Positions 1 to 64,000 of a stretch of 64,000 nt of DNA are shown piece by piece; position 1 is the stretch's first letter, and every line of letters starts with the position of its first letter. This DNA is from Methanocella sp. PtaU1.Bin125. Its GTDB lineage: Archaea; Halobacteriota; Methanocellia; Methanocellales; Methanocellaceae. The stretch is from assembly GCA_002067315.1 (NCBI GenBank), contig MVRA01000215.1:1-64000 (forward strand). Direction: 5' to 3'. Under the pieces are notes generated by a model. That model saw only the letters and a program-made list of their open reading frames with translations, was not told the origin of the DNA and ran no database searches. A program made the position numbers and the translations under genes.

Positions 1-107
1 GAATTGAACGTTAAGGCAGCCCTTAAAGATCTAAGCGCAAGAGCTGAATTGAAAGGCTCCTGGTCAAGGGGAGAAGATGAAACGGGTGGGGCGGGCAGGC
101 GCAGTTT

Positions 108-655
108 TTAAATTATGTCCAGCAGGTGGCCCATCTTTTCTTTCTTGGCCCTGAGGTATTCCAGGTTTTCTTCAGTGGGCGGGATCTGGATGGGCACCCT
201 TTCCACGATTTCCAGGCCGTAGCCGCTCAGCCCGCGGAATTTCCTGGGGTTGTTGGTTATCAGGCGAATCTTCCGGATACCCAGGGCGGCCAGGATCTGG
301 GCCCCGATTCCGTAATCCCGCTGGTCGGGCTTGAAGCCCAGCCGGCAGTTGGCTTCCACCGTGTCGCAGCCCTCGTCCTGCAGGCCGTAGGCTTTGATCT
401 TGTTGGCCAGGCCGATGCCCCGGCCCTCGTGGTTGAGCATGTAGAGAATGACTCCTGCTCCTTCCTGCTCTATCATCTGCATGGCCGTGTGCAGTTGTTC
501 TCCGCAGTCGCAGCGCAGCGAGGCAAAGGCATCACCGGTCAGACACTGAGAATGAGCCCGGACCAGGGTCGGGCGGTCGGCGGAGATTACGCCCTTGATC
601 AGGGCCACGTGATGTTCTCCGTGAATTATGTCTTCAAAAACCGCTATCCGGAAGT
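108..655 (-). other. ribA: GTP cyclohydrolase II domain segment, probably foreign
   Basis: This is the C-terminal half of the chimeric frame. It carries the complete zinc triad (C, then CxC 10 residues later), the GRGIGL loop and a C-terminal [23 protein letters not shown] typical of bacterial RibA or RibBA. A RibB domain or a start of its own is absent. Codon choice by eye is less GC-biased than in the genes to the right. The 107 bases beyond its stop hold no recognisable gene or hairpin. Confidence 0.7.
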
Positions 656-1808
656 GGCCGTCGTGCTCGTCCATGGAGAACTGGTTCAGGACGTGCCCGG
701 GGACGCTGCCCGTGGCGGCGCTGGTGATGCGGCCGTCCTTGAGGTCGTACTTCAGGATGGTCGTGTTCTCGGCCGCGCCACTGCCCTCCCGGTAGTAGAA
801 GGCGTACGGGTAGTATGACTGGGCGACGTACATGCTGTCCATTGAAGCGTAGACGCTCTGGCCCGAGCCGGCGACAGTCTCTTTACTGATGTCGCGGCTC
901 TCGTCGGCCATCGAGATGCCGGCCACCGTGATGAAGCTCGAGGGCAGGACACCCGGGACGAAGCCGATGTCGGTCGGCTTCGCGATCGGCTCGACGTTCC
1001 CGGACTCGTCCCTGCTCAGCGGGATGATATCCGTGGCGTCGGTGCCGACCGGGAACTCGTAGATCCGCGGGTAAGAGTTGACCACGAAATAGGCGTAATG
1101 GCCGATCTGCCGGGACGTCAGGTATTGGCCCTCGACCTCGAACGTCTTCAGCCGCTTCGGGTTCGCCCGGTCGCTGACATCGTACAGCTCGACGATCGTG
1201 GTGACGGTCGAGCGCATCGGCGCATAGGTATCCTCTTTACTGACGCCGCCCCCGGCCAGCGGCCTGATGCCGCTATATGTCGTCCCGAAGACCAGCAGGC
1301 GGTCGCCGTCCAGGAACAGCTCTCTCGGCGTCATGCCGGAAAAGGAGGTCGCCGAGAGGATGCTGGCACTCCCGGCCGGAACGGCTTTGACGATGACCAG
1401 CCGGCCGTCGGCGATCGTATAGATATACGTGCCGTCGGTCTTGACGAGGTCGGCCTCGTCAACCCCCGCGACCTGCACGTTCGTCGTCGAATAGCCCTCC
1501 GAAGCGGACTTCATCTGGGGCGCGTTCGCGGCCGGCATGACGCCGCCCAGGCCGCTGACGGTGCCGACCCAGGACACTGCGTCCTCGAGGAAGCCGCCGG
1601 ACCGGCCGGCTTTCGCCGCTTCCGCGAAGGCCTTCACGAGGTCGTCGCTGGAGTTGAAACGTTTCAGCTCGCCGCTGACGGGCGGTGCCGGATGGCCGCC
1701 CCGGGCGAGGTCGGCCAGGTCGTCAGCCGTCAGCGAGAAAATCAAGAGGAGAGTGGCCGCCAGGAATAGCAGCGGAATCGGAGAGAGCGTAAATCGCATA
1801 GTTGACAC
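108..1808 (-). CDS. Chimeric ORF: secreted beta-propeller protein fused to GTP cyclohydrolase II
   Basis: A single 566-codon frame joins two unrelated proteins. Residues ~1-385 look like an archaeal secreted beta-propeller protein (Beta_propel family): a hydrophobic signal segment after MRFTLSP, then [20 protein letters not shown] and ending in [19 protein letters not shown]. Residues ~386-566 are a nearly whole GTP cyclohydrolase II, the first step of bacterial riboflavin synthesis: zinc ligands in [18 protein letters not shown], then HEGRGIGL and [13 protein letters not shown]. The switch falls within FRIA, a string both families carry at that point. Methanogens normally start flavin synthesis with the unrelated GTP cyclohydrolase III, so the RibA part looks bacterial. 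Start is GTG at 1808 or ATG at 1799. I read this as a contig-end chimera or a recombination product; a natural fusion is the less likely alternative. Confidence 0.75.
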
Positions 1809-1922
1809 CCATATTCAACCATATATATTCGCTAATATGATTTAAGCCTTTATTATACTGCGAATTGAATTGTAGTTATGGAAATTATCGTCTAAAACGA
1901 TTTTAACTGATATTTATCGTGA

Positions 1923-1945
1923 GATATGGCCAGAAGTGCCATATC
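1923..1945. promoter_or_regulatory. 8-bp perfect dyad in divergent promoter region
   Basis: GATATGGC and GCCATATC are separated by 7 bases, in the 245-base gap between the beta-propeller gene (minus) and the ion-channel gene (plus). The gap is AT-rich with TATA-like runs near 1820-1835 and 2010-2022. The dyad lies about 110 bases upstream of the channel start and could be an operator; no factor is identifiable. Confidence 0.35.
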
Positions 1946-2053
1946 AGGCGATATTTTGACGCACGCGGATACGAAACGGGTTGCCAATAGCCGGGGATTC
2001 CTGCGATTCAATTTATTATATTAATCCTTGTACCTATCACTGGCTGGTCTGAC

Positions 2054-2914
2054 ATGCTGCCCGGAATCAAAGAGCGTGCCTACGAGATATTAAGCATTAA
2101 GGACCCGGAAGACCGGGCCACCCGGCTGGTGAACATGTTCCTCATCGTGCTGCTGCTGATCAACGTGGCGGCCTTTTTTCTCCAGACCTTCGAGGACATC
2201 GCGATACAGCACATACTTGCCTTCCGGTATCTCGAAATGTTTTCCGTGGCCGTGTTCACTGTCGAGTACCTGCTGCGGGTATGGGTCGCCGATCTCGATC
2301 CGATGTATACGGGGCCGGTCACGGGCCGGCTCCGGTACATGTTCACGGACGTGCTGGCGATCGTCGACCTCGTCGCCATATTCCCCTATTACCTGCAGGT
2401 CTACCTGCCCGGGCGGCTGCCCTTCGACCTGCTCGCGATCCGGGTACTGCGGCTGTTCCGCCTGGCGCGGCTGGTCAAGCTGGCCCGGTACTCCGACTCG
2501 CTGGACACGATCGTCAGGGTGATCACGAAGCAGCGGGAGTTCCTGCTGATCACCTTCACGATACAGATGATCCTGCTGCTGGTCTCCTCGGCCATCATGT
2601 TTTACCTGGAGCACGAGGCCCAGCCGGAGAAGTTCCCCAACATCTTCAGCGCGCTCGCCTGGGGGCTCAGCGCGATGACCTCGGGCATCGGCTATCCCGA
2701 CGTGTACCCGATCACGCCCCTGGGCAAGGCCGCGGGGGCCATCCTGGCGTTCATCGAGATCGTGGCCATGGCGCTGCCCATCGGCGTGATCACCGCTGGC
2801 ATCGAGCAGGAGATGAACGTCGTGCACGAAAAGGAAGAGCGCGAGAAGAGAGACGCGATGCGGCACCGGTATATAAAAGCCGGCCGCCACGCCGGGCCGC
2901 GCCGATCGCGGTAG
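2054..2914 (+). CDS. Voltage-gated ion channel, six-helix type
   Basis: The 286-residue protein has six membrane spans and a pore loop, the plan of a Kv-type channel subunit that would assemble as a tetramer in the cell membrane. S4 is clear: RVLRLFRLARLVKLAR has a positive residue at every third position. The S5-S6 pore loop reads ALAWGLSAMTSGIGYPDVYP. The canonical potassium filter is TTVGYGD; here the aligned stretch is SGIGYPD, so a filter threonine is glycine and the second glycine is proline. Ion selectivity is therefore uncertain. The C-terminus after S6 is short, charged and probably coiled (MNVVHEKEEREKRDAMRHR), with no RCK or cyclic-nucleotide domain. The ATG follows an AT-rich stretch (TTTATTATATTAATCC at ~2011). 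Confidence 0.88.
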   Translation: MLPGIKERAYEILSIKDPEDRATRLVNMFLIVLLLINVAAFFLQTFEDIAIQHILAFRYLEMFSVAVFTVEYLLRVWVADLDPMYTGPVTGRLRYMFTDVLAIVDLVAIFPYYLQVYLPGRLPFDLLAIRVLRLFRLARLVKLARYSDSLDTIVRVITKQREFLLITFTIQMILLLVSSAIMFYLEHEAQPEKFPNIFSALAWGLSAMTSGIGYPDVYPITPLGKAAGAILAFIEIVAMALPIGVITAGIEQEMNVVHEKEEREKRDAMRHRYIKAGRHAGPRRSR

Positions 2915-2979
2915 CGGTGCGCGCCGCGGTCACAAGTGATATAAGGAAGCGACATAATACGGGCTTTGAGTGATGTCGA

Positions 2980-4362
2980 TTGATTCCTAAGCCAGTCCTG
3001 TCTCACATTAACGACAGCCAGGCCCGGTACCTGGCCGATCTCATCGAGTTCCTGCGCATCCCGAGTATCAGCATGTACTCCAGCTACGCGGGCGACGTCA
3101 GGAAGGCCGCGCAATGGGCCCTCGACCGCGCGCAGCGGCTGGGCTTCACGGGCGCGCTGTACGAGACGCCCGGCCACCCGGTGGTCTACGCCGAGCTCTG
3201 CCCGCACAAGGACGCGCCGACGTTGCTCATCTACGGCCACTACGACGTCCAGCCGGCCGAGCCGCTGGAGAAGTGGCTGACCCCGCCCTTCGAGCCCGCC
3301 GTGCGGGACGGCGCGGTCTACGCCCGGGGCGCGACGGACGACAAGGGCCAGCTGTTCACCTACTTCATGGCCATCGAGTCCATCCTGTCGGCCGAAGGCG
3401 AGCTGCCGCTGAACGTCAAGCTGTTCCTGGAGGGCGAGGAGGAGCTGGGCAGCCCGAACATGGACGCGTTCTGCACGGCCCACAGGGAGATGCTCAAGGC
3501 GGACTACGTCGCCGTCTCGGACGGCTCCAAGTTCGAGAAGCACCTGCCGGCCATCGAGTACGGCCTCCGCGGGCTGGTCTACATGCAGCTTGACGTGCAG
3601 GGCCCGGCCTGTGACATACATTCGGGCGTTTACGGCGGCGCGGTCGCGAATCCGGCGCAGGCGCTCGTCGCGATAATACGGACAATGCGGGACGATAAAG
3701 GCCACGTCCTCATCCCCGGGTTCTACGACCGCGTCCGGGCCATCGAGCCCTGGGAGCGGGAGCAGCTCGCCGCGCTGCCGCTGAACGAGGAGTCCATCAA
3801 GACGCTGTTAGGCGTGGACCGGTTCGTCCCGGAAGAGGGCTTCACCTTCCTGGAGAGCACCTGGGCCCGGCCGACCTGCGAGATCAACGGCATCTGGGGC
3901 GGGTTCCAGGGCGAGGGCTCCAAGACCATCATCCCGGCCAGCGCCGGCGCCAAGGTGAGCATGCGGCTGGTGCCCGACCAGGACCCGCTGGAGATCATGC
4001 GCCTGTTCGAAGAGCACGTGCGCAAAGTCACCCCGCCCGGCGTCACGGTCACGATCACGGCCCACGCTCACTCCGGGCCCGTCATCGTCTCCCGGCAGAG
4101 CGACGCCATCCTCGCGGCCGAGAAGTCCCTCACGTACGCCTACGGCCGCAAGCCCGTATTCGTCCGCTCCGGCGGCAGCATCGGCGTGGTCGTCACCATG
4201 AAGGAGCAGCTCGGCATCGAGGAAGTCCTGCTGATCGGCTGGGGCAACCCCGAAGACGGCGAACACTCCCCCAACGAGCACTTCAGCCTGGACGATTTCT
4301 ATAGAGGCACGCTGGCCGTGGCGGCGCTCATGTACGAGCTCGGCGAACGCAAAGCCCCCTGA
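2980..4362 (+). CDS. M20 family metallopeptidase (dipeptidase)
   Basis: A 460-residue M20/M28-type di-zinc peptidase, cytosolic, likely cleaving dipeptides or deacylating N-acyl amino acids. Metal and catalytic motifs are in family order: YGHYDVQPAE (His ligand), ARGATDDKGQ (bridging Asp), EGEEELGSPN (catalytic Glu pair) and VSDGSKF; the dimerisation domain follows after DIHSGVYGG, and a final His ligand lies in GEHSPNEHF. Length is normal for the family. An in-frame TGA at 2971 forces the start to be TTG at 2980. Right after its stop lies inverted-repeat element A1, and the next gene is convergent. Confidence 0.9.
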   Translation: MIPKPVLSHINDSQARYLADLIEFLRIPSISMYSSYAGDVRKAAQWALDRAQRLGFTGALYETPGHPVVYAELCPHKDAPTLLIYGHYDVQPAEPLEKWLTPPFEPAVRDGAVYARGATDDKGQLFTYFMAIESILSAEGELPLNVKLFLEGEEELGSPNMDAFCTAHREMLKADYVAVSDGSKFEKHLPAIEYGLRGLVYMQLDVQGPACDIHSGVYGGAVANPAQALVAIIRTMRDDKGHVLIPGFYDRVRAIEPWEREQLAALPLNEESIKTLLGVDRFVPEEGFTFLESTWARPTCEINGIWGGFQGEGSKTIIPASAGAKVSMRLVPDQDPLEIMRLFEEHVRKVTPPGVTVTITAHAHSGPVIVSRQSDAILAAEKSLTYAYGRKPVFVRSGGSIGVVVTMKEQLGIEEVLLIGWGNPEDGEHSPNEHFSLDDFYRGTLAVAALMYELGERKAP

Positions 4363-4377
4363 CACCCGCCCACCGCT

Positions 4378-4613
4378 AAGCCGCCAAGTGTCCAAGAAGA
4401 GAGTCCAAGACGCCACTGTAGAAACTAAGAGACGCCAGGGCGCCAAGTCTTTTTTTATATTCAAGTCGCCAAGGGGCCAAGCGGGTGTTGCTCGATCAAA
4501 TAAAGTCCTTGGAATCTTAGCATCTTGATCTAAAAAATAAATCTTGGACACTTGGCGCCTCTTAGTTTCTACAGTGGCGTCCTGGCGTCTTCTCTTGGAC
4601 CCTTGGCGCCTTG
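4378..4613. repeat. Long imperfect inverted repeat, family A copy 1
   Basis: The gap between two convergent genes is almost wholly an inverted repeat. The left arm (4382-4450) is built of CCAAG-type sub-repeats about 10 nt apart and contains ccactgtagaaactaag (core 4409-4431); the right arm (4548-4612) carries the exact complement (4559-4581). The ~100-base centre is AT-rich with a T-run at 4450-4456. A second copy with the same core lies at 35090-35306. The stem could serve as a two-way terminator, but its repetition suggests a dispersed element. Confidence 0.85.
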
Positions 4614-4618
4614 TGCGA

Positions 4619-4825
4619 TTATTTTTTCACTTTTGATTCCACCTCGCGGAGGCGGAGTTCCATCTCGATCAGGGCGTTCATCAGCGCGGCCTCGCTCGGG
4701 TCGACGTGGTTCACCAGGGTCTCCTCCCGGCGGCCGGCCAGCTCGTACATGATGAAGTCGAAGACCTCGCGGCGCCGCTTATCAAGCGTCAGGCGGTAGC
4801 CTTCCCATCGTTTTGCGACGCGCAT
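4619..4825 (-). CDS. Small coiled-coil protein coupled to the DNA polymerase gene
   Basis: A 68-residue hypothetical protein beginning MRVAKRWEGYRLTLDKRR. The start ATG at 4825 overlaps the polymerase stop in the sequence TGATG, so translation is probably coupled. An upstream ATG at 4843 exists but lies inside the polymerase frame. The C-terminal third (ALMNALIEMELRLREVESKVKK) is strongly heptad-like, so a helical oligomer or a partner-binding helix is likely. No catalytic motif is visible and I do not recognise a family. Its tight link to the polymerase suggests a role in the same process, but that is inference only. Confidence 0.6.
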   Translation of the reverse strand: MRVAKRWEGYRLTLDKRRREVFDFIMYELAGRREETLVNHVDPSEAALMNALIEMELRLREVESKVKK

Positions 4826-7317
4826 CAGACATAGGCCTGGCACGGTTCCGCCTCCCTGTGGACGTCTTCCCGGACGTCCTCGTATGCGTCCTTTCCGGAT
4901 GCCTCAGCGCAGACATCCCTTCCGGACGCCTTTGTACAGGCATCCCTTCCGGATGCCTCGTCGTAGGCATCCCTTCTGGATGCCTTTGTATAGGCATCCA
5001 GCCTCGTCTGCCGCGGGCCGGGCAGGAGGTCCTCGTACTTCACCCCGAACTCGCGCAGCAGCGCGTAGATCGGGCGCACGGTGTTCTCTATATAGGAGGC
5101 GACGTCGTAGGCCGGGGCTTCGCCGGCGAGCTGCCGCGGGACGGCCCGGCGGGGCCCGGTGACGATGTACTCGATCTTGCCTCCAATCCTCACGGACTGG
5201 CCGCTGGCCGCCAGCGCCTCCGCGGCGACGGTGTGGTGCCCGCCGGCCTTGTATTCCTCCGGGCGGCGGGACAGCTTGCGGACGATGACCAGCTCGTCGG
5301 CCGTGACGCGGCCCGCGGCGATACGGGCGGCCTCGCCGCGGACGCAGGCCGCGACCTCCGGGAGCACGGCCCGGAAGCCGGCCGCGTCCCGCGCGGCGGC
5401 GAGCATGTGCAGCACGCGGTCCTGCACCTGTTTCGCGATGGCCGGGCGGTCCTGGCGGCGCACCTCCAGGCCGCGGACGAGGACTTCGCCGTCCTCGCTG
5501 GCGAAGTACTTCTTCTTCAGCCCTTTCTTCCCCCCGGGGCGCTCCGGGACGAAGAGCACCCAGCGGCAGACGTGCTCCAGCTTGAGCTCCATCTCGAACG
5601 CCGCGCTGACCCGGTCGCAGAACGCCTGATAGGAGCCGCGGTCGCCGCCCTGGATGAACAGCGAGTCCGTGTCGGCGTAGACCACGTTGAAGCCCGCGGC
5701 CTCGGCCATGTCCCGGGCCTGCAGCAGGTACCAGCGGCCGTACGCGGGGATGGAACGGTTGCCGTCCACGCTCCGGAAGTTGTTCAGCGCGAACTGCATG
5801 TACCCGTACGGGCTGACCAGCTGCATCTTCAGGGACCGGTAGAGCACGTCCAGCCGGCGGTACTCGTCGCTCTCCGGGTCCAGCGCCTTCAGCCGCCGCT
5901 TCACCGCGTCCCGCTCCGCCAGGACGCGCCCGAACACCTCCGGGTAGACGCCCCGGCGCTTCGTGCAGATGTGGAAGCCGAGGAACGGCACCTTCTCCCC
6001 GCGCTCCGCGCACTCCGGGTGGCGGCAGTTGATCGTCTCGGGGCTGATGTTGTGTTTTACGAAGATGCGCGGGAACAGCGAGGAGAAGTCCACGATGGCC
6101 ACGTTCTCGTGGAGCCCGGCCTCCGGCGTGATGACTAAGCCGCCGTTCTCCTTCAGCCGCTCGACCGCAGGGGTCTTGAAGCCCTCCGGGAACTCCTGCT
6201 CGTCCGGTATCACGGTCGACGCGATGAGCGCGGAATTCACCGCGGACGCGTTCATGAAGCCGTGCTTCTCCCGGCAGACCGAGTCCAGCGGCATCAGGCA
6301 CCGCTGGCACCACGACAGCAGCATCGGGAGCCGCTCCTGCGCGAGCCGGTGCACCATGGCGGCGGGAGTAGCCCCGTCTTTGCCGAACTCCGAGCCGAAC
6401 ACGGAGTCCAGCGTCAGGCCGGTGCGCTTCAGGTCGGCGTCCGTCCGGGCGTCCTTCCACAGGTCCATGATGACGCGCCCGGGCGCCCGCACCTGCTTCG
6501 CCTGCCAGTGCCGGATCGTGCCCCGGGGCAGGTACAGCCGGGTGGGCTCCGGCAGCCGCCCGAGCCGGAGACGGATGCCGTGGTCCCGGGCTCGCAGCCC
6601 CAGCAGCGGCAGCGTCTCCCAGTCGGCGTCGAACACCGCGATCGCGTCCGGGTCGGCGGCGTCGATGGCCTCCTGCAACGCGCGGAGCAGGTCCCCTTCG
6701 GCGCCGGAGAACTTACGCTCGGTGAGCGTACCATCTCCGAGCGCGCGCTGCTCGTCGCCCGTGCAAACCGATATCGCGTCGAGGCGGCATTCGGCCGGCA
6801 CCCGCGAGCTGAACGAGGGATAGACTGACATGAGCCGGAAGTCCCCCGCGTCGCCCGGGCCCTCGTACGCGATAGCCTTGAGCATCCCGTCCCGGCACTC
6901 GGCCGTGACCTTCGAGTGCGGCGGTATCCGCCGGATGAAGTGCCACTGCAGCTCCGCCGGCAGCTTCCGCTCGGCGAATCGCACCGCCGCCGGCGCCCGG
7001 GCGGCGATCTCGCGCATGGTCTCCTCCGCCCGGCGCTCGTCCGCGAGGAAGGCCCGGATGACCGGCGCCTTCTCGGCCGCGTAGATCGACGGGTAGCGCA
7101 GGGACGTCTCGGTGTGGTGGACGTTGTCGTGCTGTGCGACCGCGTGCTCGACCATTGCAGCGTTGCCCGACGGGACGATGGCGAATGACGGGCGAAACTC
7201 AGCGTCCTCGATACACGTCACGCCGCCAGGGCCGCGGATCCAGAGCAGGTAGCCTCCGGGGAGCGCGTCGGTCGAGGCCCTGTGCCACACGTCGATGAGA
7301 GTGCCGGTTATTCGCAT
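4825..7317 (-). CDS. Family B DNA polymerase with repeat tail
   Basis: An 830-residue archaeal B-family polymerase. Palm motif A is VDFSSLFPRIFVKHNISPETI, motif B is KMQLVSPYGY (the usual Asn is Val) and motif C is YADTDSLFI, so both catalytic aspartates are present. Motif B of this kind resembles the archaeal PolB subgroup reading LVxxxGY. The exonuclease region is weak: the candidate ExoI is LDAISV where DIE is expected and ExoII is FDADWETLP, so proofreading may be lost. The last ~60 residues are a 9-residue tandem repeat. The start at 7317 (MRITGTLIDVW) is chosen because GGAGGAAGC precedes it; the frame remains open upstream to 7425. The small gene downstream overlaps its stop. Confidence 0.88.
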   Translation of the reverse strand: MRITGTLIDVWHRASTDALPGGYLLWIRGPGGVTCIEDAEFRPSFAIVPSGNAAMVEHAVAQHDNVHHTETSLRYPSIYAAEKAPVIRAFLADERRAEETMREIAARAPAAVRFAERKLPAELQWHFIRRIPPHSKVTAECRDGMLKAIAYEGPGDAGDFRLMSVYPSFSSRVPAECRLDAISVCTGDEQRALGDGTLTERKFSGAEGDLLRALQEAIDAADPDAIAVFDADWETLPLLGLRARDHGIRLRLGRLPEPTRLYLPRGTIRHWQAKQVRAPGRVIMDLWKDARTDADLKRTGLTLDSVFGSEFGKDGATPAAMVHRLAQERLPMLLSWCQRCLMPLDSVCREKHGFMNASAVNSALIASTVIPDEQEFPEGFKTPAVERLKENGGLVITPEAGLHENVAIVDFSSLFPRIFVKHNISPETINCRHPECAERGEKVPFLGFHICTKRRGVYPEVFGRVLAERDAVKRRLKALDPESDEYRRLDVLYRSLKMQLVSPYGYMQFALNNFRSVDGNRSIPAYGRWYLLQARDMAEAAGFNVVYADTDSLFIQGGDRGSYQAFCDRVSAAFEMELKLEHVCRWVLFVPERPGGKKGLKKKYFASEDGEVLVRGLEVRRQDRPAIAKQVQDRVLHMLAAARDAAGFRAVLPEVAACVRGEAARIAAGRVTADELVIVRKLSRRPEEYKAGGHHTVAAEALAASGQSVRIGGKIEYIVTGPRRAVPRQLAGEAPAYDVASYIENTVRPIYALLREFGVKYEDLLPGPRQTRLDAYTKASRRDAYDEASGRDACTKASGRDVCAEASGKDAYEDVREDVHREAEPCQAYV
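4885..5005. repeat. 27-bp tandem repeats with internal hairpins
   Basis: Units begin at 4885, 4912, 4939, 4966 and 4993, a constant 27-base step. Several contain the small palindrome GGCATCC-cttcc-GGATGCC. They lie in frame inside the 3' end of the polymerase gene and encode a nine-residue repeat of the form D-A-[YC]-x-[KE]-A-S-[GR]-[RK]. The last unit is partial. Confidence 0.9.
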
Positions 7318-7755
7318 ATGCTTCCTCCGCAATAACAATCGGCGGGGGAGTAGATAAGCCCGAAGAATAAGCGACGCGAAAATAATGCGGCCGCGTCGGG
7401 TGGCCCGAATCGCGCGAGGAGCCACGCCGAATGTCTTTATCTATGGCCGTCGCAAGTGCCCTGTAGACACTCAGGCCGCCGGGAGAGACGGAGACATGCG
7501 GATAGCCCTGCTCGGACCGCCTGCCATGGCGTATCCTTTCGCATTGCTGGCGTATAGTGTCCTGACCACGAGTATCTTAGAGCCTTCTATCAGGACACCT
7601 GCCCCGGTCATCCCGGTGCCCGGGCCTTTTCGATACAGAGAATTGCCCGATATGCGGGCATATACTGATATCCCGATAAAATACTGTTAAAATCAGCGAT
7701 TTGATTATTGAAAATCATATAGATATCATGCGAATGATAGCAACGTGAACCCCGG
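7318..7755. other. 438-base intergenic region with a 9-bp inverted repeat
   Basis: No convincing gene is seen; an open frame at 7385-7690 lacks protein-like composition. GTGTCCTGA (7557-7565) and TCAGGACAC (7590-7598) form a perfect inverted repeat, and TGCCCG-atatg-CGGGCA forms a small hairpin near 7647. The stretch just before the PfkB kinase start is AT-rich and probably holds its promoter. The left end holds the polymerase promoter on the other strand. Confidence 0.5.
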
Positions 7756-8700
7756 ATGCCCGGAATTGCCACGATAGGGGACATTAACGTCGATCTGATC
7801 GTACAGATAGAGAGGATGCCGGACCCCGGCAAACAGGTCCTTGTCCGCGACTTCCGGCTGAACGGCGGGGGCTGCTCGGCCAATTTTTCTCTCGCCTGCG
7901 CCCGGCTGGGGTTTGACGTGCAGCTGTTCGGAAAGGTCGGCGACGACGTCTTTGGCAATTACGTCCTCGTGGAGCTGGACGAAAACGGTGTGGACACGAA
8001 GAACGTCCTGCTCACCAATGAGAAGACCGGCCTGACGTTCGCCATGCTGCAGGGCGCAGAGCGCTCCTTTATCACGTTCCGGGGCGAAAATGCGACGTAC
8101 AGCCTGGACGAGATTCCCGTTGAAAACATCGACGCTGACCTCGTCCATCTGCCATCGTACTTTTTAATGGACGGTCTCCGGCGGCATTATGTAACGCTGA
8201 TCGATCTCCTTCATGCGGCAGGCCTCAAGGTATCGTTCGACACCGGCTGGGACCCGAAAGGGTTCATTCGCCAGACCGTCGACCCTCTTTACGATATTCT
8301 GCCCCGGGTGGACGTGTTCCTGCCGAACATCGACGAGGCGAGGGGCATTCTGGGCCTGGGCGCGGACGCGGGACCGGACAGGGCTGCGGAGGCCTTGCTT
8401 AAAATCGGGGTCAAGACGGCGGTCGTAAAGATGGGAGAGCGGGGCTGCTGGGTGGCCGATAGGAACACGTCCGGGTTCGTCCCCGCGTTCGGGGTGGAAG
8501 CCGTTGATTCGACCGGGGCCGGAGACAATTTTGCCGCCGGGTTCATCAGCGCCTATATCAGCGGGAAGTCGCCGCGCGAGGCTGCGGTGATCGGAAGCGC
8601 GACGGCAGCGCTCAAGATTGGCGGCATTGGCTGGCCCGCGTATCCAGACCGGTTGCAGGTCAACCAGTTTCTGGCAGCAAGAGGATTCGGGGGGCTATAG
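7756..8700 (+). CDS. PfkB/ribokinase-family carbohydrate kinase
   Basis: A 314-residue sugar kinase of the ribokinase superfamily. The N-terminal MPGIATIGDINVDLIVQIERMPDPGKQ and NGGGCSANFSLACARLG are the substrate-binding signature; DSTGAGDNFAAGF near residue 255 is the PfkB signature 2 with the catalytic Asp and anion hole. Length is typical. The substrate cannot be read from sequence: ribose, a nucleoside and fructose-6-phosphate are all possible. It sits 57 bases upstream of phosphoglycerate kinase on the same strand, so a role feeding the lower glycolytic enzymes is a reasonable guess. Confidence 0.88.
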   Translation: MPGIATIGDINVDLIVQIERMPDPGKQVLVRDFRLNGGGCSANFSLACARLGFDVQLFGKVGDDVFGNYVLVELDENGVDTKNVLLTNEKTGLTFAMLQGAERSFITFRGENATYSLDEIPVENIDADLVHLPSYFLMDGLRRHYVTLIDLLHAAGLKVSFDTGWDPKGFIRQTVDPLYDILPRVDVFLPNIDEARGILGLGADAGPDRAAEALLKIGVKTAVVKMGERGCWVADRNTSGFVPAFGVEAVDSTGAGDNFAAGFISAYISGKSPREAAVIGSATAALKIGGIGWPAYPDRLQVNQFLAARGFGGL

Positions 8701-8757
8701 CCGGGCTATGACATAGGATGCAGCCGGCCCGGCCCTGACAACGTTCGGGTGATCGAA

Positions 8758-9960
8758 ATGAGAACAAAGACCGTGAAAGATATCGATGTTACTTCGAAAA
8801 GAGTGCTGGTGAGGGTCGATTTTAACGTGCCGATGGGCCCGGGAGGGATCAGGGACGATACGCGCATCAGGGCGTGTCTTCCCACCATACGATACCTGAT
8901 CGATAAGCGTGCCCGGGTCATCCTGTGCTCCCACCTGGGCCGGCCGAAGGGAAAGGTCGTCGAGTCGCTGCGGCTGGCCCCGGTGGCCGGACGACTGTCG
9001 GAGCTGCTCGGCCGGCAGGTGAAATCGCTAAAGGACTGTGTCGGCCCTGATGTTGAGACAGAGGTATCAGCCATGCGTGACGGGGACGTGGTGCTCCTGG
9101 AAAACCTGCGGTTCCACCCGGGAGAGGAGACAAACGATCCCGGCTTTGCCCGGGCGCTGTCCCGCCTGGCAGACGTCTATGTCAACGACGCCTTCAGCGC
9201 GAGCCATCGCGCGCACGCCTCGATCGTCGGCGTGACCCGGTACCTCCCCTCCGTTGCCGGTTTTCTCATGGAAAAGGAGCTCACGGTGCTGGGAGGGCTC
9301 CTTGAAAACCCCGAGAAGCCGTTCGCCGCAGTGATCGGCGGTGCAAAGGTAAGCGGAAAGCTGGGAGTCATGGAAAATATCGCGACCGGAGTGGATGCGC
9401 TGATCGTTGGTGGCGGCATGGCGGCGACGTTTTTAAAAAGCGAAGGTTACGGAGTCGGAAAATCGCTCGTGGAAGACGACAGGCTGCAGTATGTCCGGGA
9501 CCTGTCGGAAAAGGCCCGGTCGCTGGACGTCAGTCTCCTCCTGCCGGCAGACGTAGTCATTACCGAAAACCTCGACGGCAGCGCAGGGTCGCGGACGGTG
9601 CTGGTGGGCGACATACCTGACGGCTGGGCGATAGCAGACATCGGTCCGGTGACCATAGCGAATTATACCAGGGAGCTCGGAGAATGCAAAACTGTGTTCT
9701 GGAACGGCCCGATGGGCGTGTTCGAGGTGCCGGAGTTCGCGGCCGGGACCCGGGAAATTGCCACGGTAATGTCAACGCTCGGCGCGGTCACGGTCGTGGG
9801 CGGCGGCTCCACCGTTGAGGCGGTGAGCTCGCTCGGGCTGGCGGATAAGATGACACACGTCTCCACGGGCGGGGGTGCGACGCTCGAGTTCCTCTCGGGC
9901 AAGCCGCTTCCCGGCATCACCGCGCTGGCGGACGCTTCCCGGCGGGTCCTGCCAGCATGA
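8758..9960 (+). CDS. pgk: Phosphoglycerate kinase
   Basis: Catalyses 1,3-bisphosphoglycerate + ADP to 3-phosphoglycerate + ATP. The frame shows RVDFNVP, the substrate loop SHLGRPKGK, LLENLRFHPGEE, FLMEKEL, GGAKVSGK, the ATP-loop region FWNGPMGVFE and GGGSTVEAV, about 400 residues in all. The wording of the N-terminal half looks closer to bacterial PGK than to the usual methanogen enzyme, suggesting transfer; that is by eye only. The ATG at 8758 is preferred over GTG 8749 because GGTGATC, a strong match to the archaeal anti-SD, lies over the GTG and three bases before the ATG. The next gene overlaps its stop (ATGA). Confidence 0.95.
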   Translation: MRTKTVKDIDVTSKRVLVRVDFNVPMGPGGIRDDTRIRACLPTIRYLIDKRARVILCSHLGRPKGKVVESLRLAPVAGRLSELLGRQVKSLKDCVGPDVETEVSAMRDGDVVLLENLRFHPGEETNDPGFARALSRLADVYVNDAFSASHRAHASIVGVTRYLPSVAGFLMEKELTVLGGLLENPEKPFAAVIGGAKVSGKLGVMENIATGVDALIVGGGMAATFLKSEGYGVGKSLVEDDRLQYVRDLSEKARSLDVSLLLPADVVITENLDGSAGSRTVLVGDIPDGWAIADIGPVTIANYTRELGECKTVFWNGPMGVFEVPEFAAGTREIATVMSTLGAVTVVGGGSTVEAVSSLGLADKMTHVSTGGGATLEFLSGKPLPGITALADASRRVLPA

Positions 9961-10622
9961 GGTGTTACACAGGTCCGACAGGCAGGGACAGATTTTTAAG
10001 GCACCCTCGAGGGTTGCCGATCATTATCGATGTCCTGCTGGCATCTTCAACGATAGTCGCAGCGCTCTGGGCTGGCGTTGACAGGGTCATACCTATCGAA
10101 GATGCTGAGGAAGCGCTGGCGGTCGGTAAAGAGCTCAATGCGGTGCTCGTGGGGGAGCGCCACGGGATCCAGATCAAGGGCTTCGATTTTAACAGTTCAC
10201 CCCTGGCGATGCTGGAGACGGGGCTGGCCGGGAAGACCATCGTGATCACGACCGCCCACGGCACCCGCGTCATGGTGGAGGGCGGCATCATCGCCACCAC
10301 GCTGAACGCAGGCGCGGTCGCTGATCGGATAAAACTAACCGACCGCGCTTACATCCTGGCATCGGGTACAGGCGAAGACCTCATGGCGGCCCGGCTCATC
10401 GAGTACCTGGCCCGGGCCCCGGTAAAGGGGTATCCGGCGGGTGATAGGTCAGAGATCATCGCGAACGACCCGCTGTCCTTGAAATTGCTCGACGACATCA
10501 GGAACTCGGAGACCGGCGAGATATTATCGCGACGGGGCCATAAGGGCGACGTGGACTTCGTATGTTCCGCGATCAACAGGTTCCCTATCGTGCCCGTATA
10601 TCGAAACGGCTACATTAAATAA
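9957..10622 (+). CDS. comB: ComB-like 2-phosphosulfolactate phosphatase family protein
   Basis: A 221-residue ComB-family protein; ComB removes phosphate from 2-phosphosulfolactate, the second step of coenzyme M synthesis. Family landmarks are IIDVLLASSTIVAAL, GERHGIQIKGFDFNSSP, TIVITTAHGTR and the C-terminal SCSAINRFPIVP-like end. The usual motif is DVLRASS; here the Arg is Leu, so activity on the standard substrate is not assured. Its ATG lies inside the pgk stop codon, so the two genes are translationally coupled, an unusual setting for coenzyme M synthesis. Confidence 0.75.
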   Translation: MRCYTGPTGRDRFLRHPRGLPIIIDVLLASSTIVAALWAGVDRVIPIEDAEEALAVGKELNAVLVGERHGIQIKGFDFNSSPLAMLETGLAGKTIVITTAHGTRVMVEGGIIATTLNAGAVADRIKLTDRAYILASGTGEDLMAARLIEYLARAPVKGYPAGDRSEIIANDPLSLKLLDDIRNSETGEILSRRGHKGDVDFVCSAINRFPIVPVYRNGYIK

Positions 10623-10635
10623 TGCCCGGCGCAAG

Positions 10636-10820
10636 GGGCCCTGGTGTCGTGTCAGGGCCATAATGTCGCATTTTTCCCGGATGTTTTCAGGCAGTGTCTC
10701 TACGGGCTGCCAGCGCCAGGGCATCGTCGCTTTCCCGGCCTCATACGCGTGCGCGCGAGCGTCGGCCCCTCCCGCACCGTGCTCCCCATTCCACTACCTG
10801 GCTTGACACGACACTAGAAC
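10636..10820. repeat. Inverted repeat between convergent genes
   Basis: GTGTCGTGTCA (10643-10653) is exactly complementary to TGACACGACAC (10805-10815), with looser pairing around both arms. They bracket about 150 bases containing a GC-alternating motif (10744-10761). The region lies between the ComB-like gene and the dehydrogenase gene, whose 3' ends face each other. Confidence 0.6.
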
Positions 10821-10850
10821 TTGGCCATGCCACCATACGGGGCGATGCGA

Positions 10851-11831
10851 TCAGGCATGACTTTCTACGCCGCCACCGGCAATGACGGCGGTATTCACGA
10901 CGTTGCGGGGGTGGCCCCGGACATACGCCTCGACATTCTCGACCGTCACGCGGGTACAGTCGTCCACCGACTCCCGGGTCAGGAAGGCGATATGGGGCGT
11001 GAGCACCACGTTATCCAGCGCCCGGAGCGGACTGTCCGGGGGAAGGGGCTCGACCTCGAAGACGTCCAGCCCGGCCCCGGCTATCCGCTTCTCCTTCAAA
11101 GCGGCGGCGAGCGCGCGCTCGTCCACGATCTTTCCCCTGGCCGTGTTGACCAGGATAGCCGTCGGCTTCATCCTCGCGATCTCTGGCGCGCCGATCATGT
11201 GCTCGGTTTGCGGGGTGAGAGGCAGGTGAATGGTAACGATGTCGGATTCCGCGAGCAGGCTATCGAGGTCTGTGAACTTCACGCCCAGCGCCCGGGCCCG
11301 CTCCGGATCGGGATTGCGGGTGGTCGACAGCACGTTCATGCTGAAGCCGTGGGCGATCTGGATGACCCTCCTGCCGATGTGGCCCGTGCCCAGGACGCCG
11401 ATGGTCTTACCCATCAGCTCGCTGCCCATGTAGCGTCTCCAGTCGAACAGGCCTTTGTGCAGGTCTGTGTCCGCCCGGTCGACCTTCCTGAGCAGGTTCA
11501 ATGCCAGGGCAAAGGCGAACTCGGCGACCGAATCGAAAGCGTAGCCGGGCACGTTGGAGACGACCACGCCTCGCGCGGTGGCGGCCTGCATGTCCACGTT
11601 ATCGTAGCCGGTCTGCCAGAGGGCGATCATCCTTAACAGAGGAGCGTTGCGGATCGCCCCGGCGGTGAACGCGTGTCTTCCCGATATCACGATCTCCGCG
11701 TCCCTGATCCGCGTGGCCAGCTCGTCATCCGAAGCTGGCACGTTGTCGTAGGTTACGAGATCGCCTAGTGCTTTTAGCCTGGCCTCATATCCGGCCGTCA
11801 GGTATATCGGCTCTGAAATTACGATCTTCAC
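10851..11831 (-). CDS. D-2-hydroxyacid dehydrogenase, NAD(P)-dependent
   Basis: A 326-residue D-isomer-specific 2-hydroxyacid dehydrogenase. The Rossmann motif is VLGTGHIGRRV (~residue 145); the catalytic triad is Arg in NTARGKIVDE, Glu in FEVEPL and His in LTPHIAF. There is no ACT domain, so it is a short glyoxylate/hydroxypyruvate reductase-like or PGDH-like enzyme rather than the long SerA type. It starts 31 bases after the PEP synthase stop on the same strand and is probably cotranscribed with it, consistent with a role at the pyruvate/phosphoglycerate level. Confidence 0.9.
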   Translation of the reverse strand: MKIVISEPIYLTAGYEARLKALGDLVTYDNVPASDDELATRIRDAEIVISGRHAFTAGAIRNAPLLRMIALWQTGYDNVDMQAATARGVVVSNVPGYAFDSVAEFAFALALNLLRKVDRADTDLHKGLFDWRRYMGSELMGKTIGVLGTGHIGRRVIQIAHGFSMNVLSTTRNPDPERARALGVKFTDLDSLLAESDIVTIHLPLTPQTEHMIGAPEIARMKPTAILVNTARGKIVDERALAAALKEKRIAGAGLDVFEVEPLPPDSPLRALDNVVLTPHIAFLTRESVDDCTRVTVENVEAYVRGHPRNVVNTAVIAGGGVESHA

Positions 11832-11862
11832 ACCATCACCTTCTTAACCGTCGTTTGCGACA

Positions 11863-14298
11863 TTAAATCCCCGATTTCTTTTCGATGTCGACGACTCGCT
11901 TCGTGATCTTCATCACGGTGTCCGGGTTGAGGGATATCGAGCTGATCCCCTCTTTGACCAGGAAATCGGCGTACTCGGGATAATCGCTGGGCGCCTGCCC
12001 GTCGAGGGCGCTGTGTTTGCCGTTCCTCCGGGCGCCCTGGATAATCCACGAGACCATCTTCATCGCCGCCGGATCGCGCTCGTCGAACTCCGATGCCAGT
12101 ATCTCCGAGTCCCGGTCTATCCCCAGGGCGAGCTGGGTGAGGTCGTTGGAGCCGATGGAGATGCCGTCCACGTACTGGCAGAACTCGTCGATGAGAACCT
12201 CGTTGCCCGGGATTTCGCCCATCATGAAGACCTCCAGCCCGTTCTCCCCCCGCCTGAGGCCATTTTTCGCCATTTCCTCCTGCACTTTCTTCATCTCCTC
12301 GATCCGGCGGCAGAAGGGTATCTTGACGATGACGTTGGTCAGCCCCATGGTCTCCCGGACCTTTTTCATCGCCCTGCACTCCAGGGCGAAACCCTCGCGG
12401 TAGCGCTCGTTGTAATAGCGGGACGCGCCCCGGAAGCCTATCATCGGATTGTTCTCGTGCGGCTCGAAGTACTCGCCGCCGAGGAGGCTGGCGTACTCGT
12501 TGGACTTGAAGTCGCTGAAGCGCACGATCACCGGCTTCGGGTAGAAGGCGGCGGCGATGGTCCCCACGCCCTGGGAGAGCTTGTCGATGAAATATTCCTC
12601 TTTGCTGCTGTAGCCGTAGGTCAGCGCCTCGATCTCCTTTCTTACGCGCTCGTCCGCGATCTTTTCCGGATGTATCAGGGCCATCGGGTGTATCTTGATA
12701 TAGTCGCTGATGATGAACTCGATCCGGGCCAGCCCGCAGCCGTCGTTGGGGATCATGGAGACGGCGAACGCTTCCTCCGGGTTCCCGAGGTTGATCCTTA
12801 TCTGCGTCTTTGGCCGGGGCAGGCCTTTCAGGCTGGTTTTCTCCACGTGGTACGGCAGCTTGCCCGCGTAGACGTTGCCTATGTCGCCCTCGGCACAGCA
12901 AACGGTCACCTCCTGGCCCGTCGGGATCTTTTCCGTGGCACTATCGGTGCCCACGACGGCCGGGATGCCGAACTCCCGGCTGACGATGGCCGCGTGGCTG
13001 GTCCTGCCGCCGCTGTTGGTCACGATGGCCGAGGCGATCTTCATGGCAGGCTCCCAGTCAGGGGTCGTCGTGTGGGCCACGAGCACCTCCCCCGGCCGGA
13101 TGTCCGACAGGTGGGCGACGTCCTTGATCACGCGGGCCTTCCCCGTGCCGATCTTCTCGCCCACGCTCTTGCCGGTGGCCAGCACCGGGCCTTTCCGGTC
13201 CAGGATGTACGTCTCCAGGACGTCCCGCGGTTTCTGCGACTGCACGGTCTCCGGCCGGGCCTGGACGATGAACAGCTCGTTCAGCTCGCCGTCTTTCGCC
13301 CACTCGATGTCCATGGGCTTGCTCTTGCCGGCTTTTTCGGAATAATGGTCCTCGATGATCAGGGCATATTTCGCCAGTGTCAGCACCTCGTCATCGGAGA
13401 GGCAGAACCGTCTCCGGTCGTCCTCCGGGACCGGGACGTTCCTTGTCAGCTCTTTCTCCTTGCCCGACCCGTAGATCATCTTGATTTGCTTGTCCCCGAG
13501 CGTCTTCTTGATGACCGGCCGGAAGCCTTTCCTCAACGTGGGCTTGAACACGTAGTACTCGTCGGGGTTCACGGCCCCTTTGACGATGTTCTCTCCGAGG
13601 CCGTAGGAGCTGGTGACGAAGACGACGTCCCGGAAGCCCGTCTCGGTGTCCAGGGTGAACATGACGCCGCTGGACGCGAGGTCGGACCTCACCATCTTCA
13701 TGATGCCGACGGAGAGCGCCACCTTGAAGTGGTCGAAATGGTTGTCGATGCGGTAGGAGATGGCCCGGTCGGTGAAGAGCGAAGAGTAGCATTTCACTAG
13801 AGCGTCCTTCAGCTCGTCGTAGCCCCGCACGTTCAGGTAGGACTCCATCTGGCCGGCGAAGGACGCCGTGGGCAGGTCTTCGGCCGTGGCAGAGCTACGG
13901 ACGGCTACGTCGGTTTCCGGGCCGTACTGCTCGCAGAGCCGGTCATAGGCGGCCTTGATCTCCCGCCACATATCGTCCGGGATACTGGCGTTCAATATCA
14001 GTTCCCGGGCTCTCCGGCCCCGCTCGTTCAGGTCCCTGATGTTCGACTTATCCAGGCCCGACATTGCCTCTTTGAGCTTATCCAGGATGCCTGCCGACCG
14101 GAGGAAATGCCAGTATCCCCGGGCGGTGACGGCAAAGCCATTCGGGATCCGTACGCCCTTCGGGGACAGCTCCCGGTACATTTCCCCCAGGGAAGCGTTC
14201 TTGCCGCCCACCTGGGGCAGGCTTTCCATCCCGAACTCGTCGAACCAGAGAATATCCTTTTTCGTTACAGTAACTGTCCCCACCCTATTTTCGATCAT
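11863..14298 (-). CDS. ppsA: Phosphoenolpyruvate synthase
   Basis: Converts pyruvate + ATP to PEP + AMP + Pi, the entry to gluconeogenesis in methanogens. Domains: N-terminal ATP-grasp PPDK_N domain starting FGMESLPQVGGKNASLGEMY, swivelling phospho-histidine domain with GGRTSHAAIVSREFGIPAVVGT near residue 430, and C-terminal PEP/pyruvate TIM barrel with GFRGASRYYN, EFCQYVDGISIGSNDLTQL. About 811 residues, normal for the family. ATG at 14298 is preferred to GTG at 14304. A 15-bp palindrome lies 26 bases upstream, between this gene and divergent apgM. Confidence 0.96.
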   Translation of the reverse strand: MIENRVGTVTVTKKDILWFDEFGMESLPQVGGKNASLGEMYRELSPKGVRIPNGFAVTARGYWHFLRSAGILDKLKEAMSGLDKSNIRDLNERGRRARELILNASIPDDMWREIKAAYDRLCEQYGPETDVAVRSSATAEDLPTASFAGQMESYLNVRGYDELKDALVKCYSSLFTDRAISYRIDNHFDHFKVALSVGIMKMVRSDLASSGVMFTLDTETGFRDVVFVTSSYGLGENIVKGAVNPDEYYVFKPTLRKGFRPVIKKTLGDKQIKMIYGSGKEKELTRNVPVPEDDRRRFCLSDDEVLTLAKYALIIEDHYSEKAGKSKPMDIEWAKDGELNELFIVQARPETVQSQKPRDVLETYILDRKGPVLATGKSVGEKIGTGKARVIKDVAHLSDIRPGEVLVAHTTTPDWEPAMKIASAIVTNSGGRTSHAAIVSREFGIPAVVGTDSATEKIPTGQEVTVCCAEGDIGNVYAGKLPYHVEKTSLKGLPRPKTQIRINLGNPEEAFAVSMIPNDGCGLARIEFIISDYIKIHPMALIHPEKIADERVRKEIEALTYGYSSKEEYFIDKLSQGVGTIAAAFYPKPVIVRFSDFKSNEYASLLGGEYFEPHENNPMIGFRGASRYYNERYREGFALECRAMKKVRETMGLTNVIVKIPFCRRIEEMKKVQEEMAKNGLRRGENGLEVFMMGEIPGNEVLIDEFCQYVDGISIGSNDLTQLALGIDRDSEILASEFDERDPAAMKMVSWIIQGARRNGKHSALDGQAPSDYPEYADFLVKEGISSISLNPDTVMKITKRVVDIEKKSGI

Positions 14299-14323
14299 GA
14301 TCACACCCCCGGTGATTCAACCG

Positions 14324-14338
14324 CACCGGTAACCGGTG
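14324..14338. promoter_or_regulatory. Perfect palindrome between ppsA and apgM
   Basis: CACCGGT-a-ACCGGTG is a perfect 15-bp dyad in the divergent region of two gluconeogenic genes, 26 bases from the ppsA start. Position and symmetry fit a dimeric repressor or activator site. No second copy was seen elsewhere in the carbon gene block. Confidence 0.5.
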
Positions 14339-14544
14339 AATTGCCACATCGGCATCTGCCTGCGCACCATCCATAAATGAAATCCCCGTGTGTACATAGA
14401 TCGAACGGACTAAAAAAACCGGGCATATATTTTATCACCCCGGGACCGGGCACATCATGAATACCGCGGTGTTCATGTCAGCCTTTTCACATTTGCGATG
14501 GCCTCAAATTTTATGCATTGAGAGCGACATTTCAAGCGATCACC

Positions 14545-15780
14545 ATGTCTGACGGACCACCAGTAGCCAGCAAGATACTCCTCATTGTCATGGACGGGGC
14601 CTCCGACAGGCCGGTCAACGGGACGACACCGCTGGCCAGCGCGGATACGCCTAACCTCGATGCGCTGGCTTATGGCGGGATCAACGGGATCATGGACACG
14701 GTGGGCATCGGCGTGCGCCCCGGATCGGACGTATCGCATCTCGCCATTCTCGGGTACGACCCTTTTAAATATTATACCGGCCGTGGGCCGTTCGAAGCGG
14801 CGGGGATCGGGATCGACGTGAAGCGCGGCGACATCGCTTTCCGTTGCAATTTCGCCACGGTAGAGGACGGCATCGTCAGAGACCGGCGGGCCGGGAGGAT
14901 CGAGGACACGGACGAGCTGGCCCGGGCGATCCGGGAAAAGGTGAAAGTGCCCGGCGTGGACATCATCTTCAAAAGGTCCACCGGACACCGGGCTGCGCTG
15001 GTGTTGAGAGGCAAAGGCCTGTCGCCGGATATCACTGACACAGACCCGCACAAAAGCGGAGTTCCGTTGAGCGAGTGTCGCGCGACGACCGGCTCGGCCG
15101 GGGCGAGGCATACGGCCGACATCGTGAACAGCGTTTCCAGACAGGTCATCGAAGCCCTCGATCACCATCCCGTGAACATGGCGCGAAAAGAACGGGGCCT
15201 TCTGCCCGGCAACGCCATACTGATAAGGGGTGCGGGAGACGTGCCGGATTTACCCGGTTTCCACGGCAAATATGGCATGAAGGGGGCGGTCGTCGCTTCG
15301 CCCGGCCTGATCATCGGCATCGGGAAGCTTTGCGGCATGGAATGCCACACCATAGGAGGCTTGGGGATCGAGCTGTCCGGCTCGGTGGCCGACGAAAAGA
15401 TCGACAAAGCAGTGGCCGAGCTTCGCACGCACGATTTTGTCCTGGTGAACGTCAAGGGCGCAGACGAGGCGGGACACGACGGCGACTTCGAGCGGAAAGC
15501 GAGGTTCTTCGAGGAGATGGACATCTCGTTCAAAGGGCTGTTACACCTGCCGGACGTCCTCGTCATCGTCACGGCCGATCACAGCACGCCGGTATCGGTC
15601 AGGGGCCATTCGGCCGACCCGGTGCCGATCGTTATGCACGGGCCGGGCGTCCGTATCGACGACGTCGACCGCTACAGCGAGCTCATCGCGCATAAAGGCG
15701 GGCTGACCAGGATCAAAGGCCTTGACGTCATGCCCATAGCGATGGACCTCCTCAACCGGACAAAAAAGTTCGGGGCATGA
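14545..15780 (+). CDS. apgM: Archaeal 2,3-bisphosphoglycerate-independent phosphoglycerate mutase
   Basis: Interconverts 3- and 2-phosphoglycerate. A 411-residue member of the alkaline-phosphatase superfamily ApgM group: metal and active-site region LLIVMDGASDRP, the GSDVSHLAILGYDP block, GRGPFEAAGIGI, then C-terminal metal ligands in DEAGHDGDFERK and TADHSTPVSVRGHSADP. The ATG at 14545 is chosen; a TTG start nine codons earlier is possible. A TATA-like box (AAATTTTATG, ~14506) about 35 bases upstream and the lack of a Shine-Dalgarno suggest a leaderless or nearly leaderless message. Confidence 0.94.
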   Translation: MSDGPPVASKILLIVMDGASDRPVNGTTPLASADTPNLDALAYGGINGIMDTVGIGVRPGSDVSHLAILGYDPFKYYTGRGPFEAAGIGIDVKRGDIAFRCNFATVEDGIVRDRRAGRIEDTDELARAIREKVKVPGVDIIFKRSTGHRAALVLRGKGLSPDITDTDPHKSGVPLSECRATTGSAGARHTADIVNSVSRQVIEALDHHPVNMARKERGLLPGNAILIRGAGDVPDLPGFHGKYGMKGAVVASPGLIIGIGKLCGMECHTIGGLGIELSGSVADEKIDKAVAELRTHDFVLVNVKGADEAGHDGDFERKARFFEEMDISFKGLLHLPDVLVIVTADHSTPVSVRGHSADPVPIVMHGPGVRIDDVDRYSELIAHKGGLTRIKGLDVMPIAMDLLNRTKKFGA

Positions 15781-15889
15781 ACCCGCTCATGCCGGTGCAG
15801 GGGCGCCATTCGAAGCTTCTTTTCAGGGATATTCTTCGCAAATCGTTATTTTTATGCTGCCTGTACCTGTTAAACGTGGGGGATTTTAA

Positions 15890-16981
15890 GTGGCTGATAA
15901 GATCAAAGTTGCGCTCAACGGCTACGGGACGATAGGCAAGCGCGTCGCCGATGCCGTCGCACGGCAGGACGACATGGCGCTGGTCGGGATCGCGAAGACC
16001 CGCCCGGACTATGAGGCATATGTGGCGGCTGAAAAAGGATACGATATCTATGCGGTCGACGCTGCCAAAGCAGGACCGGTATTCAAAGAGGCGGGGCTAC
16101 AGATCGCCGGCTCCAACGAAGAGATGATCAGGAAGGCCGACATCGTCGTGGATGCGACCCCGAAGGGGATCGGCGCGAAAAACAAAGCGCTGTATGAGAA
16201 GCTGGGCAAGCCTGCCATCTTCGAGGGCGGGGAGAAGCACGAGCTGACGGGAATCTCGTTTAACGCGGCGGCCAATTTCGACGAGGCCATCGGCAAGCAG
16301 TACGTCCGGGTGGTCTCGTGCAACACGTCGGCGCTCTGCAGGCTCGTCTACGCCATCGACTCCGCCTTCGGCATCCGGCACGCGCACGTCACGCTGGTGC
16401 GCCGCGCTGCAGACCCGGACGACATCAAGAAGGGCCCCGTTAACGCGATCGTGCCCGATCCGATCACGCTGCCATCGCACCATGGCCCCGACGTCCAGTC
16501 CGTGATGCCGCACATCGACATCGTCACGGCAGCCCTGAAGGTGCCTACCACACTCGCGCATGTGCACTCCGTCAGCATCAGCGTGAAAGGCACGCCCCTG
16601 CGGCAGGACGTCGTCGACGCGCTCAGGAAATGGCCCCGGATATGGCTGATCCCGCCTTTGTACGGGATCAAGTCCACCGCCGGCGTGATGGAGCTGGGCA
16701 GGGTGCTCGGCCGGCCCAAAGGCGACATGATGGAGAACGCCGTATGGGAGGAATCCGTCTCGGTCGATAAAAACGGCAACATCAGCCTCTTCCAGGCCGT
16801 CCACCAGGAGTCGGACGTCATCCCCGAAAACATCGACTGCATCCGGGCGATGACCGGGCTCGCGAAGGACAAGCTGAAATCGATGGCCAAAACGGACCGG
16901 TCGCTGGGCATCGGTACGCTGAAGCCGTGGAGGGACTTCCCGCCGCATGCAGAGGGTGTGGAAGCAGTCACGGCGAGATAG
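15890..16981 (+). CDS. gap: Archaeal type II glyceraldehyde-3-phosphate dehydrogenase
   Basis: Phosphorylating GAPDH of the archaeal class, usually using NADP. N-terminal Rossmann motif KVALNGYGTIGKRVADAV, catalytic cysteine in VVSCNTSALCRL, followed by the HAHVTLVRRAADP and LPSHHGPDVQSV segments of the class. At 363 residues it is ~25 longer than usual owing to a C-terminal extension (LGIGTLKPWRDFPPHAEG). The start is GTG, preceded by GTGGGGG; a TATA-like ATTTTTATGC lies at ~15848. With pgk and apgM it supplies the lower glycolytic/gluconeogenic steps in one region. Confidence 0.96.
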   Translation: MADKIKVALNGYGTIGKRVADAVARQDDMALVGIAKTRPDYEAYVAAEKGYDIYAVDAAKAGPVFKEAGLQIAGSNEEMIRKADIVVDATPKGIGAKNKALYEKLGKPAIFEGGEKHELTGISFNAAANFDEAIGKQYVRVVSCNTSALCRLVYAIDSAFGIRHAHVTLVRRAADPDDIKKGPVNAIVPDPITLPSHHGPDVQSVMPHIDIVTAALKVPTTLAHVHSVSISVKGTPLRQDVVDALRKWPRIWLIPPLYGIKSTAGVMELGRVLGRPKGDMMENAVWEESVSVDKNGNISLFQAVHQESDVIPENIDCIRAMTGLAKDKLKSMAKTDRSLGIGTLKPWRDFPPHAEGVEAVTAR

Positions 16982-17038
16982 GCCAATATAAAAATCCGGG
17001 CATAGCGCCTGAAGCACGTAGCTCCGGCGAGAAAAGGT

Positions 17039-19567
17039 TTGGGCCGCGTGACGGGGCAGAGCTACCAGCCGCCGATCACTGTGACGACGGGGCTATTCGC
17101 CTGTCAGGATCATGGGGGCATTTCTCTGGACAAACCGACAATAGGCCTGCAAGAAGCGGAAAAGAGATCGATTGCAGACCTGATGCAACTATTTTCGACG
17201 ACCGATGCAGGCCTGACCGATGCAGAAGCAGATCACCGGCTACAGGCCTTTGGCCCGAACGAGATCACGGAAAAAAAGGTGAACCCGCTGATCAAGTTCC
17301 TGTCCAACTTCTGGGGGCCGATCCAGTGGATGATCGAGGCGGCGGCGGTCATATCTTTGATAATCGGGCACCTGGAAGACTTCGCCATCATCGTCGTGCT
17401 CCTGTTCATCAATGTCATCGTGAAATACGCCCAGGAAAGCAAGGCGGGCAACGCGATCGAGCTGCTGAAGAAAAAGCTCTCGCCCTCGGCCAGGGTAAAG
17501 CGCGGGGGCCGGTGGCGGGAAGTCAACGCCCGCGGGCTGGTGCCGGGCGATATCATCCGGGTGAGGCTCGGCGATATCGTGCCGGCCGACGCCAAGCTGA
17601 TCGGCGGGGAGTACCTGGAGATCGACGAATCGGCGCTGACCGGAGAATCGCTGCCGGTGGACAAGAAGATAAATGATGTGGCGTATTCAGGGTCGATCGT
17701 CCGGAAAGGAGAAATGGATGCCCTCGTCGTCGCCACAGGGATGGACACCTATTTTGGCAAGACCGCAAAGCTCGCCGAAAAGATCGCCGCGCCGAGCCAC
17801 TTCCAGAAAGCGGTCGTCCGGATCGGGAATTACCTCATTGCAGTCACGCTGATGCTCGTGCTGCTGATCTGTGCCATCGAAATATGGCGCGGACACGACA
17901 TCTTCTACATCCTGCAGTTCGCGCTGGTGCTGACCATCGCCGGCGTGCCGGTCGCGCTGCCGGCGGTACTGTCCGTCACCATGGCGGTGGGAGCTATCGC
18001 CCTGGCGAAAAAAGAGGCGATCGTCAGCAAGCTTGTCGCCATCGAGGAAATGGCGGGCATGGACGTCCTCTGCGCCGACAAAACCGGGACGATCACGCAG
18101 AACAAGATTAGCGTGGCCGACACGGCGCCGCATGGCAGCTTTAAGGCAGACGACGTGCTCCTTTATGCCGATCTGGCTTCGAGGGAGGAGGACCGGGATC
18201 AGATAGACCTGGCCATCATTATGAAGCTGAGAGAAAATGCGTCGCTCGCTTCTTTGGCCGACCGGTACCATACATTAAGCTTCAAGCCGTTCGACCCGGT
18301 CTGGAAACGGACCGAGGCCGTGGTTAGAAAAGACAGCGGCGAGCTCAAGGTGACCAAAGGCGCGCCGCAGATGATCGTCGCCCTGTGCAAGGGCGACGAA
18401 GGCTTCGAAACCGAGGTAAACCAACAGGTGGAACGGTTCGCAGGCAGAGGCTATCGCACGTTAGGCGTCGCGAGAACCGTGAATGGCGACCGCTGGGAGT
18501 TCGTGGGCGTCATCGCCCTCCACGACCCGCCGAGGGCCGATTCCGGGCAGACCATCAAAACGGCGCAGGCTATGGGCCTGGACGTGAAAATGATCACAGG
18601 GGACCACGTGGCGATCGCCCGCGAGATCGCGCGAGTGGTCGGCCTGGGCACGAACATCCAGCCCCAGGACGCGATCGTCGGCGTCCCCGACGAAAAGGCC
18701 GGGGGGATCGTCGAGCGCGCGGACGGGTTCGCGCAGGTATTCCCGGAGCACAAGTACCGCATCGTGGACCTGCTGCAGAAGATGGGGCACATCGTCGGCA
18801 TGACAGGCGACGGGGTCAATGACGTGCCCGCGCTGCAGAAGGCCAACGCGGGGATTGCCGTGGCCGGGGCGACCGACGCGGCCAAGTCGGCGGCGGCCAT
18901 CGTGCTCACGCTTCCCGGCATATCGGTCATCATCGACTCGATCAAGGAAAGCCGGAAGATCTTCCGCCGGATGACGAACTACTCGATCTACCGCATGGGC
19001 GAGACCATCCGCCTCGTCTTCTTCATTACGCTCTCCATCATTGTCTTCAACTTCTACCCGATCTCTGCCCTGATGGTCGTGCTGCTCGCCCTGCTGAACG
19101 ATTTCCCCATCATGACGATATCCTATGATCACGTCAAATATTCGAGCAGGCCGGAGCGCTGGAACATGCGGACGCTGCTGGGAGTATCGACAGCGCTGGG
19201 ATTGTTCGGCGTCCTGGCTTCGTTCAGCCTGCTGTACATCGGGGTCAACGTTTTTCACCTCAACCACGACGTCCTGCAGTCGTTTATCTACCTCAAGCTC
19301 TCGGTCGCCGGGCATCTGTTCCTGTTTGCGGCCAGGACCCGGGGCCCGTTCTGGTCTGTCAGGCCGGCGCCCATCCTGCTCATAGCGGTCGTCCTCACGC
19401 AACTGATAGCCACACTAATCACGGTCTACGGCATCCTGCTGCCGGCGATGGGATGGGGGCTGGCGCTTTTCGTCTGGGGCTACGCGTTCGCGTGGTTCCT
19501 GGCGACGGATTTCCTGAAGCTCGGTATATACCGGATCCTGGAGAAAGAAAAAGTCGCGCTGATGTGA
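17039..19567 (+). CDS. P3A-type H+-transporting ATPase (first copy)
   Basis: An 842-residue P-type ATPase of the plasma-membrane proton-pump class, ten-helix plan. Actuator motif ALTGESLPVDKK, TM4 AGVPVALPAVLSV typical of P3A pumps, phosphorylation site CADKTGTITQNK, nucleotide-domain KGAPQM, and hinge MTGDGVNDVPALQ. It would couple ATP hydrolysis to outward proton movement; direction and ion are inferred from the family. The start is uncertain: TTG at 17039 is the first, GTG at 17048 is an alternative, and family similarity begins near AEKRSIADLMQLF. It ends five bases before the convergent debranching-enzyme gene. Confidence 0.92.
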   Translation: MGRVTGQSYQPPITVTTGLFACQDHGGISLDKPTIGLQEAEKRSIADLMQLFSTTDAGLTDAEADHRLQAFGPNEITEKKVNPLIKFLSNFWGPIQWMIEAAAVISLIIGHLEDFAIIVVLLFINVIVKYAQESKAGNAIELLKKKLSPSARVKRGGRWREVNARGLVPGDIIRVRLGDIVPADAKLIGGEYLEIDESALTGESLPVDKKINDVAYSGSIVRKGEMDALVVATGMDTYFGKTAKLAEKIAAPSHFQKAVVRIGNYLIAVTLMLVLLICAIEIWRGHDIFYILQFALVLTIAGVPVALPAVLSVTMAVGAIALAKKEAIVSKLVAIEEMAGMDVLCADKTGTITQNKISVADTAPHGSFKADDVLLYADLASREEDRDQIDLAIIMKLRENASLASLADRYHTLSFKPFDPVWKRTEAVVRKDSGELKVTKGAPQMIVALCKGDEGFETEVNQQVERFAGRGYRTLGVARTVNGDRWEFVGVIALHDPPRADSGQTIKTAQAMGLDVKMITGDHVAIAREIARVVGLGTNIQPQDAIVGVPDEKAGGIVERADGFAQVFPEHKYRIVDLLQKMGHIVGMTGDGVNDVPALQKANAGIAVAGATDAAKSAAAIVLTLPGISVIIDSIKESRKIFRRMTNYSIYRMGETIRLVFFITLSIIVFNFYPISALMVVLLALLNDFPIMTISYDHVKYSSRPERWNMRTLLGVSTALGLFGVLASFSLLYIGVNVFHLNHDVLQSFIYLKLSVAGHLFLFAARTRGPFWSVRPAPILLIAVVLTQLIATLITVYGILLPAMGWGLALFVWGYAFAWFLATDFLKLGIYRILEKEKVALM

Positions 19568-19571
19568 GTGG

Positions 19572-21770
19572 TCAATACTCCACCATTACCCGGATGTCGC
19601 CACGCTTTTCGATGACGTCGACCAGCGTGCCGCTGATCCTCTGCTGGAACACCAGATCGACCTGTGAGTCCCCCACCCTTATATCCCGGATGTTGACATT
19701 ATTCAGCCACCGCGGGAGGTACGGGTTGGCAAAGGTCAGCCGGTGATGCAGGGCGTCGGGTCGGAAGCCGAGCGACGTCGAAAGCATGTACGGCATCGTC
19801 CCCGAAGACCACGCCTGCGGGCTGCAGGCGACCGGGTATTTGACGGGCACGTTGTGTATGCCCCGGTCGAACCCCGCGAAAAGCTCCGGCAGGCGGAACT
19901 GCGTATAGGCGCTGGCCGCCTCGTACATGGCCGTGAAGAGCGTGGTCGACTTGTCCTGATACCCGTACCGATACAGGCCATTGGCGATGAGGGAGTTATC
20001 GTGAGGCCAGACGGTCCCGATATGGTATCCCAGCGGGTTGTACCGCCGCTCCTTCGACGAGAGCGTGCGGATGCCCCAGCCGGTGAACATGTCCGGCTCG
20101 AAGATGCGCCCGGCGACGTGCGGGGCATACTTTTTGTCGATGATCCCCGACCAGAGACACCGGGCCGGGTTGGACGAGATGACCTCGCACTTCCCCCGGG
20201 CGTCGACGGCCATCGCGAAAAAGCCCCGGTCGTCCATCCAGAAGGCCTCGTTGAATCGCTTCTTCAGGTCCCCGGCCTCTCTCTTTAGCCTGCCCGCATC
20301 ATCCTTCCTGTCGATCAGGTCGAACAGTGTCGCGATGCGGTTTTTTGCCATGTAGACGTAGCCCTGCGCTTCCGCCACGGCAATCGGAGGCCGGGCCAGC
20401 GAGCCGTCTGCGTGCATGACGGCGTCCCAGGAGTCTTTCCATCCCTGGTTAAAGAGCCCTGCCCGGGACCTCGTGGCATAGGAAAGAAACCCGTTGCCTG
20501 CCAGGTCGGAATTGTCGATCCACGCGAGTGCCGCCTCCACGTTATGCAGGAGCTCGTTAAACAGCCCTGTATCCCCGGTCCAGTCCACGTACTCTGCCAT
20601 CAGGATTAAGAAGAGGGGCGTCGCGTCCACGCTCCCGTAGTACGGCGTCTGCGGGATCTCGTTCAGGTTGGCCTTTTCCCCCACTCTCAGCTCGTGTAAT
20701 ATCCTGCCCGGCTGCTCATCCCTCCAGTCATCATGGGTCTTGCCCTGGTAATGCGCCAGTACTTTCAGCGTATTCCGGGCGATATCGGAGCGATACGGCA
20801 GTACCTGGATGGCCGAGATGATGCTGTCCCGGCCGAACAATGTGTCATACCAGGGCACGCCGGCCGCACAAAACGTACGTCCGCCCATGCTCATGTGCAT
20901 CATGCGAAGATCGAGCATCGAGCGGAGCAGAATCCGGTTAAAGAGGCTGTTATCGGTCTGAAAATTTCTGGTGCGATCGAGTTCCTCCTGGTATGACCGG
21001 TCTATCTGCCCCAGTAAATTTTGTATACTGACGGCTGAGGGCATTTGGGACCGGTCGCCAGGGGGCAGGTCTTCGACAAAGATACGTATGCGTATTTGCT
21101 GCGAACTGCGGGGTTCCAGGTCGAAACGAAACGCGCATAATCCCCCGTCGACTGCTGCAGGCGCAGGGCTGAACTCGACTTTCGTATTCCGCGTATGCCC
21201 GTCGCGTCCCAGATACGACAGGCACAATATTTTTCCGTCATACCGCAGCGGCATCAGGCGGCCTTCCGTGCCCCCGGCCACGCCCCGGACGGCGAAGATG
21301 TCACTGAAGTCCGCCGCCAGCTCGATGGTCATTTCGATCGCGACCGTAAACACGTTGAAGTTATTCACGGTGATCGTCTCGATCACGCACCCGGGTATGA
21401 CCACGTTGCGGCTGACGCTGATCGTCTCCTTATTGACATACTGGCCGTTCCGGTCGTTAAAGTCCGGGTTGGTCAAAAAAGTCATGGACTCGTAATTGTT
21501 TTGATCGCTCGACAGGGTCTCAGTCAATCGCTGGCCGTTGATCTTCAGGTAATAGCCGCTCAGAAATCGGCAATCGTTATAATAAAGGCCGTACCCGAAA
21601 TTATTCTTTACCGGGATATTGCCGTTCGGCCGGGTAACCATCGTCAGATTGTTCTCCCGGATGACCAGCGCACCGATAATGTTGGTCGACCTGGTATGCT
21701 TTTTATAAGTGATCTCGCGGCCAGCCATCGGAACGTCCTCCCCAGGTATTTGATACCGGGTATCAGACAA
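19572..21770 (-). CDS. Glycogen-debranching enzyme family (amylo-alpha-1,6-glucosidase)
   Basis: A 732-residue protein with an N-terminal GDE-type beta domain (NGNIPVKNNFGYGLYYNDCRFLSGYYLKING) and a C-terminal (alpha/alpha)6 barrel (PWYDTLFGRDSIISA, DSWDAVMHADGS, GYHIGTVWPHDNSLIA, ACSPQAWSSGTMPYML). The barrel motifs match amylo-alpha-1,6-glucosidases, which remove glycogen branch-point glucose in the cytosol. No signal peptide. The convergent ATPase and the nearby carbon genes fit a glycogen-linked function; substrate is inferred. Confidence 0.88.
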   Translation of the reverse strand: MSDTRYQIPGEDVPMAGREITYKKHTRSTNIIGALVIRENNLTMVTRPNGNIPVKNNFGYGLYYNDCRFLSGYYLKINGQRLTETLSSDQNNYESMTFLTNPDFNDRNGQYVNKETISVSRNVVIPGCVIETITVNNFNVFTVAIEMTIELAADFSDIFAVRGVAGGTEGRLMPLRYDGKILCLSYLGRDGHTRNTKVEFSPAPAAVDGGLCAFRFDLEPRSSQQIRIRIFVEDLPPGDRSQMPSAVSIQNLLGQIDRSYQEELDRTRNFQTDNSLFNRILLRSMLDLRMMHMSMGGRTFCAAGVPWYDTLFGRDSIISAIQVLPYRSDIARNTLKVLAHYQGKTHDDWRDEQPGRILHELRVGEKANLNEIPQTPYYGSVDATPLFLILMAEYVDWTGDTGLFNELLHNVEAALAWIDNSDLAGNGFLSYATRSRAGLFNQGWKDSWDAVMHADGSLARPPIAVAEAQGYVYMAKNRIATLFDLIDRKDDAGRLKREAGDLKKRFNEAFWMDDRGFFAMAVDARGKCEVISSNPARCLWSGIIDKKYAPHVAGRIFEPDMFTGWGIRTLSSKERRYNPLGYHIGTVWPHDNSLIANGLYRYGYQDKSTTLFTAMYEAASAYTQFRLPELFAGFDRGIHNVPVKYPVACSPQAWSSGTMPYMLSTSLGFRPDALHHRLTFANPYLPRWLNNVNIRDIRVGDSQVDLVFQQRISGTLVDVIEKRGDIRVMVEY

Positions 21771-21958
21771 TGTCGGAATGTATTTGTGACAATAAATGGT
21801 TTTTTCGCTTTACTAGCGTATATTTACTATACCGATAAGTCCTGATCGGGCCAGGTAAACCCGTGTATCGAACCGGATGATCCCGGAGCAGGACGTAGCC
21901 CCTGCGCAGGCTCGCTCTGTCATCCGGCCCGGCATCGGGCCAGCGTCGAACCGGGTTT

Positions 21959-22612
21959 ATGCGGATTAAGGGCATCACAAATAAAAATATGCGGGAGCAT
22001 CTTACTGTTATGTGCGCCAGCACCCGGCTTCCGATGGCAATGGCTGTTTTTATCGCCGTCGTGCTGGCGGGGGCCGTGGCCGAAAAAGCCGATGCCCGGG
22101 CCAGTCTCGCGGACGTCCTGGCAACAGGGCCCAACGGGTTCGAGCCGGCGGGCTATGACCGGGTTGGCACGGCGACCAGCACGGTTATCGATGTCCTCGG
22201 CTGGAACGCCACCAGGGCGATGGGCAATGTGGGCATCGGCGATGGCAGCCTGACGGCCCTCGACGATACGAGCAACGTCAAAGCGGAGTACCCCGTCATG
22301 GACATCATGAGCGCCGACATTTCCAGCGCCCCGTGGAGTCCGGGCCTGGCACCTTCAAATGTCACCGATACAGCGGTCGGGAACAGCACCGGCCTGCATG
22401 CCGGTAACGCCACTGTCCGGCGTCAGGCTGGCGACGACCGCCTTACGTATGCCCTGTATCACCCCTTACGTATCGGCAGGCCGGTCGATGACCTGCTATA
22501 CGAGCACCCGCTGGCCACCCCCGGTACCACCTGCTGCAGGCTCGTGGGCGTGAGGATGCCGTCCGGGGCCCTCGTGAACGCAGGTATCAAATGTACGGGC
22601 TACGGGTATTAG
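21959..22612 (+). CDS. Secreted hypothetical protein
   Basis: A 217-residue protein with a signal peptide (hydrophobic MAMAVFIAVVLAGAVA followed by EKADA). The mature part has no recognised domain, with several N-glycosylation sequons and one CC pair near the C-terminus (TTCCRLVG). Start ATG 21959 or 21989; the latter gives a more usual signal length. It is divergent from the debranching gene across a 188-base region with loose inverted repeats (cgaaccgg and ccggcatcgg types). Function unknown. Confidence 0.65.
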   Translation: MRIKGITNKNMREHLTVMCASTRLPMAMAVFIAVVLAGAVAEKADARASLADVLATGPNGFEPAGYDRVGTATSTVIDVLGWNATRAMGNVGIGDGSLTALDDTSNVKAEYPVMDIMSADISSAPWSPGLAPSNVTDTAVGNSTGLHAGNATVRRQAGDDRLTYALYHPLRIGRPVDDLLYEHPLATPGTTCCRLVGVRMPSGALVNAGIKCTGYGY

Positions 22613-22624
22613 CCCGGGATAATG

Positions 22625-22957
22625 TCAGGAAGACAGAAAATCCTGGAAAAAGTACGCCTGATCGCATATGAGGCTATGGCTGCATGTCTGTGCGATCGAC
22701 GGGGCCACTGCCTGCCCCGGCGGGGCATCGCCGTGAGCCGGCATCAGGGAAACGGCAAAAGCAGCGGCATTCTCACTGGCCATATGGCTCATATTGGCCT
22801 CCAGGATAATGACGCTGGCAAATGCGGACGGCTGGATAAAGGCGAACTGGCCGGCGCTCACGAACGGGATGCTGATGAATGGCTGCGCGGCGGCCGGCTG
22901 TGTGGATAGCGCGATGACCAGCGCAAACGTAAAAACGCTAATGCTTCTCAGCCTCAT
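22625..22957 (-). CDS. Small secreted hypothetical protein
   Basis: A 110-residue frame starting MRLRSISVFTFALVIALSTQPAAAQP, a convincing signal peptide with an AxA cleavage site. The rest is mildly hydrophobic with three late cysteines and no known domain. GTGAGGCG precedes the ATG by about 9 bases. An AT-rich block at 22993-23032 would serve as a divergent promoter for this gene and the second ATPase. It overlaps weaker frames on the other strand, so confidence is moderate. Confidence 0.5.
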   Translation of the reverse strand: MRLRSISVFTFALVIALSTQPAAAQPFISIPFVSAGQFAFIQPSAFASVIILEANMSHMASENAAAFAVSLMPAHGDAPPGQAVAPSIAQTCSHSLICDQAYFFQDFLSS

Positions 22958-23066
22958 GTCCCGAAACGCCTCACGATAGAAATACTCAACCTAAATTTAT
23001 ATAGATTATTATATTTTACTTTATTTTATATGATAGCGGATAATAACCCCGCAAAGGTGTACAGAC

Positions 23067-25514
23067 ATGATCGAAGGCCAGAAATCCCCTACCGAAACGT
23101 ACAAAGCGCTTTCGACAGGGGATGCGCTGAAGCGCCTGGGCGCCGACCCGGCGACTGGCCTGTCCGGGGAAAGCGTCCGTGAGAGGGTCCGGGAGTATGG
23201 CTACAACGAGGTGCCGGAAAAGAAGCAAAGCGCCGTGACCAACTTTCTCAAGAGGTTCTGGGGCCTCACCCCCTGGATGCTCGAGCTCACGATCGTACTC
23301 TCCTATATCTTACACCGGTACGTGGACCTCGTCGTCATCGCCTTCCTGCTGGTAATGAACGCCGTCCTGGGCTTTTACCAGGAGCAGCAGGCCACGAGGG
23401 CGGTGGAGTCGCTGAAGCAAAAGCTGAACGTCAGGGCACGGGTGCTCAGGGATAAAGTCTGGGCGCTGATGCCTGCGAGAGATCTGGTCCCGGGAGACAT
23501 CGTGAGGGTACGATCAGGCGATTTCGTGCCAGCCGACATAAAAGTTGTCGAAGGGAATACAGAGGTAGATCAGTCGGCGCTGACGGGGGAGTCATATTCG
23601 GTCGAAAAGAAGGACGGCGACATCCTCTACTCGGGCTCGATCGTCCGGAGGGGCGAGTCCACCGGCGCCGTTGTGTCCACCGGGGTCCGGACGTACTTCG
23701 GCCGGACCGCACAGCTCGTCCGTATCGCGAAGCCCAGGCTTTACGTCGAAAAGGTCATCACCGGGCTGCTCAAGTGGCTCCTTTCGCTCGTGATCATACT
23801 GCTCGCTATCGCTTTTATCGTCTCCTATATCCGGGGAATCAGCCTGCTGGAGATACTGCCGCTCGCGCTGGTCCTGCTGGTATCCTCGATACCCGTTGCG
23901 CTCCCCACCATGTTTACCGTGACCATGGCGTTGGGCTCGCTGGCGCTGGTAAAGAAAGGCGTTCTGGTGACCCGGCTGAGCGCGACGCAGGATGCGGCCA
24001 TGATGGACGAGCTGTGCGTGGACAAGACGGGCACCATCACCTCGAATAAGCTCACGATAGCCGATATAAGGGCAGCCGGCAGCCATACGAAAGACGAGGT
24101 GATCCTGTACGGGGCGCTGGCGTCCCGGGAAGCCAACCGGGACCCCATCGACCTGGCGTTCATCGAGGCCGCGCGGGGCCATGGCCTGGATATCGGCGGA
24201 TACCGGGAAATACAGTTCATCCCTTTTGACCCGGCCGCCCGAAGGACCGAGTCGACAGTAGAAAAAGACGGGGTGCAGCTCCGGGCCACGAAAGGGGCAG
24301 TCACGACGATAGCAGCCCTGTGTGGCCTGGATAGCAAGAGCATGGAAACCCTTGAAAAGGAGATGAACGTGTTTGCCGCCAGAGGCTACAGGACACTCGC
24401 GATCGCGGCGGAGAAAGACGGCTCGAAAATGGGCCTGATAGGGGTGGCGGCCCTCTACGATGCCCCCCGCCCGGAATCGGCAAAACTGATCGCCGCGTTA
24501 AGGGACCACGGGATAACGACGAGGATGCTGACCGGCGATGCGCTGCCCGTAGCCACCGAAGTGGCGAAGGAGATCGGACTGGGGGCGGAGATCGTCCGGA
24601 TGGGGGACCTGAAAAAGCTGAGGGCCTCCTCGCCGGAAAAAGCCGAAGAGATCATCGCGCGGAGCAACGGCTTCGCCGAGATTTACCCCGAGGACAAGTA
24701 CCTGATCGTGAAAGACCTCCAGGCGCACAGGCACGTCGTCGGCATGACGGGCGACGGGGTGAACGATGCCCCTGCGCTACGGCAGGCCGAGGTGGGGATC
24801 GCCGTGAGCAACGCCACGGACATCGCCAAGGGCGCGGCCAGCGCCGTCCTCACCCACGAAGGCCTGTCCGACATCCTGGAGCTGGTGAGGACCGGCAGGC
24901 AAATCCACCAGCGCATTACCACCTGGATACTGAACAAGATCATCAAGACCTTCGAGATCGTGATCTTCGTCGTCCTGGCGTTCCTGGTCACCGGGGAATA
25001 CGTCGTCAGCGCCTTCGTGATCGTCCTACTGCTGTTCCTGATCGACTTCGTCACCATCGCGATATCGACGGACAACGTCCGGCCCTCGGTGAGGCCCGAG
25101 CGATGGGACATGGCCGCCCTGGTCCGGGTCGCCGTCGTGCTGGGCACGTTCATGGTCATCGAGTCCTTCGGCCTGCTGTTCATCGCGATGCGATACCTCG
25201 GCCTGACCGTCGCCACCGGCCTGCACACGTTCGCGCTCGACATGCTGCTCTTCGGCGGCATGTTCACGATACTGGTGGTGCGAGAGCGGGGCCATTTCTG
25301 GGCGTCTATGCCGGGCCCGATACTGCTCGCCGCGCTGGCCGGGGACATCGTCGTCACGTCCGTCATCTCGATCGCCGGCATCCCGGGCCTGGTCCCGATC
25401 CCCGCGACCCATGTGCTGCTGGCCCTGGGATGGTATTTCGTGTTCGCCCTGGTGGTCAACGACTTCATCAAGACGAATGTGCTGCACCGCCCTGGCACCC
25501 GCCATCCCGCATGA
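23067..25514 (+). CDS. P3A-type H+-transporting ATPase (second copy)
   Basis: An 815-residue P-type ATPase: SALTGESYSVEKK, TM4 SSIPVALPTMFTV, phosphorylation site CVDKTGTITSNK, KGAVTTIAALC in the nucleotide domain and MTGDGVNDAPALR. All catalytic residues are present. It is a clear but diverged paralogue of the pump at 17039-19567: the actuator and TM4 motifs differ and the N-terminus is distinct, so it is not a recent duplication. The ATG at 23067 follows an AT-rich divergent promoter region. Likely substrate is the proton, by family. Confidence 0.92.
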   Translation: MIEGQKSPTETYKALSTGDALKRLGADPATGLSGESVRERVREYGYNEVPEKKQSAVTNFLKRFWGLTPWMLELTIVLSYILHRYVDLVVIAFLLVMNAVLGFYQEQQATRAVESLKQKLNVRARVLRDKVWALMPARDLVPGDIVRVRSGDFVPADIKVVEGNTEVDQSALTGESYSVEKKDGDILYSGSIVRRGESTGAVVSTGVRTYFGRTAQLVRIAKPRLYVEKVITGLLKWLLSLVIILLAIAFIVSYIRGISLLEILPLALVLLVSSIPVALPTMFTVTMALGSLALVKKGVLVTRLSATQDAAMMDELCVDKTGTITSNKLTIADIRAAGSHTKDEVILYGALASREANRDPIDLAFIEAARGHGLDIGGYREIQFIPFDPAARRTESTVEKDGVQLRATKGAVTTIAALCGLDSKSMETLEKEMNVFAARGYRTLAIAAEKDGSKMGLIGVAALYDAPRPESAKLIAALRDHGITTRMLTGDALPVATEVAKEIGLGAEIVRMGDLKKLRASSPEKAEEIIARSNGFAEIYPEDKYLIVKDLQAHRHVVGMTGDGVNDAPALRQAEVGIAVSNATDIAKGAASAVLTHEGLSDILELVRTGRQIHQRITTWILNKIIKTFEIVIFVVLAFLVTGEYVVSAFVIVLLLFLIDFVTIAISTDNVRPSVRPERWDMAALVRVAVVLGTFMVIESFGLLFIAMRYLGLTVATGLHTFALDMLLFGGMFTILVVRERGHFWASMPGPILLAALAGDIVVTSVISIAGIPGLVPIPATHVLLALGWYFVFALVVNDFIKTNVLHRPGTRHPA

Positions 25515-25554
25515 TACCGGCGCGACAGGATAAATGGTCTTTACTATGTAGCCA

Positions 25555-26631
25555 TTATGGGCCTGCCGATCCGGCGGCAGGGCTCTCGTCGTCCTTCTTC
25601 CCGAACTTCAGGTACGTCCGGTAGAGCGCCACCAGCAGCCCGACCGCTAGCGGGGCCGCGAAGAATCCCGAGATGCCGCCCGCCAGGCCGCCGCCGACGA
25701 AGGAGAGGATGATCAGCAGCGGGTGGATGTTGGAGGCCCGGTTGATCAGGTACGGCCGCAAGATGAAGTCGGGCGGCACGTAGACGAGGATCAGCGCCGA
25801 CAGGAAGAAGACTATGGCGATCAGGGGTGACCGGGCGACGTACAGGTAGATGGCCAGCGGGATGAACACCATCATGCCCGACAGGATGGGCACCATCGCG
25901 GCGATGAAGACGAACGCGGTCAGCAGGACCATGTTGGGGATGCCGAAGACGAAGAAGATCACGGCCGACATCATGGCGACGAACAATGCCGTGTAGAAGG
26001 TGCCGGTGTAGATCCCGGCCAGGATGCGGTCCGCCTCAGTGACGAACGCGCCCAGCGCCGGCCGGAACCGGGCAGGCGTCAGGTGGCCGGCGATCTCGGT
26101 GATCAATTGGCCGTCCTTGAGCAGGTAGAAGCAGACGAAGAGGGACACCAGCGCGTTCGTGGCGAAGAGCAGGATGCTGGTGAAGGTCGCGCCGACCGGA
26201 ATGGCCGAGATGACCGCCATCGCGTAGTCCGTGAGGTTCGCCAGCACGTCGTTCACCTGCGCCATCACGTCGGCCGGCAGGTCGAGCGAGACCAGAATGG
26301 CGTTCAGCTGGTCGATCACGTCGCTGCCGTGCTGCGACAGCCAGTCGATCTGCTGCTTCGCCGCCAGGCCCGTGAAGAGGATGACGACGATGACCGGCAG
26401 CAGGACGCAAAACGTGGCGATGATCGGCGCGTAGCGGGTGCGCCTGCTGAGAAAGTCCTTGATCGGCCGGGTCACGTAGGCGAAGAAGATGCCGAAGATA
26501 ATACCGTCCAGCAGCGGCTGCATGAAAAAAATGACGGCCGCTATGACCAAGAAGATGAGGAACGCGACGATGATCGACCACCGGTACCGGTACAGGTACG
26601 GTATGGCCCCGCCGCTTTCAGCCGCTGACAT
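25555..26631 (-). CDS. AI-2E family transporter (YdiK/TqsA-like permease)
   Basis: A 358-residue membrane protein of the AI-2E/UPF0118 family with about eight helices, a central cytosolic region and the family end GGGLAGGISGFFAAPLAVGLLVALYRTYLKF. Members export small signals or exchange sodium and protons; the substrate here cannot be read. It converges with the ATPase gene after a 40-base gap. An AT-rich promoter region lies upstream at 26640-26800. Confidence 0.9.
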   Translation of the reverse strand: MSAAESGGAIPYLYRYRWSIIVAFLIFLVIAAVIFFMQPLLDGIIFGIFFAYVTRPIKDFLSRRTRYAPIIATFCVLLPVIVVILFTGLAAKQQIDWLSQHGSDVIDQLNAILVSLDLPADVMAQVNDVLANLTDYAMAVISAIPVGATFTSILLFATNALVSLFVCFYLLKDGQLITEIAGHLTPARFRPALGAFVTEADRILAGIYTGTFYTALFVAMMSAVIFFVFGIPNMVLLTAFVFIAAMVPILSGMMVFIPLAIYLYVARSPLIAIVFFLSALILVYVPPDFILRPYLINRASNIHPLLIILSFVGGGLAGGISGFFAAPLAVGLLVALYRTYLKFGKKDDESPAAGSAGP

Positions 26632-26805
26632 GAATATCCGGAGGTTCCTATTGTCGCTGATTGCTTAATTAGTTAGTGTTCATTTCAATTTTTTACCATA
26701 GTTTCAAATTATCAATTATTTCCCTGACAGTACAAATCTTATATACGGCTTATGGATAAATGGATTGCTTATAAATCAATTATATTGTGGAAGTGAGGCG
26801 CGACA
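26632..26805. promoter_or_regulatory. AT-rich divergent promoter region
   Basis: The 174 bases between the divergent permease and surface-protein genes are strongly AT-rich, with ATTTTTTACCATAG near 26689 and CTTATATACGG near 26738. The second is a plausible TATA box for the plus-strand gene and GTGAGGCG just before its ATG (26795-26802) is a plausible ribosome site. Confidence 0.5.
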
Positions 26806-27906
26806 ATGAGGGTGAAAACGTGGCGTGCTATAGCGGTACTATCATTATTTTGTTTCATCAGTGTCATCGTATCATTAACTGCGGCTGTACCGGCGCAGGC
26901 CCATACGGCCATCCTGACGCCGAATGATTCAGGGGACATTATTTATAATGGAACCGGCACTCATGACGTACCCCTGTATCTTACTATCTCGGCAACAGTG
27001 CCATTCCCTGATAACTATATCGTATTTAATGGGGTACATGTACAAAAATCAAACCATTTTAGCATTACTGTCTCTCCAGTCGAGTCATTCTCAGTTAGCG
27101 TTGAAATATTGGATATTTTTGGTCAGAAAGTATGGTTCCCCCTCGATAGTACTATGAACGGTAATACGGGGTCATTTGCTAGGGGGGACATTACTCCCGG
27201 CACCTATAATATTAAAATCGATGCCCCTCATACCGCTTCTTCGGTATCTGTAACACTAACCTCTAAGTATGTTCCTGATGAGGATGGTAATTATATTGCG
27301 GTTTTTAATACGGCAGGCATACCAGATGGTGTCTACTCAATTAAGCAGGATGGCGTGGAAGTAGCGAAAGCGTATGTGGGGCTGGAGCCATATACTATAA
27401 ATTTCTATAATGAATGGAATTTGATATCTATTCCGTTGACACTAGAGAGTAACGATTTGTCAGATATATTCCCGGCAGATGTATTGAGCCATATCACGGA
27501 TATCTGGGGCTGGGATGAGTCTGTGCAGGACTGGATATATTATTCGATTAACCCGAACGACTACTTCTATCAGTACTATCCAAAAATTACTGAATTAGAG
27601 ACTGGTCGAGCCTACTGGGTAAGAATGGAAGGTACGGCTTCTGTGACAGTAGCTGGGACCGTGCCATCCTGTGCGCCAGATAGCCCTGTAGCCCTGGTGA
27701 ATGAGTGGAATTGTGTCGGCCTCACAGATATGTCCCCTGTGCCAGTTACCACAATGTATCCTGGTGCTACTGATATATGGGGATGGGACCCCGTCGCACA
27801 AGACTGGGTGTACTATTCGATCGACCCGAACGACTACTTCTATCAGTACTATCCGAAGATAAACAATATCATGCCTGGTAACGGGTACTGGGTAAGGATG
27901 GAGTGA
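26806..27906 (+). CDS. Secreted surface protein with WxW/YWVRM repeats
   Basis: A 366-residue protein with a clear signal peptide (MRVKTWRAIAVLSLFCFISVIVSL...AQA). The C-terminal half has two repeats of ~90 residues, each with FNEWNLISIPL or VNEWNCVGLTD, DIWGWD, QDW, YYSI(N/D)PNDYFYQYYPKI and a final YWVRME; the second ends the protein. Such repeats occur in exported proteins of archaea and bacteria and probably bind sugar or other surface polymers; I do not know a defined function. The gene is much more AT-rich than its neighbours and the two repeats keep near-identical DNA around 27550-27580 and 27826-27856. A partner gene follows after five bases. Confidence 0.75.
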   Translation: MRVKTWRAIAVLSLFCFISVIVSLTAAVPAQAHTAILTPNDSGDIIYNGTGTHDVPLYLTISATVPFPDNYIVFNGVHVQKSNHFSITVSPVESFSVSVEILDIFGQKVWFPLDSTMNGNTGSFARGDITPGTYNIKIDAPHTASSVSVTLTSKYVPDEDGNYIAVFNTAGIPDGVYSIKQDGVEVAKAYVGLEPYTINFYNEWNLISIPLTLESNDLSDIFPADVLSHITDIWGWDESVQDWIYYSINPNDYFYQYYPKITELETGRAYWVRMEGTASVTVAGTVPSCAPDSPVALVNEWNCVGLTDMSPVPVTTMYPGATDIWGWDPVAQDWVYYSIDPNDYFYQYYPKINNIMPGNGYWVRME

Positions 27907-27911
27907 GATAA

Positions 27912-28955
27912 ATGAAAATGAACTACAAGAGTATGCTAATATTATTAGTTCTTTTGTTCCTGATTATTGCTTTGTCAGATATTGCAAATGCAGCTGTAAC
28001 GCCAAAACCATTTCCGACTGTAAGACCCACGGCTCCACCTTCAGGCGGTGGCGGAGGCAGCTATTACACCCCGCCAGTAATTACCCCGTCGCCCACCCCG
28101 TCGCCCGTGCCCCCGAACCGGCTGGACACTCCGCTTCCCTCCAAGGTCAACATAGGCGGCGTGCCGGTCACAATATCGGGGACTCAGGTCTCAGTGCCGC
28201 TGGGCTATCTGTTCACCGAGGTCATCAAGAACAACGTCTTCGAGGCCCCGATCACGATGAATGACGGCGGTGCCGCCAAACTGTCGATCACGGTCGAGCC
28301 CTCGGGCAGCCAGACCGGCACCATCAAGTCCATGCACCTGATCGCGGAAAAGACGCTGATCAACGGGGGACAGGAGATCGGCGTGACGGTGGATATCGCG
28401 CTGGCCGGCCTGCCGTCGGGCAGCAGCATCAGCTTCGACCTGCTGGAGACCAACGCCACTGACATGGCGAAGGTGAACGAGCAGCTTTCGGCGTATAGCG
28501 ACAGGAGGTTCAGCACGGCGCCGCTCCTGGCGTTCAAGGCCACGAAGAACGGCCTGGAGAACGGCAAGGACATCCTGGGCGCCACGTTCACGTTCACCGT
28601 GCCGCGGCCGGACGATTTCGACCCGGGGGCCGCCTATTACGTGGTCCGGGAGAACGACGGGGCCTACGACATCCTGAACGCGACGCTGATCGGCAGCCCG
28701 GGCGCGGACCCGCTGGTCTTCGAAGTGGTGTCGCCGCGCGGTCTGTCCACGTTCTCCGTCGTCAAGGGGAATGCAAATACGCCCGTCGTAACCCCGGCGC
28801 CCGCGACGCCGACGCCTGCGCCTGCGGCGACGCCTGCCCCCGCTAACGGCATGGGCGGACTGACCGGCATCCTGGTGCTGCTCGGCACGTTCACCGTGGG
28901 GCTTGTCGCCGGAGCCGGCATCCTGGTCTTCGTCCTGTGGCTCCGCATCAGGTAG
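27912..28955 (+). CDS. Membrane-anchored surface protein
   Basis: A 347-residue protein: signal peptide (SMLILLVLLFLIIALSDIANA), a Pro/Thr/Gly-rich linker (SGGGGGSYYTPPVITPSPTPSPVPP), a ~200-residue beta-type domain, a second Pro/Ala/Thr linker and a C-terminal membrane helix (GILVLLGTFTVGLVAGAGILVFVLWLRIR). This is the plan of an S-layer or pseudo-pilus type surface protein. Base composition changes within the first linker: the first ~50 codons are AT-rich like the upstream gene, the rest GC-rich like the chromosome. Likely cotranscribed with the preceding gene. Confidence 0.75.
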   Translation: MKMNYKSMLILLVLLFLIIALSDIANAAVTPKPFPTVRPTAPPSGGGGGSYYTPPVITPSPTPSPVPPNRLDTPLPSKVNIGGVPVTISGTQVSVPLGYLFTEVIKNNVFEAPITMNDGGAAKLSITVEPSGSQTGTIKSMHLIAEKTLINGGQEIGVTVDIALAGLPSGSSISFDLLETNATDMAKVNEQLSAYSDRRFSTAPLLAFKATKNGLENGKDILGATFTFTVPRPDDFDPGAAYYVVRENDGAYDILNATLIGSPGADPLVFEVVSPRGLSTFSVVKGNANTPVVTPAPATPTPAPAATPAPANGMGGLTGILVLLGTFTVGLVAGAGILVFVLWLRIR

Positions 28956-28983
28956 GCCGGCAGGCTTACCTGTCACTTTTTTT
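28950..28983 (+). terminator. Hairpin plus T-run after the surface-protein pair
   Basis: AGGTAGGCC and GGCTTACCT pair with one mismatch around a 4-base loop, overlapping the stop codon, and seven T follow at 28977-28983. The layout is that of a transcription terminator. Confidence 0.6.
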
Positions 28984-29200
28984 ATCCGTGCTTTTTCTGA
29001 TGGTATTTTACGTCAGGGCTTCCTGCGATGGTACGATAAAGTGAATTAAAGGCGTATAAAGAATTATTTTGCATTCTGAGTTAAAATAAAGCGTCTTTTT
29101 CATAAGCGCCGGAAGTAAGGGATAAGTATACTTATCTGATAAATTGTCCAAGTATGAGGTGTCAAGCCCATAGCGGCTGGCAAGCACTGAGGGATTACTG

Positions 29201-30010
29201 ATGTTAAAAAAATTACTGGTAACAATTGCGGTTGTGACGATGCTAATGGCCATCGTCCCGCTGTCGTCGGCTGCATCGGATGAGATACAGCCATATAACG
29301 GCTGGATCGGGGCGGACTCCCCGCTGTACGGCCTCAAGCTGTTCTTCCAGAAGTTCGACGAGTCCCTGGCGGGCAATGCCAATGCGAAGCTCGTCAGGCA
29401 GATGGCTCACGCCGAGGAGCGGTTATCGGAAGCCCACGCGATGGGCCTGCGCAACAACACCGGGGCCATGGAAGCGGCGCTCAACGAATATCGCCTGGCG
29501 CTCCAGCAGATGAACGCTACGATGGACGACCCGGCGGTCGACGAGGGCACCTATCTGAACATGTCCCGCCAGATGGAGAAGCACCAGAACCACTTCCGGT
29601 ACATGGTCAATAACTCCACCCTGACCGAGCAGTCCCGGAACCGCTGGGCGAACGCGTTCAGCTATTGCGAGCAGTTCAAGAACGGGAGGCCGTTCGTCTA
29701 TGTGAACGACACGGCTTACTTCGTGCCGCCCGGCCAGATGGAGAAGATGAACTGGACGCATGTCCCGCCGGGCATGGCGAAGAAAGGATACCAGGCCCCG
29801 CAGCCGACCGTCGTCGACGGAAAAGTATTCTGGCCGTGGGACAAGGAATACAACCACGACTATAACTATAGCTACGAGTACGGCAATGGCACGGGCATCA
29901 ACCAGGAAACGAACAATTACAGCTACAACAACAGCTACCTGAGCCCCGGCCCTCATGGCAACGGCAACGGCAACGCGAACGGCAATGCGAATGGTAACGG
30001 AAAGAAATAG
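29201..30010 (+). CDS. Secreted DUF5667-type protein with Asn/Gly tail
   Basis: A 269-residue exported protein. Signal peptide MLKKLLVTIAVVTMLMAIVPLSSA, then the DUF5667 hallmark ADSPLYGLKLFFQKFDESLAGNANAKL and a helical AEERLSEAHAMG region. The C-terminus is rich in Tyr/Asn and ends GNGNGNANGNANGNGKK, a low-complexity tail. The function of DUF5667 proteins is not established. In the 245 bases upstream no second gene is seen; the region is AT-rich near 29040-29160. Confidence 0.75.
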   Translation: MLKKLLVTIAVVTMLMAIVPLSSAASDEIQPYNGWIGADSPLYGLKLFFQKFDESLAGNANAKLVRQMAHAEERLSEAHAMGLRNNTGAMEAALNEYRLALQQMNATMDDPAVDEGTYLNMSRQMEKHQNHFRYMVNNSTLTEQSRNRWANAFSYCEQFKNGRPFVYVNDTAYFVPPGQMEKMNWTHVPPGMAKKGYQAPQPTVVDGKVFWPWDKEYNHDYNYSYEYGNGTGINQETNNYSYNNSYLSPGPHGNGNGNANGNANGNGKK

Positions 30011-30127
30011 GGGATAACAGTCGTTCCCTGTATTCTTTGCTGTTGTCTGTACGAACAGTACCGGCGCAGTGCACGCCTGCGAAATTTTTTTGTAATTTTT
30101 TTATACCTGTCTCTTGCAACTTATTTT

Positions 30128-31516
30128 ATGATTCTCAAATTGTTGAAGGCGGAAGGGCTCGCCCATCATACTTACTTCATCGGCTCGAAAGGCGAAGCTG
30201 CGGTCATCGACCCGCGGCGGGAAGCCGGAGACGTGAAGGAGATCCTTGACATCGCCCGCGACAGGTGTATGCGCATAAAGTACATACTCGAGACCCATCG
30301 CAACGAGGACTTCGTGCACGGGTCGCCAGAGGTCGCCCGCCTGACCGGTGCGACCATCCGTCATGGCAGCAACCTGCCGTTCAAGTACGGCGAGCCCATG
30401 AAGGAGGGGGACGAGGTATCGTTCGGGGGCCTGACCGTACGGGCGCTGGAGACGCCGGGGCACACGCCGGAGAGCCTGACGTATGTCCTCTACGATACGA
30501 CCTTCCCGGACATACCTGTCGCCATATTCACCGGCGACACGCTCTTCGTTGGCAGCACGGGCCGGACCGACCTGGCTCCCGGAGGCAAAGAAGCAAACGC
30601 CCGGACGCTTTACCATTCCATCCACGAGAAGATACTGCCGCTGGGCGATACGGCGCTGATGTGCCCGGCCCACGGCGCGGGCTCGGTCTGTGGCGCCGGC
30701 ATGGGCGACCGCGACTGGAGCACGCTCGGCTATGAAAAGCGGGCCAACCCGCACCTGCAGCTCAGCAAAGACGAGTTCGTCCGGGCAAAGGTGAACGAAA
30801 AGTTCGTGATTCCGCCATACTTCCGGACGATGGAAGAGTATAATCTTAACGGGCCTCCGCCGCTTTCCGGGCGCAAGACGCCGCGGGGGATGGGCCTGGC
30901 TGAGTTCGAGGCAGCCATACGCAAAGACGGCACGAAGCTCGTCGACACCCGGCTGCCGCAGGCATATGGCGGAGGACACATCGCGGGCTCGTACAACATA
31001 TGGCTCGGCGGCATGGCGGTATTCCCCGGGGTGCTGTTCAACGCCCGCGACGAGATCGTCCTTTTGCCATACCGTGACCAGGATGCGTACACGGCCGACC
31101 GGTACCTGTCCCGGATCAGCTATGACAACGTACCGGGGTTCCTGTGCGGCGGATTCGAGAAGTGGCAGAACTCGGGCAGGCCGATCCGGCACATGGGCGA
31201 GCTGTCGGTCGAAGAGCTGAAGGCAAAGCTGGATAAGGGCGAGATCGCGCTGCTCGACGTCAGGGAGCCGCGGGAATGGGCCGCCGGGGGCATCGTGCCC
31301 GGGGCCCGTCTGATGTATGTCGGCGATATCGAAGGGCGGCTGAAAGACGTGCCCCGGGGCAAACCCATAGCGTCGATGTGCTCCGTGGGACACCGCGGGA
31401 GCATCGGCGCCAGCATTCTCGAAAGGTCTGGCATCGAGAACGCGTACAACGTGCTCGGCGGGTTCACGGCCTGGAAGCACAAGGACTACCCGATAACGAA
31501 ATTTCCTAACGCCTGA
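30128..31516 (+). CDS. MBL-fold hydrolase with two rhodanese domains
   Basis: A 462-residue protein: N-terminal metallo-beta-lactamase domain of the persulfide-dioxygenase type (residues ~1-250), then two rhodanese domains. The metal motif is ETHRNEDFVHG, where the second His of HxHxDH is Asn; the rest (ETPGHTPES, FTGDTLFVG, CPAHGAG) is intact. The first rhodanese domain lacks an active-site cysteine; the second has MCSVGHRGS, a full active loop. It probably handles persulfide or thiosulfate sulfur. Its stop overlaps the convergent YeeE-like gene by 11 bases. A TATA-like TTTTTTATACC at ~30097 suggests a leaderless transcript. Confidence 0.88.
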   Translation: MILKLLKAEGLAHHTYFIGSKGEAAVIDPRREAGDVKEILDIARDRCMRIKYILETHRNEDFVHGSPEVARLTGATIRHGSNLPFKYGEPMKEGDEVSFGGLTVRALETPGHTPESLTYVLYDTTFPDIPVAIFTGDTLFVGSTGRTDLAPGGKEANARTLYHSIHEKILPLGDTALMCPAHGAGSVCGAGMGDRDWSTLGYEKRANPHLQLSKDEFVRAKVNEKFVIPPYFRTMEEYNLNGPPPLSGRKTPRGMGLAEFEAAIRKDGTKLVDTRLPQAYGGGHIAGSYNIWLGGMAVFPGVLFNARDEIVLLPYRDQDAYTADRYLSRISYDNVPGFLCGGFEKWQNSGRPIRHMGELSVEELKAKLDKGEIALLDVREPREWAAGGIVPGARLMYVGDIEGRLKDVPRGKPIASMCSVGHRGSIGASILERSGIENAYNVLGGFTAWKHKDYPITKFPNA

Positions 31517-32045
31517 GCGCCTGCCCGATCCGGTCGATCATGAAGGCCGCGAGCACCATGGCGATGCCATACACGATCGCCGTGACCAGCGGGTCGGTCT
31601 TTGCCACGCTGCTGACCGTCAGCTCCCCATAATCGGGCTTATCCAGGGCCCGGTCGATCGACGGCTTCGCGTATGCGTAAGCCAGCGAGCCCAGGAGCCC
31701 GCCGATCACGGCCAGCAGGGCGTCCGGCTTGCCTTCCATCATGCCCACGATGCCTGTGCCCGGGCAGTACCCGCACATCGCGAAACCTTTGCCGAACATG
31801 AAGCCGCCGACCGTCATCGCCAGCACCTTTAACGGCTTGATCGTGAAGTGCCGGACGCCCTGCGCCGCGAACGCGTAGATACCGACGGCCGCCACCCCGA
31901 TGGAGGTCATCATCAGCTTCAACAGCCCCAGGTCCCGGAGCCCGAGCATGCCATGCAGCCTGCCATAATCCGATGCGCCGGCCCGCTGCAGCGCGAACCC
32001 GAAGAAGAAACCGATGAGGGCGGCCAGCACGCCTTCGCTGTTCAT
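31506..32045 (-). CDS. YeeE/YedE-type sulfur transporter, second half
   Basis: A ~179-residue membrane protein with family signature CGYCPGTGIVGMMEGKPDALLAVIGGLLGSL. YeeE/YedE proteins import thiosulfate or related sulfur compounds, with conserved cysteines along the path. In this locus the family is split into two genes, this one and 32042-32506. The ATG at 32045 overlaps the upstream stop (ATGA) with GAGGTG before it. Convergent with the MBL-rhodanese gene, a fitting partner in sulfur use. Confidence 0.85.
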   Translation of the reverse strand: MNSEGVLAALIGFFFGFALQRAGASDYGRLHGMLGLRDLGLLKLMMTSIGVAAVGIYAFAAQGVRHFTIKPLKVLAMTVGGFMFGKGFAMCGYCPGTGIVGMMEGKPDALLAVIGGLLGSLAYAYAKPSIDRALDKPDYGELTVSSVAKTDPLVTAIVYGIAMVLAAFMIDRIGQALRR

Positions 32046-32506
32046 CGGAGACACCTCATGAACCGTAACGTCAATATGCCCGAGAGGAATGTCGCTGCCG
32101 CAAACAGCAGGCTGCCGAGCGACATCTGTGCCCCGCCGCTGAGGATGTTGCCGCTGGTGCAGCCTCTGCCGATCCGCGCCCCGAACAGCATGACGAAGCC
32201 GCCGATTAGCTGCATCAGCACGTCCGTCAGCGATCGCATCGGCCGGCCCCGGCTGCGGCCGAAGAGCAGAGCGGAGGCCATGCCGCCCAGCGCCATGAAG
32301 ATGACGAGAATGAACTGATAGTCTACGTTCGAGTGCTTTTTCAGGAACGCGTTTTGCTCCACGGCCGGGCTGCCCGCCGCTTTCAGGCCCATGGCATCCG
32401 CAGTTACAAACGACGACGAGACGCCCAGGGGTTTCCGGACGACATACGAAAGGACGTTCAGGATGCCAATGAAGGCCCCTGCGATGAACCAGTGCAAGAA
32501 TCTCAT
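32042..32506 (-). CDS. YeeE/YedE-type sulfur transporter, first half
   Basis: A 154-residue membrane protein with the first-half signature GARIGRGCTSGNILSGGAQMSLGSLLF and KPLGVSSSF near the N-terminus. It forms a translationally coupled pair with the next gene; together they match a full-length YeeE. No TusA-like protein is seen nearby; the rhodanese protein could take that part. Confidence 0.85.
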   Translation of the reverse strand: MRFLHWFIAGAFIGILNVLSYVVRKPLGVSSSFVTADAMGLKAAGSPAVEQNAFLKKHSNVDYQFILVIFMALGGMASALLFGRSRGRPMRSLTDVLMQLIGGFVMLFGARIGRGCTSGNILSGGAQMSLGSLLFAAATFLSGILTLRFMRCLR

Positions 32507-32824
32507 GTTACCACCATGGAAGTGTCAGCCTGTATGATGAAAAAGCCCAAGAAGGGAAAGAGTGGTTTCGTCCGGCATTGCCACGTTAAGACATCCCGAT
32601 TGCCACGATATAGTCTGGCTCGACAAAACCTGGACTGTACCATGCCAGTAGTAAACATCATGCCATTTGAGAAATATAAATAGGCCATATTTACTAAATG
32701 TATTCAGAATACATCGCTATATTGCTTGCATTTTCGATTTTAGTGAAAAATATGCGTTTTTAACCAAAAAGTTTAACAATCCCCTACCAGATAAGTCAAT
32801 GGGGGACAGGGGGGAGGAATCTCT
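32507..32824. other. Intergenic region with AT-rich promoter
   Basis: The 318 bases hold no convincing gene. The right half is AT-rich (GCCATATTTACTAAATG near 32683, AAATATGCGTTTTTAACC near 32749) and probably carries divergent promoters for the YeeE pair and the secreted protein. Confidence 0.5.
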
Positions 32825-32861
32825 ATGAGAAAAGGGGACGTGGGAGGAATCTCTATGAGAA
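32811..32861 (+). repeat. Duplicated ribosome-binding site and start codon
   Basis: The string ggaggaatctctatgagaa occurs twice, 30 bases apart, so the gene has two in-frame ATGs (32825, 32855) each with the same Shine-Dalgarno. Only the second is followed directly by the signal peptide. Confidence 0.9.
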
Positions 32862-33361
32862 AGATATTCTGCATACTGGCAATATTGCTACTGTTCGTCC
32901 CGGCCGCTGCGCTGGCACAACGTACCGAAGCGACGACCTCCGAACAGGCTGATACAGGAGCCCTCCCGGACAGTGTCCTGTACATCGTCAGTGAAGTGAC
33001 GGACCGGCTGGCGCTGGCGTATGCCACGCACGACTATGACGGGATCGAGGGGTACATGCTGATCAAGGAGCAGGAGCTGCTCCAGACCATCGGCGCGACC
33101 GACAGGAACGACGTGAAAGTCAGGGCGCATGTCAACCTGGAAGAGCAGACTGCCGGGGCCAGGGTCATGATCAGGCCGGACTGCCTCGACAGGAAGCTGA
33201 TGGCCAGCGTGAACATCCACCTGAACGACGAGGGACAGCGCCAGATCGATATGAAGATCCGGGGCGACCTGACCGAGACACAACAGGCCTATGTTCAGGC
33301 GTTGGTTGAAAAGATAAAGTACCAGATGCCCGGCACAGTGATTAAGGTCAAATACCTGTAA
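32855..33361 (+). CDS. Secreted hypothetical protein
   Basis: A 168-residue protein from the second ATG (MRKIFCILAILLLFVPAAALAQ, a signal peptide with AxA). The mature part has mixed alpha/beta character (SVNIHLNDEGQRQIDMKIRGDL) and no family I recognise. The upstream ATG at 32825 would add MRKGDVGGIS, weakening the signal. A strong terminator follows. Confidence 0.7.
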   Translation: MRKIFCILAILLLFVPAAALAQRTEATTSEQADTGALPDSVLYIVSEVTDRLALAYATHDYDGIEGYMLIKEQELLQTIGATDRNDVKVRAHVNLEEQTAGARVMIRPDCLDRKLMASVNIHLNDEGQRQIDMKIRGDLTETQQAYVQALVEKIKYQMPGTVIKVKYL

Positions 33362-33368
33362 GCCGGTA

Positions 33369-33413
33369 ATGTGACCGTTTGATCAGTACGCCTCCGGTCA
33401 CATCTATTTTTTT
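33369..33413 (+). terminator. Stem-loop with T-run
   Basis: ATGTGACCG (33369-33377) and CGGTCACAT (33395-33403) pair perfectly, followed by seven T at 33407-33413. A further hairpin, GCACCGG/CCGGTGC (33421-33442), follows. Confidence 0.75.
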
Positions 33414-33514
33414 CGGCAGCGCACCGGTAAAACAGCCGGTGCAAGCCGTCTGCATACCATTTTTACACAAAGATTATTACACCAGGAAAATCTAACACTG
33501 ATCGGCACGAAAAT

Positions 33515-35083
33515 ATGAACGAACTCGAACTGGAGGCCCTGGTCTCCGCCGGGGAGACGAGCAACATCGAGTTCAAGGAGCTGCTCAACGAGCACACGCA
33601 CCTGAACTCCCGGCGGATGGAGAACCTGGCCTGCCAGATGAAGCACCGCGTGATCGCGGGCAACGGCAGCGCCATCTACGTGATCGGGGTCACGGACGCG
33701 GGAAGCATGAAGGGCATCCCCCGCGCGGAGTTCGACGAGACCGTGTTCGTGCTGGACAATATCGCCATGGAGATCGACGCCAGAGTCACCGGGGTCGAGG
33801 AGTACCAGGTCAACGGCGGCCTGGTCGGCCTGGTCTCGGTGGAGAGCAACCCGAAGACCGCGGAACACATCCTGATCGGCACCGCGGGCCACGTGGACCA
33901 CGGGAAGAGCACGCTGGTCGGCGCGCTGGTGACGGGCACGACCGACGACGGCGCGGGCCGGACCCGTATCTACCTGGACGTGCTGCCGCACGAGATAGCC
34001 CGCGGGCTGTCTGCCGACCTGTCCTATGCGGTGTACGGCATCAAGGGCAAAGACGTCATCCACCTGAAGAATCCGCTCAACAAGAAGGAGAGCGCCAACG
34101 TCGTGGCCCAGGCGGACAAGATCATCTCTTTTGTGGACACCGTAGGCCATGAGCCCTGGCTCCGCACGACTATCCGGGGCATCGTGGGCCAGAAGCTGGA
34201 CTACGGCCTCCTCGTCGTGGCGGCGGACGACGGGGTGACCCACATCACCAGGGAGCACCTGGGGATCCTGCTGGCCATGGAGCTGCCGGTGATCATCGCG
34301 CTGACGAAGGTCGATATCGCGACAGCAGAGCAGATCAGGAAGGCGGAGTCGGCCATCCACAACGTCCTCAAGCTGGTCGGCCGGGTGCCCTACCGGGTGA
34401 AGGCCGCGGGCGACGTCGCCACGGTCGCGGTAAAGGCGCCGGAGGGCATCGTGGTCCCGCTCATATACACGTCATCCGTTACCCGGGAGGGCTATGACCT
34501 GCTGGAGCGGCTCATCTTCAGCCTCCCCAAGCGGAACCTGATGTCGAAAGAGCCGTTCGAGCTGTACATCGACCGCATCTACCAGGTGGACGGCGTGGGC
34601 GTGGTCGTCAGCGGCACGATCAAGCAGGGCGAACTGGCGCCGAACGAGTCGCTCTACCTGGGCCCGATGAAAGACGGCTCCTTCGCCCGGGTGAAAGTAC
34701 AGTCCATCGAGATGCACCACTACCGCGTCAACCGCGGCAGCGCCGGGGACATCGTCGGCGTCGCCATTAAGGGCGTCCGGCCGTCGGAGATCGTCCGGGG
34801 CATGGTCCTCGCCCGGGAACAGCCGGAGGCCACCTGGGAGTTCGACGCGGAGATCCTCATCCTGAACCATCCCACGCGCATCGGCCTCGGCTACGAGCCC
34901 GTCATCCACCTGGAGACGATCTGCGAGGCCGTCGAGGTCGTCGGCCTGGACACGGACTACATGATGGCCGGCCAGCAGGGCCGCGCCCGGATACGGTTCA
35001 AGTTCCGGCCCTACGTCGTGGAGCCGGGGCAGAAGTTCATCTTCCGCGAGGGCAAAAGCAAAGGCGTCGGCCGCGTTTTGTAA
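33515..35083 (+). CDS. GTPBP1-type translational GTPase
   Basis: A 522-residue EF-Tu-like GTPase. An N-terminal ~110-residue extension precedes the G domain: G1 GTAGHVDHGKSTL, G3 DTVGHEPW, G4 LTKVD; then domain II (VDGVGVVVSGTIKQGELAPNESLYLGP) and domain III ending YVVEPGQKFIFREG. The N-terminal extension plus this order matches archaeal homologues of eukaryotic GTPBP1/2, thought to act in ribosome rescue or mRNA turnover. The cellular role in methanogens is not established. Its 3' end faces element A2. Confidence 0.85.
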   Translation: MNELELEALVSAGETSNIEFKELLNEHTHLNSRRMENLACQMKHRVIAGNGSAIYVIGVTDAGSMKGIPRAEFDETVFVLDNIAMEIDARVTGVEEYQVNGGLVGLVSVESNPKTAEHILIGTAGHVDHGKSTLVGALVTGTTDDGAGRTRIYLDVLPHEIARGLSADLSYAVYGIKGKDVIHLKNPLNKKESANVVAQADKIISFVDTVGHEPWLRTTIRGIVGQKLDYGLLVVAADDGVTHITREHLGILLAMELPVIIALTKVDIATAEQIRKAESAIHNVLKLVGRVPYRVKAAGDVATVAVKAPEGIVVPLIYTSSVTREGYDLLERLIFSLPKRNLMSKEPFELYIDRIYQVDGVGVVVSGTIKQGELAPNESLYLGPMKDGSFARVKVQSIEMHHYRVNRGSAGDIVGVAIKGVRPSEIVRGMVLAREQPEATWEFDAEILILNHPTRIGLGYEPVIHLETICEAVEVVGLDTDYMMAGQQGRARIRFKFRPYVVEPGQKFIFREGKSKGVGRVL

Positions 35084-35089
35084 AGGCAC

Positions 35090-35306
35090 CAAGTGTCCAA
35101 GAGAAGAGTCCAAGACGCCACTGTAGAAACTAAGAGGCGCCAAAAGGCCAAGACTTTATTTTTATATCAAGCGGCCAAGATGCGAAGGTATTTTCAGAGT
35201 TGATTATTGTTCTTGAGCTCTTGGTAACTTGAACCTAAAAAATCTTGGCGCCCTGGCGCCTCATATTTTCTACAGTGGCGCCTTGGACTCTTCTCTTGGA
35301 CACCTG
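35090..35306. repeat. Long imperfect inverted repeat, family A copy 2
   Basis: The left arm carries the same core as copy 1 (ccactgtagaaactaag, 35114-35136) and the same flanking ccaagtgtccaag sub-repeats; the right arm has ttttctacagtggcg (35265-35279). It fills the gap between two convergent genes, as copy 1 does, with an AT-rich centre. Confidence 0.85.
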
Positions 35307-35312
35307 GCGGCT

Positions 35313-36119
35313 TTATTTTATCGCCGTGCCTTTGAAGAAGGTGTAGCAGAAGACGCCGTCGGAGGCGGTGGTCCGGTACAGGCCGGCGATGCCTTTGTCC
35401 CAGGTCGTCTCGTCGATCAGGCCGGAGGCCAGCGCCGGGCCGCGGACGCCCTCCACCATGGCGGTGAACGTGTTCATCGTGAAGCCCTCGACCAGCCCGG
35501 GGCGGCTGGCGTCGACGTAGACCATGCGAGGCGAGACGCGGACGTCCCGGAAGCCGGCCGACGCGATGAGGGGGTACAGCTCCCGGCCGATCAGCGCGTT
35601 ACCACCTGCCGATCGCTGCAGGTCGACGAGGCACCGGATGGCTCGCGTGGCCTCCAGGCTCTCCGGGTGGAAGCAGCAGGAGCCGTGATCGCCCTCGATG
35701 ACGGTGATCGTGCCGCCGGGCTTCAGCACGCGTTTCAGCGCAGCCAGCGCCTCAACCGGCCGGGGCAGGTGCTCAAGGACGAAGCAGACGAAGACGTGAT
35801 CGAACGTCCCGTCCCCGAAGGGCAGGCGAAAGATGTCGGCCACCTGGAAATCCACGTTCCTGATGCCGTTTTGCCGGGCCAGCGACCGGGCTTTTTCGAC
35901 CGAGGCGGGCGAGAGGTCGACGGAAGTGACCGCGGCCCCGGGGCTGTGCTCCGCCAGGATGATCGTCTGTGCGCCCACGCCGCAGCCCGCTTCCAGCACC
36001 CGGCTGCCCGCGGGATACACCGTATCGTGGTGCAGGATACCGGCGAGCGTATTCGCCTGGTCACGGAGGCGCGATCGCTCCCGGTCCGAGTATCCGTGGA
36101 CATAGTCATTGGCGCCCAT
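35313..36119 (-). CDS. Class I SAM-dependent methyltransferase
   Basis: A 268-residue methyltransferase: motif I VLEAGCGVGAQT, motif II TSVDLSPASVEKA, VADIFRLPFGDGTFDHVF and the post-IV segment VLKPGGTITVIEGDHG. The overall look is of the UbiE/COQ5-like group; the substrate is not known. The start at 36119 gives MGANDYVHGYSDRE, a common opening in this group. Divergent from the DHH gene. Confidence 0.85.
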   Translation of the reverse strand: MGANDYVHGYSDRERSRLRDQANTLAGILHHDTVYPAGSRVLEAGCGVGAQTIILAEHSPGAAVTSVDLSPASVEKARSLARQNGIRNVDFQVADIFRLPFGDGTFDHVFVCFVLEHLPRPVEALAALKRVLKPGGTITVIEGDHGSCCFHPESLEATRAIRCLVDLQRSAGGNALIGRELYPLIASAGFRDVRVSPRMVYVDASRPGLVEGFTMNTFTAMVEGVRGPALASGLIDETTWDKGIAGLYRTTASDGVFCYTFFKGTAIK

Positions 36120-36165
36120 ATCCTTGCCTCACCATCTGATCATCTGATAGCTTCTTATAGACATT

Positions 36166-36205
36166 CATGTTCATCAACGTTTCTGCATATACGTTGACGA
36201 ACATG
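36166..36205. promoter_or_regulatory. 14-bp near-perfect dyad
   Basis: CATGTTCATCAACG (36166-36179) and CGTTGACGAACATG (36192-36205) pair with one mismatch around a 12-base AT-rich spacer. It lies in the divergent gap between the methyltransferase and DHH genes, 47 bases from the former's start, so an operator is plausible. Confidence 0.5.
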
Positions 36206-36338
36206 GCTATACATCTCAGGTTGCAGCCGCTGACGGCGGCCGGCGAAGGGCCGCACGGTCTGTGCTTGCACCGACGCATGCCGTTTTTTACCGCAATAAC
36301 CGATATGGGCGGCCGCGTATTCATACTTAAAGGACGTT

Positions 36339-37322
36339 ATGACAACGCTGATTTTAACACATGCGGATACGGATGGCCTGTGCAGCGGCGCGCTTGCCCG
36401 GGCCGTATACGGCGACGCCCGGGTGATGTTCTCGAACCCGGTCTCTCTGCCAGCCGATATCAGGTACGCCGGCGAATACGACAGGCTCGTGGTATGCGAC
36501 ATCGCCTTCGATTTGAGCCTGGCAGGGACCGTCAAGAAGATGCTGGACGAAATTTCAGGAGCAAAAGAGATCGTGTACCTCGATCACCACCCGTTGCCCC
36601 GGGAGCTTTCGGCGCCGTGGCTGGTGCACGACACAGACTCGTGCGGCTCGCTTCTGACCTTCGACCACTTCCGCCGGGCGCTGGACGCCAACATGAGCCG
36701 GGTGGCGATGTACGGGGCGATCGGCGACTATCGCGATAATGCGCCCCTGGCCCGCGGGCTGGTGCGGCGCTGGGATAAGCGGAGCCTGTACTACCAGGCC
36801 GGGACCCTGTCGCAGGGGATCGAGATGGCAAGGAAGGACTACGACTACAAACGGCTGGTGCTCGAACGGCTCGCGAAAAACGAGCTCCCCTCGGAGATCG
36901 GCGATCTCTCCCGGCAGGCCGTGGCAGCGTCCAGACTTGAGGAGGGGCTGCGAGATCGCGTGGAACGCACCGTAGAGCGTATGCAGAATATAGCCTACGT
37001 GATCAACCCGGAAGGATTCATCTCCAAGGCCGCCATCTACGCCCGCATCTACGGAGATCGCCCGGTCGGCATCTGCGCCGATTACCGGAAGTACCGGGAC
37101 GTCTACGACATCAGCGTGCGATCGACGCCGGAGGTCGCCATGAACGAGCTGCTGAACGCCTCGGCCGTCCGTTTCGGCGGCTATGGCGGCGGCCACCCCA
37201 TGGCCGGCGGCGGCCGCATACCGGCGGACAGACTCCATCAGTTCCTCGCTGACTTCGACCGGCAGATCGGCCGGGCGCTCGCAGGTAAAGGTCAGACAGC
37301 GATATCAGTAGCGACCGGCTAA
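36339..37322 (+). CDS. DHH-family phosphoesterase
   Basis: A 327-residue DHH/DHHA1 protein. Motif I HADTDGLCSGALAR, motif II CDIAFD, motif III YLDHHPLP, and the DHHA1 substrate-binding GGYGGGHPMAGGGRIP near residue 280. It resembles archaeal RecJ-like or nanoRNase/oligoribonuclease-like enzymes that act on nucleic acid ends or short oligonucleotides; which one cannot be settled here. The first DHH motif reads HADTDG, as in many archaeal members. Confidence 0.85.
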   Translation: MTTLILTHADTDGLCSGALARAVYGDARVMFSNPVSLPADIRYAGEYDRLVVCDIAFDLSLAGTVKKMLDEISGAKEIVYLDHHPLPRELSAPWLVHDTDSCGSLLTFDHFRRALDANMSRVAMYGAIGDYRDNAPLARGLVRRWDKRSLYYQAGTLSQGIEMARKDYDYKRLVLERLAKNELPSEIGDLSRQAVAASRLEEGLRDRVERTVERMQNIAYVINPEGFISKAAIYARIYGDRPVGICADYRKYRDVYDISVRSTPEVAMNELLNASAVRFGGYGGGHPMAGGGRIPADRLHQFLADFDRQIGRALAGKGQTAISVATG

Positions 37323-37344
37323 GGCTGTGTCTGGGGGGTCGGAA

Positions 37345-37590
37345 CACACAGGGCGCGGTTAAAGACCGCAAAGAACGCAGAGGAGCGCGGAGAGCGCAGT
37401 TTCCCTTTTAGATATCGTTTACTTAAATTAAAAAAGAAACTGCGGGCTCTGCGCTCCTCTGCGATCTCTGCGGCCTTTTACCGCGCTGTAGTTCCTTCAC
37501 GCATAGCAGGACAACGACCAGATTTTCATCATCTCATACCTGACAAGGGCACCTGTCATCAGCCGACTCTCTGCGGTCTTTAACCATTTC
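37345..37590. repeat. Long imperfect inverted repeat, family B
   Basis: Between convergent DHH and mch genes. The left arm (37355-37405) uses cgcaaagaacgcagagg and gcgcagtttccc; the right arm (37432-37490) has aaactgcgggctctgcgctc and ctctgcggcc. A third fragment ctctctgcggtctttaacc (37566-37584) repeats the outer arm. Architecture as in family A but different sequence. Filling about 250 bases, it leaves no room for a gene. Confidence 0.75.
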
Positions 37591-37620
37591 TTGCGTTATC
37601 GAAATGTTTTTTCAAATTTT

Positions 37621-38565
37621 TTATGCTTTCAGGCCGTATGCGGCGAGAAGCATGGCCGGGTCGAGGCGGCCGTAGGCTTTGAGCGAGCCGTCGTGGCCGT
37701 TGACCATCAGGCGGGCGGGGGCCTGGATGGCGGGGTCGACCCGGGAGAGATCGCCCTGGGCGTCCTTGAGCAGGGCTTTAAAGCTCTTGCCGAACGATTT
37801 CGAGTTATCGGAAGTCGCGCTGGCGAACAGGTCGCTGGCCGCCTTAGCGTACAGCGAGACCATGCCATAGTAGGCGATGCTGTCCATGGACGCGTTCGTG
37901 TGGTCCTGCTCCTCGGCGCACAAGGGCGCGATCGGCACGGCGCTGGACGCAGAAGTGATGCCGGTCACGTCGTAGCCGAGCTGGAGCAGCCGGGCCATGG
38001 CCCATTCGACCGCCCGGGTGCTGGTCGCGATCGAGCCGGCGATCGAGTTCGGCCGGGCGGCCAGCGCCACCACACATTCGGGCCCGGTCGAGCACTGCTT
38101 CGCGATGAAGTCCAGCTCCTTCGCGCCGGGAAGCTTCGAGGCCAGCAACATCACGACGGCCGTCTCCGAGTCGTCCTCGTAGTCGACGGCGCTGAAGACA
38201 GGTTTGGGCTTCTGGACGATGGCCCTCGCCGGGCCGGAGGCCGCGGCGCTGAAGTCGTCGACCTTGATTTTCCAGCCAGGCATCTGGGAACACAGGCAGG
38301 CAATGGCCGGCATATCGACCCATACCTGGGTGAACTGCAGATAGTAGCTGTCGATAATGCCGGGCACGATGGAAACTCTGCCCAGCCCGCCCATCCCGAT
38401 CATGGCGTACAGGATGCCTGCGCCGATGCTGCCCGGCGCCTCGACGCCGCAGTCGATCACGGTGGACTGGTTTTCGAGGTAATAGGACCGTACGTTCAGC
38501 TCTTCTTCCCGGTTCAGCAGCTCATCGACGTAGCCCGTGACATTTTCATTGATGGAGAACATCAT
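37621..38565 (-). CDS. mch: Methenyltetrahydromethanopterin cyclohydrolase
   Basis: Catalyses N5,N10-methenyl-H4MPT hydrolysis/formation, the third step of CO2 reduction to methane. A ~315-residue protein with NENVTGYVDELLNREEELNV, STVIDCGVEAPGSIGAGI, GMGGLGRVSI and PLCAEEQDHTNASMDSI, all typical Mch segments. The ATG at 38565 (MMFSINEN) is preferred over the ATG at 38616 because family similarity begins there. It is the strongest single sign of a methanogen in the window. Confidence 0.95.
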   Translation of the reverse strand: MMFSINENVTGYVDELLNREEELNVRSYYLENQSTVIDCGVEAPGSIGAGILYAMIGMGGLGRVSIVPGIIDSYYLQFTQVWVDMPAIACLCSQMPGWKIKVDDFSAAASGPARAIVQKPKPVFSAVDYEDDSETAVVMLLASKLPGAKELDFIAKQCSTGPECVVALAARPNSIAGSIATSTRAVEWAMARLLQLGYDVTGITSASSAVPIAPLCAEEQDHTNASMDSIAYYGMVSLYAKAASDLFASATSDNSKSFGKSFKALLKDAQGDLSRVDPAIQAPARLMVNGHDGSLKAYGRLDPAMLLAAYGLKA

Positions 38566-38819
38566 AACCCTGCCGGCCAGTCGCCTGCAAATCGGCTGTA
38601 AACACTGCTGGCGCATTATCTCTATGATGCAAACGGTATAAACGTTTCGTGCATATGCGACACAGTGGATCGAGGCGTTAGAGGGCGCATTTATTTTTTC
38701 AGGGAAAGATTTATAGAATAATCCATCCTGTGTCCTTTGTATTAACCGCGATCCCGGCGATCAGGCGAGATTGAATTAAATATAATGAAAAAAATACTTA
38801 CAGGTTGTCGTGATATCCC

Positions 38820-39512
38820 TTGGTTCTCTTTGAATTACTCAGCGGCATCATTACCGAACTGATCATTGCGTTCGGCTACCCGGGCATTATCTTCCTCATG
38901 ACGCTGGAAAGCGCCTGCATGCCGGTGCCCAGCGAGATCGTCATGCCGTTCGCCGGGTTTGGCGTGCAGCGGGGCATGCTGGGCTTCTTCGAGGTGGGCA
39001 TGGCCGGCAGTATCGGCTGCCTGATGGGCTCGGTATTATCTTACGCGGTAGGCTATTACGGCGGCAGGCCGCTGCTGGAGAAGTACGGCCGGTATATCCT
39101 GATCACCCGGCACGAGATCGACGTGGCGCATCAATGGTTCGAGCGCTACGGCGTCCTGACAGTCTTCGTCGCCAGGCTGTTGCCGATCGTCCGCACGTTC
39201 GTGTCGCTGCCCGCGGGCATCGCCCGGATGGACTTCAAGCGGTTTGCGATCTATTCCTTCATCGGTTCGGTCCCCTGGTGCTTCGCGCTGGCTTACGCGG
39301 GCGTGGTGCTCGGCGAAAACTGGGCGATGCTGGAGGATTACTGGATTTATTTAGACATCCTGACAGTCATCGGCGTGCTGGCGTTCATCGTTTACGTCTG
39401 GTATAAAGTGACCCACGGCCACGTACACGCTTCCGGCCGCCGGTTCGAAGGGAACCGGAGCATAAAAGCCAGACAGAGCAACCGGAAGGTCAGGCGTGTC
39501 AGGAAGCTCTAA
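38820..39512 (+). CDS. DedA family membrane protein
   Basis: A 230-residue DedA/VTT-domain protein with LESACMPVPSEIVMPFAGF, GSVLSYAVGYYGGRPLLEKYGRY and VFVARLLPIVRTFVSLPAGIARM, the acidic and basic motifs of the family; about five membrane segments. DedA proteins affect lipid flipping and membrane homeostasis; the exact substrate here is unknown. The start is TTG at 38820, forced by an upstream in-frame TGA at 38811. A TATA-like TTAAATATAATG lies near 38776. Confidence 0.88.
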   Translation: MVLFELLSGIITELIIAFGYPGIIFLMTLESACMPVPSEIVMPFAGFGVQRGMLGFFEVGMAGSIGCLMGSVLSYAVGYYGGRPLLEKYGRYILITRHEIDVAHQWFERYGVLTVFVARLLPIVRTFVSLPAGIARMDFKRFAIYSFIGSVPWCFALAYAGVVLGENWAMLEDYWIYLDILTVIGVLAFIVYVWYKVTHGHVHASGRRFEGNRSIKARQSNRKVRRVRKL

Positions 39513-39653
39513 AATCCCGCGATCTCCGGCACCTGCACTTCCCAAAGTTTTTCTCATTTAGGCCGCGACCGGGCCGCGACCGGGCAATTTGTCACTGTTC
39601 AGTCCGGGCCCGTGCACGCGCGCGAGGCCGGCCGCCGCCTGGACACTAACAGA

Positions 39654-40415
39654 TCACGGCTTCGCGATTTCCCCGAACGCGAAGGACGGCTTCACGTCCT
39701 TGATCTTGACCTTCAGCCTCTGCCCGGGCCTGCCGCCTTTGACGAAGACCACGAAGTCGTCGACATAGGCCACCCCGTCGCCGTCGTTGCCCAGCGACTC
39801 GACGGTCACGTCCACCACGGCGCCCTTCCGTAACGCGGTGGTGAGGAAGCCCTTGCCGATCACGTAGATTTCCGCGCTCTGGGAGCGGGATGCCTGCGAC
39901 TTATAGGCGGTCGCGTACGAAAACCGGCCTTTGACATCCTTTAAAAAGTCGTCGAACATGTCCCCCTGGAAGACCTTGACCACGAAGTTGCCGCCCGGCT
40001 TCAGCAGGCGGGCGGCCACGTCGAGCGCGACGCGGCTCAGGTCGATGGAGCGGGCATGGTCCAGCGCCCAGTTGCCCGACAGGTTCGGTGCGGCGTCACA
40101 GATGACCGTGTCCACTGCGTCGACCTTCTCGAATATCTTCGCCTGCGTCTCCGGGGACGTCATGTCGCCCTTGATCGTCGTCACGCCCTCCATCGGCTCG
40201 ATCTTCTGCAGGTCGACGCCGATGACGGTGCCTTCCGACAGCTCCTTTGCGACCTGCAGCCAGCCGCCCGGGGCGGCGCCGAGGTCCACTACTACGTCAC
40301 CTTTTTTAATCAGATGATACTTTTCGTTAATATACTGCAGCTTGAACGAAGCCCGGGACCGGTAGCCCATCTGCTTCGCCTTGTTATAATACAGGTCTCG
40401 TTTCTTTCTCGGCAT
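39654..40415 (-). CDS. rlmE: FtsJ/RlmE-type rRNA 2'-O-methyltransferase with TRAM domain
   Basis: A 253-residue enzyme that would 2'-O-methylate a uridine of 23S rRNA. SAM motif VVDLGAAPGGWLQVA; the K-D-K-E tetrad is in SFKLQYI, VICDAAPNLSG, NFVVKVFQGD and SAEIYVIG. The C-terminal ~60 residues form a TRAM RNA-binding domain (GAVVDVTVESLGNDGDGVAYVDDFVVFVKGG), normal for archaeal homologues. ATG 40415 is chosen over one at 40484 because the family N-terminus begins PRKKRDLYYNKAKQMGYRSRAS. Confidence 0.93.
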   Translation of the reverse strand: MPRKKRDLYYNKAKQMGYRSRASFKLQYINEKYHLIKKGDVVVDLGAAPGGWLQVAKELSEGTVIGVDLQKIEPMEGVTTIKGDMTSPETQAKIFEKVDAVDTVICDAAPNLSGNWALDHARSIDLSRVALDVAARLLKPGGNFVVKVFQGDMFDDFLKDVKGRFSYATAYKSQASRSQSAEIYVIGKGFLTTALRKGAVVDVTVESLGNDGDGVAYVDDFVVFVKGGRPGQRLKVKIKDVKPSFAFGEIAKP

Positions 40416-40457
40416 GATTCCACCTTCGTATCGGCCTGCATACGTAATGTACCTTTC

Positions 40458-40575
40458 TAAAGACGGAGGGCACAGAGGTTTCAAGAAGTCAGATGGCGAA
40501 CGTTCATCACAGCGTCCACCTCGCCGCTATGACCTCTGTGGTGAACGCCCTTCGCGCCCTCCGGAAACCTCAGGC
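40458..40575. repeat. Imperfect inverted repeat, family D
   Basis: ggagggcacagagg (40465-40478) faces cctctgtggtgaacgccc and cgccctcc on the right (40532-40561), with internal gcgaacgttcatcacagcg pairing loosely. It sits upstream of the FtsJ gene and of the PhoU-like gene. A similar ctctacgaactctgtggac string occurs alone near 57383. Confidence 0.55.
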
Positions 40576-40580
40576 GCCGG

Positions 40581-40640
40581 TGTCTATATATAGTCTATAT
40601 ATTAATATATAACATCTATAGGTAGAATATAGATATATGG
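40581..40640. promoter_or_regulatory. TCTATATAT direct repeats upstream of PhoU-like gene
   Basis: TCTATATAT occurs twice 11 bases apart (40583-40603), followed by further ATATATA and CTATAGGTAGAATATAG strings. They overlap the likely TATA region of the gene at 40657. Similar doublets sit before other genes of the phosphate region. Confidence 0.6.
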
Positions 40641-40656
40641 TGGGTACTGGTGGCTT

Positions 40657-41667
40657 ATGAGAGAGAACATGGAAACGCGTAAAGTACAGGTGACCGGAGG
40701 CACGACGCTGATTGTCTCGCTACCCAAGTCATGGGCGAACAAGGTCAACCTGAAGGGCGGCGAGGAAGTCAGCCTCATCCCGCAGTCGGACGGGTCGCTG
40801 GCGGTCCGGACGCGGAACGTGCCCGAAGTCCATTATACCAAGACGATTTTCATCGAGGGGAAAGACGGGGACAACCTCGTGAGAGAGGTCATCGGCGCTT
40901 ACATCGCGGGATACAACTCCATCGAGCTGAAGGCGAACAAGATCCTGGCCCGACAGCGCGAGACGGTAAGAAAGACGGTGAACATGCTCATCGGCCCGGA
41001 GATCATCGAGGAGACCTCGGACAAGATCGTGCTGCAGGACGTGCTGAACCCGGCGGAGCTGCCTGTCAAGAAGAGCATCAAGCGGATGTTCATGATCGCC
41101 AGCCACATGCAGGAGAACGCGATTACGGCGTTGAAGGAAAAGGACTTCGACCTGGCCAAGGACGTCGCGGAGCGCGACAGCGAGGTGGACAAGCTGTTCC
41201 TGCTGGTCTCCAAGCAGTTCCGCATGGTCATGCGGGACATCTCGATCGCGGACAAGTTCGACATGTCGATGGAAGAGCACCTGGACATGCGCCTTTCCGC
41301 TTACCCGCTGGAGCGCATCGGCGACCACGCCAGCAAGATCTGCCACATGGTCCTCCAGATCGGCTACAAGCCGGTCCCGGAAGAGATCGTGAGGGAGATC
41401 GAGGAGGTCAACGCGCTCTCCATGAAGACCGTGGAGTATGCGGTCGACGCGCTGTTCAAGAAAAACATCGCCCAGGCCAACGCGGCCATGGCCCTGCGCA
41501 TCGAAGTGACGGAGCACATCAGGAAGATCGAAGAGAAGCTCCCCAGGCTGAACTCGGACGTCTCGGTGCCGCTGGGCATCATCCTGGACAGCATCGACAG
41601 GGTCTGCGATTACGGCACAAATATTGCCGAAACTGCGATCAACTCCGCCGTGTCCTCTAAGACATGA
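40657..41667 (+). CDS. PhoU-like phosphate regulator with AbrB-type N-terminus
   Basis: A 336-residue archaeal protein: N-terminal ~50-residue SpoVT/AbrB-like DNA-binding domain (TRKVQVTGGTTLIVSLPKSWANKVNLKGGEEV), then two PhoU-type three-helix bundles (ASHMQENAITALKEKDFDLAKDVAERDSEVDKLF; AYPLERIGDHASKICHM). PhoU proteins sense the Pst transporter state; the AbrB fusion suggests direct promoter binding. Start ATG 40657 or 40669. It stands 2 kb upstream of pstSCAB-phoU, a likely regulon. Confidence 0.9.
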   Translation: MRENMETRKVQVTGGTTLIVSLPKSWANKVNLKGGEEVSLIPQSDGSLAVRTRNVPEVHYTKTIFIEGKDGDNLVREVIGAYIAGYNSIELKANKILARQRETVRKTVNMLIGPEIIEETSDKIVLQDVLNPAELPVKKSIKRMFMIASHMQENAITALKEKDFDLAKDVAERDSEVDKLFLLVSKQFRMVMRDISIADKFDMSMEEHLDMRLSAYPLERIGDHASKICHMVLQIGYKPVPEEIVREIEEVNALSMKTVEYAVDALFKKNIAQANAAMALRIEVTEHIRKIEEKLPRLNSDVSVPLGIILDSIDRVCDYGTNIAETAINSAVSSKT

Positions 41668-42282
41668 CGGTTGCGATTATCCGGCATGGATACGGCCAAT
41701 GCTACCGCCTATAGCGGTCAGGCCAGCCCCGGTTAACCTCTTTTCTATATAGCCCTATATTATACCTGTACAGAACGATTATCAGGTGTTCAGGCTACTA
41801 ATTGTACGGGTGTGTCACCCGTTGTATTATGAGGAATCTGTCGCGATGCCCGGGCCGACAATCGGGCATCGTCACGATTACCCGGCGAGAGCAAACAGAT
41901 ACCGTCCGGCGCTCGTTACAATTCCTCGACGGGCGCCCCGCCTGTATCAAACCTCACCAGCAAAGCATCAAGATAAAAAACGATAAACACCGCGATGATG
42001 CAATCGATAATACACCTCCCATAGGCAGACGTAATGGCGGAGCGGTTTCTTTTATAACATAATTTTTTGGGGGCAGAAATCGCTAATCTGTCCTGAGAGC
42101 ATATGGTCGTGGCGTTCTCACAGCCGGATCCCGCGTCGTAGCCGAACCGGTACGGGGCTGATGATGGCATTAAAAATTATTTGAAAACGGCCCGTGGTAT
42201 TGCGGCCGATTTCTATGCAGCCCCGGTACCTGATACATCGGTACCTCGGGCGGAGCATTCAATCTGTGAAATATCCGAAAGA
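41668..42282. other. 615-base intergenic region between convergent genes
   Basis: No gene with protein-like composition was found. It contains a promoter-like TTCTATATAGCCCTATATTATACC near 41738 and two hairpins described in the next entry. The right half includes a T-run near 42062 (aattttttgg) and loose inverted ggtacc strings near 42223-42245. Confidence 0.5.
41760..41975 (+). ncRNA. Candidate non-coding RNA
   Basis: A TATA-like stretch (~41741-41760) is followed by two strong hairpins: ACGGGTG-tgt-CACCCGT (41805-41821) and CGATGCCCG...CGGGCATCG (41844-41871, 10-base loop). Nothing protein-like covers them. Promoter doublet, spacing and hairpins suggest a transcribed structured RNA in the phosphate region; no known family was recognised and the ends are approximate. 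Confidence 0.3.
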
Positions 42283-43146
42283 TCACAGGATGAAGTCGCT
42301 GATGATCTGCCTCTCGCACTCGACCCGGGCCTCTATACGGACATAGTTCTCGATCCCAGACCCGGTGAGCTTGGGCCGCAGGAGCTCGTCGACCTGGAAG
42401 ACGCCGGCCGAGCCGGACATCCTGATCGTGATCTGCACCGGCTTGACGGCCCCCTTTCCCACCTCGACGGACTCGATCGCTTTGGCGGAGACCGCGTGTA
42501 TCTTGCTGTTCAGGCTCTCGTCGTCCCACAGCCGTGTCCGCCCGTGGGCCATGTCCAGCGCGTCACTCACCCGCAGGATGCCCGCCTCGACCGTCAGCGG
42601 CTTCGCGGGCGGGTGGTGGGCTGAGATGCAGTGCAGGACCTCGGCCGTGATGATCGTCGCCTGCTCCCGCGGGTACGTCCCCGCCAGGATTTGTCGCAGC
42701 AGCGGCGCCGCGAGGCATATGCTGTGCTCCGCGTGGCAGTCGCGGTGGACGGCGTGGCCGATGTCGTGCAGGCAGGCGGCCAGGAACAGTACGACCTCGG
42801 CATCGTTATAGGTGAGGCCGTAATCCCTCATGCACGAGGGCTGCACCCCCTCCTCGCCCAGCAGCCGCAGCAGCTTGAGGGCGTGGTTCGCCACGATCTC
42901 CATGTGCTTCTGCCCGTGGTCCGAGTAGCCCAGCCGGTTCATGGCGACTATGTTCGAGCACCGCCATAGCGCATGCAGTTCCTCGTTCCTTTCGACGCGG
43001 GCCTTGATCAGTCCAAGCACGCGGTTATCGCCCGGGGGCATGTCGAACTTTTCGTCGATCGCTGGCGCCTCCGCGAAAGAATATTCATCGACGAACTCCC
43101 ATCGGTTCTTCCTTTCTTCATTTTTCTCAATAGTCTCGGTTTCCAT
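42283..43146 (-). CDS. HD-domain phosphohydrolase
   Basis: A 287-residue protein with SDHGQKHMEIVANHA (first His), CLHDIGHAVHR (HD motif), CHAEHSICLA and RVSDALDMAHGRTRL, the HD metal-site order. The C-terminal ~90 residues look like a regulatory or oligomer domain. Substrate unknown; HD enzymes hydrolyse phosphomonoesters, nucleotides or cyclic dinucleotides. The start at 43146 follows a TCTATATAA doublet on the minus strand (43183-43207). Its placement next to phosphate genes is suggestive only. Confidence 0.8.
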   Translation of the reverse strand: METETIEKNEERKNRWEFVDEYSFAEAPAIDEKFDMPPGDNRVLGLIKARVERNEELHALWRCSNIVAMNRLGYSDHGQKHMEIVANHALKLLRLLGEEGVQPSCMRDYGLTYNDAEVVLFLAACLHDIGHAVHRDCHAEHSICLAAPLLRQILAGTYPREQATIITAEVLHCISAHHPPAKPLTVEAGILRVSDALDMAHGRTRLWDDESLNSKIHAVSAKAIESVEVGKGAVKPVQITIRMSGSAGVFQVDELLRPKLTGSGIENYVRIEARVECERQIISDFIL

Positions 43147-43364
43147 CGCATGCGGTTTAACGAGGCTGAAGCATAGACGTTATCGACATAGATTATATAG
43201 AATATATATCTAAGGAACATTGAATACCATGGCCATGACCAGCCAGAGGGAAAAATTGTGCTTTCACGGCAGGGGTTCTATAAGCCGCCCCTGTGTAAGA
43301 GATTACATTTATTTCCGCTAAATCGGCCATGCGATAGCTGTTCAGCGGTTATTTCAGCGGTGAA

Positions 43365-43405
43365 AACTATATATATCTATATAAATTATAACCTAAAACT
43401 ATATA
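43365..43405. promoter_or_regulatory. CTATATAT doublet upstream of the microprotein gene
   Basis: CTATATATAT and CTATATAAAT start 10 bases apart (43370-43390), followed by another ACTATATACTTATC. They precede the small four-cysteine gene by about 35 bases. Confidence 0.55.
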
Positions 43406-43430
43406 CTTATCTGAAGGTATGATACAAATC

Positions 43431-43592
43431 ATGGTAAAAACAGAAACGATCACCCAAAAGACCACCGAAATGCAGCCGCTATCACAGGCCAGCCCCTGCG
43501 TGGACTGCATCTTCTGGTACAGGTGCCGGGGCGGCAAGCTTGACTGCCTCTTCAGGGCGCCGTTGAGCATGACAGAAAGCGTCAGGGCATAA
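43431..43592 (+). CDS. 53-residue four-cysteine microprotein
   Basis: An ATG frame of 53 codons too short for routine gene calls: it opens MVKTETITQKTTEM and has cysteines at 23, 26, 32 and 39 (CVDC, RCRGG, LDCL; C-x2-C-x5-C-x6-C). The cysteine spacing suggests a bound Zn2+ or Fe-S cluster. A strong AT-rich promoter precedes it and codon use is GC-rich in the third position like real genes around it. It lies between the HD gene and pstS. No family is recognised. Confidence 0.55.
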   Translation: MVKTETITQKTTEMQPLSQASPCVDCIFWYRCRGGKLDCLFRAPLSMTESVRA

Positions 43593-43699
43593 GCCCCGAC
43601 CACTATTTATATAGGCCAATTCCCGGCAATGCTGGAATCGTTTTACCCGGTCACAGCCATTATATTCATGACCGTTTTATCAATGGTCTTCATACTTTT

Positions 43700-43745
43700 T
43701 ACCGCATGTTTCTATATATTCTATATATCACTATTGTCAGTACAT
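43700..43745. promoter_or_regulatory. TCTATATAT doublet upstream of pstS
   Basis: TCTATATAT occurs twice in a row (43711-43728, step 9), followed by CACTATTGTC. A second TATA-like run, GGTTATATTTAACACC, is at 43747. The doublet resembles those before the PhoU-like and microprotein genes. Confidence 0.55.
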
Positions 43746-43799
43746 AGGTTATATTTAACACCCCATAGTCTTACTAATCGCTACAAGGTGAACAAGCAA

Positions 43800-44663
43800 A
43801 TGTTGAACAAGAAGTCACTGGTTGCTTTTCTGACTATTGCAATCATAGGCATTGCGGCCATGGCGCTGGGATGTACCAGCCCGACGCCGACCGCCACCCC
43901 CTTACCGAATGCGAGCCCGACCGCGGCCCCGGTTTCCGGCACCATCAAGGTCGTCGGGTCGACATCCGTGCAGCCCTACGCGACGGACCTCTCCGATAAA
44001 TTCACCGAGAAGTACCCGAACGCGATCGCGCAGGTCTCGGGCGGCGGCTCGGGCGCCGGCATCAAGGCGGCCCAGGACGGCACCGCACAGATCGGCATGT
44101 CCTCGAGAGAGCTGACCCAGGCCGAGAAGGACTCGGGCCTGAAAGAGACGGTCATCGCCTACGACGGCATCGCCATCGTCGTGAACAACGCCAACGCGGT
44201 CTCCGACCTGACCACCGCGCAGATCAAGGATATATTCGCGGGCAACATCACCAACTGGAAGGACGTCGGCGGCAGCGACGCGGCCATTACCGTCGTGACG
44301 CGCGAGGCTGGCTCGGGCACCAGGACCGCGTTCCAGGAGATCGTCATGGGCAAGGTGAACATCACGACCGGAGCGGTCGTCCAGAGCAGCACCGGCGGGA
44401 TCACGCAGACAGTCGCCGGCGACAGGAACGCCATCGGCTACATCTCCTACGGCTCGCTGGACAACTCGGTCAAGGCCCTGAAGGTCAACGGTGTCGTCCC
44501 GTCGACCAGCACCATCAAAGACAAGACCTACAAGATCCAGAGGCCGTTCCTGTACGTGACGAAGGGCGAGCCCACCGATGCGGTGGCCAGGGCCTTCATC
44601 GCCTTCACGCTGAGCCCCGAGGGACAGGCGATCCTTGCCAGCGGCAAGCTCGTGACGGTATAA
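43800..44663 (+). CDS. pstS: Phosphate ABC transporter substrate-binding lipoprotein
   Basis: A 287-residue PstS. Lipoprotein signal MLNKKSLVAFLTIAIIGIAAMALGCTS with a lipobox ending in Cys, then a Thr/Pro linker and the phosphate-binding fold: VVGSTSVQPYA, SGGGSGAGIKAAQDGTAQIGMSSRE, and TREAGSGTRTAFQE. ATG 43800 is chosen because AAGGTG lies nine bases before it; the open frame reaches far upstream but that part has no protein character. First gene of the pst operon. Confidence 0.94.
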   Translation: MLNKKSLVAFLTIAIIGIAAMALGCTSPTPTATPLPNASPTAAPVSGTIKVVGSTSVQPYATDLSDKFTEKYPNAIAQVSGGGSGAGIKAAQDGTAQIGMSSRELTQAEKDSGLKETVIAYDGIAIVVNNANAVSDLTTAQIKDIFAGNITNWKDVGGSDAAITVVTREAGSGTRTAFQEIVMGKVNITTGAVVQSSTGGITQTVAGDRNAIGYISYGSLDNSVKALKVNGVVPSTSTIKDKTYKIQRPFLYVTKGEPTDAVARAFIAFTLSPEGQAILASGKLVTV

Positions 44664-44672
44664 ACGAGAACC

Positions 44673-44695
44673 ATGCGGCGGCATCCCCGCCGCAT
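44673..44695 (+). terminator. Attenuator hairpin between pstS and pstC
   Basis: ATGCGGCGG and CCGCCGCAT form a perfect 9-bp stem with a 5-base loop just after pstS. With only a weak T-rich tail (ttcatatttc) it should allow partial read-through, giving more PstS than membrane subunits. Confidence 0.6.
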
Positions 44696-44723
44696 TTCAT
44701 ATTTCAACCCGGAAGGATATAAA

Positions 44724-45677
44724 TTGTCGGAATATTCCTTTACAGGTAAGCCCGTACGTAAAGTCGTGGAAAAGGTCATTGAGTCCAGTTTACTGCTCTG
44801 CGCGCTGTCGTGCATATTGACCATCTTCCTGATCATCCTCTTCATCATCACCCAGGGCATGCCCATCATCCTGAAAGAAGGGCCGGTCGATTTCGTTCTG
44901 GGGACGACATGGGACCCGTACAACGATATCTATAACATACTGCCCATGATCATCGGGACCTTCGTCGTAACGCTGCTCTCGCTGGCCATCGCCGTCCCCC
45001 TGGGCCTGGGCTGCGCCATGCTCATCGCCGAGGTAGCCCCGTACCAGGTCCGGGGCATCATCCGCCCGGCGATCGAGACCCTGGCGGCCATCCCGTCGAT
45101 CATCTACGGCCTGTTTGGTCTGATCGTGCTGGTGCCGTTCATCCGCGACTACATCGTGCCGTTCGCCCGGGACTATATCGCCTGGATGCCGTTGGTCGGC
45201 GATCTGGTCGGGGCGAAAGGCAACGGGTTCGGGGTCCTGGCGGCCGGCGTCATCCTCGCCGTCATGATCCTCCCCACTATCATCAGCATTTCGGAGGACT
45301 CGCTGCGCGCGGTGCCCCGGGAGCTGCGGGAAGGCTCGCTGGCGATCGGCGCCACGAAGTGGCAGATGATCACGGGCATCGTGACCCCCGCTGCGCTTTC
45401 GGGCATTATCGCGGGCGTAGTGCTCGGGATGGGCCGGGCTATCGGGGAGACTATGGCGGTCCTCATGGTCGCCGGCAACTCCCCGATCATCCCGACGTCG
45501 CTGCTCAGCATGACCCGACCCATGACCTCGGCTATAGTGCTGGAATGGAACTATGCCACGGGAGACCACCAGACCGCGCTGTTCGCCATTGGCATCGTCC
45601 TGCTCTTCGTGATCATGATCCTCAACCTGATCATCTACCTGGGCAAAAGGAAAAAGCTCAACGTCGCGAGGATGTAG
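44724..45677 (+). CDS. pstC: Phosphate ABC transporter permease PstC
   Basis: A 317-residue permease with about six helices: MPIILKEGPVDFVLGTTWDP, SLAIAVPLGLGCAMLIAEVAP, PAIETLAAIPSIIYGLFG and the EAA-type loop EDSLRAVPRELREGSLAIGATKWQ. TTG at 44724 is chosen as start because GGAAGG lies seven bases before it; the upstream ATG at 44673 falls in the attenuator hairpin. PstA starts two bases after its stop. Confidence 0.92.
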   Translation: MSEYSFTGKPVRKVVEKVIESSLLLCALSCILTIFLIILFIITQGMPIILKEGPVDFVLGTTWDPYNDIYNILPMIIGTFVVTLLSLAIAVPLGLGCAMLIAEVAPYQVRGIIRPAIETLAAIPSIIYGLFGLIVLVPFIRDYIVPFARDYIAWMPLVGDLVGAKGNGFGVLAAGVILAVMILPTIISISEDSLRAVPRELREGSLAIGATKWQMITGIVTPAALSGIIAGVVLGMGRAIGETMAVLMVAGNSPIIPTSLLSMTRPMTSAIVLEWNYATGDHQTALFAIGIVLLFVIMILNLIIYLGKRKKLNVARM

Positions 45678-45679
45678 CC

Positions 45680-46522
45680 ATGGAACACCGGTACCTGATC
45701 AACAATGTCGGCATTGGATTACTGTGGGTGAGCGGATGCATTACAGTGCTCTCGTTGCTGGTCATCATCGTTTACATCCTGGCCCAGGGCCTGCCGGTGG
45801 TCACCTGGGGCTTCCTCACCCAGAACCCGGCCAGCCACGACCGGGCGGGCGGCATCTTCGCGACCATCGTGGCGACGGTGGCCGTGACATTGATTGCCAT
45901 CCTTGTTTCCACCCCGATCAGCGTGGCTGCCGCCATCTACATGGCAGAGTACGCCGGGGACAGCTGGCTTACGAACCTGGTGCGTTTCGGGGCCGACAGC
46001 CTGGCCGGCATCCCGTCGATCGTCTTCGGCCTGTTCGGTTACATCATGTTCGTGCACTACGCAGGCTGGAACTACTCGCTGCTCGCCGGAGGAGTCACGC
46101 TCGCCCTCATGGCGCTGCCGATCATCCTGCGGGTCTCAGAAGAAGCTATCAAGGTGGTGCCGGACTCGTACAAGCACGGCAGCCTCGCAATGGGCGCCAG
46201 CAAGTGGCAGACGATCTGGAAGGTGGTACTCCCCACGGCGCTGCCGGGCATCATCACCGGCGTCATCCTGGGCATGGGCCGGGCGGTGGGGGAGACGGCA
46301 GCCGTCTTGTTGACGGCGGGCAGCTGGGCGAAAGTCCCGGGCTCGGTCTTCGACCCGGTGCGGACGATGACCGTGCACATCTACACGCTGGCGACGGAGA
46401 ACCTGTCCATGAAAAACGCTTACGGGACGGCGGCCGTACTGGTGATCATGGTGCTGGCGATCACGCTGACCAGTAATTACCTCACGAGAAGATACATTAA
46501 AAAATTAGGCGGTAGCAGATAA
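45680..46522 (+). CDS. pstA: Phosphate ABC transporter permease PstA
   Basis: A 280-residue permease, the second membrane subunit: [54 protein letters not shown] and [25 protein letters not shown]. The ATG at 45680 is two bases after the pstC stop. Its own stop overlaps the pstB start (taATGg), so translation is coupled. Confidence 0.93.
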
Positions 46523-47340
46523 TGGCAGCTATTGACACGACCATAATCAAAGATACCCCCGCGTCGCCTGCGGCGGCGGGCGACTACGAATACGTCATCG
46601 AATCGAAGGACCTCTGCCTGTACTACGGCAAGACGATGGCCCTGAAGCACATCAGCATGGGCATCAGGGCGAACAGTATTACCGCGATCATCGGGCCGTC
46701 GGGCTGCGGCAAGTCCACGTACCTCCGCTGCCTGAACCGCATGAACGACCTCGTCCCGGGCGTACGGGTCACCGGCAGCAGCACGTTTAAGGGCAGGAAC
46801 ATCTATGACAGAGACGTCGACGTCGTGGCGCTCCGGAAGCAGATCGGCATGGTCTTCCAGAAGCCGAACCCCTTCCCCATGTCGATCTACGATAACGTCG
46901 CCTACGGCCCGCGCATTCACGGGACGAGGAACAGGCAGGAGCTGGACCGTATCGTCGAAAAAAGCCTCCGCCAGGCCGCCCTGTGGGACGAGCTGAGGGA
47001 CCGGCTGCAGGATTCCGCGTTGAGCATCTCCGGCGGCCAGCAGCAACGCCTCTGCATCGCACGGTGTCTTGCGGTCGAGCCCGAGGTCCTCCTGATGGAC
47101 GAGCCGGCGTCGGCCCTGGACCCCATCGCTACGTCAAAGATCGAGGACCTGATGCGGGTCCTGAAAGAGAAGTACACGATCGTCATCGTCACCCATAACA
47201 TGCAGCAGGCGGCCCGGGTCTCGGACCGGACGGCGTTCTTCCTGATGGGCGAACTAATCGAGTACGACAATACCCGGAAACTGTTCGAGACGCCGTCGGA
47301 CAGGCGGACAGAAGACTATATCACTGGCCGGTTTGGATAG
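46522..47340 (+). CDS. pstB: Phosphate ABC transporter ATP-binding protein
   Basis: A 272-residue ATPase: Walker [14 protein letters not shown]-loop [21 protein letters not shown], signature [18 protein letters not shown], Walker [14 protein letters not shown] and H-loop [12 protein letters not shown]. The PstB-specific [18 protein letters not shown] is present, so assignment is secure. It has a ~20-residue Ala/Pro-rich N-terminal lead. Confidence 0.96.
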
Positions 47341-47359
47341 GAATACCGGTGGAAGCGTT

Positions 47360-48013
47360 ATGTCAAGAGAATATTACCTGGAACAAATCAAGAAGCTGGA
47401 ACAGGACTTCTACCAGATGGGCGAGGACTCGCTGGACATCCTCTCCCGGTCGCTGAAGGCACTGGTGAACAAGGATACGGCCCTCGCGCAGGAGATCATC
47501 AAGAAAAGCGAGATGATGGCCGATAAGGAGATCGAGCTGGAAAACAAGTGCATCGAGCTGCTCGCGCTGCAGCAGCCGATGGCCGGGGACCTGCGCATGA
47601 TCGGCACCATCCTGAAGGTGCTCACGGACTGCCGGCGGTTCTCCCGGCTGGCGTTCGACATCTGTGTCATCACCATCCGGATCGGCAAGGAGCCGCTGCT
47701 GCCGGAGATCAACGACATCTGCGAGATGTACAAGAACGTCCACGCCATGGTCAGGGACAGCTTCACCGCGTTCCACACCCGGGACGTGGCCCTGGCGAAG
47801 TCGCTGGCCGCCCGGGACGACATCGTGGACGCCCAGTACGACCGCGTTCGCCGGGACCTGATCAACGAGATGATCAAGGACCCCGCCTGCATCGACATGG
47901 CATCCCATCTGTCCTTCGTGGCCCGGTACCTCGAACGCGCCGCCGATCACTCCTGCTCGATCGCGTCCCGCACCGTGTACATGGTCACAGGAGAAAGGGT
48001 TTTGATCAAGTAA
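47360..48013 (+). CDS. phoU: Phosphate regulator PhoU
   Basis: A 217-residue two-bundle PhoU. Metal-type motifs KEIELENKCIELLALQQPMAGDLR and ARYLERAADHSCSIASRTVYMVTG are both in place. ATG 47360 is chosen because GGTGGAAG lies just upstream; earlier in-frame starts overlap pstB. Last gene of the pst operon; unlike the protein at 40657 it lacks a DNA-binding domain. Confidence 0.95.
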   Translation: MSREYYLEQIKKLEQDFYQMGEDSLDILSRSLKALVNKDTALAQEIIKKSEMMADKEIELENKCIELLALQQPMAGDLRMIGTILKVLTDCRRFSRLAFDICVITIRIGKEPLLPEINDICEMYKNVHAMVRDSFTAFHTRDVALAKSLAARDDIVDAQYDRVRRDLINEMIKDPACIDMASHLSFVARYLERAADHSCSIASRTVYMVTGERVLIK

Positions 48014-48133
48014 CCTTTCCCTGTCTCCTTTATTCACCGCTTTTCAGCGATTTTCCGGCGGAAAAACGGCACATTTTCCTGACAACTATTTAAATTAAGT
48101 CCGTATATGTAGTTCCGGGAGCGAAAATCAGAA

Positions 48134-48799
48134 ATGAAAATCGGTCTCATCGCAGACGTACACTCGAACGCCGTCGCGCTCGAAGCGGTGCTCAAGGACA
48201 TGGGCCCTGTCGATGCCATCCTCTGTGCGGGCGATATCGTCGGGTACAATCCTTATCCGAACGAGACTGTCGAGCTGCTCAAGAAATACCGGGTCAAGTG
48301 CGTCCGGGGCAACTACGACAATGCCGTAGTTACGGGAGACACTCAATGGTTCAACCCGATGGCGACCCGGACGATCCGGTGGACCATCGACAACCTGACC
48401 CGGGACAACCTCCGGTTCATCGAGACGCTGCCGGAGCACATCGACCTGAACGGGGTCACCGTCTATCACGGCGGCCCGAGCCGGCTGAAGGAGTTCGTCT
48501 ACGAGAACGACCACGAGCGGTTCTGCCGCATCTTCGACCCCTTCGAGGTCGAGGTCGTCGTTTTCGGGCATACGCACGTGCCCCGGGTAGAGATCTGCGG
48601 CGACAAGACCATCCTGAACCCGGGCAGCGTCGGCCAGCCCCGGGACGGCGACCCCCGGGCCAGCTATGGCATCTGGGACTCGGAGACGGGCAAATTCGAT
48701 ATCCGCCGTGTCAGCTACGATGTCAAGAAAGTCCAGGACGGCATCATCGAGGCGGGCCTGCCCCCGTTCATGGCCGACCGCCTCGCATACGGCAAATAG
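48134..48799 (+). CDS. Calcineurin-like metallophosphoesterase (YfcE/MJ0936 type)
   Basis: A 221-residue phosphoesterase with the five metal motifs in order: IADVHSNAVAL, CAGDIVGYNP, VRGNYDNAV, YHGGPS and FGHTHVPR, then NPGSVGQPRDGDPRASYG. Such proteins hydrolyse phosphodiesters or phosphomonoesters in the cytosol. It has its own AT-rich upstream stretch; possibly phosphate-related by position. Confidence 0.92.
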   Translation: MKIGLIADVHSNAVALEAVLKDMGPVDAILCAGDIVGYNPYPNETVELLKKYRVKCVRGNYDNAVVTGDTQWFNPMATRTIRWTIDNLTRDNLRFIETLPEHIDLNGVTVYHGGPSRLKEFVYENDHERFCRIFDPFEVEVVVFGHTHVPRVEICGDKTILNPGSVGQPRDGDPRASYGIWDSETGKFDIRRVSYDVKKVQDGIIEAGLPPFMADRLAYGK

Positions 48800-48838
48800 A
48801 GGCTACTTAGTTCTATAATGAATGCCCGATTACGTGAG

Positions 48839-48864
48839 CCCGATCAGTACCGGTACCTATCGGG
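48839..48864. promoter_or_regulatory. 26-base dyad after the phosphoesterase
   Basis: CCCGAT and ATCGGG flank the palindrome GTACCGGTAC, each separated by two mismatched bases. It could fold as a terminator for the phosphoesterase gene or act as an operator for the next one. A second pair, GTGCAGGC (48911) and GCCTGCAC (48965), lies downstream. Confidence 0.5.
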
Positions 48865-49029
48865 CGGGCGCCCGCGCGCACGGCGCGGGGCGGAAGGCGA
48901 CACAGACCAGCGTGCAGGCTTCGCGATAGCGGGACCCGCCGGCCCATGATGATATTTTCCACAGATGCCTGCACTTCAGGAACATTTTTATCCGATATCG
49001 CCCAATAGAGCCTTGTAAGCGGAATTTTC

Positions 49030-50046
49030 ATGCCGGAGCAGATGTTCGTACCGAATCCCCTCACCCAGGTCACGCGGGGCGACGAGGCCGTCTATCACTA
49101 TTTTCCCAAGCAGATACGGGCCGTGGGCGTCGGCGGAGCGGGGTGTAATATCATCAATTACCTCTACAGCCTCGGGGCGTTTGGCGCGCACATGATCGCC
49201 GTCGATACGGACGATAAGCACCTCAGCGTCATCCGGGCCGACGAGCGGTTCCTCATCGGCCGGAGCGTGGCGAAAGAATCAGGCACGCATGGCGATGTCG
49301 CGATGGGGCGCCTGGCGGCCGAAAAGTCCGGGTGGAAGCTCGACGAGGCGTTCCGGGGCACGAAGCTGATGTTCATCGCCGGCGGCATGGGTGGCGGCAC
49401 GGCCACCGGCGGGCTGCCCGTGATCGCGCGGCAGGCCCGCGACGCGGGCGCTCTCGTGGTCGCGATCGTGACGCTGCCCTTCGCCGACGAGGCGGAGGCC
49501 CGGCAGAAGGCGATCGCCGGGGTCGGGCGACTCCTCGACGCGGCGAATACCACCGTCGTGATCGACTTCGAGCAGCTGCGCGACTACGACCGCGGCGAGC
49601 CCCGGGCCGAGGCGCTGGGCGCGATGGACGAGCTGATCGCGAGGACGCTGAAGACGACGATCGAGGCCATGACGCAACGACCCCTCGTGCACGTCAACAT
49701 CCTGGACATCGACCGGATCTTCCGGGACGGCGGGCTCGGCACCGTGCTGATCGGCCGCGACCGGAGCGACGATAACCTCCTGAACGTGCTGGACAACACG
49801 CTCAAGTACCCGCTGCTGGGCCTCGACTACCACGGCGCACAGGCGGCGTTCATCCACGTGGCCAGCGGCCGGGACATGTCCATCGAGGGCGTGAAAATGA
49901 TCGTGGAGCATCTCTACAGCCGGATCAGCTCGTCGATCAACGTGCTCTACGGCGCGCGGCTGGAGCATACCGGCGACTGCCGGGTACGTATCACGGTAAT
50001 CCTGACCGGGCTGAAAAAAGAGGCGTTTAATGAGGCATTCAGTTAA
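49030..50046 (+). CDS. Divergent FtsZ/tubulin-family GTPase
   Basis: A 338-residue FtsZ-like protein. GTP-binding GVGGAGCNIINYL (residues 33-45) and the tubulin signature GGMGGGTATGG (118-128, where the usual GTGTG has an Ala) are present. The T7 loop is NILDID (223-228): aligned to FtsZ NxDxxD, the first catalytic aspartate is Leu and the second is kept. GTP turnover may therefore be slow or absent. There is no long C-terminal tail with a division-partner motif. It is neither standard FtsZ1/2 nor clearly CetZ. The next gene encodes a membrane protein 55 bases downstream. Confidence 0.8.
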   Translation: MPEQMFVPNPLTQVTRGDEAVYHYFPKQIRAVGVGGAGCNIINYLYSLGAFGAHMIAVDTDDKHLSVIRADERFLIGRSVAKESGTHGDVAMGRLAAEKSGWKLDEAFRGTKLMFIAGGMGGGTATGGLPVIARQARDAGALVVAIVTLPFADEAEARQKAIAGVGRLLDAANTTVVIDFEQLRDYDRGEPRAEALGAMDELIARTLKTTIEAMTQRPLVHVNILDIDRIFRDGGLGTVLIGRDRSDDNLLNVLDNTLKYPLLGLDYHGAQAAFIHVASGRDMSIEGVKMIVEHLYSRISSSINVLYGARLEHTGDCRVRITVILTGLKKEAFNEAFS

Positions 50047-50101
50047 GCGCCGGACCGCCGGGGGAAAGCATTAAGACAGCGGGCATAAAAAAATACCGGT
50101 C

Positions 50102-50860
50102 ATGGGTAAATCACACCGGGGAGCGCAGATGCTGGCCGGCATCGCGCTGATGATGTTCATCTTTTCGTTTACCGCTTATGGCTTCACGACCTACGACGCG
50201 ATCCGGGGCTTCACCGGCGACGTGGCGGCCCGGCCTGACCAGGCCGCGGACCTGCAGGCCCAGTATGGCGCGATGACTGCATACTTCTCGGGCAACACCG
50301 GGGACACGTACACCTACGAGTTCCGGTCGTCGCCGATCGAGGTCACCCGGGCGCAGGCCGCGGGCAAGGACCGGGACGCGGTCATCGGAATCGTGCTTGA
50401 CACCTACGCGAACCAGTTCTACGAGAACAGCCTGGCCGCCGGGGGCCCGGGCGAGCCGGGGGTCGTGATCAGCCGGACCGGGAACCAGGTCTACGGTATC
50501 ATCGCCCTGATCTCGGCGATCGCGTTCATAGCGGCCCTGGCCCGGGCTATCCTGGGCTTCAAGGAGGTCCCGGTGGCCGAGAAGCTCAAGGGTACGGGTA
50601 TAGCGCTCGCAGCAGCCTCCGTCTTCGCAGCCTTTATCTTTATCCTCGTTCCGACACTGGTCAAGGCGTTCGCATGGAACGCGATCGTCGAGGGCGGCGC
50701 GGACGACGTCTGGACCATGGTCGAGCCGGTGGCCCTGGGCTCGCTGCTGCAGAACACGGCGATCGGGCTGGTGCTGGCGGTCGTGCTGTTCGTCGTCGGC
50801 TACCTCCTGGCGAAGAAGGGCGGGCCTGCGGAGAAACCGGGTGTGCCCGCTGGTAAATAG
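50102..50860 (+). CDS. Four-helix membrane protein of unknown function
   Basis: A 252-residue protein: one N-terminal helix (MLAGIALMMFIFSFTAYGF), a ~100-residue extracellular part, then three helices (IIALISAIAFIAALARAIL; ALAAASVFAAFIFILVPTL; NTAIGLVLAVVLFVVGYLLA) and a short charged tail. No family recognised. It follows the FtsZ-like gene on the same strand and may be cotranscribed, so it could be its membrane anchor; that is a guess. Confidence 0.65.
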   Translation: MGKSHRGAQMLAGIALMMFIFSFTAYGFTTYDAIRGFTGDVAARPDQAADLQAQYGAMTAYFSGNTGDTYTYEFRSSPIEVTRAQAAGKDRDAVIGIVLDTYANQFYENSLAAGGPGEPGVVISRTGNQVYGIIALISAIAFIAALARAILGFKEVPVAEKLKGTGIALAAASVFAAFIFILVPTLVKAFAWNAIVEGGADDVWTMVEPVALGSLLQNTAIGLVLAVVLFVVGYLLAKKGGPAEKPGVPAGK

Positions 50861-50910
50861 TTTTTTATGATGACAGCTAATAACGCCTTGCTCAGGCTAT
50901 GCGACTCCTG

Positions 50911-50962
50911 TCACGCCCGCCAAGAGCGCCAGGTAGCCAGGGGCGCCAAGGCTTTTTATTAA
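50911..50962. repeat. Fragment of family A repeat
   Basis: The string cgcccgccaagagcgccag followed by gccaggggcgccaagg and a T-run (cttttta) has the CCAAG sub-repeats of family A but no right arm. It lies between convergent genes, as the full copies do. Confidence 0.55.
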
Positions 50963-51028
50963 AAGGGCTGACGACCGTAGCAGTCCGGGTCGGGCAGTAC
51001 CCCGCGCACGAGGGCCCGCGGCCGCCGG

Positions 51029-51751
51029 TTACGGCTTGCGGACGTTGCGGAACATGTCGCCGTGGCCGGGGATGATGTAGTCCGCCTGGTCGGTCAGCTT
51101 TTTTACGCTCGCCTTCGCGACGTCGGCGCCGGCGAAGTCGCGGTTCTGCGTCCAGACCTGCTCGCCCATGTAGAACGAGGGCGTGAGGATGGCATCGCCG
51201 GCGGCGGCGACGGTGACCTCGCCGATGCCCACGATGCGGCCAGCGGCCCCGGCCTTGACAGACTGGCGCAGCCGGTCGGTGCGGAAGACGAGCGACGCGT
51301 GATCGGCCGTGTGCCCGGGCGTGTGGACGGCCGTGACGCCGTCGGCGATCCGCTCTCCGTCTCTGACACCGGCCACCCTGACTTTGACCTTGCCGACCGC
51401 GGCCTCAGAGGTCATGATCGTGCTGTCTTTGAACAGCTTGAAATTACCGAAGTGGTCGATGTGCCAGTGGGTGATGAACAGGATGTCGATGTCGGAGGGC
51501 TTTAACCCGATCGCTTTGAGGTCTCTGGTCAGCAGTTTCCGGTTCAGCTTCACGTTCTCGTCCGTCATCTCGCTGTCGAACTCGAAACCCGTATCGACAA
51601 GTATCCGCGCGTCCGACTCGATATACGTCACCGTCGAGCCGCCGCCGATGCCCGCCAGGTTCTTCACTGCCATCGCCCGGGAATCCACCGGCTCGAACGC
51701 GTCGAAGGGAACGCTCCCCCGCCGGACGATCTTGAATGCTTTTACCGCCAT
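51029..51751 (-). CDS. MBL-fold metal-dependent hydrolase
   Basis: A 240-residue hydrolase: THWHIDHFG is the metal motif, followed by TPGHTADHASL and PGHGDMF, the other metal ligands. Its substrate is unknown; the simple one-domain form fits many thioesterase or lactonase-like activities. ATG 51751 (MAVKAFKIVRRG) is chosen because the longer frame to 52042 is low-complexity Arg/Pro and overlaps the next gene. Tandem with the VWA gene. Confidence 0.85.
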   Translation of the reverse strand: MAVKAFKIVRRGSVPFDAFEPVDSRAMAVKNLAGIGGGSTVTYIESDARILVDTGFEFDSEMTDENVKLNRKLLTRDLKAIGLKPSDIDILFITHWHIDHFGNFKLFKDSTIMTSEAAVGKVKVRVAGVRDGERIADGVTAVHTPGHTADHASLVFRTDRLRQSVKAGAAGRIVGIGEVTVAAAGDAILTPSFYMGEQVWTQNRDFAGADVAKASVKKLTDQADYIIPGHGDMFRNVRKP

Positions 51752-51828
51752 CGCTCCGTGATACGGGCTGAAGATAGAAAAATATTGCCCTGGATGCGCA
51801 GAGCAATTCGCCGCCAGCCGCCAGGGCG

Positions 51829-51846
51829 CTCGCGCGCGCACGCGTG
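51829..51846. promoter_or_regulatory. GC-alternating motif (one of seven)
   Basis: CTCGCGCGCGCACGCGTG is the clearest copy, in the gap between the MBL and VWA genes. Close forms lie at 10744-10761, 39612-39627, 48871-48890, 57338-57355, 60113-60128 and 60271-60289, all in intergenic DNA and in both orientations. It alternates purine and pyrimidine, so Z-DNA or a dedicated protein site is possible. Confidence 0.55.
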
Positions 51847-51888
51847 GCAGGGCCGATGCCCGGACTCGCACGGGAAAGCGTTCACCGG

Positions 51889-53379
51889 TTACCGCGGCGT
51901 GAGTTTCATGTCCCCTTCCAGCCCGGGGCCCGCTTCGAGGATGAAGGTCCGATCGGAGATCTCCTCGAGACCGCCGGCCCGGTCGTTGCCGACGATGATC
52001 GTGTAGATTTGTGCCCGGTTTTCGGCCTTGAAGCGGCCCCATTCCCGGAGGAGCCGCCTGTCAGTGAGCTTCGATAGGCCGTCGGTGATGAACAGCAGGT
52101 CGGCGCTGCCGTACCGGTGCTCTTTCAGGGCATCCAGGCCCGAGCGCAGCGCGGTATCGAAGTCTGTGCCGCCGCCGAACGTGTATTGCAGGAAGTCGAG
52201 AAACGCTTCCGGGTCCTTCCGCTTTCCGGTGAGATCGATGGCCCGGGTCTGTCCGGTCGAGGAAAACAGCACCACGCGCATGTCTCTTCCGGCGCCCAGC
52301 GCCCGCTTCGCCGCCGCCAGCACGAGGGCTTTGGCCAGCAGGCCGGGCGAGCCGCTCATCGAGCCCGACGTGTCGACCAGCGCGACGACCGGCCCATTTT
52401 TACGTTTCAGGCCTTTCCGCGAGCGGGACCTGCCGGTCAGGTGATAGGTAAGGAGCTTGCCCTCCGCCCATCGGGCCATGAACAGGTACTTCAGGGTCCG
52501 GTCCTGCAGCTTGACCAGCTCCATGGGGAGGAGGTATTGCAGGTCCTTCGAGTTGACGACGCTGTGCAGCTCCGACCGGCTCCGGGCGGCGACGGCGCGT
52601 GCCACCGGGCTTTCGTCCTCGGAGGTCCGCCCGATCATGTCCAGCACCTCCCGCAGCTCGCCGGAGCGGGCGGCGATGCCCGAATACAACCGGATGTTCC
52701 CCGCGTGTTCCCGGTGAAGCCCGGCCAGTCCCCGGTCCCACATGCGGCCGGGATACAGCAGGGCGAGCAATTCCATCGCGTCCTCGCTTTCGGCGATCCG
52801 GTCGAGGAAGGGCCGGATGCGGGGCACGTATGCCCGTTGCGCGAGGTCGTTCATGAGCCGGCCGTCGCCTGACGCTTCAGGACAGTGGGCAGGTGTGCTG
52901 CCCTCCCCGGGCTTCCGCCCCCAGAGCACCAGCGTGTCCCGGATAAGCCACGTGAAGGCCGCCAGGTCCTGCGAGCCGCCGGTCCCGGCCCCCGCCCCGT
53001 CGACGGCGGTCGCCTCGAAAGCGTCCAGCAGCGCGACCAGCGATTTACGGGCGCAGACCGGTGCCATAGCCGGGCAAGCCGAGGCGATTTGCCGGAGCGC
53101 CCCCCACTCTTCCGTGTACCGCGCCGCGATGAAAAGCTGGAACAGCGGGCCCATGCGCCGGGCCACCCTGGCAGAGTCACAGGACAGACAGTCCTCGCCC
53201 CGCACGAGATCACGGACGATGATTTCGGCCAGGTACTCCCGGACTGCCCGGGGCACCAGCCGTGGTCTGGCTAAGGTCTCGCGCATTTCGTCGCCTGATA
53301 GCAGTTCCGCCACGATGCCGGGTTCCGGCACGTAATCACCCCTTATCCTTTTACACTCTGTGCAATCAGTCGCTGACAC
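51889..53379 (-). CDS. VWA-domain protein partnered with MoxR ATPase
   Basis: A 496-residue protein with a C-terminal von Willebrand A domain: the MIDAS DTSGSMSGS near residue 335, then GGGTDFDTALRSGLDAL and FITDGLSKL. The N-terminal half is helical. It also has two CxxC pairs, CTEC at 6-9 and CLSC at 64-67, absent from the usual family. The GTG start at 53379 overlaps the ATPase gene by 14 bases. The pair resembles RavA-ViaA, chaperone-like ATPases that remodel protein or membrane complexes. Client unknown. Confidence 0.85.
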   Translation of the reverse strand: MSATDCTECKRIRGDYVPEPGIVAELLSGDEMRETLARPRLVPRAVREYLAEIIVRDLVRGEDCLSCDSARVARRMGPLFQLFIAARYTEEWGALRQIASACPAMAPVCARKSLVALLDAFEATAVDGAGAGTGGSQDLAAFTWLIRDTLVLWGRKPGEGSTPAHCPEASGDGRLMNDLAQRAYVPRIRPFLDRIAESEDAMELLALLYPGRMWDRGLAGLHREHAGNIRLYSGIAARSGELREVLDMIGRTSEDESPVARAVAARSRSELHSVVNSKDLQYLLPMELVKLQDRTLKYLFMARWAEGKLLTYHLTGRSRSRKGLKRKNGPVVALVDTSGSMSGSPGLLAKALVLAAAKRALGAGRDMRVVLFSSTGQTRAIDLTGKRKDPEAFLDFLQYTFGGGTDFDTALRSGLDALKEHRYGSADLLFITDGLSKLTDRRLLREWGRFKAENRAQIYTIIVGNDRAGGLEEISDRTFILEAGPGLEGDMKLTPR

Positions 53380-54754
53380 GGTCCAGCATGATCTCGATGG
53401 AACGTATGACTTCGCCGATACGGCCCGTCCTGCGGATTTGCGCCTCGTACTGGCGCAGGATGTCGGACGAGTCCCGGTCGCTCACCCATACGTTATCGGC
53501 CAGCTGACGGGTCAGCTGCCCCATTTCCCGGGCCATGGTCCCGGCTATCGTCTCATAGCGTTCTTTTAGCGAACGATATTCCATCTGGTACTCCCGTTTC
53601 TTCCCGGCGGGATTATAGACGAAGTCCCACCTGTACTCGTCTTTCAGCACGGACAGCAGGTGATCATAGCCCATGTACCGCAGGCTCAGGCTGGTCCGGT
53701 GAGGGTCGAAGAACCGGTGCCCCGGATGTTCCTTTTCATGGGTGGCCAGTATCCTCGACGAGCCGAGGACTTCGTTGCAGTCGTAGCACCGGACCTGATA
53801 CGGGAACGGCCGGTCCGTCTCCCGCAGGAGCAGCCGGTGCAGGTCCCCGGCGTCGCGGGCCAGCTTCTCCAGGCTCTCGCCCCCCGAGATGATAAGATCG
53901 ACCAGAAGGCTGCGGACGTATTCGCGCTGTTCCGGCCGGTCCCACGCCATGTGCTTGAGCAGTATCGCCATCGAGCGATCGACGCGGCTCCGGCCGGCCG
54001 CAGCGGCCGCCACCCGCAGGACGTTTACGATCTTCTTCCACCGGCGATCGGAGACGACGATGCCCTTCTGCGCCAGCTCTTTCCTTGCCCTGAGGATGAT
54101 GCGCTGGACGTTATCGTCGATCCCGACGGCCTGCGCGTTCGACTGCACCTCCCGGATCTGATCGACGGTCAGCCGGACGCCGCCTTTGCCCTGCACGCCG
54201 TCCTCGAAGAGCATCTCCCGGAAGTTATCCTCGTCCTGGATGGGCGATACCACGCAGCGCAGCAGGAACCGGTCGTAGAGCGCCTCGAGGTTGTCCTCCG
54301 CGTCCGGCAGCTCGTTGGAGGCCCCGAACGCGGCGATCAGCGGCACGTCGATCGCCTCCCGGCCGTTGTGGAACTTCCGCTCGTTCAGAATGGTGAGGAA
54401 GCTGTTCAGGATAGAGCTGCTGGACTTGAAGATCTCGTCGAGGAACGCGACGTGGGCGGCGGGCAGGTAGCCGTCGATCTTCCGCCGGAAGTCGTCCTCC
54501 TGCAGGGCCTTCAGCGACAGCGGCCCGAAGACCTCTTCCGGCGTGGTGAACCGGGTCATGAGGTAGTAGAAAAAATTGCCGTCGACCGCCTCGCACACGC
54601 TGCGGGCGAGCTGTGACTTGGCCGTGCCCGGCGGGCCGAGGAAGAGGACGTGCTCACCGGCGCAGGTCGCCAGCAGCGAGCAGATGATCTCGTCCGAGCG
54701 CTCCTTGAAGGTCCGTTCCAGCGCCGACCGGGCGCGCGCGATCTCTTCCTGCAT
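53366..54754 (-). CDS. MoxR/RavA-type AAA+ ATPase with a C2H2 finger
   Basis: A 462-residue AAA+ protein. Walker A GPPGTAKSQ (40-48), Walker B FLDEIFKS (~104-111), sensor FGASNELPD and Arg finger ALYDRFLLR are present, as in RavA. The C-terminal region contains C323-x2-C326-x12-H339-x3-H343, a perfect C2H2 zinc-finger spacing, an unusual insertion for this family. The end is coiled (RYETIAGTMAREMGQLTRQLADN). First gene of a two-gene operon with the VWA protein. Confidence 0.88.
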   Translation of the reverse strand: MQEEIARARSALERTFKERSDEIICSLLATCAGEHVLFLGPPGTAKSQLARSVCEAVDGNFFYYLMTRFTTPEEVFGPLSLKALQEDDFRRKIDGYLPAAHVAFLDEIFKSSSSILNSFLTILNERKFHNGREAIDVPLIAAFGASNELPDAEDNLEALYDRFLLRCVVSPIQDEDNFREMLFEDGVQGKGGVRLTVDQIREVQSNAQAVGIDDNVQRIILRARKELAQKGIVVSDRRWKKIVNVLRVAAAAAGRSRVDRSMAILLKHMAWDRPEQREYVRSLLVDLIISGGESLEKLARDAGDLHRLLLRETDRPFPYQVRCYDCNEVLGSSRILATHEKEHPGHRFFDPHRTSLSLRYMGYDHLLSVLKDEYRWDFVYNPAGKKREYQMEYRSLKERYETIAGTMAREMGQLTRQLADNVWVSDRDSSDILRQYEAQIRRTGRIGEVIRSIEIMLDRVSD

Positions 54755-54934
54755 CAGATGCCCCCATGCTTGCCGTTTTGTGCCGTCACCGGCATGAAAG
54801 AGTGGATATGCGCGTATTTAAAGAGTGTTCGTGCAATGTGCGGGGCGACCGTTTGTCACGCACCGGACGGACAATATCGCAGGCGGCGGATAGGTATTTA
54901 CGTGTCTACCGCGTAAAGGTTGTCGGGTACTGGC

Positions 54935-55411
54935 ATGCGCGCACTTCTGGTATATTATTCGAGGACCGGCCACACGAGGAAGATAGCGGAAGAGATCACG
55001 AAAGAGCTGCAGTGTGATATGGACGAGATCATCGACACGGTGAACAGGTCCGGAGCCGGGGGCTTCATGACCTGTGGCCGCCAGGCGACCAAAAAGGAGC
55101 TGACGAAAATTCTGCCGCCGAAGAAGGACCCGTCGCAGTACGACGTCGTGATCATCGGCACGCCGGTCTGGGCGCTGACCATGTCCTCGCCAGTCAGGAC
55201 GTACATTGTCGAGAACAAGGATAAGCTGAAGAAGGTCGCGTTTTTCATCACCTTCGGCGGCTTCGGTGCCGAGTCCACCTTCCACGACCTCGAGGACCTG
55301 TGCGGAAAAGCGGCGTCAGGGACGCTGGCGATCAATACCCCGAGCCTCAAGGAAGGCAACTACCTGGACGGCGTGAAGCAATTTTCTGAGATCATTAAAG
55401 GCCTGCAATAA
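54935..55411 (+). CDS. Flavodoxin-family protein
   Basis: A ~158-residue FMN-binding protein: the phosphate loop YYSRTGHTRKIAEEI follows the first strand; VIIGTPVWALTMSSP and FITFGGFGAE are the isoalloxazine loops. It would carry electrons or act as an NAD(P)H:quinone-type reductase in the cytosol. ATG 54935 (MRALLVYYS) is favoured over TTG 54920. Divergent from the MoxR gene. Confidence 0.88.
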   Translation: MRALLVYYSRTGHTRKIAEEITKELQCDMDEIIDTVNRSGAGGFMTCGRQATKKELTKILPPKKDPSQYDVVIIGTPVWALTMSSPVRTYIVENKDKLKKVAFFITFGGFGAESTFHDLEDLCGKAASGTLAINTPSLKEGNYLDGVKQFSEIIKGLQ

Positions 55412-55432
55412 TAAAAAGTGGCCGCATGGGGC

Positions 55433-56389
55433 TCATGCGGCGCTGCCAGGCCCGAACTGCTGGTGGAGGAACAGCTGCCCCGTCTGCCAGAGCTTCTTCG
55501 CGGCGTCGAACAGGTTCAAGACGATCACGATCGCGACGACCACCTTGATGCCGGACTGTATCCCGCCGGACAGCTCCGGGTTGAACGGGAACGCGGCCAG
55601 TATCCACACGAACAGGAGCGCCGAAACCACGGCCAGTGCTGCCTCGAGCAGCGACGGTATCCACTTCTGCCGGAGCGCCAGGTACAGGAGCTGTACCGCG
55701 ATGGTGACGACGCCGATCAGGTTGATGACCGGTACGAAGCCCCCGAAGTCAGGGCTGAGCAGCAGTACGAACTGCGGGTCGTCGCCAAAGCTGGCCAGGA
55801 ACGGCACCTTCGCCCAGAAGATGTTCAGGAGCGCCAGCCAGATGATCGTCCCCGCGACCGTGATGCCTATCTTTAGCGGCGACCCGGCGTCGTTCAGGCT
55901 TTTCTCCAGCCGCTGCAGCCGCGCCTCGTAGGGCACCTTCAGCCGGGACTCGTAGAAGTACATGGCCGCGAAGATGACGGCGATGACAGCGATGGCCAGC
56001 GCCAGGGCGCCGATGATGCCTTTGATGACCTGGATCATCTCGTTGTTGAGCACGTCCGGGGCCACCACCCAGAGGACGCCCGCGACCAGCAGGAAGGCCA
56101 GCACGATGCCGCCCAGCGCCTTGATCGCGTCCCACATGCCCTTCAGCTCCTTCATGCCCAGGAACGTCGCGGGCGTCGGGTACAGCGCCGCAACCTTCCG
56201 GGCCGGCCCCATGTTCGCGATCACCTCGCCCACGATGGCATCGTCCACGATCGTCCCTCGCTCCGCGGCCAGCGCGTCCGCGCCGTCCAGTATGTGGGTC
56301 CGCAGCTCCCGCGCGACCTCGTCGCGCTGCTTCGCGCCCATCTCTTTCGTTACCTCGTTAACGTAATCGTCGATTATCTTCTCGTTCAT
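55433..56389 (-). CDS. Membrane protein with N-terminal HAAS-like domain
   Basis: A 318-residue protein: N-terminal ~70 residues (DYVNEVTKEMGAKQRDEVARELRTHILDGADALAAERG) match the HAAS/DUF1700 type that accompanies PadR regulators, followed by seven or so membrane helices. Function unknown; such pairs respond to envelope stress or drugs in bacteria. It starts one base after the PadR stop on the same strand, so the two form an operon. Confidence 0.75.
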   Translation of the reverse strand: MNEKIIDDYVNEVTKEMGAKQRDEVARELRTHILDGADALAAERGTIVDDAIVGEVIANMGPARKVAALYPTPATFLGMKELKGMWDAIKALGGIVLAFLLVAGVLWVVAPDVLNNEMIQVIKGIIGALALAIAVIAVIFAAMYFYESRLKVPYEARLQRLEKSLNDAGSPLKIGITVAGTIIWLALLNIFWAKVPFLASFGDDPQFVLLLSPDFGGFVPVINLIGVVTIAVQLLYLALRQKWIPSLLEAALAVVSALLFVWILAAFPFNPELSGGIQSGIKVVVAIVIVLNLFDAAKKLWQTGQLFLHQQFGPGSAA

Positions 56390-56390
56390 C

Positions 56391-56750
56391 TTATACTCCC
56401 CCGGCTTCCCGCTCCAAACGCTCGATCGCCCCGCCGAAGGCTTTCAGCGACGCGAGCAGCTTTACCCGTACCTCTTTCCCGTAGGCCGTGATCACGTAGT
56501 ACTTCCGCGGCCGCGGGCCCGCCGTCTCCCACCGGCTGGTGAGCAGGCGCTCGTCCTCGAGGCGCCGCAGGATCGGGTACAGCGTGCCTTCTTCCACGCC
56601 CAGCCCGTTATCCTTCAGGCTCTTGATGATGTCGTAGCCGTACCGCTCCTGCTCCAGCAGGCACATGATCGCCACCTGCATCATCCCCCGCTTGACCTCG
56701 GTCTCGAAGCGTTCAAGGATTTCGTCCATCGGTATCACTTGCCGTGCCAC
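56391..56750 (-). CDS. PadR-family transcriptional regulator
   Basis: A 119-residue winged-helix regulator: LLEQERYGYDIIKSLKDNGLGVEEGTLYPILRRLEDERLL is the PadR recognition region. Start is GTG 56750, GTG 56738 or ATG 56729; the last gives the commonest N-terminus. A TATA-like box and a dyad lie directly over the transcription start, fitting autorepression. Controls the downstream membrane-protein gene. Confidence 0.9.
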   Translation of the reverse strand: MARQVIPMDEILERFETEVKRGMMQVAIMCLLEQERYGYDIIKSLKDNGLGVEEGTLYPILRRLEDERLLTSRWETAGPRPRKYYVITAYGKEVRVKLLASLKAFGGAIERLEREAGGV

Positions 56751-56764
56751 ATAATGTATGGCAC
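56744..56764 (-). promoter_or_regulatory. Probable PadR operator
   Basis: GTGCCA (56744-56749) and TGGCAC (56759-56764) form a perfect 6-bp dyad around nine AT-rich bases containing ATGT and ACAT-like half-sites. It lies between the TATA-like CATATAATAAATA (56766-56778, minus strand) and the start codon. Confidence 0.6.
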
Positions 56765-56939
56765 TATTTATTATATGACAAACTATACTGTTTCACTCTA
56801 AGTATAAATAACTTGCCAGGGGCTTTCACCGGCAAGCCAAGAAAATTGACTCTTCCGCATTGTTGGGATCGAAGGGCAGTGGCCGGATGTCTCTGATGGT
56901 TTGCCGTTCAGGCGTCCTGTGATGAGCACGCAAGGGCAC

Positions 56940-57175
56940 GGGACTGAATACTCGCGACGACGCGGACATCTGCTGATGTCCGGCGACGAAACGCGACGGG
57001 CGCAACGACGGTTAACGGATAATCCGCTATATTATCATTCTTAAAAACGTCGCGCCCGTCGCGTTTCGTCGCGATCGTCGCGAGAACTTAGAGAAACGTC
57101 GCGCCCGTCGCGTTTCATTGCGATCGTCGCGAGTACGGGTACGACAGGCCCCCGAAACCAAGCCCATTTCATTGA
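56940..57175. repeat. Inverted-repeat element, family C copy 1
   Basis: Arms of GACG/CGCG sub-repeats: left 56983-57017 (cgacgaaacgcgacgggcg), right 57046-57075 (cgtcgcgcccgtcgcgtttc) and a second right arm at 57092-57133. A flank gacaggcccccg...cattt at 57140-57174 is shared with copy 2, and both copies have the same orientation. It occupies part of the 690-base gap between padR and cobQ; the rest (57176-57439) has no gene, only a GC-alternating motif at 57338 and a ctctgtggactctgt string near 57394. Confidence 0.8.
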
Positions 57176-57439
57176 ATCGGCAGATCCGAAAAACGCAGAA
57201 GAACCAGAAAATATTATTCGGTTATGGCCATTTCTAAAAGGTTATAAACAGTGGCATTGCACCGCAGGAAGCGGAGCAGGAAAGGCACGGGGGTCGAGGC
57301 AGGCCAGGCCCTCGATACGAAATCCTTCCAGGTCAGTCACGCGTGCGCGCGCGAGGACGTCCTCTTCCGATCAGGATCCGTGTACTCTACGAACTCTGTG
57401 GACTCTGTACCAGGTGCCGGCCTGCAAAAAATAGGAAAA

Positions 57440-58939
57440 TTAATTTTTGGCCCTGGCGCTGGCGGCGCGTTTTCTCGGGGGCTTTCTGGCCGGCCCGTCG
57501 ATCAGCGCGATGATCGCCTCGACGTCCAGTGCCCCGGAGACCACGTCCGCCAGCTCGTCGTAGGGGTCGGCCGCAGCGACGGGGGGCTCGTAGGGTATGC
57601 CCTTGCGCTCGCAGGCAAAGTACATCAGCGCGTCCCGGAACGGCTCGTTCTCGAAGAGGCCGTGCATGTACGTCCCGATGACGGTCCCGCTCTCGTCCAC
57701 GCAGCCGTCGTCCCAGAAAGCCGGCGCGGGGGTCGCGGTCTGGCCCATGTGGATCTCGTACCCCAGCAGTTTCATGCCCCAGATGCGGTCCAGGACGGGG
57801 CCGGTCCCGGTGACTGTTTTTACCACCTGGCAGGTGCGCTTCTCGTAGGCGCCGAAGTCCGTCGTCACCGGCAGCAGCCCGAGGCCTTTCACGACTTCGG
57901 CCCGGCCGCCCTCGACGCCGCTGTCCCGGACGGCTTTGCCAAGCATCTGGTAGCCTCCGCAGATGCCGATCACCGGCACGCCTGCCTTCGAGAGCCTCCG
58001 GATCTCCTTGAACAGCGGGGACTCTCGCAGCGCCTTCAGGTCATGCACCGTGTTCTTCGAGCCCGGCAGGATGATGACGTCCGGCTTGCCCAGCGGCTGA
58101 TCGAGAGGCACGTAGCGGACGCGGGCCACGCGCTCCAGCGGCTCGAAGTCCGTGAAGTTGGAGATGAGCGGGAACCGGATGACGGCGATCTCGACGCTTT
58201 TTTCGTTCGGCCGCTTGTCGTCGATGGAGACGGAGTCCTCCGAAGGCAGGCGCAGCTCCGAATATGGGACGACACCCAGGACCGGCACGCGGGTCAGGCG
58301 CTCGAGCTCCTGCAGGCCGTCGCCCAGCAGCGACTTATCGCCGTAGAACTTGTTGATGATCATGCCTTTGACCAGCTTCCTGTCCTCCGCAGGCAGCAGC
58401 GCGAGGGTCCCGTACAGGCTGGCGAACACGCCGCCCCGCTCGATGTCGCCCACGAGCAGTATCGGCGATTGTACCGCCCGGGCCATGCGGCTGTTGGCGA
58501 TGTCCCGGCCGTACAGGTTGATCTCCGCCGCGCCCCCCGCGCCTTCGATGACGATGACGTCGTAGTCTTTCGCCAGCCGCGCGAGCGCGTCCGTGGCGAT
58601 CTTCATCATGGCGTCGACGCTCTCGTAATATTCCCCGGCCTTCCGGTCGCCGGCGGGCTTCCCCAATACCACGACCTGCGAGGTGGTCCCGCCCTTGGGC
58701 TTCAGGAGCACCGGGTTCATCTCCGCGCGTGGCTCCACGCCGGCGGCGAACGCCTGGATAGCCTGCGCGATGCCGATCTCCTTTCCGTCCCGGGTAATCC
58801 AGCTGTTATTGCTCATGTTCTGGGACTTGAAAGGCGCTACCCTGTAGCCGCGGCGCTTCAGGATGCGGCACAGCGCAGCCACGATCGTGCTCTTGCCCGC
58901 GTGGGACTGGGTGCCGAGGACGGTGATGTATCGGGTCAT
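57440..58939 (-). CDS. cobQ: Cobyric acid synthase
   Basis: Amidates adenosylcobyrinic acid a,c-diamide at four carboxyls using glutamine and ATP, in cobamide synthesis. A 499-residue protein: N-terminal P-loop-like VLGTQSHAGKSTIVAALCR, PFKSQNMSNNSW, VIEGAGGAAEINL; the C-terminal glutaminase domain has its nucleophile in GICGGYQMLGK and His in TYMHGLFEN. Length is normal, with a short basic C-terminus (KPPRKRAASARAKN). Cobamides serve the methyltransferases of methanogenesis. A cobamide-type importer lies 2 kb away. Confidence 0.95.
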   Translation of the reverse strand: MTRYITVLGTQSHAGKSTIVAALCRILKRRGYRVAPFKSQNMSNNSWITRDGKEIGIAQAIQAFAAGVEPRAEMNPVLLKPKGGTTSQVVVLGKPAGDRKAGEYYESVDAMMKIATDALARLAKDYDVIVIEGAGGAAEINLYGRDIANSRMARAVQSPILLVGDIERGGVFASLYGTLALLPAEDRKLVKGMIINKFYGDKSLLGDGLQELERLTRVPVLGVVPYSELRLPSEDSVSIDDKRPNEKSVEIAVIRFPLISNFTDFEPLERVARVRYVPLDQPLGKPDVIILPGSKNTVHDLKALRESPLFKEIRRLSKAGVPVIGICGGYQMLGKAVRDSGVEGGRAEVVKGLGLLPVTTDFGAYEKRTCQVVKTVTGTGPVLDRIWGMKLLGYEIHMGQTATPAPAFWDDGCVDESGTVIGTYMHGLFENEPFRDALMYFACERKGIPYEPPVAAADPYDELADVVSGALDVEAIIALIDGPARKPPRKRAASARAKN

Positions 58940-59040
58940 GGACGCTCCTGTGTTGGCTTTCTCAGGTATGACCCGGCCCTATAAAAGGATTGCCGGCACC
59001 AGCATAACCATATATCCCTTGAAATCTAACCAGTGTGCGT

Positions 59041-59826
59041 ATGTCACGGTTATCGGTGAATGAGGTCGGGGAACGGCTGGCGACAGCCGGGAGGATGAGC
59101 CTGCAGCCGTTATGCGTCTACTGGGCCGACGCTGTCCCGGAAGGCGTGGTAAAGGTGTCGGACGTGGTTAAAGCCGGGCACCGGTGTCTCGCAAAGGCGA
59201 CGCTGCTGGTCGCGGCCGGTAAAGCAGACGGCGTCTACGTGGGCGGCGATACGATGAAAGGCACGTGTCAGGGGTCGCATGGCTTCCTTGGGCTGGCCGG
59301 GTTCCCGGAGGACATCTGCAACGACCTTTCGACGGGCAAGGATGCGATGTACCTGAAAGAGTCGCCCCAGTGCGCGGCCTGGACGCTGACCAGGATGGGC
59401 AGCGTGAAGTTCTCGGGCAAGTATCTCGTCATCCAGCGCACGGAGAAGGCAGGGGATGTCGAGGCGCTCTCGTACCTGTGCATCGGCCAGGCGGAGGCGG
59501 TGCGCAACCTGTGCGGCCTCATCCACTTCGGCAGCGATTCGCCCTTCGGGCAGATCGACGCGGCCTGGGGCTCGTTCTGCGCCAGCTTCATCGCCTACCC
59601 GTCCGGCATGGCCAGAGGCGCCCCGAAGGACACCGCGTTCATCGGCCCCACGGCGCCGGACGGCAACCCCTGGTTCCCGCCGGACATGATGGCGATCGGG
59701 ATACCGGCGAAGGTCGCGCAGCGGATGGCCGGGGATGTCGAGCGGTCGTTCGTGATGAACTGCGTCGGTACGACCTATCCCGAAAAGCGCGACAGCGAAG
59801 TCGTTAAAGCCCTGAATAATAAATAA
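59041..59826 (+). CDS. DUF169 family protein
   Basis: A ~261-residue DUF169 protein: CVYWADAVPEG, HRCLAKATLLVAAGKAD, GGDTMKGTCQGSHGFLGLAG, and the C-terminal VERSFVMNC. Several conserved cysteines occur, but the family's biochemical role is unknown; it is common in methanogens and anaerobes. ATG 59041 is preferred; a TATA-like CATATATCC 30 bases upstream suggests a nearly leaderless transcript. It is divergent from cobQ. Confidence 0.82.
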   Translation: MSRLSVNEVGERLATAGRMSLQPLCVYWADAVPEGVVKVSDVVKAGHRCLAKATLLVAAGKADGVYVGGDTMKGTCQGSHGFLGLAGFPEDICNDLSTGKDAMYLKESPQCAAWTLTRMGSVKFSGKYLVIQRTEKAGDVEALSYLCIGQAEAVRNLCGLIHFGSDSPFGQIDAAWGSFCASFIAYPSGMARGAPKDTAFIGPTAPDGNPWFPPDMMAIGIPAKVAQRMAGDVERSFVMNCVGTTYPEKRDSEVVKALNNK

Positions 59827-59894
59827 TTCGTAAGTGTTCAGGTGTTCTGTGTAAGTCCTGTTCAGGCTTCCGGAATAGCCTTTGCGGAGGCTTA

Positions 59895-60065
59895 GCACAG
59901 TACTGATTCCCGCAACGACCGCAACGAAAGCGACGGGCGCGACGACTGTTAAACGATAACGGGTTGTGATATCATTCTTCGAGAAACGTCGCGCCCGTTG
60001 CGTTTCGTCGCGCTCGTAGCGAGGATCAGTATGACAGGCCCCCGTAACAAGGCCCACTTCATTGC
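59895..60065. repeat. Inverted-repeat element, family C copy 2
   Basis: Left arm 59928-59960 (cgaaagcgacgggcgcgacg), right arm 59983-60020 (aaacgtcgcgcccgttgcg), with the loop atatcattctt and the 3' flank gacaggcccccgtaac shared with copy 1. The copies lie in the same direction on either side of cobQ and the DUF169 gene. The remaining gap to 60421 holds two GC-alternating motifs (60113, 60271) and an AT-rich promoter after 60340. Confidence 0.8.
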
Positions 60066-60421
60066 CTGCACGTGAAGAAATGTTCCTCATCAAGCGGAAT
60101 CGCGGCCGTCCACTCGCGCGCGCATGTGCTGGCCATGGCCATTTGTTGAAGAGACACCTGAACAATTACAATAATTCGAAAGTTGCCCGGTTCGTGCCCG
60201 GGAAACCTTTTTTACCGACAGGGCCCGGCGTCGCTGGCCGGGCGGCAGAAATGCGGCCCCGGGGGGCCAATCGCGCGCGCGTGCCCGTGATCGAATACCG
60301 GATACGGCGACTTTTATACCACGGACAGGGCGTCGGACATATATCGGGTTTATTTATTTATGCCATTTATATCATCATATTCGCATTTAGTATGAAAAAT
60401 TGATAAATTATTAATATTATA

Positions 60422-61555
60422 ATGGAAAAAGAACTTATATCGTGTGCGCTTGCACAGAAATCGGGAGGTATCATCATTAAGAATAGGTTAGCAATCATAC
60501 TCGCAGCGTGCGTCGTTTTGACGCTCGCGCTGTGCCTGGCTGGGTGCACGTCGCCCACGCCGGCACCATCAGTGACGCCGACCCCGGGCAATAATACGAC
60601 CGCCCAGGGACTGACCTTCACTGACACGAACGGCAAGACCGTGACACTGCCGAAACCCGCCGAGAAGATCGTCGTCCTGAACTCGGACTGTGCCGAGGTG
60701 CTGGTGGCGATCGGCGCGAAGGACAGGATCGTGGGCGTGGCCAGCTCGGTCAAGACCAACCCCTCCGTGGGCTCGCTGTTCGCTAACGTGACCGACGTGG
60801 GCAACTGGCAGACGCCGAACCCGGAGCAGATCGCCCTGCTACAGCCGGACGTCATTATCAGCTATGCCAGCTCTCCGCCCAAGAACGCGGACCAGCTCAC
60901 CCAGGCCAACGCCACCATCGTCCAGCTCGACTGCGGCAACCTGAAGACCATCGTCGGGGACATCACGGCCATGGGCATCATCACGGGCAACGTGCAGCAG
61001 GCGCAGGAATACTCGCAGTACATCCAGTCCGTCATCGACCTGGTGAAGGAACGGGTCGCCCCGATCAGCGCGACGCCGTCGGTATACTGGGAGTACAACA
61101 AGGCGTGGAGCACGGCCGGCAACTCGTCCGGCGGCGACACGATCATGTATATGGCGGGCGCGGCCAACATCGCCGGCGACCTCGGCAACAAGACGAACCA
61201 GCAGCCGGCCGTGAACCAGGAGTTCGTGCTCACGAAGAACCCGCAGATCATCATGAAGTACTCCGGCTTCAGCGTGACCAACACGACGCTGGCCGGCTTC
61301 AGCGCGCTGCGGAACGACACCATGGCCCGGACGGGCATCGCCGGCGTGGACGCGGTGAAGAATGGCAAGGTCTACGTGATCTCGTCGACCATCGCTTACG
61401 GCCCCAAGGCGTTCATCGGCCTGCTGTACATGGCGAAGGTCGCCCACCCGGGCGCGTTCCAGGACATCGACCCGGCCGCGAAGCTCGACGAGTACGCGGG
61501 CCGGTTCGTGCCCGGGACGAACGCAACGATCGTCTTTTACCCGACCCCCGCATGA
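60422..61555 (+). CDS. ABC transporter substrate-binding lipoprotein (BtuF/FepB type)
   Basis: A 377-residue periplasmic-binding-type lipoprotein: signal ending ALCLAGCTS, Pro/Thr linker, then TLPKPAEKIVVLNSDCAEVLVAIGAKDRIVGV and PNPEQIALLQPDVIISY. It binds a metal chelate or cobamide; cobamide is favoured by nearby cobQ. The ATG at 60422 has no ribosome site, whereas GGGAGG at 60463-60468 is followed at proper distance only by ATC/ATT codons, which would be unusual starts. Confidence 0.85.
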   Translation: MEKELISCALAQKSGGIIIKNRLAIILAACVVLTLALCLAGCTSPTPAPSVTPTPGNNTTAQGLTFTDTNGKTVTLPKPAEKIVVLNSDCAEVLVAIGAKDRIVGVASSVKTNPSVGSLFANVTDVGNWQTPNPEQIALLQPDVIISYASSPPKNADQLTQANATIVQLDCGNLKTIVGDITAMGIITGNVQQAQEYSQYIQSVIDLVKERVAPISATPSVYWEYNKAWSTAGNSSGGDTIMYMAGAANIAGDLGNKTNQQPAVNQEFVLTKNPQIIMKYSGFSVTNTTLAGFSALRNDTMARTGIAGVDAVKNGKVYVISSTIAYGPKAFIGLLYMAKVAHPGAFQDIDPAAKLDEYAGRFVPGTNATIVFYPTPA

Positions 61556-61564
61556 GGAGACATG

Positions 61565-61635
61565 GACCCCCGCCCTCCGGGAGGGGGCCTCTCCTCCCGG
61601 ATGGGACCTCCACCGGAGTGGGCCCATCCTTCCAT
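61565..61635 (+). terminator. Tandem hairpins between binding protein and permease genes
   Basis: CCCCC...GGGGG type stems (cccccgccctccgggaggggg region, 61566-61587) and a second stem of ggacctcc/ggagtggg type follow the substrate-binding gene, then a T-rich cttccatatcttt. They would lower read-through into the permease genes. Confidence 0.5.
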
Positions 61636-61714
61636 ATCTTTATTAGCAGGGAGAATTGAAACAGATCAGTCGCTCTCCCGCGACGAACGATTTTAGAAAA
61701 ATGGGTGCGTATTG

Positions 61715-62857
61715 ATGCAGGAAACTGGAGAAAGCCGGGCCGAATGGAAAGAGGTGAACGAGCTATACCGGCAGAGATACCTGAAAAGACTGGCCTTGCT
61801 CGGGACAATATCTGCCCTGCTCGTCCTGGCCGTCCTCTACTCGGCGTCCGTCGGCACGGCCCCGCTGAGCATCGGCGACGTCTTCCTCGCAGTCATGCAT
61901 AACATCGCCGTCAAGACCGCCGGCATCCCCCTGATCGGGCAGCTCTTTGCCCTGTTCGGGGAGCCGCAGAGCGGCACGGCTGAGGTCATCGTCGTCAACA
62001 TGCGGCTGCCCCGCATCATGCTGGCCATGCTGACCGGCGTGTGCCTGGCCGTCTCCGGCGCGGTCATGCAGGGCGTGCTGCGGAACCCCCTCGTGAGCCC
62101 GTTCACGCTCGGCCTCGCGTCGGCCGCGTCCTTCGGCGCCGCGATCACCATCGTGCTGGGCACGGGCATCCTGGGCCTGTTCATCGCCGGCGGCAGCAAC
62201 TACGACATTATCATCAACGCCTTCGTCTTCGGCCTGCTGAGCATGATGCTGATCTACGGCATCTCCCGGGTCCGCGGCACCAGCCAGGCGACGCTGATCC
62301 TGGCGGGGGTCGTCCTGGGCTACATCTTCCAGGCGGGCGTCATCATCCTGAAGTACTGGTCCAACAACGACAAGCTAAAGGACCTCGAGATGTGGCTGAT
62401 GGGCGGCATGTGGGGCGCCAGCTGGAACGCGGTATTGATCCTGCTGCCGATCGCCATCGTCTGCATCGTCCTGCTTGCGCTGAAGGCCTGGGACCTGAAC
62501 GCGCTGTCCGCGGGGGACGAGATCGCCAGGAACCTCGGGATTCGCGTGGAACGGCTGCGGCTGTACTGCCTGCTGCTGGCGACGATCGCGGCTTCGAGCT
62601 GCCTGGCGTTCACCGGCGTCGTCGGCTTCATCGGGCTGATGGCCCCGCACATCTGCCGCATGCTCATCGGCAACGACCACCGGTACCTGATCCCGTGCTC
62701 CGCGCTCATGGGCGGGCTGATATTGCTGCTGTCGGACACGTTCGCCCGGACGGTGTTCAGCCCGCTGGAGATCCCGGTGGGCATCATCATGTACATCATC
62801 GGGGGCATATTCTTCCTGTACCTCATATTGAGAGGGAAGGAGAGTCACATATACTGA
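61715..62857 (+). CDS. FecCD/BtuC-type ABC permease
   Basis: A 380-residue permease with ten or so helices: VVNMRLPRIMLAMLTGVCLAVSGAVMQGVLRNPLVSP, GLASAASFGAAITI, GDEIARNLGIRVERLR, and SSCLAFTGVVGFIGLMAPHICRMLIGNDHRYLIP. ATG 61715 is preferred to TTG 61712. It would move a metal chelate or cobamide inward. The ATPase gene follows after nine bases. Confidence 0.93.
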   Translation: MQETGESRAEWKEVNELYRQRYLKRLALLGTISALLVLAVLYSASVGTAPLSIGDVFLAVMHNIAVKTAGIPLIGQLFALFGEPQSGTAEVIVVNMRLPRIMLAMLTGVCLAVSGAVMQGVLRNPLVSPFTLGLASAASFGAAITIVLGTGILGLFIAGGSNYDIIINAFVFGLLSMMLIYGISRVRGTSQATLILAGVVLGYIFQAGVIILKYWSNNDKLKDLEMWLMGGMWGASWNAVLILLPIAIVCIVLLALKAWDLNALSAGDEIARNLGIRVERLRLYCLLLATIAASSCLAFTGVVGFIGLMAPHICRMLIGNDHRYLIPCSALMGGLILLLSDTFARTVFSPLEIPVGIIMYIIGGIFFLYLILRGKESHIY

Positions 62858-62866
62858 GGAGATGCG

Positions 62867-63637
62867 ATGAAAATTAAGATCGAGGGCTTGGGCGTGGATT
62901 ACGGTGCGCACAAAGCGCTGGACGACGTCTCCTTCGAGGGGAATCCCGGCGAGGTGATCAGCGTCATCGGGCCCAACGGCTCGGGCAAGAGCACGCTGAT
63001 CAAGTGCATCGCGCAGGTGCACCGGCCGTCGAGAGGGACTGTGTGCCTCAACGACCGGGACGCCACCTCGATGGACCCCAACGAGATCGCCCGGCTGATC
63101 GGCTACGTCCCCCAGAACTTCCACTACCTGTTCTTCTCTACGGTCATGGAGACCGTCCTGCTGGGCCGGAAGCCCCATATCAAGTGGAGGATATCCCCCC
63201 ACGACCTCGAGGTCGTCCAGGACGCGCTGGACAGCATGAACATCCGGGCATACGCGGGCAAGTTCATGGACCAGCTCAGCGGCGGCGAAAAGCAGAAGGT
63301 GTACATCGCCCGCGCGCTCGCGCAGGAGCCGGAACTGTTCCTGTTCGACGAGCCGACCAGCAACCTCGATCTCAAGCATCAGATCGAAGTGCTTGAAATC
63401 ACCCGCAAGCTCACCAAGAGCCGGGGCGCGTCCATGATCGTGGCGCTGCACGACCTCAACCTGGCCTACACGTACTCCGACGCCGTCATCGTGCTGAACA
63501 AGGGGCGGATCTACGCCTGCGGCAAGCCCGTCGACGTCCTGACCCCGGCGACCATCCAGGCGGTCTACGGCGTCGAGGCCATGATCGTCGAGAGCGACTT
63601 CGGCCGGCACATCGTGCCCCTGAAAGTGAAGACCTGA
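62867..63637 (+). CDS. FecE/BtuD-type ABC ATP-binding protein
   Basis: A 256-residue ATPase: Walker A GPNGSGKSTLI, Q-loop VPQNFHYLFF, signature LSGGEKQKVYIARALA, Walker B LFLFDEPTSNLDL and H-loop ALHDLNLAY. Partner of the preceding permease. The specific ligand of the importer is not set by this subunit. Confidence 0.95.
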   Translation: MKIKIEGLGVDYGAHKALDDVSFEGNPGEVISVIGPNGSGKSTLIKCIAQVHRPSRGTVCLNDRDATSMDPNEIARLIGYVPQNFHYLFFSTVMETVLLGRKPHIKWRISPHDLEVVQDALDSMNIRAYAGKFMDQLSGGEKQKVYIARALAQEPELFLFDEPTSNLDLKHQIEVLEITRKLTKSRGASMIVALHDLNLAYTYSDAVIVLNKGRIYACGKPVDVLTPATIQAVYGVEAMIVESDFGRHIVPLKVKT

Positions 63638-63639
63638 TT

Positions 63640-64000
63640 TTATAATCTGATGAAGACCAGATACGCGTCCGTCAGCAGGATGAACAGCAGGTAGCATCCG
63701 ACGTTGGCCTGTGCGAGCCGGGTGGCGGCCTCTCGCGCGCGCGGCCGCATGACCAGGCTATATAGCGCCGGCAGCAGCGGCACGAGCGAGAACAGGAACA
63801 CCGGCCGGAAATCGATCGCATATCGCCCGTTCGCGAGGGCCGCGATGCTGGCGGTGGCCAGGATGCCGATCAGTCCGGCGACGGCGAATCCGGCAGCCCG
63901 GCCGTGGCGGGCGACGAAATAGTTTTTTCCGCCTGCTATGTCACCCTCCAGGTCGGGTATCTCCACGTTGACGATGAAGAAGAGTCCGTACAGGAGCAGC
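63640..64000 (-). CDS. UbiA-family prenyltransferase, C-terminal part
   Basis: The frame runs off the right edge: the visible 120 residues read LLLYGLFFIVNVEIPDLEGDIAGGKNYFVARHGR then four helices. NVEIPDLEGDIAGGKN is the second aspartate motif of UbiA enzymes (DxxGD), which attach prenyl chains to quinone, heme or archaeal lipid head groups. The substrate cannot be judged from this part. It converges with the ATPase gene with a 2-base gap. Confidence 0.8.
   Translation of the reverse strand, partial: LLLYGLFFIVNVEIPDLEGDIAGGKNYFVARHGRAAGFAVAGLIGILATASIAALANGRYAIDFRPVFLFSLVPLLPALYSLVMRPRAREAATRLAQANVGCYLLFILLTDAYLVFIRL

What the first reader, a model, noticed from the sequence alone, without database searches (positions are those of the whole stretch)
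4378..4613. Family A inverted repeat recurs 30 kb apart between convergent genes
Copies at 4378-4613 and 35090-35306 share the core ccactgtagaaactaag and its flanks in both arms, and a half copy sits at 50911-50962. All three fall between genes that face each other. Stems built of ~10-nt CCAAG sub-repeats look like a dispersed element reused as a two-way terminator.
Basis: seen in the sequence. Interest (0 to 1): 0.65.

Follow-up and report, generated by a model that had tools for sequence, protein, structure and literature searches.

The report
Archaeal inverted repeat at gene ends
About 45 copies of a roughly 235-base inverted repeat sit right against gene stop codons in this methanogen-like archaeon, mostly between genes that run towards each other, and look like a two-way transcription stop signal that a close relative has replaced with a different but similarly built repeat.

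Summary
The two full copies in the window (4378-4613, 35083-35313) are real. The "half copy" at 50911-50962 is a different family without the core. The genome carries 99 arm matches in 46 clusters: 24 between convergent genes, 16 tandem, 0 divergent, 6 at contig ends. 51 of 64 stop-facing ends lie -1 to 9 nt from a stop codon.

The host is an archaeon, probably Methanocella-like. Each arm is an array of CCARG words with free 3-nt spacers, a fixed 17-nt core, and a T5-9 tract that transcription leaving the adjacent gene reads as U. In archaea U tracts, not hairpins, terminate transcription. Between copies sharing a centre, words and core differ by about 3%, the centre by 17% and spacers by 28%: dispersed copies stay under constraint.

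The family is absent from the same-genus genome and from 294 sampled genomes of the phylum. That relative has its own CACAGAG-word family with the same grammar. Of six orthologous convergent gaps, three are short and empty there and three hold unrelated inverted repeats.

Best reading: a dispersed bidirectional terminator or 3'-end module. A tolerated selfish repeat is the main rival. No transcript data exist, so termination is inferred.

The parts
4378..4613 (.). Family A inverted element, copy 1 (two arms plus centre)
   Evidence: RNA fold z -12.4
4378..4475 (+). left arm of copy 1 (CCAAG array, core 4413-4429, T7 tract 4450-4456)
   Evidence: profile match 98.1 bits; sequence
4515..4612 (-). 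right arm of copy 1 (core 4561-4577 on minus strand; T6 tract on minus strand = A run 4532-4537)
   Evidence: profile match 91.7 bits; sequence
2980..4362 (+). left flanking gene (M20 peptidase), stop codon about 16 nt before copy 1
   Evidence: gene calls, Pfam
4619..4825 (-). right flanking gene (68 aa, no Pfam hit), convergent, stop codon about 7 nt after copy 1
35083..35313 (.). Family A inverted element, copy 2; shares its centre with the copy on contig C106 (L036)
   Evidence: RNA fold z -15.3
35083..35180 (+). left arm of copy 2 (core 35118-35134, T5 tract 35159-35163)
   Evidence: 90.4 bits; sequence
35219..35313 (-). right arm of copy 2 (core 35262-35278 with 2 mismatches; A run 35237-35242 = T6 on minus strand)
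   Evidence: 89.1 bits; sequence
33515..35083 (+). left flanking gene (EF-Tu-like GTPase, archaeal relatives), stop codon abuts copy 2
35313..36119 (-). right flanking gene (methyltransferase), convergent, stop codon abuts copy 2
50902..50962 (.). NOT family A: a single arm of a second family (B) with CCAAG words but no core; read on the plus strand its words are followed by T5

Best explanation
Family A is a dispersed archaeal 3'-end element made of two tail-to-tail copies of one module. Each module has CCARG words separated by free 3-nt spacers, a fixed 17-nt core, more words, a T5-9 tract, and further words. Transcription leaving a gene enters the near arm within a few nt of the stop codon, produces a U-poor, word-rich 3' UTR and then, about 75 nt on, a U tract. 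There the archaeal polymerase pauses and is released, with cleavage by aCPSF1/FttA. Because the arms are inverted, one element serves both convergent genes. Shown here: anatomy, copy number, stop-codon adjacency, orientation bias, oriented T tracts, constraint on words and core after dispersal, lineage specificity, and presence of aCPSF1/FttA. Inferred: that termination happens at the U tract, that the words are read by a protein or are otherwise needed for it, and how copies spread.
For: Placement 24 convergent / 16 tandem / 0 divergent / 6 contig edge, with 51 of 64 stop-facing ends within -1..9 nt of a stop codon. In tandem contexts the side facing the next gene keeps 29-98 nt clear in the 13 elements measured, and up to 461 nt in one of the full set. 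T5 or longer occurs in 72 of 80 arms and A5 or longer in 1. Within 100 nt after the stop, T5+ occurs at 95% (convergent) and 85% (tandem) of element ends, against 32% and 41% of other 3' ends. U-tract termination and aCPSF1 cleavage in archaea: PMC7515710. aCPSF1/FttA is present at 1030 bits. In six copies sharing a centre, pairwise difference is core 2.9%, words 3.5%, centre 17%, spacers 28%. Word variants are almost only CCAGG, 41 of 51 single-step changes, which points to sequence-specific reading rather than pairing.
Against: No transcript 3' ends were available. The T tract also lies inside a very stable stem, and a plain archaeal U-tract terminator would not require an inverted element. 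In tandem contexts both arms are equally conserved although only one faces a gene end. That suggests the inverted unit matters as a whole or spreads as a whole. Absence from divergent gaps is also expected for any insertion that is harmful in promoters.
Confidence: 0.5

Rival explanations
1. A MITE/REP-like selfish repeat that spread in this lineage and survives where it does no harm, namely directly after stop codons and away from promoters; it has no role for the host.
For: Whole-unit copies share unique centres at unlinked loci. Absent from the same-genus genome and from all 294 other genomes sampled in the phylum. Orthologous gaps are short and empty in the relative: 247 vs 37, 315 vs 36, 289 vs 17 nt. 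REPs in bacteria show similar placement between convergent and unidirectional genes (PMC3733652).
Against: Words and core stay constrained while spacers and centre diverge 17-28%; a dead insertion would decay evenly. No target-site duplication in 34 elements. The only Y1 transposase found is a plain IS200-like gene with no core next to it. Ends sit almost exactly on stop codons.
Confidence: 0.25
2. A DNA-level element: an array of CCARG sites in two orientations bound by a chromosome-organising protein, or a cruciform/topology element that absorbs the positive supercoils between converging polymerases.
For: Sequence-specific constraint on words with free spacers looks like an array of protein sites. 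Convergent gaps are where positive supercoiling accumulates (general knowledge). Both arms are conserved in tandem contexts.
Against: Does not explain the strand-specific T tract or adjacency to a single stop codon in tandem gaps.
Confidence: 0.15
3. An mRNA 3'-end stability element: read-through RNA folds into a long hairpin that blocks 3' exonucleases or is cut by a double-strand nuclease.
For: Folding far beyond shuffles. The arms of one element match each other slightly better than the arms of others (0.835 vs 0.809, permutation p 1e-4).
Against: Spacers of the two arms vary mostly independently, and word changes are not pair-preserving in general. The within-element excess could be template-switch correction of palindromes.
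Confidence: 0.1

Closest known systems
Paired uptake-signal (USS/DUS) terminators of Neisseria and Pasteurellaceae (PMC1852404)
   Same: A dispersed sequence word set in inverted pairs, enriched between tail-to-tail genes, with oriented A/T tails, doubling as two-way terminators.
   Different: Those are short hairpins of one 10-nt word per arm in bacteria, with the T tail outside the stem. Here each arm is about 100 nt with several words, a core and an internal T tract, in an archaeon. No uptake role was tested.
REP / BIME / REPIN repeats with RAYT transposases (PMC3733652, PMC2817692)
   Same: Intergenic, palindromic, species-specific, found after coding regions between convergent and tandem genes, paired in inverted orientation.
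   Different: No terminal GTAG/CGTC tag, no RAYT association, much longer units (about 235 nt against 20-40), and an internal word-plus-free-spacer array.
MITEs
   Same: Short non-coding inverted elements dispersed as whole copies.
   Different: No target-site duplication and no matching transposon found; words constrained long after dispersal.
Archaeal U-tract terminators with aCPSF1/FttA cleavage (PMC7515710)
   Same: Oriented U tract downstream of the stop codon; aCPSF1 present.
   Different: Known ones are simple U-rich stretches without repeats or stems; here the tract is embedded in a conserved dispersed inverted element.

Membership tests
REP/REPIN (RAYT-associated) | Short (20-40 nt) palindrome ending in a GTAG or CGTC tag | tested here: not met
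   Arms are about 100 nt; outer end consensus is AAGnCGCCAAG; GTAG occurs only inside the core
REP/REPIN (RAYT-associated) | RAYT gene flanked by the repeats in the genome | tested here: not met
   One Y1_Tnp in the genome, IS200-like, no core in its flanks
REP/REPIN (RAYT-associated) | Extragenic, downstream of coding regions, mainly between convergent and tandem genes | tested here: met
   24/16/0
MITE | Target-site duplication | tested here: not met
   Own flanks match no better than those of other elements for k = 2-10
MITE | Terminal inverted repeats shared with an autonomous transposon | tested here: inconclusive
   No arm pair with a transposon-sized insert among the 46 clusters, but several contigs end inside an element
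MITE | Dispersed as whole copies with empty orthologous sites | tested here: met
   Shared centres; three short empty convergent gaps and one tandem gap in the same-genus genome
Archaeal U-tract terminator | Run of T on the coding strand shortly after the stop codon | tested here: met
   72/80 arms; 95%/85% of element 3' ends
Archaeal U-tract terminator | Transcript 3' ends map to the tract and shift when aCPSF1 is depleted | not testable with these tools
   No RNA data held
Paired USS/DUS terminator | Word is a DNA-uptake signal recognised by the competence machinery | not tested
   No search for uptake or competence genes was made
Rfam families | Match at gathering score | tested here: not met
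   No hit in the window or in three further loci

The most novel reading that the evidence does not exclude
Related archaea use one shared grammar for two-way 3'-end elements (short fixed words with free 3-nt spacers, inverted about an AT-rich centre). Each lineage writes it with a different word (CCARG here, CACAGAG in the same-genus relative), read by a lineage-specific nucleic-acid-binding protein that links word recognition to termination. The word and its reader turn over together, so orthologous gene pairs end up with unrelated elements in the same gap.
Probability: 0.18. Interest if true: 0.78.

Novelty: new variant of a known kind. Interest (0 to 1): 0.55.

Why it matters
Archaeal terminators are thought to be plain U tracts. 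A large, constrained, dispersed inverted element that packages U tracts for both convergent genes, and that is replaced by a differently worded one in a sister species, would show how termination signals can spread and turn over like mobile DNA. It also gives a clear set of sites at which to look for an unknown factor that recognises 3' UTR sequence.

Tried and rejected
RAYT/REPIN origin: one IS200-like transposase, not flanked by the element. Target-site duplication: none. Rfam: none. Core (20-nt form) elsewhere: none in 84,980 species genomes or in viral contigs (records very near the own genome may be left out there); the 16-nt core is in none of 294 other genomes of the phylum. The looser word-array pattern is likewise unique among the 295 genomes; four single hits in viral contigs are about what chance gives, by my estimate. 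50911-50962 as a half copy: rejected, it is another family. Bacterial-type intrinsic terminator: not favoured, because the host is archaeal and the T tract lies inside the arm rather than after the stem. Literature searches found no description of these elements; the library holds open-licence papers only.

Full report
What is there. The window copies at 4378-4613 and 35083-35313 are inverted elements whose arms share the core CCACTGTAGAAACTAAG and long flanks. The genome (3.24 Mb, 219 contigs) has 51 exact cores and none of the reversed control. A sequence profile of the arm finds 99 matches in this genome and none in the three nearest genomes. After reading the fetched loci there are 46 clusters. 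All but one of the 40 placeable ones hold at least one arm in each orientation; four of those have a tandemly doubled left arm, and the exception is a degraded single arm.

Anatomy. The arm consensus is AAGnCGCCAAGtGTCCAAGAngAGnggCCAAGACG-CCACTGTAGAAACTAAG-AGgCGCCAAGgCGCCAAGtgTntTTTTTannTTCAAGnnGCCAAGnnnCCAAG, followed by an AT-rich centre. Information is about zero outside the first AAG, so the outer boundary is sharp. Words are CCAAG, or less often CCAGG (378 of 400 word positions together); the 3-nt spacers are largely free. A T5-9 tract sits about 20 nt after the core in 72 of 80 arms, always in the outer-to-inner direction; an A5+ run in the same place occurs in 1 of 80.

Placement. Of 46 clusters, 24 lie between convergent genes, 16 between tandem genes, none between divergent genes, and 6 at contig ends. 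For an earlier set, 22/13/0 against 35/119/74 for other gaps of at least 100 nt gives p about 2e-10. Of 64 ends that face a stop codon, 51 lie -1 to 9 nt from it. In tandem gaps the other side stays well clear of the next gene start: 29-98 nt in 13 elements, with one larger value of 461 nt in the full set. The orientation and distance counts rest on my own simple gene caller, not on a published annotation.

The host. Relatives of the 522-aa neighbour are archaeal. The same-genus genome is 3,179,916 bases in one contig and a same-family genome 2,957,635 bases. From memory these are the sizes of Methanocella arvoryzae MRE50 and M. paludicola SANAE, so I take the host to be of the Methanocellales; the names were not confirmed by a tool. 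aCPSF1/FttA is present. In archaea U-rich tracts without a hairpin, together with aCPSF1 cleavage, end transcription (PMC7515710). Accordingly, T5+ runs within 100 nt after stop codons are about twice as frequent as A5+ runs at ordinary tandem 3' ends here (0.41 vs 0.21), though not clearly so at ordinary convergent ends (0.32 vs 0.26), and reach 0.85-0.95 at element ends.

Constraint. Six elements share a unique centre and so descend from one copy (L013, first clustered with them, was left out). Between them the centre differs by 17% and spacers by 28%, but words by 3.5% and core by 2.9% (variable columns, core plus words against centre, p 2e-4). Copies were picked by core similarity, which favours the core figure; the centre was the clustering criterion, which makes the contrast with the centre conservative. 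So dispersed copies have been under selection, or some homogenisation specific to words. A freshly spread, decaying repeat would not look like this.

Sister species. The family is absent from the same-genus genome, which carries its own families. One of them has CACAGAG words with free 3-nt spacers: 291 matches of CACAGAGNNNCACAGAG there, 1 here, none in 39 others. That family is also inverted, with its words in the outer-to-inner sense in 17 of 17 cases, and is mostly between convergent genes (12 convergent, 4 tandem, 1 divergent). Long inverted repeats of any family occupy 31 of 80 convergent, 25 of 212 tandem and 1 of 102 divergent gaps here, and 39/126, 28/500 and 10/219 there; 0 of 300 shuffled gaps reached even a lower threshold. 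The figures for the own genome come from loci that were fetched because they hold family A, so they are enriched for it. Of six family A convergent gaps whose two genes are still convergent neighbours in the relative, three are short and empty there and three contain inverted repeats of unrelated sequence.

Judgement. The evidence favours a functional, dispersed 3'-end element; a bidirectional archaeal terminator is the simplest reading. What remains open is why both arms are always kept, what reads the words, and how the copies spread. Termination itself is inferred.

Noticed in passing
window 37353-37486: A second kind of inverted repeat (58-nt arms, CGCAGAG words) between convergent genes; nine gaps with this family in the fetched loci, words always in the outer-to-inner sense.
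   Followed up: partly
window 57038-57174 and 59977-60064: Repeats built of CGTCGCG words, another family, also forming inverted repeats elsewhere in the genome.
   Followed up: partly
window 50902-50962: Single arm of family B (CCAAG words plus GTGACAGGAGTCG). A similar CCAAG-word arrangement exists in the same-genus genome (e.g. G001 1147193-1147696), so B may be the older, genus-level family.
   Followed up: partly
L024 9737-9800 (contig C44 near its end): A family A arm interrupted just after the core by unrelated sequence that looks like the end of an insertion sequence.
   Followed up: no
L021 5069-5234: Tandem array of a roughly 30-nt unit containing CCCGGTGTAATACCG and CACGGTAAAATACTG between tandem genes.
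   Followed up: no
window 4886-4993: Three tandem repeats of a 27-nt unit (GCATCCCTTCCGGATGCCT...) inside a coding region.
   Followed up: no
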